Shown here in pieces: positions 1 through 33,781 of a DNA stretch of 33,781 nt. The stretch's first letter is position 1. Each line of letters opens with the position of its first letter. The translations under genes and the position numbers were made by a program. The notes below the pieces were generated by a model that saw nothing but the letters and a program-made list of their open reading frames with translations, did no database searches and had not been told where the DNA came from. Source of the DNA: Sulfurimonas crateris (GTDB lineage Bacteria; Campylobacterota; Campylobacteria; Campylobacterales; Sulfurimonadaceae); assembly GCA_945883795.1 (NCBI GenBank), contig CAMCYC010000023.1:1-33781 (forward strand). Reading direction: 5' to 3'.

Positions 1-1
1 T

Positions 2-1024
2 GATAATAACTCGGTTACAACAAGAGCAGGAAATCTCATACAATATGATTATCTTGTTGTTGCAACTGGTGTGCAGTACCAATATGAAAAAATAAAAGGT
101 TTAACAAAAGAGGATATTGGAAAAAATGGGATTACTAGCGTTTATTTGAGTGATTTAGAAAAAGGAACAGCAAAAGGTGCTACCGATACTTGGAAGTGGT
201 TTAACGAGCTCAAAGAAGTTGCCAAAACAAAAAAAACAAAAGTTATTTATACACAACCAAATACACCTATTAAATGTGGTGGTGCGCCTCAAAAGATGTT
301 GTATTTGAGTGCTGATTATTTAAAACAAGCGGGATTAAATGCTGAATATAGCTTTGTATCAAGTCAAGAAAAACTTTTTTCTCTACCAAAAGTTGATGAA
401 TCTTTACATAAAACACAAAGTCAATACGACACTATTACAAATAAATTTCAACATCATTTTGATTCTATTGATATACAAGCAAAAAAAGCAACATTTATTC
501 ATGCGTATGAAGAAAAAGAATATGATGAAGATTTAGAGGAAGAGGAGATTGTAAGTAAAGTTGACACCGTTGTTTTGGATTACGATTTTATCCATATTGT
601 TCCGCCTATGGCACCAGTAGATGCTGTTTTAAACTCTAAACTTGTTAATAGCTCAGGATGGCTCGATGTGGATAAAACAACACTCCAACACCAACGCTAT
701 AAAAATGTATTTGGAATAGGTGATGTATGTGGAATTCCCATGGGGAAAACAGGAGGTTCTGCAAGACATCAAGGACCAATTCTTACGAATAATCTTATCT
801 CAGTCATGAAAGGGGAAAAACCTACAAGTAAGTTTGATGGTTATACAGTTTGTCCTATCAAAACTCAATATGGGAAAATTCTCATGGCAGAGTTTAACTA
901 TCAAGGGGCGGCTCCAACGCTTCCATTTTTAGCATATGAAGAACCAAGATATTTATGGTGGGCTTTTGATTTGTACATGCTAAAACCGATGTATCAATAC
1001 CTCATGTTAACTGGTAGATTTTAA
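2..1024 (+). CDS. sqr: Sulfide:quinone oxidoreductase, type II-like, 5' end outside window
   Basis: Membrane-peripheral flavoprotein expected to oxidise sulfide and pass electrons to the quinone pool. The reading frame is open from base 2, so the N-terminal FAD-binding part lies upstream. A GTG at 71 is internal, because YDYLVVATG before it is the normal Rossmann-fold strand of this family. Diagnostic stretches are TPIKCGGAPQKMLYL and GIGDVCGIPMGKTGGSARHQ, which carry the two cysteines expected at the sulfide-active disulfide. IVPPMAPVDAV, GWLDVDKTTLQHQRY and YDG/FDGYTVCPIKTQYG-like blocks match type II (mitochondrial-like) enzymes rather than type I. The segment before IVPPM is acidic (EDLEEEE), and the C-terminal part is aromatic and hydrophobic, consistent with membrane attachment. 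The gene faces mscS convergently with an 8-base gap. The family call is strong; the exact SQR type is inferred from motif memory. Confidence 0.87.
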   Translation, partial: DNNSVTTRAGNLIQYDYLVVATGVQYQYEKIKGLTKEDIGKNGITSVYLSDLEKGTAKGATDTWKWFNELKEVAKTKKTKVIYTQPNTPIKCGGAPQKMLYLSADYLKQAGLNAEYSFVSSQEKLFSLPKVDESLHKTQSQYDTITNKFQHHFDSIDIQAKKATFIHAYEEKEYDEDLEEEEIVSKVDTVVLDYDFIHIVPPMAPVDAVLNSKLVNSSGWLDVDKTTLQHQRYKNVFGIGDVCGIPMGKTGGSARHQGPILTNNLISVMKGEKPTSKFDGYTVCPIKTQYGKILMAEFNYQGAAPTLPFLAYEEPRYLWWAFDLYMLKPMYQYLMLTGRF

Positions 1025-1032
1025 TCAAAGTA

Positions 1033-2913
1033 TTAGAGAACTCCATCATTTATGATGGAGCAAGAGTTATTTGATTTGATATTAATATCTAATTGAGGGA
1101 ATGGAATTTCAATATTATTTGCTTGTAGAGTTTTGTAAATAAAAATTAAAAACTCTGAAAGAGTTGAAGATTCAATCCCATCTCTAGTAGGATTTACATG
1201 AATCCAAACAAGAAACATCATGTCTAAGCTATTCGTACCCATAGCATTCATCCACACTTTTGGAAGTTTCTCTTTATCATCTTCATTTTTCATATAAACT
1301 AAATTACTACGGTCAATATCTTCTAAAATAATTTTTATCACTTTTTCAACATCACTTCCATACGCTATTGAAAAAGGGATTTGAATTCTTCTAATATCAT
1401 CTGTGAGTGTTAAATTGATAATATTATTTTGAATAAAAGTGGAATTTGGGATAATAAACTCAACATTATCAAAAGTTTTAACAATACTACTTCTCATGTT
1501 TATTTGTGTTACTTTACCTTTGACACCAGCGGCTACTTCTATAATATTTCCCACTTGAATAGTTTTTTCAAATATGAGAATAATCCCAGAGATAAAATTT
1601 GAAACAATATTTTGTAAACCAAAACCAAGCCCTACGGATAATGCTCCAGCTAAAATAGTGAGTGAAGATAAATCAAGCCCTACAGAATCTAATGCAATTA
1701 AAAAAGTGACAAAAACAAGAAAGTAGTAACCTAAATTTGAAAGCATTGTTTTTGTCGAGGAGGAGCTATTTTTGAAAAAATCCTTTGCCAATATAATTTT
1801 ATGACGATAAAACGATGCCATGGCAAAACCAATCACAAATATCATCAAAAATTGTACAATAGATAAAATAGACAACCCTTTTCCAATAGGGATAAATGGA
1901 TTCGTTATCTCTTTCCAGAAATAACTTATCATATCAAGAAAGCTTGATTTTGTATCTGCGAGTGCTGTTTGTGTGAGTCCCATGTATTCTCGTGAGAGAT
2001 ATTTAAAAAACTCAATTAAAAAACTATCATTCAAATTATTATTTTGCAAAAAAACTTGAAATTCTTTAAATGCGTCAAAATAACCTTTATTTTTATTTTG
2101 AAGTAACGGAAGCATTAACTCAACTTTTAACCACATAATTTTTTCTATTGTAGATGTTTTAAGTGCTGTTATTTTTAAAATTTCTGCATCTATATTTTTT
2201 AAGGCTTTAGCATTTTGAAGAATTTCTGCTTTGTCATAAGCCAAAAGAGTTATCCTCTCATTGTTCAAATATTGGCGTAAAAGTTCTTTTTGTTTTGCAA
2301 GTTTTATTTCACTATCAGGGATAGCTTGTAAGAGCTTATCTGTTAAAGCATTTAAGAAAATTTTTCTATTTGCATCAACCACTTTTTGTATTTTTTGCAG
2401 ATTTTTATCCATTTTTTTTGTTTTAATCATGTAATATGCATACAAAAGTTGTGTGTTTAAAAAAGATGTTGTATCTTGTTGGGTAGCTTTTTCTATCTGG
2501 TCTTCAATCGTTTGAATCTTCTTATGATTTTCATTTGAATCATAATTTTTTTTGAAATATAACTCTTTAACTTCGGAGTGTTCTTTAAGAGATTTTATAA
2601 AATCTACTGTAGAATTTATATCATTAACTGTTTTTATTTGAAGAACAGTATCTAATTTAATCTGTTCTAATAGCTTTTGAAGCAGAAGATTTTGATATTC
2701 AAGCTCCTCTTTTTCTTCTGTAGAAATTGTCGTTTGTTGCAGAAGTTCTAAAACATTTTTTGACTGATTGAGATATTTCGTTTCAAGTTCGCTAGAATTT
2801 ACATCAAACCAATTATGGTCAATAGATGCACCAAAAAGAGATGATACTATCAAAAAATAGAAAAAGAAAATTTGTAAGTGTCTCACTAACCGCATATACA
2901 GTACCCAACCCAT
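1033..2913 (-). CDS. Large MscS-family mechanosensitive channel
   Basis: Inner-membrane small-conductance mechanosensitive channel, expected to open on hypo-osmotic membrane tension. At 626 residues it is much longer than the about 290-residue E. coli MscS. Residues 10-29 look like a signal peptide ending in SLFGAS. Residues 35-330 form a long, mostly helical, probably periplasmic region rich in K, E, Q and L. Membrane helices are near 347-368 and 393-411. The pore helix is in the block AGALSVGLGFGLQN (422-435), followed by the MscS beta domain (VGNIIEV, KGKVTQI) and a C-terminal alpha/beta region. The ATG at 2913 has no clear ribosome binding site. A second ATG at 2895, which gives MRLVRHLQ directly before the hydrophobic core, is an equally good start. 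It is transcribed divergently from rpsF. The class resembles MscK/YbdG-like extended channels, but its exact subfamily is not assigned. Confidence 0.85.
   Translation of the reverse strand: MGWVLYMRLVRHLQIFFFYFLIVSSLFGASIDHNWFDVNSSELETKYLNQSKNVLELLQQTTISTEEKEELEYQNLLLQKLLEQIKLDTVLQIKTVNDINSTVDFIKSLKEHSEVKELYFKKNYDSNENHKKIQTIEDQIEKATQQDTTSFLNTQLLYAYYMIKTKKMDKNLQKIQKVVDANRKIFLNALTDKLLQAIPDSEIKLAKQKELLRQYLNNERITLLAYDKAEILQNAKALKNIDAEILKITALKTSTIEKIMWLKVELMLPLLQNKNKGYFDAFKEFQVFLQNNNLNDSFLIEFFKYLSREYMGLTQTALADTKSSFLDMISYFWKEITNPFIPIGKGLSILSIVQFLMIFVIGFAMASFYRHKIILAKDFFKNSSSSTKTMLSNLGYYFLVFVTFLIALDSVGLDLSSLTILAGALSVGLGFGLQNIVSNFISGIILIFEKTIQVGNIIEVAAGVKGKVTQINMRSSIVKTFDNVEFIIPNSTFIQNNIINLTLTDDIRRIQIPFSIAYGSDVEKVIKIILEDIDRSNLVYMKNEDDKEKLPKVWMNAMGTNSLDMMFLVWIHVNPTRDGIESSTLSEFLIFIYKTLQANNIEIPFPQLDINIKSNNSCSIINDGVL
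1041..1060. terminator. Palindromic hairpin between convergent sqr and mscS
   Basis: CTCCATCA and TGATGGAG form a perfect 8-9 bp stem around a 2-4 base loop, just after the sqr stop. The hairpin lies inside the last codons of the opposing mscS gene. No clear T-run follows on either strand, so it is a weak candidate for a shared terminator. Confidence 0.35.
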
Positions 2914-3251
2914 TTAGTAAATTTTTATATGATTTTGAAATCTATTAACAGAAATATTAACAAAAATATTCTGTGAAATAGCTATTTATTTTTTATTTTT
3001 TTGAATTGAAATAATTTTCTAATATATTGTACAATTTTCATACAGTATATTCTTAATTTTACATTAAAAATAAAAACACCATGATAAGTTTTGAATCTAT
3101 TTATTTAAAAATATAATTAGTGTTTAAGTATGATTTGTCTACAATTGCGCGTTCCTTTCTCTTTGTATCATTTACTACAAATGATATATTTAAATATCCG
3201 AAAGGGAAACAACGCCTATCGTGGGCAAATACCAAAGGGAGATTATACTCT
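2914..3251. promoter_or_regulatory. Divergent intergenic region: mscS promoter side and rpsF leader
   Basis: This is the only stretch longer than 300 bases without a gene. The left two thirds are extremely AT-rich. Candidate plus-strand -10 boxes are TATAAT at 3112-3117, TATGAT at 3129-3134 and TACAAT at 3140-3145, the last followed by GCGCG. In this phylum -10 boxes dominate and -35 boxes are poor, so any of them could drive rpsF. An upstream GTG at 3120 opens a frame into rpsF, but the peptide it adds is unlike S6. The right part is an RNA leader with a hairpin at 3166-3186. The rpsF ribosome binding site AAGGGAG lies at 3235-3241. Confidence 0.6.
3166..3186 (+). promoter_or_regulatory. Hairpin in rpsF leader
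   Basis: TATCATTT and AAATGATA form a perfect 8-bp stem around the 5-base loop ACTAC. It lies about 65 bases before the rpsF start. A CCG trinucleotide (3198-3200) and a short GCC/GGC stem follow. S6-S18 leaders in other bacteria bind the S6:S18 complex through an exposed CCG. Whether this leader does the same is inference. Confidence 0.4.
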
Positions 3252-3653
3252 ATGAGACATTACGAAAACCTAGTAATCGTAAAACCAACACTAACAGCAG
3301 AAGAGATTCAAAATAGCATTAATGTTATTGAAGAAGTTATCATTTCAAACGGTGGCGAAATCGCTGCAAGAAGCGCAATGGGAATGAGAAAATTAGCTTA
3401 TCCTATTAACAAAAGTGAGCGTGGTTATTTCCATGTTATCTATTATTCAGTTGCTCCATCTGCAATTTCTGAAATTGAAAGACGCTTTAGAATCAACGAA
3501 GAACTTCTCCGTTTTGTGACTATTAAATACGATACAAATCGTGAAATAGCTGCATGGGAAAAAATGGTTGAGAAAGCTTTAAAAGGGATATCAAAAGAAC
3601 CAACTGCAGTTGAAGTTGCACAAGCTGCTCGTGCTAGTGAAGAAGAAGAATAA
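3252..3653 (+). CDS. rpsF: 30S ribosomal protein S6
   Basis: Small-subunit protein that binds the 16S rRNA central domain as a dimer with S18. The start is set at the ATG at 3252 (133 residues), because MRHYENLVIVKP is the canonical S6 N-terminus and AAGGGAG sits about 10 bases upstream. The longer frame from GTG 3120 would add 44 unrelated residues. The ferredoxin-like fold is visible through RKLAYPINKSERGYF and the helix ISEIERRFRINEELLRF. The C-terminus is an acidic tail ending in EEEE after an alanine-rich stretch. It is first in rpsF-ssb-rpsR, with ssb 29 bases downstream. Confidence 0.96.
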   Translation: MRHYENLVIVKPTLTAEEIQNSINVIEEVIISNGGEIAARSAMGMRKLAYPINKSERGYFHVIYYSVAPSAISEIERRFRINEELLRFVTIKYDTNREIAAWEKMVEKALKGISKEPTAVEVAQAARASEEEE

Positions 3654-3682
3654 ACGCAAGTTTTAACAATTAAGGAAAATTC

Positions 3683-4258
3683 ATGTTTAATAAAATAATT
3701 TTAGTTGGTAATTTAACACGCGACATCGAACTTAGATATTCTCAAGCAGGTATGGCTATTGCAAAAACTGCAATAGCAACAAGTCGTAAATTCACTGTCA
3801 ATGGTGAAAAAAAAGATGAAGTGATGTTTGTAGATGTGACTTTCTTTGGAAGAAGTGGAGAGATTGCCAATCAATACCTTCGTAAAGGGAGTAAAATCCT
3901 AGTGGAAGGAAGATTAAGTTTTGAACAATGGGTAGACCAAAATGGACAGAAGCGTTCAAAACATTCTGTAATTGCTGAGACAATGCAAATGTTAGATTCC
4001 AAAGGTGACAACCAAGGTGGTGTGAATTATACTAACCCACCGATGGATGACATGAATTCAGAACCCTCTTATTCAGCACCTCAACCGAGTCGTACACCAA
4101 ACTATCAACAGCCAAGCTATGCTAATGAAACTAAAAAAGAGCCACAACAAAGCTATCAAAAACCTAGTTACAATCAAGCTAGCAACCAAAGTCGTGAGAT
4201 GCCTAGCAGTAATAATATTCCTGTAATTGACATCGATGAAGATGAAATTCCATTTTAG
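3683..4258 (+). CDS. ssb: Single-stranded DNA-binding protein
   Basis: Tetrameric OB-fold protein that coats single-stranded DNA in replication, recombination and repair. The N-terminal OB domain (about residues 1-105) starts MFNKIILVGNLTRD and contains VDVTFFGRSGEIANQYLRKG and GRLSFEQW. Residues 110-180 form a flexible linker rich in P, Q, S, N and Y. The C-terminal acidic tip DIDEDEIPF is the docking peptide for partner proteins. The 191-residue length is normal. TAAGGAAAA lies just upstream of the start. The position between rpsF and rpsR is the usual bacterial arrangement, so co-transcription is very likely. Confidence 0.97.
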   Translation: MFNKIILVGNLTRDIELRYSQAGMAIAKTAIATSRKFTVNGEKKDEVMFVDVTFFGRSGEIANQYLRKGSKILVEGRLSFEQWVDQNGQKRSKHSVIAETMQMLDSKGDNQGGVNYTNPPMDDMNSEPSYSAPQPSRTPNYQQPSYANETKKEPQQSYQKPSYNQASNQSREMPSSNNIPVIDIDEDEIPF

Positions 4259-4282
4259 AAATAGATAATAAAAGGTAATAAC

Positions 4283-4546
4283 ATGTCAGAAAAAAGAAAA
4301 TACAAAAAAAGATTTTGTAAATATTGTGAATCAAAAGTTGATTTTATGGATTATAAAGAAGTGGGAGCTTTACGCTTTTCTCTTTCTGAAAGATATAAAA
4401 TCATGCCTCGCCGTTTAACAGGAAACTGTAAACGACACCAAGACATGATTACAGTAGTTATTAAAAGAGCTAGAGCTGCGGCACTCGTTCCTTATACAGT
4501 AACTCGTAAACAAGTTATAACTGCTCCATTCGAAAATCTTAGATAG
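4283..4546 (+). CDS. rpsR: 30S ribosomal protein S18, cysteine-containing form
   Basis: Small-subunit protein that pairs with S6 on the platform of the 30S subunit. The 87 residues include the basic N-terminus [15 protein letters not shown], then [19 protein letters not shown] and [20 protein letters not shown]. Cysteines in FCKYC and TGNCKRH give the zinc-ribbon-like (C+) set seen in some lineages. It is the last gene of the rpsF operon, 24 bases after ssb, and a CCCC/GGGG hairpin follows the stop. Confidence 0.97.
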
Positions 4547-4552
4547 ATTTCT

Positions 4553-4586
4553 ATTTCCCCTATAATTGGGGATTTAGTAATTTTTT
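4553..4586 (+). terminator. Probable terminator of the rpsF-ssb-rpsR operon
   Basis: TCCCC (4556-4560) pairs with GGGGA (4568-4572) around TATAATT, and a run of six T begins at 4581. The gap between stem and T-run is longer than ideal. The convergent CHAD gene ends at 4594, so the hairpin may serve both directions. Confidence 0.5.
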
Positions 4587-4593
4587 GTAACAC

Positions 4594-5505
4594 TTATTCT
4601 ATAGCAAAAGTATCCTCGTACTGACGCTTAATTTTTATAAAATTTTCCCATTCTACTTTAAGCACTTTTTTCACTTTTATACTCTCTATCTTTTGTTGAA
4701 GTTCCAATTGATATTTAAATTCGTGAATTTCTTTACTTCTTTGCTTTTTAAGTAACTTTTTGTGAAGTTTTTTTAGAATAAATCTATCATGGAGAAAACC
4801 TAAAATATCTTGAAGTTTTTTAAGATTCTTTATCAGGAGTGATATATTGTCTTGGAGTAAAGGGGAAAAAAACTCTGTTGCATAGCGAAGTTTTTTCAAA
4901 AGTATTCGTAATTTATGTAAAGATTTATCAGAAAGATGTTCAATATCAACTCCAAAAGAGAGAATATTTTTTTGATAAAAGTGTATAGTATTTCTAGCGA
5001 AATTATCACAATTTTCTTGCAGTTTTTTGTTTTGCTCCAAATTAAGAGTCTTTCTCCATTCTTTTTCTAAAATCCAATTCTCAAGCGATTTTAAAAATCT
5101 TTCAAATCGTTTGCTTTGTAGTAGTGTTATTACTTTTTTATGTTCTTTGTCTTGCTGTTTTTTAGCAACTTGATAGACTAATTTTTCTCCATGAGAGAGT
5201 GTTTCTTTATTAAAATAATTTTCAATATACACATCAAGGTCACGGGGATAATCTAGTTTTAACCCAAAATAGTGCATCTCATTGGATAAAAAATAGAGTG
5301 CATCTTTTGAGATAGAAAATTTAAAAATAGAGAACAAAGAACGCATTTTTCTCAAACAAACTCTTAAATCGTGTATCAATTGAGTATTATCCATAGAAAA
5401 TAGACTCATTTTTAATTTTTGAAGGAGATTAAAATTTGTACTCAAAACACTCTCAAATAACTGCTCAACATTCTGTTTGGCATCAATATTGTATGTAATA
5501 GACAT
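4594..5505 (-). CDS. CHAD-domain protein (probable polyphosphate binding)
   Basis: The CHAD (conserved histidine alpha-helical) domain is an all-helical fold known to bind inorganic polyphosphate, often on polyphosphate granules. Two signature helices are visible: LIHDLRVCLRKMRSLF near the N-terminus and LHKLRILLKKLRYATEFF in the second half. Both have the expected His followed by evenly spaced basic residues. The protein is very rich in Lys and Leu. The start is placed at the ATG at 5505 (303 residues), because AAGGTGG lies six bases upstream. The frame could extend to 5538, but that start lacks a binding site. No thiamine-triphosphatase (CYTH) domain is attached. It is a single gene between convergent rpsR and a divergent small gene. 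Confidence 0.82.
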   Translation of the reverse strand: MSITYNIDAKQNVEQLFESVLSTNFNLLQKLKMSLFSMDNTQLIHDLRVCLRKMRSLFSIFKFSISKDALYFLSNEMHYFGLKLDYPRDLDVYIENYFNKETLSHGEKLVYQVAKKQQDKEHKKVITLLQSKRFERFLKSLENWILEKEWRKTLNLEQNKKLQENCDNFARNTIHFYQKNILSFGVDIEHLSDKSLHKLRILLKKLRYATEFFSPLLQDNISLLIKNLKKLQDILGFLHDRFILKKLHKKLLKKQRSKEIHEFKYQLELQQKIESIKVKKVLKVEWENFIKIKRQYEDTFAIE

Positions 5506-5587
5506 AATATACCACCTTTTTAAAACTAATTTAATCATAATAATGTAAAAAATAAAATAAATTTATAATTTACTCACTTCTTTTTGC

Positions 5588-5593
5588 TACAAT
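5588..5593 (+). promoter_or_regulatory. -10 box for the 65-residue protein gene
   Basis: TACAAT in the context TTTTTGCTACAATGTAAAAT, about 50 bases before the ATG at 5645. It resembles the T-rich, -10-dominated promoters of this phylum. No good -35 box is visible. Confidence 0.45.
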
Positions 5594-5644
5594 GTAAAAT
5601 GCAACAGTTTGCTATGCCAAAAATTACAACATAAAGGATAAACC

Positions 5645-5842
5645 ATGGATGCAACAACTAAAGGTGTAGAGATATTAAAAGATGAGATTCGAGCAGAAAT
5701 TCGTACTATTTTTAATATGAATATGAAATTTGAAGGGTGGAGTGTTCCAGAAGTTGATAGTGCCGAAGCTGCTAGTGAGATTCTTGATGTAATGCAAAAA
5801 GCTTTGGATGAACTCAAAGATGAACTCAAAGCTGAGATTTGA
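5645..5842 (+). CDS. Small acidic helical protein of unknown function (65 residues)
   Basis: Not recognised. The product is predicted to be mostly alpha-helical, acidic and soluble. The last 25 residues (EILDVMQKALDELKDELKAEI) read as an amphipathic or coiled-coil helix. There is no signal peptide, cysteine or known motif. Support for a real gene: AAAGGATAAACC just before the ATG, a -10-like box at 5588, a standalone position, and a strong inverted repeat after the stop. It faces the 69-residue gene at 5886-6095 convergently. Antisense frames across it look like shadows. Confidence 0.6.
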   Translation: MDATTKGVEILKDEIRAEIRTIFNMNMKFEGWSVPEVDSAEAASEILDVMQKALDELKDELKAEI

Positions 5843-5848
5843 GGTGGA

Positions 5849-5879
5849 GATTTTTTTGAGTGAGAAGCTCAAAAAAATC
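5849..5879. repeat. Perfect 12-bp inverted repeat between convergent small genes
   Basis: GATTTTTTTGAG (5849-5860) and CTCAAAAAAATC (5868-5879) are perfectly complementary around a 7-base loop. The repeat lies between two convergent stop codons and probably acts as a two-way transcription end. The order is unusual: the T-tract forms the ascending arm of the stem instead of following it, on either strand. Confidence 0.6.
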
Positions 5880-5885
5880 AGTAAT

Positions 5886-6095
5886 TTAGTTGAGTCCAAG
5901 CTCTTCTAAAATAGGTTTAATGCCACTTGCTATTTTGACAAGTTCTGCATAAAATAATCCTTCAGCCTTATCTTCTAAAATCCACTCATCAATCTGTTTT
6001 ACGCTCTGTGATTTTTCATCTTCACTGAGATGATTTGAGTCGTTAATTGCACTTTTGATTTTTTCTCTATGTTGATGATATTGCTGTGTATTCAT
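5886..6095 (-). CDS. Small soluble helical protein of unknown function (69 residues)
   Basis: Not recognised. The sequence is charged and helical: it starts MNTQQYHQHREKIKSAI and ends SGIKPILEELGLN. There is no membrane segment and no cysteine. AAAAAGGAT lies about seven bases upstream of the ATG and a minus-strand TATAAT box follows at 6122-6127, so expression is credible. It is monocistronic and converges on the 65-residue gene. Confidence 0.6.
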   Translation of the reverse strand: MNTQQYHQHREKIKSAINDSNHLSEDEKSQSVKQIDEWILEDKAEGLFYAELVKIASGIKPILEELGLN

Positions 6096-6121
6096 GCGGA
6101 AATCCTTTTTTGAGTTGTACG

Positions 6122-6127
6122 ATTATA
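6122..6127 (-). promoter_or_regulatory. -10 box (TATAAT on minus strand) for the 69-residue protein gene
   Basis: The minus strand reads CTGATATAATCGTAC, with a TATAAT hexamer 27 bases before the start codon. Transcription would begin near 6115. Confidence 0.5.
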
Positions 6128-6263
6128 TCAGAGAAATTTTACAAAAAGTGATAATTTTACAATCAAATGGAATTATTCTTGCTTCTTTTAGCTATAGTTT
6201 TACATCATAATTAAAATCACATAAATCTTTCTCTTATGCTAGATAGAAAAATTTGGAGCGTTA

Positions 6264-7571
6264 ATGCCAAAAAAAAGACACAATAGTACAAAAAATAATC
6301 GTCAAACCTTAATTTATCTTGCTTGGAGTTTGGCGATTATTGCAGTCGTGATGGGTATTGTTATTACGGAATATTATTTTCGATATTCTGATACTGATGA
6401 AAATATCACAAAAAAAGAAATTGTAGCGGAGCCTAACAAAACGCCAACAATCCTTGATAGGCTTGATGAAGCAGAGAAAAAAAGTGAAGAAGAGAAGCAA
6501 CAAGTACAAAGTGTGAATACTCGACTCAAAGAGGTTCTAAAAAAAGAAGCTTTATTGGAAGCAGATTTAAAAGAGGAACTTTCGATAACAGAGATACCTT
6601 TAAAGAAAGAGATAGCCAGAGAAGAGATACTTTTCAAAAAAGAGATACCGACAACGGAAATACCTCCAAAAAAAGAGATACCGACAACAGAAATACCTCC
6701 AAAAAAAGAGATACCGACAATAGAAATACCTCCAAAAAAAGAGATACCGACAACAGAAATACTTCCAAAAAAAGAGATAGTTGCACAAGAGATACCGATT
6801 AAAAAAGCGATACCGATTAAAAAAGAAATACTGAGTAAGCTTCCTGAATATCAAATGAGCGCAGCACATGAATATGATGATCCTATACTTGAATTACCGC
6901 CAACTAGAGCGATTAAACATAGTGTGAATAAGCCAAAATTAGCAATTATTATTGATGATGTATCTATGAAATCAGAAGTGAATGCAATTAAAAAATTACA
7001 TTTAATTTTAACTATGTCTTTTATGCCACCACGAAAAGAGAAACCTGCATCGGCATATTTGGCAAGTGCTGAAAATTTCTACATGGTGCATTTACCGCTT
7101 GAAGCTCTCAATTTTACAAAAGAGGAGCCAAAAACTCTTCATGTGGGTGATTCAGAGAAAACGATAGCTGAGAGAATCAAAGATATAAAAATGCTTTTTC
7201 CAAAAGTAAAATATATCAATAATCATACAGGTAGCAAATTTACCTCAAATGAATTAGCGATGAATCGTCTTATTTTTGCTCTTAAAGAAAATGATATACA
7301 GTTTGTCGATAGTAGAACAACTGCGCAAACAAAGGTTCCAAAGGTGATGAAAAATTTTGGATTATCGTATATTAGTAGAGATGTGTTTTTGGACCATGAA
7401 ATGGATAAAGCATATATTTTAAAACAGATAAAAGAGGCTATCAGAGTGGCAAAATTACATGGCACAGCGATTGCAATTGGACATCCGCATATAAACACAC
7501 TTCAGGCGTTAAGTGAATCTAAAGAGCTTTTAAAACAAGTTGATTTAGTGTATGTGAATAGACTTTATTAA
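6264..7571 (+). CDS. Divergent polysaccharide deacetylase family protein (YibQ-like) with membrane anchor
   Basis: Predicted inner-membrane-anchored protein with a periplasmic divergent polysaccharide deacetylase domain. Family members are thought to act on envelope glycans, but the substrate is unknown. Residues 14-36 form one membrane helix after a basic N-terminus. Residues 45-200 are a charged linker with four tandem copies of KKEIPTTEIPP (125-168) and degenerate flanking copies. The catalytic domain (about 224-435) shows LAIIIDD, NHTGSKFT (320-327), FLDH (375-378) and GHPH (406-409). GGAG-like GGAGC-context upstream (TTGGAGCG) supports the start at 6264. The stop overlaps the dprA start by one base (TAATG), so the two are probably translationally coupled. 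Confidence 0.85.
   Translation: MPKKRHNSTKNNRQTLIYLAWSLAIIAVVMGIVITEYYFRYSDTDENITKKEIVAEPNKTPTILDRLDEAEKKSEEEKQQVQSVNTRLKEVLKKEALLEADLKEELSITEIPLKKEIAREEILFKKEIPTTEIPPKKEIPTTEIPPKKEIPTIEIPPKKEIPTTEILPKKEIVAQEIPIKKAIPIKKEILSKLPEYQMSAAHEYDDPILELPPTRAIKHSVNKPKLAIIIDDVSMKSEVNAIKKLHLILTMSFMPPRKEKPASAYLASAENFYMVHLPLEALNFTKEEPKTLHVGDSEKTIAERIKDIKMLFPKVKYINNHTGSKFTSNELAMNRLIFALKENDIQFVDSRTTAQTKVPKVMKNFGLSYISRDVFLDHEMDKAYILKQIKEAIRVAKLHGTAIAIGHPHINTLQALSESKELLKQVDLVYVNRLY
6636..6767 (+). repeat. 33-bp tandem repeat, four in-frame copies
   Basis: Four consecutive 33-base units each encode KKEI-PTTEIPP or a near variant (PTIEIPP, PTTEILP). They form a periodic Lys/Glu/Pro spacer between the membrane anchor and the deacetylase domain. 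More diverged copies lie on both sides (about 6600-6635 and 6768-6835), suggesting expansion by slippage. The unit length keeps the frame, so copy number could vary between strains without breaking the gene. Confidence 0.85.
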
Positions 7572-8341
7572 TGCCTCTTGTAGAAGATAAAATTCCAGAA
7601 TTAGCTTGCATGAAAAGCTATCCAAAAGAGCTTTTTTATGCAGGAGACATGACTCTTTTAACATCAAAAAAAATCTCTATTGTTGGAAGTCGCAAACCTA
7701 GCAAATATTCAAAAGAGATAACATACAAACTTGCCTCTGCACTTGGAAAATCTGAAATTTGTGTGGTAAGTGGTGGTGCTATGGGGATTGACGCTATTGC
7801 TCACATGGGAGCAGGAAGTGGTAATACTATCTCTGTTTTGCCATGTGGCATTGATATAAAATATCCAGCAGTGAATAAAAATTTACTCACGGATATACAA
7901 AATAATGGTCTTTTACTCAGCCAATTTAGTGAAGGTTTTAAAGCCACACCATGGAGTTTTGTTTTACGAAATGAAGTTGTGGTTGCCCTCGGTCATGTTT
8001 TGGTTGTAGCAGAGGCAGAGCTTGATAGTGGAAGTATGAGAAGTATAGAATTCGCTTTAAAAATGAAAAAAGAGATTTTTGTTTTACCTCAAAGAATAGG
8101 CGAAAGTGGTGCAACGAATGCACTTTTGAAAGATTTTAAAGCAAAAGCTATTTACGATATAGACGAATTTGTATCGCAATTTAGTGGCGTTGTATTGCAA
8201 GTTAGAAGTGATGATTTTCTCTCGTATTGTAATACCAATCCAATTTATGATGAAGCTTTGAGCAAATATCCCAATAAAATTTTTGAAGCTGAACTTAGTG
8301 GAGAAATAGAGATACGAAATGGGAAGATTTTTGTAATTTAA
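7571..8341 (+). CDS. dprA: DNA processing protein DprA, short form
   Basis: DprA binds incoming single-stranded DNA during natural transformation and loads RecA. The Rossmann-like core shows SIVGSRKPSKYS, VVSGGAMGIDAIAH, ISVLPCGIDIKYP and FVLRNEVVVALGHVLVVAEA, then GESGATNALLKDFKAKAI. The last 45 residues (NPIYDEALSKYPNKIFEAEL) look like the small winged-helix DML1 domain. The N-terminal SAM domain of longer homologues is absent. The 256-residue length matches the compact two-domain form known from Helicobacter. The start overlaps the stop of the deacetylase gene by one base. The gene implies, but does not prove, natural competence. Confidence 0.92.
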   Translation: MPLVEDKIPELACMKSYPKELFYAGDMTLLTSKKISIVGSRKPSKYSKEITYKLASALGKSEICVVSGGAMGIDAIAHMGAGSGNTISVLPCGIDIKYPAVNKNLLTDIQNNGLLLSQFSEGFKATPWSFVLRNEVVVALGHVLVVAEAELDSGSMRSIEFALKMKKEIFVLPQRIGESGATNALLKDFKAKAIYDIDEFVSQFSGVVLQVRSDDFLSYCNTNPIYDEALSKYPNKIFEAELSGEIEIRNGKIFVI

Positions 8342-8373
8342 AATATTCTTTTATTACTATAAATGCGTGTTTC

Positions 8374-9456
8374 TCACTTACTTTTAGTGATAATCTCAAT
8401 GGGCGAAAGATGCATTTGATTTTCTAAAGTCTTGTATGTTGCCTCAATTCCTTTATAAAATATATTTTCCATATCATTTTTGTATTTTTTTTCTAATGCT
8501 TCAAGTTCTTGTTTGAGTGTTTTTTCAAACTCCTCTTTATTCATGGCTTCATCCACTTTACTCACTGTAAAATCAACTCCAATCCAAGTAGCACTTCCAA
8601 CGGCAACACCACAAAGTAATGCCCAAGGACCACTTGGTGCGCATAAGGTTATACCCGTTGAAGCACCTGTTAAAAAACCTCCTGCTTTTGCACCAAGTTT
8701 AATTCCTGATTTTGCTAATAATTTAGTTGTAATTGATTTTGTTAGGAGTAATCCTAATCCCGCAACTCCACCTTTTTCAATTGTTGCATTTATTAAATCA
8801 TGGTGTGCATTCACAAATGCATACTCAATCTCTTTTTTGAGTTCGTCTATTTTTGCTAGATTTGCATCATTTAAATTTTGTATCTTTTGTGTATTGATAG
8901 TTTTAAGAATAGTATCTTTGGATTGGTCTAATAATTTTGCCATCTCTGTATGCGCATCGATGTAAATTTTTTCTATTTGTTGCTCAAATTCTCCATTACC
9001 GAATAACACCTCTTTTACTTCATTAAAACTTTTTTGAGCATATTCGTTTATTTTTGGAGTCGGTAGTGGTACATTTTTATCATGCCAGATTGATGTGCGT
9101 ACAAAATAACTCCATTCTTGCCATAATGAAGCTGTTTTACTTTTACCAATTTGGTAAATCATAATATAGTCATGATACCAAGTGTATTGAGTTTGCGTAA
9201 ATGCAGGTATTTTTTCATATACACTTATAAAAGCATTATGGACATTATTGTTTATAAATAGGGTTATCTCTTGATTGTTTTTTTCTTTTTCTTGCTTGAC
9301 TTGCTCTTGAATAGGTTTTAATATCGCTTCTATATCTTGTTGAGGTTTTTCAAAAACTAAAGTTAAACTCACTAACAGTAAAATAAGAATTGTTCCAAAA
9401 AATCCAAGATAAAATTTATCTATATAAAAATGTTGTTTTTTTGTCTCTTCATTCAA
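8374..9456 (-). CDS. Unrecognised single-anchor protein with glycine-rich hydrophobic region
   Basis: Not recognised. There is an N-terminal membrane helix (FYLGFFGTILILLLVSLTLV), then a long charged helical stretch with predicted coiled coils. A Gly/Ala-rich hydrophobic region follows (GGVAGLGLLLTKS through CAPSGPWALLCGVAVGSA), long enough for a membrane hairpin. The tail is charged (KTLKQELEALEKKYKND). The start is set at TTG 9456 (360 residues): AAAGG lies seven bases upstream, and the TTG overlaps the upstream gene's TGA as TTGA. The frame could begin at GTG 9510, but that has no binding site and would overlap the upstream gene by 58 bases. It is the last gene of the tatB-tatC-queA run, so it is probably made with its membrane partner at 9453-10217. 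Confidence 0.7.
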   Translation of the reverse strand: MNEETKKQHFYIDKFYLGFFGTILILLLVSLTLVFEKPQQDIEAILKPIQEQVKQEKEKNNQEITLFINNNVHNAFISVYEKIPAFTQTQYTWYHDYIMIYQIGKSKTASLWQEWSYFVRTSIWHDKNVPLPTPKINEYAQKSFNEVKEVLFGNGEFEQQIEKIYIDAHTEMAKLLDQSKDTILKTINTQKIQNLNDANLAKIDELKKEIEYAFVNAHHDLINATIEKGGVAGLGLLLTKSITTKLLAKSGIKLGAKAGGFLTGASTGITLCAPSGPWALLCGVAVGSATWIGVDFTVSKVDEAMNKEEFEKTLKQELEALEKKYKNDMENIFYKGIEATYKTLENQMHLSPIEIITKSK

Positions 9457-10217
9457 AAAATAGCCTTTATATCGTTTGTTGTACTTAAAATCAATTTGGA
9501 ATATATCCACATATACAAAGTTTCAAGACTTAGAAAAAGAGTCCATCCTAAAAATGATAATCCCTGATATTGGACATGAAGTGAGAGTTGCATCATACCC
9601 CACCATGCAAACGCTTCTTTAAAGAGGTCATAAGAGTAGAGCAATTTTACAATGCCACATTGCACTGTTGCAGAGAGTGTTTGAGCATTTTGTAGCGAGG
9701 CAGTTAAAGAGGGTTCTAAATAAGTTGGAGGATTAGAATAAAAAAGTGTGGTGATTAAAATAGGTGTCATAACAATTATATTAAGAGAAATTGCTATTTT
9801 TTTGGCGACAATATGTTGTACATCTTCTTTGACATGAAGTTTTACTTTTTTTAATAACCATATATAAAGAGCAATCAAAAATAGTATATCTAACGACATG
9901 ATGAGAACAAGATTTGATTGCCACTCTATAATATTAATTAAAAGAAGTATCCCAAAAAACATGGCTTGAAAAAGAGATTTTAAAAGCACTATCCATTTTG
10001 ATTGTAACCATACAAACATCCAAGAAGTATCATAAAATATAACATGAGCAACACTTTTTCTATAAAGCAAAGAGCCCTCCGCAAACGAGAGCGTTAAAAA
10101 TGAGATGACAACAAATGCAACAGTAATAAAAATAGCACATGAAGAAGTGTAAAAGAGTTTCCAAAAAATAAGAGTGGCAAAAAGTATAAATAATTGAAAA
10201 TAAGCTATTTTATACAT
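9453..10217 (-). CDS. Unrecognised polytopic membrane protein (254 residues)
   Basis: Not recognised. About six membrane helices are visible: near residues 5-20, 27-47, 76-98, 102-124, 142-162 and 222-245. A hydrophilic loop at about 163-220 (NPPTYLEPSLTASLQNAQ) is probably periplasmic and contains one cysteine. The protein is rich in W, Y and F, with no obvious transporter or enzyme motif. The ATG follows the queA stop by three bases with no strong binding site, so translation probably depends on queA. The stop overlaps the start of the next gene as TTGA. The tight coupling suggests the two products work together. Confidence 0.72.
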   Translation of the reverse strand: MYKIAYFQLFILFATLIFWKLFYTSSCAIFITVAFVVISFLTLSFAEGSLLYRKSVAHVIFYDTSWMFVWLQSKWIVLLKSLFQAMFFGILLLINIIEWQSNLVLIMSLDILFLIALYIWLLKKVKLHVKEDVQHIVAKKIAISLNIIVMTPILITTLFYSNPPTYLEPSLTASLQNAQTLSATVQCGIVKLLYSYDLFKEAFAWWGMMQLSLHVQYQGLSFLGWTLFLSLETLYMWIYSKLILSTTNDIKAIF

Positions 10218-10220
10218 CTT

Positions 10221-11249
10221 TTACAAAATTAACATTGCATCGCCATAAGAGTAAAATCTATATTTTTTATCAATCGCTTCTTTGTAAAGTTCTTGTGTTT
10301 TTTCTACTCCAATAAATGAGGCAACTAGCATGAGAAGTGTTGATTTTGGCAAGTGAAAATTTGTGAGTAAATGATTTACTCGTAAGGGCTTATTATTTGG
10401 GTGTAAAAAGAGATTTACTTCCCCTTTTTGTTGCTCTTTATGGCGTGCGTAAAACTCAATTGTTCTTGTTGAGGTTGTTCCGACACTTAGAATTTTTTGT
10501 TCTGAATCTAGTATTTTTTTAGCTTCATTGGATATATCATAATATTCAGAATGGATAGGATGCTCTGTAATAATTTGAGTTTCTACGGGTTTAAATGTTC
10601 CACTTCCTACATGCAAAGTGATATACGCATGGGAAAAATTTTTACAAATTCTTTCATGTTGCTCTGGAGTGAAATGAAGTGATGCTGTTGGTGCTGCAAC
10701 TGCTCCCTCTTCTCTTGCAAAAACACTTTGATATTCAGTTTCATCTGCTTTATCATCGTCTCTTTGTATATATGGAGGCAGAGGCACATGACCAATTTTA
10801 TCTATAATTGGTAAAAGTTCTTCAAATCTGAGCTTTTGATTTTCTCTAAAAAAGTTTACAACTCTACTGCCATCCTCATGCAACTCTTTTATAATGACGG
10901 TTACATTTTCATCAAAATATAAAGCATTTTCTACTTTTACTTTTCCTCGAATATAAACATTGATATCATAAGCATTTAAGGCTCGATTGATAAGGAGTTC
11001 AATTTTCCCACCACTTGGTTTTTTTCCATAGAGTCTTGCTTTTATAACTTTTGTATCATTAAAAATAAGTGCACAATCTTGAGGGATAAATTTTTCTAAA
11101 TCATAAAAATTTGCATGGGTAATTGTATCTGTCTTGTGTTCATACACTAAAAGTTTTGCATGGTCTCTAGGCGTTACTGGGTGGGTTGCTATAAGCTCTT
11201 GAGGGAGAAAGAAATTATAGCTTGCAGTGAGTAATTCAAAATTACTCAC
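10221..11249 (-). CDS. queA: S-adenosylmethionine:tRNA ribosyltransferase-isomerase
   Basis: Transfers and isomerises the ribosyl moiety of S-adenosylmethionine onto preQ1 in tRNA, giving epoxyqueuosine (queuosine pathway, cytoplasm). Typical blocks are YNFFLPQELIATHPV near the N-terminus, IFNDTKVIKARLYGKK, GHVPLPPYIQRDD, EEGAVAAPTASLHFT, HVGSGTFKPV and SVGTTSTRTIE, then NHLLTNFHLPKSTLLMLV. The 342-residue length is normal. The start is GTG at 11249, supported by GAGG seven bases upstream. It overlaps tatC by eight bases, and a membrane-protein gene follows three bases after the stop. Confidence 0.96.
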   Translation of the reverse strand: MSNFELLTASYNFFLPQELIATHPVTPRDHAKLLVYEHKTDTITHANFYDLEKFIPQDCALIFNDTKVIKARLYGKKPSGGKIELLINRALNAYDINVYIRGKVKVENALYFDENVTVIIKELHEDGSRVVNFFRENQKLRFEELLPIIDKIGHVPLPPYIQRDDDKADETEYQSVFAREEGAVAAPTASLHFTPEQHERICKNFSHAYITLHVGSGTFKPVETQIITEHPIHSEYYDISNEAKKILDSEQKILSVGTTSTRTIEFYARHKEQQKGEVNLFLHPNNKPLRVNHLLTNFHLPKSTLLMLVASFIGVEKTQELYKEAIDKKYRFYSYGDAMLIL

Positions 11250-12006
11250 TTTTTTCCTCTGTTTCTGGTGGCGGTGCTGGATTTACAAGTTTTACGATAA
11301 GAATTGAGATACCATAAAGGAGAACAAGTGGTCCTGCCATGAGAAGTTGTGTTAATACATCTGGCGGAGTTAAAAATGCAGCGACAATAAAAATAATAAC
11401 TATTGCATATCTAAAAAAATCTTTCATTTGTCTATCATCGACCATCCCAAGGAGTGCAAGAAAATAGGCAAATATTGGTAACTCAAAAGCAATTCCAAAA
11501 CCAAACATGATTTTACTGAAAAATCCAACATAATCTTCAATATTTATAAGTGGTGTAAATTTGAAACTACCAAAAGCGATAAGAAAGTCGAACCCAAAAG
11601 GGGTGACAATATAATAGGCAAATAATACTCCCACCATAAACATGGTTGTTCCGCCAACAATAAAAGGGATAAGCATCTTTTTTTCATTTGCGTATAACCC
11701 TGGAGCGATAAAAAGCCAGATTTGAGCAAGAATGATTGGGAGTGAACCTATAATTGCTGCAAAAAATGCAACTTTCATAGCAACAAAAAATGCACCTCCA
11801 ACTTGGCTTGTAGTTATCATCCCATTTGCTGCATGAACAGAAACTTTACCAACTGTGATAAGTGCTATATTTAAGGGTTCAACCATCCATTCTAAAAGTG
11901 GCTCGTGGAAATAAAACATGACAAAAAACATAACAATCAGAGTTCCAACAGAGATTGAAAGTCGCTTTCTGAGTTCAGCTAGGTGAGGTTTTAATTCTTC
12001 AAACAT
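11242..12006 (-). CDS. tatC: Twin-arginine translocase subunit TatC
   Basis: Polytopic inner-membrane core of the Tat pathway, which recognises twin-arginine signal peptides and exports folded proteins. The cytoplasmic N-terminus has FEELKPHLAELRKRL, the E/R-rich motif used for signal recognition. Six membrane helices follow, with AIIGSLPIILAQIWLFIAPGL, FGFGIAFELPIFAYFLALLG and the C-terminal FIVAAFLTPPDVLTQLLMAG. The acidic tail ends PPPETEEKSE. The 254-residue length is normal. It overlaps tatB by eight bases upstream and queA by eight bases downstream, so the three form one translationally coupled unit. Confidence 0.97.
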   Translation of the reverse strand: MFEELKPHLAELRKRLSISVGTLIVMFFVMFYFHEPLLEWMVEPLNIALITVGKVSVHAANGMITTSQVGGAFFVAMKVAFFAAIIGSLPIILAQIWLFIAPGLYANEKKMLIPFIVGGTTMFMVGVLFAYYIVTPFGFDFLIAFGSFKFTPLINIEDYVGFFSKIMFGFGIAFELPIFAYFLALLGMVDDRQMKDFFRYAIVIIFIVAAFLTPPDVLTQLLMAGPLVLLYGISILIVKLVNPAPPPETEEKSE

Positions 12007-12385
12007 CGGTATTCTCTACTTTAGGTTTTTTTTGAAAAGTGATATCTTGAGGTTCCACTATTTTCTTTTCAAGAGACGGTGCATCATCTTTTGAAATTTC
12101 ATTGTTTAAATTTGTAATCTGTGTCTTCATTTCTGAAATTCCAGTCGATTTTTTTAAATTTTCATTCGCATTTAAGAGCTCATTTTTGTACGATAAAACT
12201 TCATTTTTGATGTCAGAAACATGCATCTCTTCTTCTATGGAATCTTTAACAGTTCCAATAGTTCGTTTTACATTTCTAAAAAATTTGGCTACATCCACCA
12301 TGGTACTAGGCAATTTATCTGGACCTAAGAATATAATAGCAACAACAATAATAAGCAATATTTCGGTAAAACCTAAACCAAACAT
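11999..12385 (-). CDS. tatB: Sec-independent translocase subunit TatB
   Basis: Single-span inner-membrane protein that partners TatC in the Tat receptor complex. It begins MFGLGFTEILLIIVVAIIFLGPDKLP, with the membrane helix, the conserved Glu in FTE and the GPDKLP hinge. An amphipathic helix and a long charged C-terminal tail (to residue 128) follow. The length and the IGTVKDSIEEEM region favour TatB over TatA, which is shorter; TatA is not in this window. GAGG lies five bases before the ATG. The gene starts the tatB-tatC-queA run. Confidence 0.92.
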   Translation of the reverse strand: MFGLGFTEILLIIVVAIIFLGPDKLPSTMVDVAKFFRNVKRTIGTVKDSIEEEMHVSDIKNEVLSYKNELLNANENLKKSTGISEMKTQITNLNNEISKDDAPSLEKKIVEPQDITFQKKPKVENTDV

Positions 12386-12410
12386 AAAAACCTCGTGTAT
12401 TTAAATTAGG

Positions 12411-12432
12411 AGGATTTTAGCTAAAAAATCCT
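12411..12432 (-). terminator. Hairpin between hemW and tatB
   Basis: AGGATTTT (12411-12418) and AAAATCCT (12425-12432) are complementary around AGCTAA. It lies just after the hemW stop on the minus strand. There is no long T-run, so it may be a weak terminator or leaky boundary before tatB. Confidence 0.35.
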
Positions 12433-12447
12433 TATAAATAGTCCACA

Positions 12448-13503
12448 TCAATAGGATAAAAAGAGCGTAATCTCATCTGCTAGAAGATAGTTGATATTAT
12501 AAAAAACACTATCTTTAAATTCAAGTTTTTTTTCTGTTACAAGTATTTGCGCTCTTTTTTTTTGGTGAGAGTTTAAAACTTTTTCATCCACACCAACGCA
12601 TGACCTAAACCCTAAAAATATTTGTTCTATTTGTACATCTTCATCGCTAAGATTTTCAGTTTTAATATTGAGTGGATTATGTATATACTCTTCTAGAATA
12701 GTTGTCGGGTAAAATCGCTCAACTCCAAGTTTACCAACAGCGCCACTTCCAGCTCCAATATAATCTTTATATTTCCAATAACCAAGATTATGAACACTTC
12801 TATAAGTTCCAAAATTACTAATCTCATATTGCTCAAAGCCATGGGATTTAATTTGCTCAAAAAGCCATGAAGTGATTTTGAGCGATTCTTTTGACATGTG
12901 AGGTTTTTTCTCAAAAGGCGTTCCCTCTTCGATTGTCAAGGCATAAGCACTTAAATGATTGATTGGGAGCGAAAAGGCGGTTTGTATATCATGGCTTAAA
13001 AGTTCTTTTGTATCATTGAGCGTGGCATAAATCAGGTCAAGTGAAAGATTTTCAAAACCTATCTCTTTTGCATTTTTGATTGCATTGATTGCCTCTTGTG
13101 CATTATGAGCTCTATTTAAAATTTTTAATTTCTCATGATGAAAACTTTGTACCCCAAAACTGATACGATTCACCCCTAAATTGTACATCCCTTCCAGCCA
13201 CTCTTTGGTCGCACTGTTTGGATTTGCTTCGCTTGTAATCTCGATATCTTTATCTAAATAAGGTTGTATAAGTTTAAAAATTGGCTCGTATAATTTTGGC
13301 GATACAGTCGAGGGAGTTCCACCGCCTATAAAAACACTCTCTATACTTTTATCATAAGCTTGAAATCTTTGGAGTTCATGCTTTAATTGAATAAGGAGTG
13401 CTTGCATGTATTCCTCTTTGAGATGAAATTTATCTACATAAGAGTTGAAGGCACAATAAGAACATTTGGAATCACAAAATGGGATATGAATGTATAAAAG
13501 CAT
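12448..13503 (-). CDS. hemW: Radical SAM heme chaperone HemW
   Basis: Radical-SAM family protein related to HemN. HemW proteins bind heme and deliver it to respiratory enzymes rather than oxidising coproporphyrinogen. The 4Fe-4S motif is C10-x3-C14-x2-C17 in IPFCDSKCSYC. The block FIGGGTPS follows, then EITSEANPNSAT, GVNRISFGVQSF and LSLDLIYATL, with EQYEISNF and HNLGYWKYKDYIGAGSGAVG in the second half. The cysteine spacing and the lack of HemN's N-terminal extension favour HemW. The 351-residue length is slightly short but normal. It is transcribed divergently from rppH with a gap of under 90 bases. Confidence 0.9.
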   Translation of the reverse strand: MLLYIHIPFCDSKCSYCAFNSYVDKFHLKEEYMQALLIQLKHELQRFQAYDKSIESVFIGGGTPSTVSPKLYEPIFKLIQPYLDKDIEITSEANPNSATKEWLEGMYNLGVNRISFGVQSFHHEKLKILNRAHNAQEAINAIKNAKEIGFENLSLDLIYATLNDTKELLSHDIQTAFSLPINHLSAYALTIEEGTPFEKKPHMSKESLKITSWLFEQIKSHGFEQYEISNFGTYRSVHNLGYWKYKDYIGAGSGAVGKLGVERFYPTTILEEYIHNPLNIKTENLSDEDVQIEQIFLGFRSCVGVDEKVLNSHQKKRAQILVTEKKLEFKDSVFYNINYLLADEITLFLSY

Positions 13504-13556
13504 GTCGCATTGTATCTTTTTTTGAGGATGTTATCTTAATTTAATTGCATCTTTTG

Positions 13557-13562
13557 TATAAT
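13557..13562 (+). promoter_or_regulatory. -10 box for rppH-lysC
   Basis: TATAAT in CTTTTGTATAATTTCAC, 27 bases before the rppH start, preceded by T-rich sequence. It could drive the long plus-strand gene run beginning with rppH. Confidence 0.6.
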
Positions 13563-13589
13563 TTCACCCACAAAAATAGAGAGGAATTT

Positions 13590-14060
13590 ATGAGCAAAGC
13601 AAATCTGTACCGTCCCAATGTGGCCATGATTATCGTGTCCAATAAGTATCCAGAAGAAAAAGAGATTTTTATAGCACAGAGAAATGATTTAATTGATGTT
13701 TGGCAGTTTCCTCAAGGTGGTATAGATGAGGGTGAGAAGCTTAAAGAAGCCATGTTTCGAGAGCTTAAAGAGGAAATAGGAACAGACAAAGCAAAAATAA
13801 TTGCCGAATATCCACATTGGATATCTTATGATTTTCCTAAAAAAATAGCCAAAACTATGAAACCATTTAAAGGTCAGATGCAGCGTTATTTTTTGGTTAA
13901 ATTGAAAAAAAGTGCAATCATTAATTTGGCGACACACACTCCTGAGTTTATGGATTATAAGTTTGTAGGTGTTGATGAAATTCTTGACATGACAGCATAT
14001 TTTAAAAAAGATGTGTATAAAAAAGTAATAAAATATTTCAAAAAAGAGGGACTTTTATAG
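13590..14060 (+). CDS. rppH: RNA pyrophosphohydrolase (Nudix hydrolase)
   Basis: Removes pyrophosphate from the 5' triphosphate of mRNA to start decay, and can also hydrolyse dinucleoside polyphosphates. The Nudix box is complete: G43-x5-E49-x7-R57-E58-L-x-E61-E62-x-G64, within FPQGGIDEGEKLKEAMFREL. YRPNVAMIIVSN and VWQFPQGG are typical of the RppH/NudH group. The start is ATG 13590 (156 residues), preceded by AGAGAGGA. An earlier TTG at 13545 would add 15 atypical residues and overlap the promoter. The lysC ATG follows the stop with no gap. Confidence 0.92.
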   Translation: MSKANLYRPNVAMIIVSNKYPEEKEIFIAQRNDLIDVWQFPQGGIDEGEKLKEAMFRELKEEIGTDKAKIIAEYPHWISYDFPKKIAKTMKPFKGQMQRYFLVKLKKSAIINLATHTPEFMDYKFVGVDEILDMTAYFKKDVYKKVIKYFKKEGLL

Positions 14061-15272
14061 ATGTTAATAGTTCAAAAATTTGGTGGAACAAGTGTCGGGG
14101 ATTTAAATCGTATAGCAAATGTTGCTTCTCGTGTAAGTGCTACTAAAAAAGCTGGAAATGATGTCGTTGTAGTAGTTTCTGCTATGAGTGGTGAGACAAA
14201 TAAACTGATTGAATACGCAGAATTTTTTTCAAAAACACCCTCAAGAGCTGACATGGATATGCTCCTTAGTTCTGGTGAAAGAGTAACAGCTTCACTTTTA
14301 GCAATTGCTCTTAATGAAATGGGACATAGTGCTGTTGCTATGACGGGCAGAGGTGCTGGGATTGTAACTGATAGTATTCATACAAAAGCAAGAATTCAAG
14401 ATATTAATCCAACTGCTTTGAATCAAGCAATTAAAGAGGGTAAAATCGTTGTAGTTGCTGGTTTTCAAGGTGTTACAGAAGATGGAAATGTTACAACTTT
14501 AGGTCGTGGTGGTAGTGATTTATCTGCGGTTGCAATTGCAGGTGCTATGAAGGCTGATTTGTGTGAGATTTATACAGATGTGAGTGGTATTTTTACAACA
14601 GACCCACGCATTGAGCCAAAAGCTAAAAAGCTTACTCAAATCTCTTATGATGAGATGTTAGAACTTGCATCACTTGGTGCAAAAGTTTTACAAAATCGCT
14701 CTGTAGAACTCGCAAAAAAATTAAATGTAAATTTAGTCACAAGAACAAGTTTCTCTAACGAAGAGGGAACACTTATAACAAAGGAAGAAAATATTATGGA
14801 AAAACCAGTAGTAAGTGGAATAGCATTAGATAGAAATCAGGCTAGAGTATCGTTAATGGGTGTAGCAGATAGACCAGGAATTGCGTCTGATATTTTTACA
14901 AAATTAGCAAATAATGGTGTGAATATTGACATGATTATTCAAAATACTGCACATGATGGCAAAGCAAATATTGATTTTACTGTGCCTGTAAGTGATTTGA
15001 ATGATGCAAAATTGGCAGTAGATAGTTTTATGCAAACAGGAGAGATTACAAATAGTTCTTATAATGAATCGATTTGTAAAGTTTCCATTGTTGGTGTTGG
15101 GATGAAATCACACACTGGTGTTGCTGCAAAAGCTTTTTCAACGATGGCACAAGAGAATATTAATATCAACATGATTTCAACATCAGAGATAAAAGTTTCT
15201 ATGGTAATAGATGAAAAATATGCAGAATTAGCGGTTAGAAGTTTGCATAGCGCTTACCAATTAGATAAATAG
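14061..15272 (+). CDS. lysC: Aspartate kinase
   Basis: Phosphorylates aspartate, the first step to lysine, threonine, methionine and diaminopimelate for peptidoglycan. The kinase domain (about 1-240) shows VQKFGGTSVGD, VVVVSAMSGETNKLI, LSSGERVTASLLA and TTLGRGGSDLSAVAIA, then YTDVSGIFTTDPR. Two ACT domains follow (about 265-335 and 340-403), with VSLMGVADRPGIASDIF and VSIVGVGMKSHTGVA as ligand loops for feedback control. The 403-residue length is normal for single-function enzymes. It starts directly after rppH. A well-placed internal start at Met246 could give a separate beta subunit. Confidence 0.96.
   Translation: MLIVQKFGGTSVGDLNRIANVASRVSATKKAGNDVVVVVSAMSGETNKLIEYAEFFSKTPSRADMDMLLSSGERVTASLLAIALNEMGHSAVAMTGRGAGIVTDSIHTKARIQDINPTALNQAIKEGKIVVVAGFQGVTEDGNVTTLGRGGSDLSAVAIAGAMKADLCEIYTDVSGIFTTDPRIEPKAKKLTQISYDEMLELASLGAKVLQNRSVELAKKLNVNLVTRTSFSNEEGTLITKEENIMEKPVVSGIALDRNQARVSLMGVADRPGIASDIFTKLANNGVNIDMIIQNTAHDGKANIDFTVPVSDLNDAKLAVDSFMQTGEITNSSYNESICKVSIVGVGMKSHTGVAAKAFSTMAQENININMISTSEIKVSMVIDEKYAELAVRSLHSAYQLDK
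14781..14798 (+). promoter_or_regulatory. Internal Shine-Dalgarno and in-frame start inside lysC
   Basis: AAGGAAG (14781-14787) stands eight bases before an in-frame ATG (14796-14798), which is lysC codon 246. Translation from here would yield a 158-residue protein made only of the two ACT domains. Bacillus and Corynebacterium aspartokinases make such beta subunits from in-phase internal starts near the same codon. Use of the start here is inference. Confidence 0.5.
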
Positions 15273-15351
15273 TGCAAAAAAAAACTCTTGTTAAAAGCAA
15301 AGCTTTCATAATTGAGTCAAATGTTGGTTTTGTTACAACAGGAGAAAAAAT

Positions 15352-15900
15352 ATGACAGATTTTGCACAATGGAGTTTGGATACGATTAGAGAGGATGGTG
15401 CTGCTTTAAGTTGGCTTGAAGAACAACGATTTGATTGGACAACAACTACAGCACACTCTTTAGAGAGAATGTTAATGGGTAAAACTATTATTCTTATAAC
15501 GGATGAAAAACGGAAATGGCTTGAGCATTATATTTTAACTTCAATAAATAGAGCCTCATTTGATAGACCATTACTCTCAATTTTGAGTATTGATAGTATA
15601 TGCCAACATTACAATAGTGTGAATACTGGAGAGATGATAGATATTCTTGATGATATGATATCTCTTGCGTATCGGGATGATTATTTTTTTTGGTATATTG
15701 GTAAAGGGAATGATAAAAGAGCAGATATTGCTAAAAAAAGAGATGACAGCTATTTTTGGATTTTTGATGAAGAGTTCCAAAACTCTTTTATGCTAAAATC
15801 ATATGACCCTTTATTAGATATAAAGCTTTTACAATTATTTAAACTTTTTGATGCTTCGTTAAATGCAGCTCTGTATGGAGAGGTTGATGTTGGTTTGTGA
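15352..15900 (+). CDS. hobA: DnaA-binding initiation factor HobA
   Basis: Campylobacterota-specific functional counterpart of DiaA. A tetramer binds domain I-II of DnaA and stimulates its assembly at oriC. I recognise it from the start MTDFAQWSLDTIREDGA, the WLEEQR block, and LLSILSIDSICQHYNSVNTG, LAYRDDYFFWYIGKG and DDSYFWIFDEEF. The 182-residue length fits. The neighbours lysC upstream and holB-folP downstream match the gene order around hobA in Helicobacter pylori. GGAGAAAAAAT precedes the ATG. The 3' end overlaps holB by 14 bases, so the replication genes are co-translated. Confidence 0.93.
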   Translation: MTDFAQWSLDTIREDGAALSWLEEQRFDWTTTTAHSLERMLMGKTIILITDEKRKWLEHYILTSINRASFDRPLLSILSIDSICQHYNSVNTGEMIDILDDMISLAYRDDYFFWYIGKGNDKRADIAKKRDDSYFWIFDEEFQNSFMLKSYDPLLDIKLLQLFKLFDASLNAALYGEVDVGL

Positions 15901-16501
15901 TACTAAAAAATCGTATATCCTTATTGCAAGTGAGATACAAAAAGAGTTTGAGAGATTAGAACATGAGTTAAAGCCAAATCGTGTTATTGGCTTTATACGG
16001 GAAAAGTTTCTTATCGAAGATGCCAAAGCAGTGATTGCAGAGGCTTATATAAGTGAAGCACAAACAAAATATATTGTTTTGGGAGCTGAGGAGTTTCACT
16101 CGGTTTCTCAAAATTCCCTTTTAAAAGTTTTGGAAGAACCTCCTAGAAATATAGAATTTATTATAATTTCTCCTACAAAATCAAATCTACTTCCAACTGT
16201 TCGTTCACGATTGCCTATTTATAAAGGTGAATCTATCCGTAAACTAATACATTTAGATTTAAACTTGGCTCAAATTAATTATGCTCAAATTTTTGCATTC
16301 TTAAAAGAACATGCACGAATCAAAAAAAATGATGCCAAAATGTTAGTAGAAGCACTTTATTATAGGGCTACTGTTATAGACATGCTTATTCTTTCGGCTT
16401 CTCAACTAGAAAATTTTGATAAAGCGTATAGACTTTTAGAATTAAATTCAAGAGCTCAAAGTGTACTTGCCTTACTACTTATGGGTTTTACAAGGGAATA
16501 G
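15887..16501 (+). CDS. holB: DNA polymerase III delta-prime subunit, short form
   Basis: Clamp-loader subunit that works with delta and tau/gamma to load the beta clamp. The start is set at ATG 15887 (204 residues), with GGAGAGG at 15877-15883; the frame is open earlier, but those starts lie deeper in hobA. The diagnostic block is LGAEEFHSVSQNSLLKVLEEPP, followed by FIIISPTKSNLLPTVRSRLP, the clamp-loader SRC-like region (here SRLP). The N-terminal Walker A part and the C-terminal collar are reduced compared with the about 330-residue E. coli protein, as is usual in this phylum. It overlaps hobA by 14 bases and ends five bases before folP. Confidence 0.88.
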   Translation: MLVCDTKKSYILIASEIQKEFERLEHELKPNRVIGFIREKFLIEDAKAVIAEAYISEAQTKYIVLGAEEFHSVSQNSLLKVLEEPPRNIEFIIISPTKSNLLPTVRSRLPIYKGESIRKLIHLDLNLAQINYAQIFAFLKEHARIKKNDAKMLVEALYYRATVIDMLILSASQLENFDKAYRLLELNSRAQSVLALLLMGFTRE

Positions 16502-16506
16502 TAATT

Positions 16507-17649
16507 ATGGAAGTGGAAAAATTATCCAATGATATTGATGCCAAAAAAATATTGATACATTTGGGTGTAGATGGTGGCGGAATAGATATTTTAGCTTCTA
16601 AAATGACACATCATATTATTTATATAAGAGATTTACATGTTGGTGGTGCAAATATTTTAAAGCAAGATGCACTCTCTATTGGTGCGGATTTGGCTGTACC
16701 TCGTGGAACTGTGATTGCTAAAACTTCTCATGTAGATTGTATTCTTATAGCAACAGGTAAACAGTTAGAGATACTGAGCAAAAAAGAGTTGGCGCAACCT
16801 TTTGGACTCAAAGATTTGGCAAAAAAATTAAAGCAATTTAGTAAAATTAAAAAGCCTTCTCATGTCGAAATAATGGGAATTATAAATGCAAATGATGATA
16901 GTTTTTTCTCAGGAAGTAGATTTTTGGGAACTCAGGCAATAGATAAAATTATAAGCATGATAGAAGATGGTGCTACTATTATAGATGTTGGTGGCGTTTC
17001 TTCTCGTCCAAATTCACTTAGCGTGCATGCTGATGAGGAACTTCAAAGAGTCAAACCTATTATTGATGCAATATATCAAGCAAAACTTTATGAAAAAGTG
17101 CAATTTAGTTGTGATAGTTATGAACCAAAAGTGCTTTCTTATGCGTTGGAGAGAGGTTTTAGTATTGTCAATGATATTACGGGTTTACAAAATGATGAGG
17201 TTTGTAAATTATGTGCCTCTTATGATGCAACTGCGGTAATTATGCACATGCAAGGCTCACCTCAAACGATGCAAAAAAATCCACATTATAAGAGTGTTAT
17301 AGAGGATGTTTACAGTTTTTTGCAAGAAAGAATAAATAAAGCAGAATCTTTTGGAATAAAAGATATTATTATAGATGTTGGAATAGGTTTTGGTAAAACG
17401 CTTGAGCATAATTTACTTTTGATTAAACATCTAGAAAACTTTTTAAGATTAGAAAAACAAATTTTAGTAGGGGTCTCAAGAAAATCACTTATTAATCAAA
17501 TTTTTCCCTCTAGCGTAGAACAAAGATTAGCAGGAACATTGGCTTTGCATCTTGAAGCATTCAGACATGGTGCTTCAATTTTGAGAGTGCATGATGTGTA
17601 TGAGCATAAACAAGCGTTAGCGATACAACAAGCGTTAAAAAATATATAG
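16507..17649 (+). CDS. folP: Dihydropteroate synthase with N-terminal extension
   Basis: Condenses p-aminobenzoate with dihydropterin pyrophosphate in folate synthesis; the target of sulfonamides. The TIM-barrel part begins near residue 118 with VEIMGIINANDDSFFSG. It continues with IDVGGVSSRPN, FSIVNDITGLQ, VIMHMQGSPQTMQ, IDVGIGFGKTLEHN, ILVGVSRKSLI and ILRVHDV. About 115 residues precede it, containing HIIYIRDLHVGGANILKQDA and DLAVPRGTV, which are not part of the standard about 280-residue enzyme. Similar long forms are expected in this phylum. The pterin loop reads GGVSSRP where E. coli has GGESTRP. It lies between holB (5-base gap) and the GGDEF gene (under 15 bases). Confidence 0.93.
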   Translation: MEVEKLSNDIDAKKILIHLGVDGGGIDILASKMTHHIIYIRDLHVGGANILKQDALSIGADLAVPRGTVIAKTSHVDCILIATGKQLEILSKKELAQPFGLKDLAKKLKQFSKIKKPSHVEIMGIINANDDSFFSGSRFLGTQAIDKIISMIEDGATIIDVGGVSSRPNSLSVHADEELQRVKPIIDAIYQAKLYEKVQFSCDSYEPKVLSYALERGFSIVNDITGLQNDEVCKLCASYDATAVIMHMQGSPQTMQKNPHYKSVIEDVYSFLQERINKAESFGIKDIIIDVGIGFGKTLEHNLLLIKHLENFLRLEKQILVGVSRKSLINQIFPSSVEQRLAGTLALHLEAFRHGASILRVHDVYEHKQALAIQQALKNI

Positions 17650-17662
17650 GAGGTTGTTGAGA

Positions 17663-18997
17663 ATGAAATTTCCAGCTGTAGGAGATATAGCGACAAGAGC
17701 CGTATCTGCATTGAATATTAATGATACTATGATTCAAGCATTAGAGATGATGTTAGAAGATGGGCACAGAAATATTATTGTGATTGATGTACCAAATTAT
17801 AGATTATTAAATGTCATGGATATTATTAAAATAAAAAATGATACAACTTCTTTACAATTAAAATTAAAAGAATTGAATTTACCTCTTGTGCGTACAATCA
17901 ATAAACATAAAAATGTTTTAGATACTCTTGAATTTATCAATGAAAAAGTGGAGTGTTTTTGTGTTGTAAATAACGATAACTCTTTATATGGACTCATTGC
18001 ACAATCGGACATTATGGCAAATATTGACCCCGATACTTTGATGGAAAATTATAGACTTCAAGACTTTTTTAAAATTGGAAGAAAAGTAAAAAATGTCACA
18101 AAAGAAAAAACAATATCTGAACTGTTATCTGAAATGATTAGTGGCAATCATGATAATGTGGTTGTATTAGAAAACAATCAACCTATTGGTATTTTAACCA
18201 CTAAAGATGTGATGAAGATTATCAAAAATAAAGAAAACCTTGATTTAAGTGTGAGTGTTTACATGTCTTCTCCTGTAGAAACTATTCATAAAAATTCATC
18301 AATTAAACAAGCTATATATTTTATTAAAGACAAGCATTATAAACGAGTTATTGTTGTAAATGATGATGGTACTTTCGTAGGAGTAATTACTCAAAAAGAG
18401 TTAATCTCTTTGACTTATTCAAGATGGGCTACTTTGATGAAAGAGTATCAAGTAGAACTTACAGAGATTAATAGCATGTTAGAAAATAAAAATAAAGAGT
18501 ACGAAGTGATGGCATCGACTGATGCGCTTACAGGTCTTTATAACCGCTACAAATTTTCAGAACTTTATGTATCTTCTTATACTTCAATGGTTCAAAGAAA
18601 AAATCATATGTCACTGATTATGCTTGATATTGATTTTTTTAAAAAAGTGAATGATTCGTATGGACATAATATTGGCGATAAAGCTTTAATCCAAGTTTCT
18701 CACACACTTCTTAGAACTGTGCGAAATATTGATATTATCTCAAGATGGGGTGGAGAAGAGTTTATAGTTTTGCTCCCAACAGTTGATTTGACACAAGCAG
18801 TAAAATTAGCAGATAAAATTCGAGTAAATATTTATAATCAAGAGATAGATGTAATAGGGCATGTAAGTGTTAGTATTGGTGTGAGTGAAGTATACGAAGG
18901 AGAGGTGATGCAAGATGCAATAAAAAGGGCTGATGAAGCTCTCTATTTGGCAAAAAAATCTGGAAGAAATTGTGTCAAGAGTGAGAAGGATTTGTAA
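17663..18997 (+). CDS. Diguanylate cyclase with four N-terminal CBS motifs
   Basis: Predicted cytoplasmic enzyme that makes cyclic di-GMP, sensed through CBS (Bateman) modules that usually bind adenine nucleotides. Residues 1-250 contain four CBS repeats, ending in recognisable LYGLIAQSDIM, IGILTTKDVMKII and FVGVITQKELISL. A short coiled coil (about 255-282) links to a GGDEF domain (about 283-440) with STDALTGLYNRYKF and LDIDFFKKVNDSYGH. The active site is RWGGEEF (GGEEF at 363-367). An inhibitory RxxD site (RNID, 354-357) sits exactly five residues before it, so both catalysis and product inhibition look intact. The ATG at 17663 has AGGAGG nine bases upstream; TTG codons at 17654 and 17657 are less likely. 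It is the last gene of the lysC-hobA-holB-folP run. Confidence 0.92.
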   Translation: MKFPAVGDIATRAVSALNINDTMIQALEMMLEDGHRNIIVIDVPNYRLLNVMDIIKIKNDTTSLQLKLKELNLPLVRTINKHKNVLDTLEFINEKVECFCVVNNDNSLYGLIAQSDIMANIDPDTLMENYRLQDFFKIGRKVKNVTKEKTISELLSEMISGNHDNVVVLENNQPIGILTTKDVMKIIKNKENLDLSVSVYMSSPVETIHKNSSIKQAIYFIKDKHYKRVIVVNDDGTFVGVITQKELISLTYSRWATLMKEYQVELTEINSMLENKNKEYEVMASTDALTGLYNRYKFSELYVSSYTSMVQRKNHMSLIMLDIDFFKKVNDSYGHNIGDKALIQVSHTLLRTVRNIDIISRWGGEEFIVLLPTVDLTQAVKLADKIRVNIYNQEIDVIGHVSVSIGVSEVYEGEVMQDAIKRADEALYLAKKSGRNCVKSEKDL

Positions 18998-19084
18998 ATT
19001 TTTTTGTTCATAGATTTTTCTTTCATATCCTACATATGAAGTTATTGTAGTTGATATGAAAAAGCAAAAAAAAATGGCATACAC

Positions 19085-19119
19085 AAAAAAGGGTATGGGT
19101 TTTAAACCATAAACCCTTT
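19085..19119 (-). terminator. Terminator between convergent GGDEF gene and pit
   Basis: On the minus strand, AAAGGGTTTATGG pairs with CCATACCC (one two-base bulge) and is followed by TTTTTT, a good intrinsic terminator. It overlaps the pit stop codon. On the plus strand the same stem is followed by TTTT, so it may also end the folP-GGDEF transcript. Confidence 0.65.
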
Positions 19120-20742
19120 TATCATAAAATAAAGTGCTGCAGCAATAATAGCAGTTACAGGTACAGTGATAAGCCATGCAGCAATAATCTTTTTAATAGC
19201 ATTTCGTTTTACGAACTCTACTTTTTTAGCTTGTTTAATACTTCTTTTAGCTTCTTTTATAAGGTGTTCTTCTTCTGCGATTCTTTTATAGAGTGATACA
19301 ACTCGTTCATAATCTACTTGCACTTTGTCAGGTTTTGCTTCTAAAGTTTTAAGTTCTGCTTGAATAGCATGGAGTGTTTTTTTTTCATCATGCATCGTTG
19401 CAATTGTATTTTTTTCAACATAATTGGCATCATTTAAGTGTAACCATTCCCTTAAAAATCCAACCCCAAAAACACCACCAATAGCGATGTGAGTTGAACT
19501 CACAGGAAGACCAAGTTGAGACGCTAGGATAACTGTCATAGCTGCTGCCATAGCGATAGAAAATGCTCGGATTTGGTCAAGTTCAGTTATCTCACTTCCA
19601 ACTGTTTTGATAAGTTTTGGACCATATAGAGCAAGACCAATAGCGATACCAATTCCACCAACACCCATAACCCATAATGGTATAGAGGCTTTTGAAGATA
19701 CTCCACCATTGACGATAGCGTCATTGATAGCCGCTAATGGACCAACGGCATTTGCAACATCATTTGCTCCATGTGCAAAACTTAAAAGTGCTGCTGCAAA
19801 GATAAGTGGAATAGTAAAAAGGGTATTGACTGAAACTCTTGAGTTTTGGACAACTTTTGAGTTAAGCTTTGATTTTACGGTAAAATAAACAATCACTCCA
19901 GCAATAAGTCCAAATGTCATGGCTGTCGTAAATGATGGTTCTTTTGTCATCTCAAGAGAGATAAGAGGGAGTGTATTGAGGATATTTACAATGGACGACC
20001 AGATATGCGTAACACCTTTGAGTGTGAGGTATGTTACAAATGCCCAAGCCATAATAGAGACAAAAATTGGAACCCATTTTTTTGCTGCTACAATTTTATC
20101 TTCTTTAAAAATAATTGATTTTTTAATAGCATATAAAAAAATAGCCGCTATGATACCACCCATGAGTGGAGAGATAATCCATGAAGTAGCGATTTTAGCC
20201 ATAGTTCCCCAAGAAACTATCGACCAACCAGCTGCCGCAATTCCAGCACCCATAATCCCGCCAACAATTGAGTGTGTTGTTGAAACTGGCGCTTTCATCG
20301 CCGTTGCAAAGTTAAGCCAGAGAGCCGCAGCAAAAAGTGCAGCCATCATAGCCCAAATAAAAGGGTCAGGATTTCCACCAAAAGCAGAGATGTCAATTAT
20401 CCCTTTTTTGATAGTTTCTACCACATCTCCACCAGCAATTAAAGCACCACTCGCTTCAAAAATAGCTGCTATGATAATTGCCATAGTCATAGTCATGGCT
20501 TTTGAACCAACAGCAGGACCAACATTGTTGGCTACATCATTAGCTCCAATATTCATCGCCATGTACGCACCAATGAGTGCGGCAACCCCTAAAAAGATGT
20601 TGTTAGAAATACCACCATTTGTTAATAAACTGTAAGTAAGTACACCAATCATAAAAAAGAGTGCAACACCCATTTTTATAAAATCTGAACTACTCTCTTT
20701 TAAAGCTTCTTTTTCAAGCTTCTTTATTGTCTGAATTTCCAT
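19102..20742 (-). CDS. pit: Inorganic phosphate transporter, Pit family
   Basis: Inner-membrane cation-coupled phosphate permease of the Pit/PHO4 family. The inverted-repeat architecture shows in two signature copies, GANDVANNVGP (66-76) and GANDVANAVGP (325-335). Paired STTHSIVGG and SSTHIAIGG loops are the other matching pair. About ten membrane helices are visible, with a charged cytoplasmic domain (about 437-515) inserted before the last helix. The start is ATG 20742 (546 residues), with GGGAG six bases upstream; the frame could begin at 20772 but lacks a binding site there. Sulfate transport (CysP) is possible for this family but less likely. Its -10 box is probably GATAAT on the minus strand at 20771-20776. 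Confidence 0.92.
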   Translation of the reverse strand: MEIQTIKKLEKEALKESSSDFIKMGVALFFMIGVLTYSLLTNGGISNNIFLGVAALIGAYMAMNIGANDVANNVGPAVGSKAMTMTMAIIIAAIFEASGALIAGGDVVETIKKGIIDISAFGGNPDPFIWAMMAALFAAALWLNFATAMKAPVSTTHSIVGGIMGAGIAAAGWSIVSWGTMAKIATSWIISPLMGGIIAAIFLYAIKKSIIFKEDKIVAAKKWVPIFVSIMAWAFVTYLTLKGVTHIWSSIVNILNTLPLISLEMTKEPSFTTAMTFGLIAGVIVYFTVKSKLNSKVVQNSRVSVNTLFTIPLIFAAALLSFAHGANDVANAVGPLAAINDAIVNGGVSSKASIPLWVMGVGGIGIAIGLALYGPKLIKTVGSEITELDQIRAFSIAMAAAMTVILASQLGLPVSSTHIAIGGVFGVGFLREWLHLNDANYVEKNTIATMHDEKKTLHAIQAELKTLEAKPDKVQVDYERVVSLYKRIAEEEHLIKEAKRSIKQAKKVEFVKRNAIKKIIAAWLITVPVTAIIAAALYFMIKGFMV

Positions 20743-20808
20743 GACCAACTCCCATCTAAAAATGGGACGCATTATCGCAAATTTTCGATTAGAGTATGAT
20801 TATGTATT

Positions 20809-21351
20809 CTATTTTTTTATATATGCTTTTATAATTTCTTGTCTTTCTTGTGGTCTATCTGCACCTGAGCGACCAAGTGTAACAACCGAATTGAGTTTTT
20901 TGAGTGTTGGCATAGATTCTTTGGTTGCTTCTCCAAAGATAGTATGATGTCCATTAAGCCAAGGTGTTGGAGCCGTTGTTATAAAAAATTGACTCCCATT
21001 TGTATATGGACCAGAATTTGCCATGGCTAAAATACCCACTTTATCAAAAAGTTTTCCTTTAAATTCATCTTTAAAAGGTTTTTTCCAGATACTTTCTCCA
21101 CCACGACCACTTTCAGTTGGGTCTCCGCCTTGAATCATAAAGTCTTTTATAATTCTATGAAAAGCAATCCCATTGTAATACCCATTTTTAATGTGTGTCA
21201 TAAAATTCTCAACTGCAAGTGGTGCGACATCTGGATAGAGTTCTAACTCAATATTTCCTTGCGTTGTTTGTAAAATTACATGGGGATTTTGCTCATCTGC
21301 ATGAACTCCAAGTGTGAATAAAACAAAAATAAGTGCCATTAAAAGTTTCAT
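20809..21351 (-). CDS. Exported cyclophilin-type peptidyl-prolyl isomerase
   Basis: Cyclophilin that catalyses cis-trans isomerisation of proline peptide bonds, probably in the periplasm. Residues 1-18 are a signal peptide ending GVHA before DE. The core shows FHRI (64-67), DFMIQGGDPT, LAMANSGPYTNGSQFFIT and WLNGHHTIFGE (131-141), including the catalytic Arg, Phe and the Trp of cyclosporin-sensitive forms. The 180-residue length fits. The ATG comes two bases after the msrB stop, with GAGGAG in the msrB 3' end, so the two are co-translated. Confidence 0.93.
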   Translation of the reverse strand: MKLLMALIFVLFTLGVHADEQNPHVILQTTQGNIELELYPDVAPLAVENFMTHIKNGYYNGIAFHRIIKDFMIQGGDPTESGRGGESIWKKPFKDEFKGKLFDKVGILAMANSGPYTNGSQFFITTAPTPWLNGHHTIFGEATKESMPTLKKLNSVVTLGRSGADRPQERQEIIKAYIKK

Positions 21352-21353
21352 AG

Positions 21354-21743
21354 TTATTTCTCCTCTTCAAAAGTTAAACATACAGAATTGATACAGTATC
21401 TCAAACCTGTAGGATTTGGTCCATCTTCAAAAACATGACCCAAATGAGCCTCACATGTAGCACATTGAACTTCTGTTCTAATCATTCCATAGCTTTTATC
21501 TTTAATCTCTATAATCGCATCTTCAATCGGCTCATAATAGCTAGGCCAACCTGTTCCTGAGTCAAATTTTGTATCTGAGTGAAAAAGTGGTGCATCACAG
21601 CATACACATCTATAAAGACCGTCCCCTTTGTAATCATAAAATTGACCACTAAAAGGGGCTTCTGTTCCATGCGCACGGCATACTTGATACTCTTCATGAG
21701 AGAGTTGTTCACGCCATTGTTTATCTGTTTTTTCAATTTTCAT
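21354..21743 (-). CDS. msrB: Peptide-methionine (R)-S-oxide reductase
   Basis: Reduces methionine-R-sulfoxide in damaged proteins. The catalytic Cys117 lies in [10 protein letters not shown], and the zinc site uses C46/C49 (RCVCC) and C94/C97 (QCATC). [13 protein letters not shown] and [10 protein letters not shown] are family blocks. The 129-residue protein has no signal peptide, so it should be cytoplasmic, unlike its exported partner. No MsrA domain is fused. AAAAGG lies seven bases before the ATG. It is the first gene of an msrB-cyclophilin pair. Confidence 0.95.
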
Positions 21744-21861
21744 TGCGTTGCCTTTTTTTTGTTTTGCAATTCTAATTTATTAAAATTAAAAAAGAGTTAG
21801 TAAAATTAAATAATTGATTTTTTAAATGATAAAAAAGATTTTTGGAGGAAATTTTATCTCG

Positions 21862-21888
21862 AAACTGTCGCAAAAATTACGACAGTTT
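21862..21888 (-). terminator. Hairpin downstream of HU
   Basis: AAACTGTCG (21862-21870) and CGACAGTTT (21880-21888) form a perfect 9-bp stem around a 9-base AT loop, starting nine bases after the HU stop. No T-run follows on the minus strand, but stem strength and position suggest a transcript end or 3' stabiliser. Confidence 0.6.
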
Positions 21889-21896
21889 TAGAAAAA

Positions 21897-22181
21897 TTAT
21901 TTAGCGGCTGCAACGCTATCTTTAAGACTTTTACCAGCTCTAAACTTAGGAACCATTTTGTCTTCAGTAGTATAAGCTTTATCAGTACCGGGAACTACAC
22001 CACTTTTGCCTTTTTGAAGTGTAGCAACAAAACTGCCAAAACCAACTAAAGATACTTCTTCTTTTTTTACTAATGCGGTAGTAACAGCATCTATAAATGC
22101 TTTGATAGCCATATCAGCTTCACCCTTAGTTTTGTAACCACCACTTGCTTGTACTAATTCAACGAATTGTGCTTTGTTCAT
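21897..22181 (-). CDS. hup: HU-family nucleoid protein
   Basis: Small dimeric DNA-bending protein of the bacterial nucleoid. It starts MNKAQFVELVQASGG, with the helical dimer region, then VSLVGFGSFVA (the HU signature), and ends with a DNA-binding arm and KFRAGKSLKDSVA. The canonical arm sequence is altered: QKGKSGVVPGTDKAYTTEDK replaces the usual R/GRNP-containing tip. The 94-residue length is normal. AAGGG precedes the ATG. It is monocistronic, with a 270-base upstream region. Confidence 0.94.
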   Translation of the reverse strand: MNKAQFVELVQASGGYKTKGEADMAIKAFIDAVTTALVKKEEVSLVGFGSFVATLQKGKSGVVPGTDKAYTTEDKMVPKFRAGKSLKDSVAAAK

Positions 22182-22316
22182 ACATAAACCCTTGGAACAT
22201 AAAAATTTCCGATATTATTTTAGACATGTTCCCAAAAAGCCCAAGTCCTTCAATAATTCAGCTGTGGGTACTTTATAATTTATTTGCTTAAATTTTTCTT
22301 CTTTTGACTTAAAGAT

Positions 22317-22343
22317 ATAAAAAAAAAGAGAAGTTAGGCTTCT
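22317..22343 (-). terminator. Intrinsic terminator on the minus strand
   Basis: On the minus strand AGAAG-CCTAA-CTTCT is followed by CTTTTTTTTT, the classical form. It lies about 110 bases beyond the stop of the DUF342 gene and probably ends that transcript. It also sits immediately downstream of a TATAAT box (22364-22369). Confidence 0.6.
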
Positions 22344-22363
22344 TTATAGTATTTGTGGCTCTT

Positions 22364-22369
22364 ATTATA
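22364..22369 (-). promoter_or_regulatory. -10 box (TATAAT on minus strand) upstream of HU
   Basis: The minus strand reads ACTGTTATAATAAGAG. Initiation near 22357 would run into the terminator-like hairpin at 22343-22317 before reaching HU. A second candidate HU -10, TATAAA, lies at 22272-22277. Confidence 0.35.
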
Positions 22370-22451
22370 ACAGTACACACAGAGAAACTGATATTTCTGA
22401 AGATAAAAAAAAGGAATAATTCTCTGATTTTGATACTATATTTGAAAATTG

Positions 22452-24131
22452 TTATATTTTTTTGAATGGAAAACTCTCGTTGATTGGATGGAGGATAATT
22501 TTTTTTTCTTTATATTCTAAATAAAATGGCTCATATTGTTGTGCTGAGGTGTTGTAGAGTATTTCGTCTCCATTTTCAAGAACAAAAATAATCTTATTTG
22601 ACCCAAGCATTGGCTTATTTATTTGTATTTTTGCATTTTTTGTAGAATTTATAATTTTATTTTGTTCCTGAATAATATTTTCTATATTTTCTTCTATCTT
22701 GAGGATTTCAGCTTTATTATGTCTTTGTGCTTCTTGTAAGGAATATTTTAGATTTTCAAGCTCCTCTTCTAAAAGTTCCAGTTTACTCATAAGGATAGGG
22801 ATATCTCTATAACTAATTTTAAAAATATTATCTTCACCTGTTACAAGATTAATAGTTATTGAATTAGATGCGTCTACTTTTAAATGATTTTTTACAAGAC
22901 CAATTATTACATTTTGTGCAAAAATTTCACCACCTAAAGAGGATTCTATCTCTACATTAGTTGCATGTACTTTTCCACCTTCAAGTAATGATATTTTTGC
23001 ATTATTACATCTAAGTGTTCCTTTATGTCTATTTATTATTGCATTTCTTGCAAATTGAAAAGAATCTTTATGTGTTGCTCCATCTATTTGAAGAGTTAAG
23101 GCTTCTATAATACTATTTGCACCAACATGTCCTGTGATGTGAACTCTTTCTGAAGTAATTTCAGTTCCCTCTCCGACACTATCTTTATTAGTGTCATCTT
23201 GAGATACAAATACTTCGATATTATTATCCTCTTTTTCGTTAGCTAAAGATGTATTGAGTCGTGATATTGTAGTCATGTTGACTTGATTTGCAACCATAAG
23301 TTTCTTGTCTGTTAAAAGAACATAACCCTTGATTTTACTTCTATAAATTTTATGAAAATTATCTTCTTCAACTGATACTGATTCCGTGTCAATAATCACT
23401 TTTAAATCATCATTCTTTTTGTAAAACTCACACTCAATAATTTTTCCAAAAGCATTGAACCCATTTTTTCCATAAATGGGTTTAGAAAATTCTATTAAAA
23501 TTTCTCCAATTTCTACTTCTATAAATTCTGTAATTATAGGTTTATTCTTAAAATGCATAATAAGCTCACCTGATTGATGACGCTCTGGTTCTACTCCTTC
23601 AAAAAGTAGTATTTTTACATCTTTTATAAAGTTATCTGCATAGAGTTCTTTTGTGAATTTTTTTAAATCTTTTATCATTGTTTCGTCAAATACATTGATA
23701 ATAATTTTATTCATAGCTTTTATTTTATTTAATTCTTTAACGAGAAGTACAAACATCTCTTGTGCTGTATTGGTTCGATAGGGTATGATGGAAGTTGGCT
23801 CTATTGTGATTATAGGATGTGTTGAAAATTCTCCAAAATCAATGCTAAAAACTAATTTTATACTTTTTGAGGTTCTCTTTTGTATCTCAATTCCATAGAT
23901 TTGTTCTAATTGGAGATGCTCATTTATTATTTTTTCTTTATTTTTATAAACTTCATTGATATTTTCATTGAAAAGTTGAAAATCTTTGAATTGAGTTGTT
24001 TTGATATAACTCTTGACCATCCGTATTATAAAATCACATGATTCATATGCTACATGATTAGTGATAGCATATTTTTGTATTGTACTTTTTATATCTTTTG
24101 TTTTAAAGATGGGAACCTTTATGTCTTCCAA
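22452..24131 (-). CDS. DUF342 / FapA-like polymer-forming protein
   Basis: The DUF342 (flagellar assembly protein A) family is beta-helix rich; the Vibrio FapA protein acts in polar flagellar regulation. Here residues 1-190 are variable and alpha/beta. The core (about 200-420) has PIYGKNGFNAFGKII, KIKGYVLLTDKKL, ERVHITGHVGANSIIEAL and ISLLEGGKVHATNVEIESSL with the repetitive strands of the fold. A coiled coil (about 440-500) and a short C-terminal beta domain follow. The start is TTG 24131 with GAAGGA five bases upstream. It follows the coiled-coil gene at 24141-24812 by nine bases. No flagellar gene is adjacent, so a flagellar role is only possible. Confidence 0.8.
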   Translation of the reverse strand: MEDIKVPIFKTKDIKSTIQKYAITNHVAYESCDFIIRMVKSYIKTTQFKDFQLFNENINEVYKNKEKIINEHLQLEQIYGIEIQKRTSKSIKLVFSIDFGEFSTHPIITIEPTSIIPYRTNTAQEMFVLLVKELNKIKAMNKIIINVFDETMIKDLKKFTKELYADNFIKDVKILLFEGVEPERHQSGELIMHFKNKPIITEFIEVEIGEILIEFSKPIYGKNGFNAFGKIIECEFYKKNDDLKVIIDTESVSVEEDNFHKIYRSKIKGYVLLTDKKLMVANQVNMTTISRLNTSLANEKEDNNIEVFVSQDDTNKDSVGEGTEITSERVHITGHVGANSIIEALTLQIDGATHKDSFQFARNAIINRHKGTLRCNNAKISLLEGGKVHATNVEIESSLGGEIFAQNVIIGLVKNHLKVDASNSITINLVTGEDNIFKISYRDIPILMSKLELLEEELENLKYSLQEAQRHNKAEILKIEENIENIIQEQNKIINSTKNAKIQINKPMLGSNKIIFVLENGDEILYNTSAQQYEPFYLEYKEKKIILHPINESFPFKKI

Positions 24132-24140
24132 AACAATCCT

Positions 24141-24812
24141 TCAATAAGAGAATAGGTCACTGTAATCATATTTAGAAAAGTCTAAATAGATTTTTCCATT
24201 TTGATTAATGATTCTGATATCATTTTGATAAACAGCATCAAATCGTTTTTTTATTAACTTTTTTTGTGATGATTTTAAATCTAATCTATTGAGATACTCT
24301 TTGAGTTCTACTAATTCAGAGGATTCATGCGGATGTTCTCTGTAGGGAGGAATTGTCGGCTTTTCATGGTGTGTGAGTGTTTTTTGTTCTAAGAGTAATT
24401 TTGTATTAACAAGCTCAAGTATAGTTTGAAGTTGTGCATCTTTTCTATTATAAATCTCTTCTATTTTGTCTTGTTGTTCTCGAAGTATTGTCTCTTTATC
24501 ATCAATTAATTGCTCCACTTTTTCTTCGAGAAAATTTATTTTTTCTTTAAGTTTGGCATTTTCTCTTTGATAGAGTGCTAAAAGAAGCGCAACAGTTGTT
24601 CTTGGTTTACTATCTATCGTAGTAACTACATTTTGAATCTCTTGATGATTATCTTCTTGCTGTAGAAGTTGATTACTTTTTACATCTTCTGCTACTATAT
24701 AAGTCACGCCATCTTCTATTACATAGTTTAATTTTTTTGATTTTAGGCGTGAGTGAATCATCTCTTTTGACATTTTAAATTTTTTTGAATATTCATCCAA
24801 TGTTAATCGCAT
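24141..24812 (-). CDS. Coiled-coil protein with N-terminal helix-turn-helix-like segment
   Basis: Not firmly recognised. Residues 1-45 (LTLDEYSKKFKMSKEMIHSR, then YVIEDGVTYIV) resemble the MerR-like excisionase helix-turn-helix with a short wing, as in phylum-specific DUF3972-type proteins. Residues 78-140 form a long coiled coil (KLKEKINFLEEKVEQLIDDK). A second helical block and a short C-terminal beta segment (INQNGKIYLDFSKYDYSDLF) complete the 223 residues. There is no membrane helix. It is first in a two-gene operon with the DUF342 protein and shares a divergent promoter region with fba; a minus-strand TAAAAT box lies at 24838-24843. Confidence 0.6.
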   Translation of the reverse strand: MRLTLDEYSKKFKMSKEMIHSRLKSKKLNYVIEDGVTYIVAEDVKSNQLLQQEDNHQEIQNVVTTIDSKPRTTVALLLALYQRENAKLKEKINFLEEKVEQLIDDKETILREQQDKIEEIYNRKDAQLQTILELVNTKLLLEQKTLTHHEKPTIPPYREHPHESSELVELKEYLNRLDLKSSQKKLIKKRFDAVYQNDIRIINQNGKIYLDFSKYDYSDLFSY

Positions 24813-24876
24813 TTGAATTCCTCTATCATTTGGCGAAATTTTAACATAAAAAAGTTCTTTTAAATGTATGACAGCC

Positions 24877-24882
24877 TATAAT
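24877..24882 (+). promoter_or_regulatory. -10 box for fba
   Basis: TATAAT in CAGCCTATAATGACACC, 27 bases before the fba start. Strong match; transcription would begin near 24889 and leave a short leader with GAGGAAG before the ATG. Confidence 0.65.
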
Positions 24883-24909
24883 GACACCATTAAATTTTGA
24901 GGAAGAAGT

Positions 24910-25989
24910 ATGAGTAAAGGTATTTTAGATATTGTTAGCCCAGGTGTTCTTTTTGGTGAAGATGTTCAGAAAGTTTATGCACATGCAAAAAAAGTTGGTT
25001 TTGCTATACCTGCTGTAAATGTGGTTGGAAGTGATTCTATAAATGCTGTTATTGAAGCAGCATCAAGAGTAAAATCTCCTGTAATTATCCAATTTAGTAA
25101 TGGTGGTGCATCCAATTATGCTGGAAAAGGTTTGAGTAATACACACGAAAAAGCAGCAATTATTGGTGCAATTTCTGGTGCCATGCATGTTCACATGATG
25201 GCTGAAGCATATGGGGTTGCTGTGATTCTTCATACAGACCATGCAGCAAAAAAATTACTTCCATGGATAGATGGACTGCTTGATGCAGGAGAAGCATATT
25301 TTAAAGTACATGGTAAACCACTTTTTTCTTCGCATATGCTTGACCTATCAGAAGAACCTTTGGAAGAAAATATTGCAATTTGTAAAACCTATTTAGAAAG
25401 AATGACTAAAATCGGTACAAGTATTGAGATAGAGCTTGGTGTAACAGGTGGCGAAGAAGATGGTGTTGATAATTCAAGTGTAGATAATGCTCTTTTGTAT
25501 ACACAACCAGAAGATGTTGCTTATGCTTATACAGAATTAGGAAAAATATCTCCAAATTTCACAATTGCTGCTTCGTTTGGAAATGTTCATGGTGTTTATA
25601 AGCCAGGTAATGTGCAACTTACTCCGAAAATTTTGGATAACTCCCAAAAATATATACAAGAAAAATTTAATACTGACGATAAGCCTGTAAATTTTGTTTT
25701 TCATGGTGGTTCAGGTTCTGCACCTTCTGAAATTGCAGAGGCGATTGGTTATGGCGTTATCAAAATGAATATTGACACAGATACTCAATGGGCAACTTGG
25801 ATAGGCGTTAAAGATTATTATGAAAAATATAAAGATTATCTTCAAGGTCAAATTGGAAATCCAGAAGGTGAAGATAAACCAAATAAAAAATATTATGACC
25901 CAAGAAAATGGTTAAGAGCAGGACTTGAAACTTTAGTTGCAAGAGTTGAGGTTGCTTTTAAAGATTTAAACGCTTTAAATAGAAACTAA
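24910..25989 (+). CDS. fba: Class II fructose-bisphosphate aldolase
   Basis: Zinc enzyme that interconverts fructose-1,6-bisphosphate with glyceraldehyde-3-phosphate and dihydroxyacetone phosphate; in such organisms it mainly serves gluconeogenesis. Conserved blocks are GFAIPAVNVVGSDSINAV, IIQFSNGGASNYAGKG, ILHTDHAAKKLLPWID (metal and catalytic His-Asp), ELGVTGGEEDGVDN, FGNVHGVYKPGNV and FVFHGGSGS. The 359-residue length and the N-terminus match the longer class IIA (E. coli FbaA) type. GAGGAAG precedes the ATG. The stop codon overlaps that of a convergent small membrane-protein gene. Confidence 0.96.
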   Translation: MSKGILDIVSPGVLFGEDVQKVYAHAKKVGFAIPAVNVVGSDSINAVIEAASRVKSPVIIQFSNGGASNYAGKGLSNTHEKAAIIGAISGAMHVHMMAEAYGVAVILHTDHAAKKLLPWIDGLLDAGEAYFKVHGKPLFSSHMLDLSEEPLEENIAICKTYLERMTKIGTSIEIELGVTGGEEDGVDNSSVDNALLYTQPEDVAYAYTELGKISPNFTIAASFGNVHGVYKPGNVQLTPKILDNSQKYIQEKFNTDDKPVNFVFHGGSGSAPSEIAEAIGYGVIKMNIDTDTQWATWIGVKDYYEKYKDYLQGQIGNPEGEDKPNKKYYDPRKWLRAGLETLVARVEVAFKDLNALNRN

Positions 25990-26330
25990 AGAGAGTTTTT
26001 ATAAATATCCTCTATGCTTTTAGCATGGGGATTTTCTATCAAATATTGATTTAAAAGTTGATTTAATCTATTGTGGTTAAATCTCCAAAAAAGTTTACTG
26101 TCAAAATCTTCATCTTCTGTTATAGCAAAAAAAAGTTCTTCATTTGTTAATTTTCCCTTATTTTTGGTTATAACCTTTAGCATGAGCCTTCGTAACTCAT
26201 AACTCGCTTCTTGTGTTTTATCATCATCTTTTAACTGTTTATTTGGCAAAAATGCGTAAATCTTCCAAATTCCTACAATCATAAAGAGGATAAAAAACAG
26301 CATCATCCAAGTTGAAATACTAAATTCCAT
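25986..26330 (-). CDS. Small single-span membrane protein of unknown function (114 residues)
   Basis: Not recognised. Residues 6-28 (STWMMLFFILFMIVGIWKIY) form one membrane helix. The cytoplasmic part is charged and helical (ASYELRRLMLKVITKNKGKL) and ends with FWRFNHNRLNQLLNQYLIEN. AAAAAGGAG lies just before the ATG, which supports expression. It converges on fba with overlapping stop codons and diverges from cmoA. There are no enzyme motifs. Confidence 0.68.
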   Translation of the reverse strand: MEFSISTWMMLFFILFMIVGIWKIYAFLPNKQLKDDDKTQEASYELRRLMLKVITKNKGKLTNEELFFAITEDEDFDSKLFWRFNHNRLNQLLNQYLIENPHAKSIEDIYKNSL

Positions 26331-26361
26331 GTAAAACTCCTTTTTACTCTTTGCGCTATAT

Positions 26362-26367
26362 TATAAC
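26362..26367 (+). promoter_or_regulatory. Candidate -10 box for cmoA
   Basis: TATAAC in GCTATATTATAACAATTTCG, 22 bases before the cmoA ATG. A TAAAAT at 26376 is too close to the start to be useful unless the mRNA is nearly leaderless. Confidence 0.35.
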
Positions 26368-26388
26368 AATTTCGTTAAAATTCCATCT

Positions 26389-27096
26389 ATGAATGATAAA
26401 GTATTTACAAAACCAATAAAAAAACAGTTTGAATTTGATGAAGAAGTGGCAGCAGTCTTTGATGACATGTTATTAAGAAGTGTCCCTTTTTATGGTGAGT
26501 CTCAAAAAATCACAGAATTTTTTGTGCTTAAAAAACTAGAAAATGGAGGTATCTTGTATGACCTTGGCTGTTCGACTGCTTCACTCCTTTTGAGTATACA
26601 TAGAAAACTTACATGCGAAGCGACACTTATCGGTCTTGATAATTCTGAAGCCATGTTAAGCCAAGCAAGAAAAAAATGTGATGCGTATGGTGCAAATATA
26701 GAGGTGAAAAATGGAGATATTTTAAATTATAATTATGAACAAGCAGATGTTTTTGTAAGTAATTATACTTTACAGTTTATTCGACCACTTGTGCGTGAAG
26801 AGTTAGTAAAAAAAATATCTGCTTCACTGAAAAAAGAGGGTATTTTTATTTTTAGTGAAAAAGTGATAAGTCATCACTCAAAGCTTAATAAAGATTTAAT
26901 TGAGTGTTATTATGGTTTTAAAAAAGGGCAAGGGTATTCAGAGTATGAAATAGTGCAAAAAAGAGAAGCACTTGAAAATGTACTTGTTCCTTATAGTGAA
27001 GAAGAAAATATAAAAATGGCACTTAACTCAGGGTTTACCCATTGTGAAGTGGTATTTCGCTGGGCAAACTTTGCAACTTTTATAGCTATAAAGTAA
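26389..27096 (+). CDS. cmoA: Carboxy-S-adenosyl-L-methionine synthase
   Basis: Converts S-adenosylmethionine and prephenate to carboxy-SAM, the donor that CmoB uses to make 5-oxyacetyl-uridine at the tRNA wobble base. Blocks are [34 protein letters not shown] (SAM loop), [40 protein letters not shown] and a C-terminal [13 protein letters not shown]. The 235-residue length is normal. No cmoB is present in this window. No clear Shine-Dalgarno precedes the ATG. It converges on a small lipoprotein gene. Confidence 0.95.
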
Positions 27097-27112
27097 ATTT
27101 AGAAATAAAAAT

Positions 27113-27352
27113 TTACCAAGGTCTAGACTGTCCTTGTTGCATAGTCTCTTTACCTATTATAGTGTCAGAATCTTGAGTCTTTTCATTATTTTTGAAGGAT
27201 ATTATGTCTTTTTCTCCACACTCTTTATGGTAAAAACCTTGAAAATCGTAATACTCTTTACAATCATCATAAGGTTGTAATGAGATGCCATGTTTGTTAA
27301 CACATCCAGAGAAAATAAAAGCTGTTATTGCAAGTAATATTATTTTTATCAT
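27113..27352 (-). CDS. Small predicted lipoprotein (79 residues)
   Basis: Not recognised beyond its export signal. MIKIILLAITAFIFSGC is a lipoprotein signal peptide with the acylated cysteine at position 17, followed by a short soluble part with two more cysteines (DDCKEY and KECGEK) and a Q/S-rich end. The start is ATG 27352, just after the signal-peptide Lys. The frame is open up to 27484, but that extension lies inside nth and would destroy the signal sequence. It begins 13 bases after the nth stop, with only a weak AGG as binding site, so it is probably co-transcribed with nth. Confidence 0.7.
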   Translation of the reverse strand: MIKIILLAITAFIFSGCVNKHGISLQPYDDCKEYYDFQGFYHKECGEKDIISFKNNEKTQDSDTIIGKETMQQGQSRPW

Positions 27353-27365
27353 GAGAAAATTATAC

Positions 27366-28007
27366 CTAAACTTTAAATGTTTCTTTTGTTTTACAAAATT
27401 GTGCCACAAAACATTCATCACATTTTGGATTTTTTGCAGTGCAAATATATCGTCCAAAAAGAACCATCCCTTGATGGAGTGCATGGAGATTATTTTTAAA
27501 CTTTTTAACTAATGTTGCTTCTGTTTTGATAGCTGTACTATCATCGCTTAAGCCAAGGCGATGAGAAACTCTAAAAACATGTGTATCAACTGCCATGAGA
27601 TTTGCACCTGTGTATTCTATAAGCACCACATTTGCAGTTTTTTGTCCCACTCCAGCCAAAGTCATTAACTCTTTTGCATTGAGCGGAATTTCTCCGTTAT
27701 AAACCTCTAAAACTCTTTGTGCCATAGCTATAATATTTTTGGCTTTAGTATTAAAAAAAGAACAACTATTTATTAATATTTGAACATCTTCAAGTTTTGC
27801 ATGTGCGAGTTCATGTGGTGTTGGATATTTTTTGAAAAGTTCTGGAGTTAAAAGATTAACTCGCTTATCGGTACATTGTGCAGAGAGTGCAACAGCTACT
27901 ACAAGTTCATAAACATTCTTATATATTAGTTCTGTTACCGCATCAGCGTATTTTTTTACAAATAACTGTTGTATCTCTAAAATTTCTTCTTTTGTTGCTT
28001 TTTTCAT
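27366..28007 (-). CDS. nth: Endonuclease III
   Basis: Base-excision repair glycosylase/AP lyase for oxidised pyrimidines. The helix-hairpin-helix LAGVGQKTANVVL carries the catalytic Lys123, and MAVDTHVFRVSHR carries Asp141. The 4Fe-4S cluster motif is C189-x6-C196-x2-C199-x5-C205 at the C-terminus. LSAQCTDKRVN is the usual N-terminal block. The 213-residue length is normal. It is divergent from the PEB4-type gene; nth beside peb4 is also seen in Campylobacter. Confidence 0.97.
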   Translation of the reverse strand: MKKATKEEILEIQQLFVKKYADAVTELIYKNVYELVVAVALSAQCTDKRVNLLTPELFKKYPTPHELAHAKLEDVQILINSCSFFNTKAKNIIAMAQRVLEVYNGEIPLNAKELMTLAGVGQKTANVVLIEYTGANLMAVDTHVFRVSHRLGLSDDSTAIKTEATLVKKFKNNLHALHQGMVLFGRYICTAKNPKCDECFVAQFCKTKETFKV

Positions 28008-28061
28008 AGGTAGTATTTTAGCAGATATTTGTTTGTTTAATAATCATTAACATAAAGCTAC

Positions 28062-28067
28062 TAGAAT
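28062..28067 (+). promoter_or_regulatory. Candidate -10 box for peb4-like gene
   Basis: TAGAAT in AGCTACTAGAATTTTTTC, 33 bases before the ATG; moderate match to the phylum's -10 pattern. Confidence 0.35.
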
Positions 28068-28099
28068 TTTTTCAACAAAATAGTTCCAAAGGGATAAAA

Positions 28100-28942
28100 A
28101 TGAATAAAATGTCAAAAATCGTCTCAGCACTTTTATTAGTGAGTACAATAGCAGTAGCTGCTCCAACAAATGAAACATTGGTTACAGTAAATGGAAAAGC
28201 GATTACACAAACAGATGTAGATAGTGCTTTAATGAATGCTACTCAAGGTAGATTTAATCAGGTTCCAGAGGATAAACAGGCTGAGTTTAGAAAACAAGTT
28301 TTAGAGCAATTAATAGCAAAAGAATTGGTTTTTGAAGATGCAAAAAAAACAGGTATTTTAAAATCTAAAGATTTTATAGATGAATATGCAAAAGTGCAAG
28401 AAAGAGTAAAAGAAGATTTAGCTATCCAAGTTTGGCAAAAAAGAGAACTAGATAAAGTTGTCATATCTCCAAAAGAAACAGAAGATTATTATAACAATAA
28501 TAAAGAAGAATTCAATGAAAAAGAGAGTGTCCATGCTCGTCACATTTTGTTAAAAACAGAAGAAGATGCTAAAGCAGTTATTGTTGACATGAAAGATTTA
28601 AAAGGGGATGCACTCAAAGATAAGTTTATAGAACTTGCAAAATCAAAATCAACAGGACCAACAGGACCAAAAGGTGGAGATTTAGGTTTCTTTACAAAAG
28701 GGCAAATGGTTCCAGAATTTAATGAAAAAGTGTTCTCAATGAATATTGGAACTATCACTACAGAACCTGTTAAAACACAATTTGGCTTTCATGTTATTTA
28801 TTTAGAAGAGAAAAAACCTGAAAAGATTAGAGCATTTGCAGAAGTAAAAGAGTTTATAGAACAAAGACTTAAACTTGAAAAATTCAAAACAGTTGTAAAA
28901 GATAAAATGGAAAATTTAAGAAAACAAGCGACTATCAAATAG
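28100..28942 (+). CDS. peb4: Periplasmic parvulin-type chaperone/isomerase (PEB4/SurA-like)
   Basis: Exported peptidyl-prolyl isomerase and chaperone that helps outer-membrane proteins fold and reach the outer membrane. Residues 1-21 are a signal peptide (SALLLVSTIAVA before APTNE). A SurA-N-like helical region follows (about 25-140), with VNGKAITQTDVDSAL and VLEQLIAKELVFEDA. The parvulin domain (about 145-240) shows HARHILLKTEEDA, GPKGGDLGFFTKGQMVPEF and TQFGFHVIYLEEK. A C-terminal helix completes the chaperone part. AAAGGGA lies five bases before the ATG. The PLP-enzyme gene begins four bases after the stop. Confidence 0.92.
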   Translation: MNKMSKIVSALLLVSTIAVAAPTNETLVTVNGKAITQTDVDSALMNATQGRFNQVPEDKQAEFRKQVLEQLIAKELVFEDAKKTGILKSKDFIDEYAKVQERVKEDLAIQVWQKRELDKVVISPKETEDYYNNNKEEFNEKESVHARHILLKTEEDAKAVIVDMKDLKGDALKDKFIELAKSKSTGPTGPKGGDLGFFTKGQMVPEFNEKVFSMNIGTITTEPVKTQFGFHVIYLEEKKPEKIRAFAEVKEFIEQRLKLEKFKTVVKDKMENLRKQATIK

Positions 28943-28945
28943 TTC

Positions 28946-29800
28946 ATGAACATTTCTCCTATATCTAAAATCACTCTAGATGGGAGAGAGTTTTTTGTTA
29001 AAAGAGATGATTTAATTGACCCTTTTTTAGCAGGAAACAAATACCGTAAACTCTACACTCTTCTTCAAACTCCCTCAAATAAATTAAGTAAAATTATCTC
29101 TTATGGTGGTACACAATCTAATGCCATGTTGGCTATTAGTGCTATGTGTCAATCTAAAAAATGGGAATTTATTTATTATACAAAACCATTAAGTGCAACG
29201 CAAAAAGAGCAAAACGATGGAAATTTTTTTCATGCAAAAAGATTAGGGATGCAACACATTGAGATAGATGAGTTTTTTTATAAAGATTTTATAGCCTCTT
29301 TGCGTTTGAATTTAGATAAAAAAATTTATATTGTTGACCAAGGTGGAGCAGATAAACTCGCAAAAGAGGGTTTAGAAATTTTAGCCAAAGAGATAACGGA
29401 GGCAAATCTTCATGTTAAATCTGTAGCAACTCCATCAGGCACAGGAACAACCGCACTTTTTTTGGCTCTTGCCTTGCCAGAGTACAGAGTTTATACAACC
29501 CCATGTGTGGGAGATGTGGAGTATTTAAAATTGCAAATGCAATCACTTTATGATATTCCAAAAAATTTAATTATTTTAGAACCAAATAAAAAATATCACT
29601 TTGCAAAACCTTATTTAGACCATTTTGAAATATATCAAAAAACTCTCCAAGCAGGAATAGAGTTTGATTTACTTTATGCACCTTTGATGTGGCGATGTTT
29701 GCTTGAACAAACTCATGAAGATATTTTATATATTCACAGTGGCGGAGTAAGTGGCAATAAAAGTATGTTAAAGCGGTATGAGAAAAAAGGGTTCAAATAA
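28946..29800 (+). CDS. PLP-dependent enzyme, ACC deaminase / D-cysteine desulfhydrase family
   Basis: Fold type II pyridoxal-phosphate enzyme. The N-terminus has FFVKRDDLIDPFLAGNKYRK, where the Lys in GNKYRK is the expected PLP Schiff-base residue. ISYGGTQSNAMLAISAMC is the substrate loop, and TPSGTGTTALFLALAL binds the cofactor phosphate. ILYIHSGGVSGNKSMLKRY closes the domain. At 284 residues it is shorter than typical ACC deaminases (about 335), so the substrate cannot be told from sequence; D-cysteine or another small amino acid is possible. It begins four bases after the peb4-like gene and is probably co-transcribed with it. Confidence 0.8.
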   Translation: MNISPISKITLDGREFFVKRDDLIDPFLAGNKYRKLYTLLQTPSNKLSKIISYGGTQSNAMLAISAMCQSKKWEFIYYTKPLSATQKEQNDGNFFHAKRLGMQHIEIDEFFYKDFIASLRLNLDKKIYIVDQGGADKLAKEGLEILAKEITEANLHVKSVATPSGTGTTALFLALALPEYRVYTTPCVGDVEYLKLQMQSLYDIPKNLIILEPNKKYHFAKPYLDHFEIYQKTLQAGIEFDLLYAPLMWRCLLEQTHEDILYIHSGGVSGNKSMLKRYEKKGFK

Positions 29801-29815
29801 AATTTATGCCTTATC

Positions 29816-30103
29816 ATGCAGATATTCTGGTGCTATATCTGCACGATTATCCCAAAACAAGAATCCAACAATACAACCAAAAATACAAATTTAACCTTAC
29901 AAGAGAGTTATACAATTTTGGAATCTAAAGAGAGTGATTCTATGGAAATCATCAAAATAAATTACCGCCGATTCATTAAACAATATCACTATGATTCTAT
30001 AAGTAGCAAAGATTTACCAAAAGACATCATGGATTTTGCTGGGGAGCGAACAAAACTCATCAATGGTGCGTATGAAAAAATCAAAAAAAGTAGAGATGTG
30101 TAA
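29816..30103 (+). pseudogene. J-domain relic (DjlA/TerB-type DnaJ tail)
   Basis: From about residue 27 the frame reads like the C-terminal J domain of DjlA-type co-chaperones: LQESYTILESKESDS, IIKINYRRFIKQYHYD, SSKDLPKDIMDFAGERTKL and INGAYEKIKKSR all align to the usual helices. Two things are wrong. The invariant HPD tripeptide that stimulates DnaK is HYD, and the TerB-like N-terminal domain is missing. It is replaced by about 25 residues (MQIFWCYICTIIPKQ onward) that look non-protein-like. No binding site precedes the ATG. I read it as a truncated, probably inactive remnant behind the PLP-enzyme gene. An expressed small J-like protein cannot be excluded. Confidence 0.6.
29817..29843 (+). 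repeat. 9-bp inverted repeat after the PLP-enzyme gene
   Basis: TGCAGATAT (29817-29825) and ATATCTGCA (29835-29843) are perfectly complementary around TCTGGTGCT. It lies 17 bases beyond the stop. No T-run follows, so a terminator role is uncertain; it may also stabilise the 3' end. Confidence 0.45.
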
Positions 30104-30153
30104 TGGGTAAAACTTGGAGTAATTTATAGTTACAAAAATTTAAAATAGACTAA

Positions 30154-31956
30154 TTAGTGTTCTAAATGGATATTTTCTTTTACAACTTCATCACTAATAA
30201 CAACTGGTGATGCGGTTAAAAAACCTTCTTCAACCATAGTATCTATCACTTTTTTAGCTACTGGAACAGCGGTTTGTGCTGCAAAGTGGCTTGTTTTTGG
30301 TTGAATTACAATAATACCTATTGTATAGGAATTATCTTTATCATTAGCAAAACCCATAAAAGAGGTATTATATTTTTTAACATATTTTCCATTTTCAACA
30401 ATGTGTGAAGTTCCTGTTTTACCACCAACAACTAGACCTGGCGTTATTGCTTTTATTCCTGTTCCTTCGTTGACAGTTTTTACGAGGATTTGATTTACTC
30501 TTTGTGCGGTAGAGCTTTTGATAACTTGAACTTGCTCTTCCTCTTCTATCTCAATTTTACGATTAAATTCATCTAAGAAGTTATTAACAATTCTAGGTTT
30601 CACAATTCTACCATTATTATTAAAAGCAGAATATGCACGAATAAGTTGCATTAAATTTGCTCGTATTCCATAGCCATAAGAACAAGTTGCTTTGTATATT
30701 TCATTGTCTAGCCTTTTTCCGCTTGGAATTGAACCACTTTTTTCATAAATTAAATCACTTGTGGATTTTTGTGAGAAACCAAAACTAAGAAGTCCTGTAT
30801 AGAATTCATCACCTGATAATTTTTGTGCAAGTTGTGCTATCCCTATATTTGACGAATACATAATGACATTTTCAGCACTCAGCCAATCAAATTTATGTTC
30901 ATCAGTAATCACTTTTTTTCCCATTTTAAATCTTCCGTTATGCCCATTGACTAAATCATAAGGATTAATAAGCCCTTTGTCTAAAAGGAGAGCAAAAGTT
31001 ATAACCTTAAGAACACTTCCTGGTTCAAAACTATATTCAATCATCCCACTTCGAAGTGAACCATAATCACTCTTTTGTATATCTTTTGGAAAAAATCTAT
31101 TTGAACTTGCTAATGTTTTAATTTTACCTGTTTTCGTCTCCATGACAGCAACCATAATCTCTTGTGCATCTAATTCTATTTGCATTTCATCGCATATTTT
31201 TTCAACTCGTATTTGAAGTGAAACGGGAATATTTAATTCAATATTTAAACCATCAATTTTAGCTTTTGTAAAACTATCTTTATTTAAAATAATATAGCTA
31301 TTTATATCTCTTGAACCTTTGCTTGAAGCGTTTTGTCTAGCTGATAATTCTACATCAAACCTTTTTTCCAAACCTTTTACACCACTTATTTTGGTATAAC
31401 CATCATCTTCTTGTTTATGCGGATACCCTATTACTGGAGTGAGGAGTTTTCCATAAGGATATTCTCTACTTTCACCACTTTCTATAATACTAAGCCCATG
31501 TGTTGATTTGACACCTGTTCTTTTATTGAGAATTTCCATAAAAACTTTATATTTTCTAAACTCATGTGATAATTGTTTTAAATATTGTGCTTGTTTTTCG
31601 GCAATATCGTAACTTAAAACGACTACACCTTTTTTTTTATTGAGTTTGTCGTTGATTATTTTGGAATCTATACCTGAATAGATACTAAAAAGTTGTACAA
31701 AAAGTTCTTTTTTTTGTGGGTCAATATAACGAGTATTGACAATTGCTTTATATACTTTTTTTGTAATAGCAAGATGAAAACCATCTGCACTTATAATACT
31801 GCTTCTCTCAGCTTTAGAAGTATCTTCAGCATAAAGTGATGGGATATTGCGTGATTTTAGTGAAGTGAGTAACATGACACTTAGAAAAATGAAAAAACCA
31901 AAAACAATGAAAGAATATAAAAGAAATATTTTTTTGCTTTTGTTTTTATTTATCAT
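30154..31956 (-). CDS. ftsI: Penicillin-binding protein 2 / FtsI-type transpeptidase
   Basis: Class B penicillin-binding protein that cross-links peptidoglycan, probably at the division septum. A short cytoplasmic N-terminus is followed by one membrane helix (10-32). The pedestal domain includes RSSIISADGFHLA and GYTKISGVKGLEKRFD. The transpeptidase domain has the serine motif S314-V-L-K317 in EPGSVLKV, SSN at 368-370 and KTGT at 513-516. The 600-residue length fits FtsI/PbpB. It follows fliE after 72 bases, in the order flgB-flgC-fliE-pbp known from Campylobacter, so it may be read from the flagellar promoter as well as its own. Confidence 0.93.
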   Translation of the reverse strand: MINKNKSKKIFLLYSFIVFGFFIFLSVMLLTSLKSRNIPSLYAEDTSKAERSSIISADGFHLAITKKVYKAIVNTRYIDPQKKELFVQLFSIYSGIDSKIINDKLNKKKGVVVLSYDIAEKQAQYLKQLSHEFRKYKVFMEILNKRTGVKSTHGLSIIESGESREYPYGKLLTPVIGYPHKQEDDGYTKISGVKGLEKRFDVELSARQNASSKGSRDINSYIILNKDSFTKAKIDGLNIELNIPVSLQIRVEKICDEMQIELDAQEIMVAVMETKTGKIKTLASSNRFFPKDIQKSDYGSLRSGMIEYSFEPGSVLKVITFALLLDKGLINPYDLVNGHNGRFKMGKKVITDEHKFDWLSAENVIMYSSNIGIAQLAQKLSGDEFYTGLLSFGFSQKSTSDLIYEKSGSIPSGKRLDNEIYKATCSYGYGIRANLMQLIRAYSAFNNNGRIVKPRIVNNFLDEFNRKIEIEEEEQVQVIKSSTAQRVNQILVKTVNEGTGIKAITPGLVVGGKTGTSHIVENGKYVKKYNTSFMGFANDKDNSYTIGIIVIQPKTSHFAAQTAVPVAKKVIDTMVEEGFLTASPVVISDEVVKENIHLEH

Positions 31957-32029
31957 ATTCGTACCACGACATTGTGTAGTTAAAAAAGAGTTTTATTATT
32001 TACAAGACGAAAACTAAAAAGAAAAGTTT

Positions 32030-32341
32030 TTATAACTGTGTTCTTCCTAGCTCTTTGTACGCACTTAAAGCTTTATTTCTAATTTCAAGCATAAGTTTCA
32101 TACTAATTTCTGCTTTATCAATTGCAAGAGCTGCTTGATGAAGGTCTTTTACTTGACCTGTTGCCATATCAGCCATAGCATTTTCACCATCTTTTTGCAT
32201 ATCATTTAGTTCTACCATAGCAGATTTAAGTTGTTCGGAAAAGCTATTTAAACCTCCGCCTAAAACATCATTACTTTGATTTTTTTGTTTTAAGACTTCA
32301 CCTGTTGATGTGCTTGAGATACTGTTGATTAAATTGTTCAT
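32030..32341 (-). CDS. fliE: Flagellar hook-basal body protein FliE
   Basis: Small protein joining the MS ring to the proximal rod; exported by the flagellar type III apparatus. The 103 residues show FSEQLKSAMVELNDMQKDGE and the C-terminal helix DLHQAALAIDKAEISMKLML with RNKALSAYKELGRTQL, which are characteristic. There is no cleavable signal. It lies 16 bases after flgC. The gap to ftsI is 72 bases. Confidence 0.95.
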   Translation of the reverse strand: MNNLINSISSTSTGEVLKQKNQSNDVLGGGLNSFSEQLKSAMVELNDMQKDGENAMADMATGQVKDLHQAALAIDKAEISMKLMLEIRNKALSAYKELGRTQL

Positions 32342-32357
32342 AATTTTTTCCTAGTTT

Positions 32358-32852
32358 TTATTGTAACAATGAGATTGCACTATTTGCCATATCTTTTGCG
32401 CTTTGAAAAGCAGCTACATTTGCTTGATACGAACGAGTAGCCTCGACTAAATCGGCCATTTCCACAACAGGATTAACATTTGGATACGCAACATATCCAT
32501 TTACATCAGCATCGGGATGTTCTGGTTCAAATCTCATGAGAGGTTCTCTGTCATCTCTTGAAATTTTGTCTACTATAACACTCATTATAGCAGGATTTAC
32601 CTTTTTGCCAAGTAAACCCTCTCTCAATGGGTCTTCATAATCTGCACTTTGAGTTGCTTCATTTAAAGCCTTGTTAAAATACTGATTAAAATCTATCGCT
32701 TTAAAAACAACCTCTTTTCTTCTATAAGGTCCACCCTCTTCAGTTCGTGTTGTTTGAGCGTTAGCAATATTCGATGAAATGGTATTAACACGCACTCTTT
32801 GTGCAGATAAACCATAACCACTAATATCAAAACTATTGAGAAAATTACTCAC
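32358..32852 (-). CDS. flgC: Flagellar basal-body rod protein FlgC
   Basis: Proximal rod protein. The N-terminal rod motif INTISSNIANAQTTRTEEGG (from VNTISSNIANA) and the C-terminal helix VEMADLVEATRSYQANVAAF with DMANSAISLL are the paired heptad ends that assemble the rod. YRRKEVVF is also typical. The 164-residue length is normal. It begins nine bases after flgB and is followed by fliE. Confidence 0.96.
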   Translation of the reverse strand: MSNFLNSFDISGYGLSAQRVRVNTISSNIANAQTTRTEEGGPYRRKEVVFKAIDFNQYFNKALNEATQSADYEDPLREGLLGKKVNPAIMSVIVDKISRDDREPLMRFEPEHPDADVNGYVAYPNVNPVVEMADLVEATRSYQANVAAFQSAKDMANSAISLLQ

Positions 32853-32861
32853 TTTTTATCC

Positions 32862-33293
32862 TTATTGAACTTTAGATGAACCATCTATGACACTTTTATA
32901 TATCGTAGTGTCTTTTTTTGCTGCTTGAATCAGTGCATTAAACATGACAGAGTTTTTACTCATCTCTGTAGTTTCCACATCGACATCCACACTATTGCCA
33001 TCATTTCGAGCCATATGACCATCTCTAAAAAAAAGAGTTGCTTTAGCATTAGATTTTTCATTCATGAGAGGAAAATGCGCCCCATCTGTTTGAGCAAGTT
33101 GCAATTTATTGGAAGTATCATGAAAAACTTCTGCTTTTTTTTCTGCAAGTGTATCTCCAAAGCTTATATCTCGTGGTTGATAAAAAGGGGTATCAGCATT
33201 TGCAATATTTGAAGATATCATGTCCTGACGAACAGACCTATAATCAAGTGCTTTTTCCACCAAACCAAATGAACGAGATATTTCAAGACTCAT
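32862..33293 (-). CDS. flgB: Flagellar basal-body rod protein FlgB
   Basis: Proximal rod protein and first gene of the flgB-flgC-fliE(-ftsI) operon. The N-terminal block DMISSNIANADTPFYQPRDI is the rod signature, and the C-terminal helix FNALIQAAKKDTTIYKSVID is the partner heptad region. The 143-residue length is normal. A sigma-54 promoter ends 34 bases upstream of the ATG, which fits the rod and hook class of flagellar genes in this phylum. Confidence 0.96.
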   Translation of the reverse strand: MSLEISRSFGLVEKALDYRSVRQDMISSNIANADTPFYQPRDISFGDTLAEKKAEVFHDTSNKLQLAQTDGAHFPLMNEKSNAKATLFFRDGHMARNDGNSVDVDVETTEMSKNSVMFNALIQAAKKDTTIYKSVIDGSSKVQ

Positions 33294-33326
33294 ACTAAAC
33301 CCTTTTTTACTATTATATCAAGATAT

Positions 33327-33343
33327 AAGCAATTTTAGTTCCA
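33327..33343 (-). promoter_or_regulatory. Sigma-54 (RpoN) promoter of the flgB operon
   Basis: The minus strand reads TGGAACTAAAATTGCTT: GG and GC elements with exactly ten bases between, matching the TGGAAC-N5-TTGCTT form of Campylobacter flagellar promoters. Initiation is expected near 33317, giving a leader of about 24 bases. A TATAAT hexamer at 33312-33317 on the same strand is probably incidental or a weak second promoter. Confidence 0.8.
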
Positions 33344-33364
33344 TAATTGAGAACTCTTTTATGT

Positions 33365-33370
33365 TACAAT
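33365..33370 (+). promoter_or_regulatory. Candidate -10 box for the Uma2-family gene
   Basis: TACAAT in TTTTATGTTACAATATTT, 29-34 bases before the start, divergent from the sigma-54 promoter. Confidence 0.45.
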
Positions 33371-33398
33371 ATTTAAATTTTTTACAAAAGGATACATG

Positions 33399-33781
33399 AT
33401 GGGTCTCTTAAAATTAGAAGATTTACCGCATTATACTTATGAAGACTATAAAAACTGGGAAGATAAATGGGAATTGATATATGGACAGGCGTATGCTATG
33501 AGTCCAGCACCTATGCTAAAGCATCAGTCAGTAAGTAGTAGAATAGCTAGATACTTAGAAGAAGCATTTGAAAACTGTAAAAAGTGTCAGGTGTATATGC
33601 CAATAGATTGGAAAATTTCACAAGACACCGTTGTCCAACCAGATAATTCTGTAATATGTCATAAACCTACACATGAAGCATACATAACAAAAGCACCCAA
33701 AATAATATTTGAAATTCTCTCAAAAAGCACAGAAAAAAAAGATAAAGAACTTAAATATAATCTTTATGAGCAAGAGGGTGT
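33399..33781 (+). CDS. Uma2-family PD-(D/E)XK-like protein, 3' end outside window
   Basis: Uma2 (DUF820) domain proteins have a restriction-endonuclease-like fold and are of largely unknown role, often multi-copy in some genomes. The visible 127 codons show YTYEDYKNWEDKWELIYGQA at the start, HQSVSSRIARYLEEAF, VVQPDNSVICHKP (the conserved PD) and IIFEILSKSTEKKDKELKY (the conserved E and STxxxD). The order matches the catalytic core. ATGs stand at 33396 and 33399. The second is about seven bases after AAAAGGA and is preferred. Metal-binding residues look intact so far; the last strand lies beyond the window. Confidence 0.82.
   Translation, partial: MGLLKLEDLPHYTYEDYKNWEDKWELIYGQAYAMSPAPMLKHQSVSSRIARYLEEAFENCKKCQVYMPIDWKISQDTVVQPDNSVICHKPTHEAYITKAPKIIFEILSKSTEKKDKELKYNLYEQEG

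Follow-up and report, generated by a model that had tools for sequence, protein, structure and literature searches.

Prophage superinfection exclusion proteins, the dynamin superfamily, and the alpha-pore-forming proteins are the closest described counterparts of the gene pair reported here. Superinfection exclusion is represented by P22 SieA and HK97 gp15. According to one report (PMC10883804), SieA is a single protein of 162 to 164 aa with three predicted transmembrane segments. The dynamin superfamily, whose hallmark is a GTPase domain, includes BDLP, the Campylobacter DLP pair, and LeoA. As described elsewhere (PMC6104087), most bacterial DLP genes are also paired. The alpha-pore-forming proteins, among them ClyA, XaxB, AhlB, and MakA, are built as a long bundle of helices bearing a hydrophobic hairpin. 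The two genes described here, W1 and W2, lie in a 33,781-nucleotide stretch of Sulfurimonas crateris DNA (contig CAMCYC010000023.1), the whole of which we call the window. It is a well-supported conclusion that they represent a real, undescribed protein family made in two parts or as one chain. A literature search found no description of the pair, although an unnamed family escapes such searches and absence from print is not implied.

The features of the locus are listed in Table 1. W1 begins three bases past the queA stop codon (intervening positions 10218 to 10220), and the W1 stop codon TGA (9455 to 9453) overlaps the TTG start codon of W2 (9456) in the string TTGA. Both arrangements had been pointed out in a sequence-only reading of the window, and the coordinates and letters bear them out. 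An AAAGG motif is located a few bases 5' of the TTG. Starting W2 at a GTG at 9510 would give a longer protein of 378 aa; the TTG was preferred because the family alignment starts near it. Pfam identified queA, tatC, and a TatA/B-family protein on one side of the pair and dprA on the other. Scans for promoters and terminators gave results at or near chance level. Elsewhere in the window (6264 to 7571) is a gene for a polysaccharide-deacetylase-like protein with repeated KKEIPTTEIPP-type units ahead of its Pfam domain.

Table 1. Coordinates of the W1-W2 locus and of features within the two proteins (window numbering)
Feature	Positions	Strand	Remarks
W1	9453-10217	-	254 aa, ATG start; polytopic membrane protein, predicted N-in/C-in
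queA	10221-11249	-	Pfam match
W2	8374-9456	-	360 aa, bitopic protein, TTG start
Inserted segment	8342-10220		Between convergent dprA (ends at 8341, + strand) and queA (ends at 10221, - strand)
W1 Cys27	10137-10139	-	Predicted periplasmic loop 1-2; co-varies with Cys187
W1 Cys187	9657-9659	-	Predicted periplasmic loop 5-6
W2 N-terminal membrane anchor	9352-9408	-	Residues 17-35
W2 YTWYHDY	9166-9186	-	Divergent window form of the family motif [FY]-H-Y-S-x-x-G-E-Y
W2 hairpin region	8554-8772	-	Residues 229-301; low-confidence model
W2 Lys ladder K245-K249-K253-K257	8686-8724	-	Spacing i, i+4, on an Ala/Gly-rich stretch
W2 Cys272...Cys282	8611-8643	-	Hydrophobic half of the hairpin; co-varying, possible disulfide

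Neither protein could be placed in a known family, in agreement with the sequence-only reading. W1 had no match in Pfam, PHROGs, or NCBIfam; W2 had no family match in NCBIfam, and its best Pfam match, DKNYY (E = 0.001), fell below the cutoff of that family. Scans of ten relatives gave no family either, the one exception being the cytochrome c end of a doubtful member (L059), and sequence matches to solved structures included no convincing one and no alpha-pore-forming protein. In PADLOC, the W2 region of a fused relative weakly matched LeoA (1.5e-5) and LeoBC (2.8e-5). The LeoBC profile, run over genomes, had matches in all 60 searched and in each of 14 controls; its GTPase half accounts for most of these, so the control says nothing on the C-terminal half, the part that W2 matched. 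A phage structural or lysis protein was considered and rejected, the PHROGs matches of W2 having E values of 0.05 to 0.95. Chance open reading frames are excluded by the distant homologues of both proteins in many genomes.

We searched 398 genomes of the order for W2 and found it in 28 at E ≤ 0.001. In a 298-genome sample of the phylum, the W2 profile gave 36 matches, of which nine (1e-3 to 1e-5) were set aside as weak and 27, the window's own genome included, were below 1e-40, a patchy occurrence in Campylobacterota. The W1 profile, run on a 298-genome sample drawn likewise (taken to be the same set, as the genome lists agree), gave 40 matches. Every one of the 27 strong-W2 genomes is represented among them, and weak W1 hits elsewhere were set aside in the same way. 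Judged by open-frame length and position, W1 is fused to W2 in 16 of the 27 genomes, adjacent in 9, and unlinked in 2 (G116 and G197, on different contigs). One W1 match, in G481, reached only 3.6e-5, yet it shares a frame region with the W2 of that genome. Two of the 27 copies, a fusion (G506) and the W2 of an adjacent pair (G201), are broken by stops, and one genome (G129) has W1 and lacks W2. In the sequence-only reading, finding the genes apart in most relatives was to count against its proposal; instead, 25 of the 27 are fused or adjacent. Among seven genomes inspected, five (G283, G281, G101, G116, and G197) have W2 with no W1 next to it; in four of these W1 is on another contig, and in G101, which bears L059, W1 was not found in the genome.

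The doubtful W2-like protein L059 (positions 468 to 1589) bears a cytochrome c domain at its C terminus and lies 3' of a short ORF that looks caspase-like. At L176:2269-3324 and L177:418-1473, a 351-aa gene that reads, by eye, as ferredoxin-like directly precedes the unlinked W1. In one genus (g30; e.g., G323:C2:150497-151063), frames about 330 aa long match the W1 profile weakly (about 1e-5 to 1e-9) and possibly represent a distant W1 family with another partner.

A contig scan with 12 members (A3) yielded 44 loci, or 45 with the viral contig L118. The titles of the 44 name Campylobacterota, Alpha- and Gammaproteobacteria, and one MAG contig each of Puniceicoccaceae, "Bacilli" (L091), and "Klebsiella" (L116), of which the last two labels may be wrong. 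The family spans Campylobacterota, Proteobacteria and, going by label, one verrucomicrobial MAG contig. W1 is adjacent or fused in 35 of the 45 loci by profile and in four more (L103, L104, L108, and L110) by BLAST cluster. Four of the other six (L076, L083, L092, and L106) are, judging by length, contigs from genomes in which the pair is unlinked; the last two are L081 and L113.

In a W2 tree of 58 rows, from which L059 was excluded, 28 of 55 inner branches were starred. The fusion state changes seven times on this tree, with four over-extended ORFs (L050, L089, L109, and L111) set by hand to "split," and the Cys pair changes five times. A single clade of all fusions was rejected (p-AU 1.4e-47), as was a single clade of the genus's copies (p-AU 0.003); both values are optimistic because the tested clades were picked after the tree had been seen. 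The nearest copy to that of the window is a fused copy from another family, with 35% identity. Thus, co-occurrence in 27 of 27 genomes, whether fused, adjacent, or unlinked, and the seven changes in fusion state indicate that W1 and W2 are one functional unit, which the sequence-only reading had suggested from gene overlap and order. Natural fusions, co-occurrence even without linkage, and matched loss of Cys pairs make the partnership computationally strong.

A simple hydropathy scan gave four transmembrane segments in the window W1 and four to six in split relatives. In L085, a natural fusion modeled with AF2 (pLDDT 84.6, pTM 0.54), the W1 part has six long helices; the earlier description of W1 as a six-helix protein is therefore true as a family-level prediction. 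The placement of W1 against W2 in this model is no evidence of contact, since the alignment held only three fused rows. Positive residues of W1 are found in the N terminus, loops 2-3 and 4-5, and the C terminus. Loops 1-2 and 3-4 have very few of them, and acidic residues prevail in the net charge of loop 5-6. This distribution suggests an N-in/C-in topology with both cysteines outside. Among 48 W1 sequences (rows with E ≤ 1e-8, at least half of the columns, and <80% mutual identity, counted as sequences and not as events), the Cys pair is complete in 34, absent in 13, and reduced to one cysteine in 1, and a disulfide probably joins the periplasmic loops. Fisher p values for the Cys pairs of either protein ignore shared ancestry. 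A C-x3-C pair at W1 model columns 57 and 61 (25 and 24 of 48 members) falls in loop 2-3, which is predicted to be cytoplasmic; the window W1 does not have it.

The N-terminal anchor that the sequence-only reading had assigned to W2 is clear in the hydropathy scan. The W2 N terminus is net positive and the segment past the anchor is neutral; the positive N terminus, together with the fusions to a C-in W1, argues for an N-in orientation. The Gly/Ala-rich hairpin noted earlier is present as well and is more specific than had been stated: a Lys ladder (i, i+4) leads into a hydrophobic segment that has two cysteines. In model numbering, Lys recurs every four residues, at columns 225, 229, 233, 237, and 241 (78 to 98% K), where acidic residues are almost absent. 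The most conserved W2 columns are K233, D275, Y117, F14, K237, G256, D282, Y111, S112, and W271, and both Tyr residues of the family motif are invariant in family alignment A6. By the same counting rules, 51 of 59 W2 sequences have both hairpin cysteines, 8, including the doubtful L059, have neither, and none has one, which is consistent with a probable hairpin disulfide. The AF2 model of the window W2 (pLDDT 73.0, pTM 0.66; residues 229 to 301 below 50) is, like that of the fusion, all-helical. Charge bias and co-varying cysteines back the envelope location proposed in the sequence-only reading: the cysteine loops and the W2 bundle are predicted to be periplasmic, and both this placement and the topology with paired disulfides are moderately supported.

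We compared 35 congeneric queA loci, drawn from the 76 genomes with queA among 80 searched. At most 114 bases separate queA from the convergent dprA in 24 of them, 0.85 to about 6.5 kb lie between the two genes in 6, and no dprA was found in the examined sequence of 5; the dprA match of one locus, L121, is partial. By tblastn, W1/W2 was detected at none of the 35. The boundary is variable in the genus, with differing small cargo in the sisters L139, L140, L141, L166, L170, and L172. As judged from translations by eye, the nearest relative has a GGDEF protein there, and others have a FIST/PAS/GGDEF protein, a superoxide dismutase, an AraC-like regulator with a biotin carboxylase, an unknown membrane protein, or methyltransferases with a McrB-like ATPase; at L172, in one sister genome, the cargo reads as a restriction-modification cassette. 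Since queA abuts dprA in 24 of 35 loci, the pair is in none, and other cargo is in several, the pair is cargo inserted at this boundary. In three genomes (G378, G009, and G025), a fused W1-W2 is located elsewhere and the queA-dprA place is empty. Moreover, tblastn found neither tatC nor queA in the other W loci (L035 to L118). The coupling to a tatBC-queA operon put forward in the sequence-only reading finds no support in these loci and is accidental. A function of the pair in Tat export or queuosine synthesis, for which the three-base spacing from queA would speak, is contradicted by these comparative data; we reject it as extremely improbable. Position can mislead: the operon-like gap is an insertion at a variable boundary.

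The neighborhoods were surveyed with 134 proteins (of 180 listed references, redundant loci having been removed), tallied by family and not by protein and with no matched control set. Among them, no family occurred more than twice in Pfam or PHROGs or more than once in PADLOC. No PADLOC family being common to two neighbors, a defense-island pattern is not seen. tRNA genes are near only 3 of 58 loci scanned. Mobility is supported by the rejected genus clade and by the lack of a recurrent Pfam neighbor family. Altogether, both the nearly exceptionless co-occurrence of the two parts and their movement as cargo are well supported.

Two viral contigs provide phage-like contexts. On one (L118/L200; 26.9 kb), a CI-like repressor (phrog_4, 8e-41), an ORF, W1, W2, DUF2924, and a serine recombinase are followed by a small ORF and an oligopeptide ABC transporter on the other strand. 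The second (L201) has DUF2924, a serine integrase (phrog_95, 8e-106), W1, and W2, with a Sak4-like annealing protein earlier on the other strand. Two further loci count as weaker contexts: in L109, a phrog_13283 protein and a Peptidase_M15 protein precede the pair and a tRNA-Met follows W2, with no match of the phrog_13283 protein to phage records, and L116 has an upstream DNA polymerase matched by PHROGs and PolA structures. On a Paracoccus plasmid, a partial W2 match spans two annotated genes; IS elements and a toxin-antitoxin pair are nearby. Near the pair in L111 (9700 to 12876) is a gene for a 1,059-aa protein with an Upf1/Sen1/Dna2-like helicase region. Scans of IMG/VR (2.9 million contigs) found the pair on two contigs only, and three queries against 50,697 phage records did not find it; thus, phage carriage is rare.

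Our preferred reading, which we hold tentatively, is that the pair may be a mobile protective envelope module, perhaps one that excludes phage entry. W1 and W2 would make one autonomous, horizontally mobile envelope complex. W1 would be its six-helix inner-membrane subunit, with a probable disulfide between periplasmic loops, and W2 would consist of a single N-terminal helix anchor and a periplasmic helical bundle, whose Lys-ladder/hydrophobic hairpin, with a second probable disulfide, may contact or insert into a membrane. In the window, the pair is accessory cargo at the queA-dprA boundary and has no relation to Tat or queuosine. It might act at the inner membrane/periplasm to keep phage DNA from entering, or it might be a membrane-acting defense; phage exclusion or another membrane-acting protective role is speculative. 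The partnership, the mobility, the insertion, the predicted topology, and the phage-like contexts are counted in favor of this reading, as is the apparent restriction-modification cassette at the same boundary in L172. Against a protective module, most loci have no visible phage-like features, phage carriage is rare, the queA-dprA boundary cargo is mixed, and there is no defense-island pattern; in addition, W1 and W2 are unlinked in four genomes, which is unusual for a mobile defense module. We regard as distinctly unlikely the narrower version of this module in which a disulfide-stabilized inner-membrane base would carry a GTPase-free, dynamin-stalk-like periplasmic bundle with a Lys-ladder hairpin, exchanged by bacteria and prophages against phage entry.

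The chromosomal look of most loci also fits a host envelope organizer or tether that would serve niche fitness and not defense, with W2 as a GTPase-less dynamin stalk, its hairpin on the membrane, and W1 as the base. This alternative, which we judge somewhat unlikely, draws on the weak LeoA and LeoBC matches and on the VIA comparisons, where dynamin/Mx stalks head the list for both models (4x0r_B, Z 11.7, rmsd 4.3, 198 aligned; 5a3f_A, Z 11.8, rmsd 5.3, 205 aligned). However, a designed helical bundle (4uos) ranks second for the fusion model at Z 10.8, and a helical-bundle Z under about 13 may reflect only a common arrangement. Foldseek found no match at E ≤ 0.001 for either model, viral structures included, and the first rows for the window W2 were alpha-pore-forming chains, not dynamins. 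hhalign of W2 against Campylobacterota dynamin-like proteins gave probabilities of 0.3 and 0.8%, with just 3 and 2 sequences on the dynamin side, and Pfam matched no GTPase domain in W1, W2, or ten relatives.

Those first Foldseek rows (MakA, AhlB, PaxB, HblL1, and XaxB; best 7p3r_B, E 0.035, probability 0.30) and the VIA scores of XaxB, AhlB, SmhB, and ClyA (Z 5 to 8), together with a helical bundle bearing a hydrophobic Gly/Ala hairpin, would suit a membrane-perforating effector in which the W2 hairpin forms a pore in the alpha-pore-forming manner and W1 is its partner or regulator. Nevertheless, the E values are nonsignificant and TM-scores are about 0.13. Permanent anchoring of W2 is predicted, its surroundings showed no secretion context, and its frequent fusion to W1 would be odd for a toxin and its immunity protein; we find this role improbable. 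Given Z values below the bundle-safe level, nonsignificant Foldseek E values, and the negative sequence comparison, we claim neither a dynamin nor an alpha-pore fold; as modeled, the W2 bundle weakly resembles both. A polytopic protein repeatedly fused to an anchored periplasmic partner could also be a transporter or efflux accessory, with a solute moved by W1 and W2 as the periplasmic adaptor. R242, however, is the sole charged residue among the 28 most conserved W1 columns, and no transport gene recurs among the neighbors, which makes such a function, in our estimate, even less probable than the perforating one.

Unnamed modules of this kind are a source of new envelope functions or phage defenses. 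As in the dynamin superfamily, W2 is modeled as a bundle of helices with a hydrophobic stretch between them; unlike dynamins, it has an N-terminal anchor, is predicted to be periplasmic, and has no GTPase domain, and no sequence relationship was found. With the alpha-pore-forming proteins W2 would share the long bundle and hydrophobic hairpin, whereas it is predicted to be membrane-anchored, is coupled to W1, and scores low in structural comparison. Set beside SieA and gp15 by description, W1-W2 differs from SieA in its size of about 600 aa, divided over two parts, in its bundle, which is predicted to be periplasmic, and in being seldom found on phages. Nonetheless, it is likewise accessory and predicted to reside in the inner membrane, and it lies beside an integrase on two viral contigs and beside a repressor on one of them.
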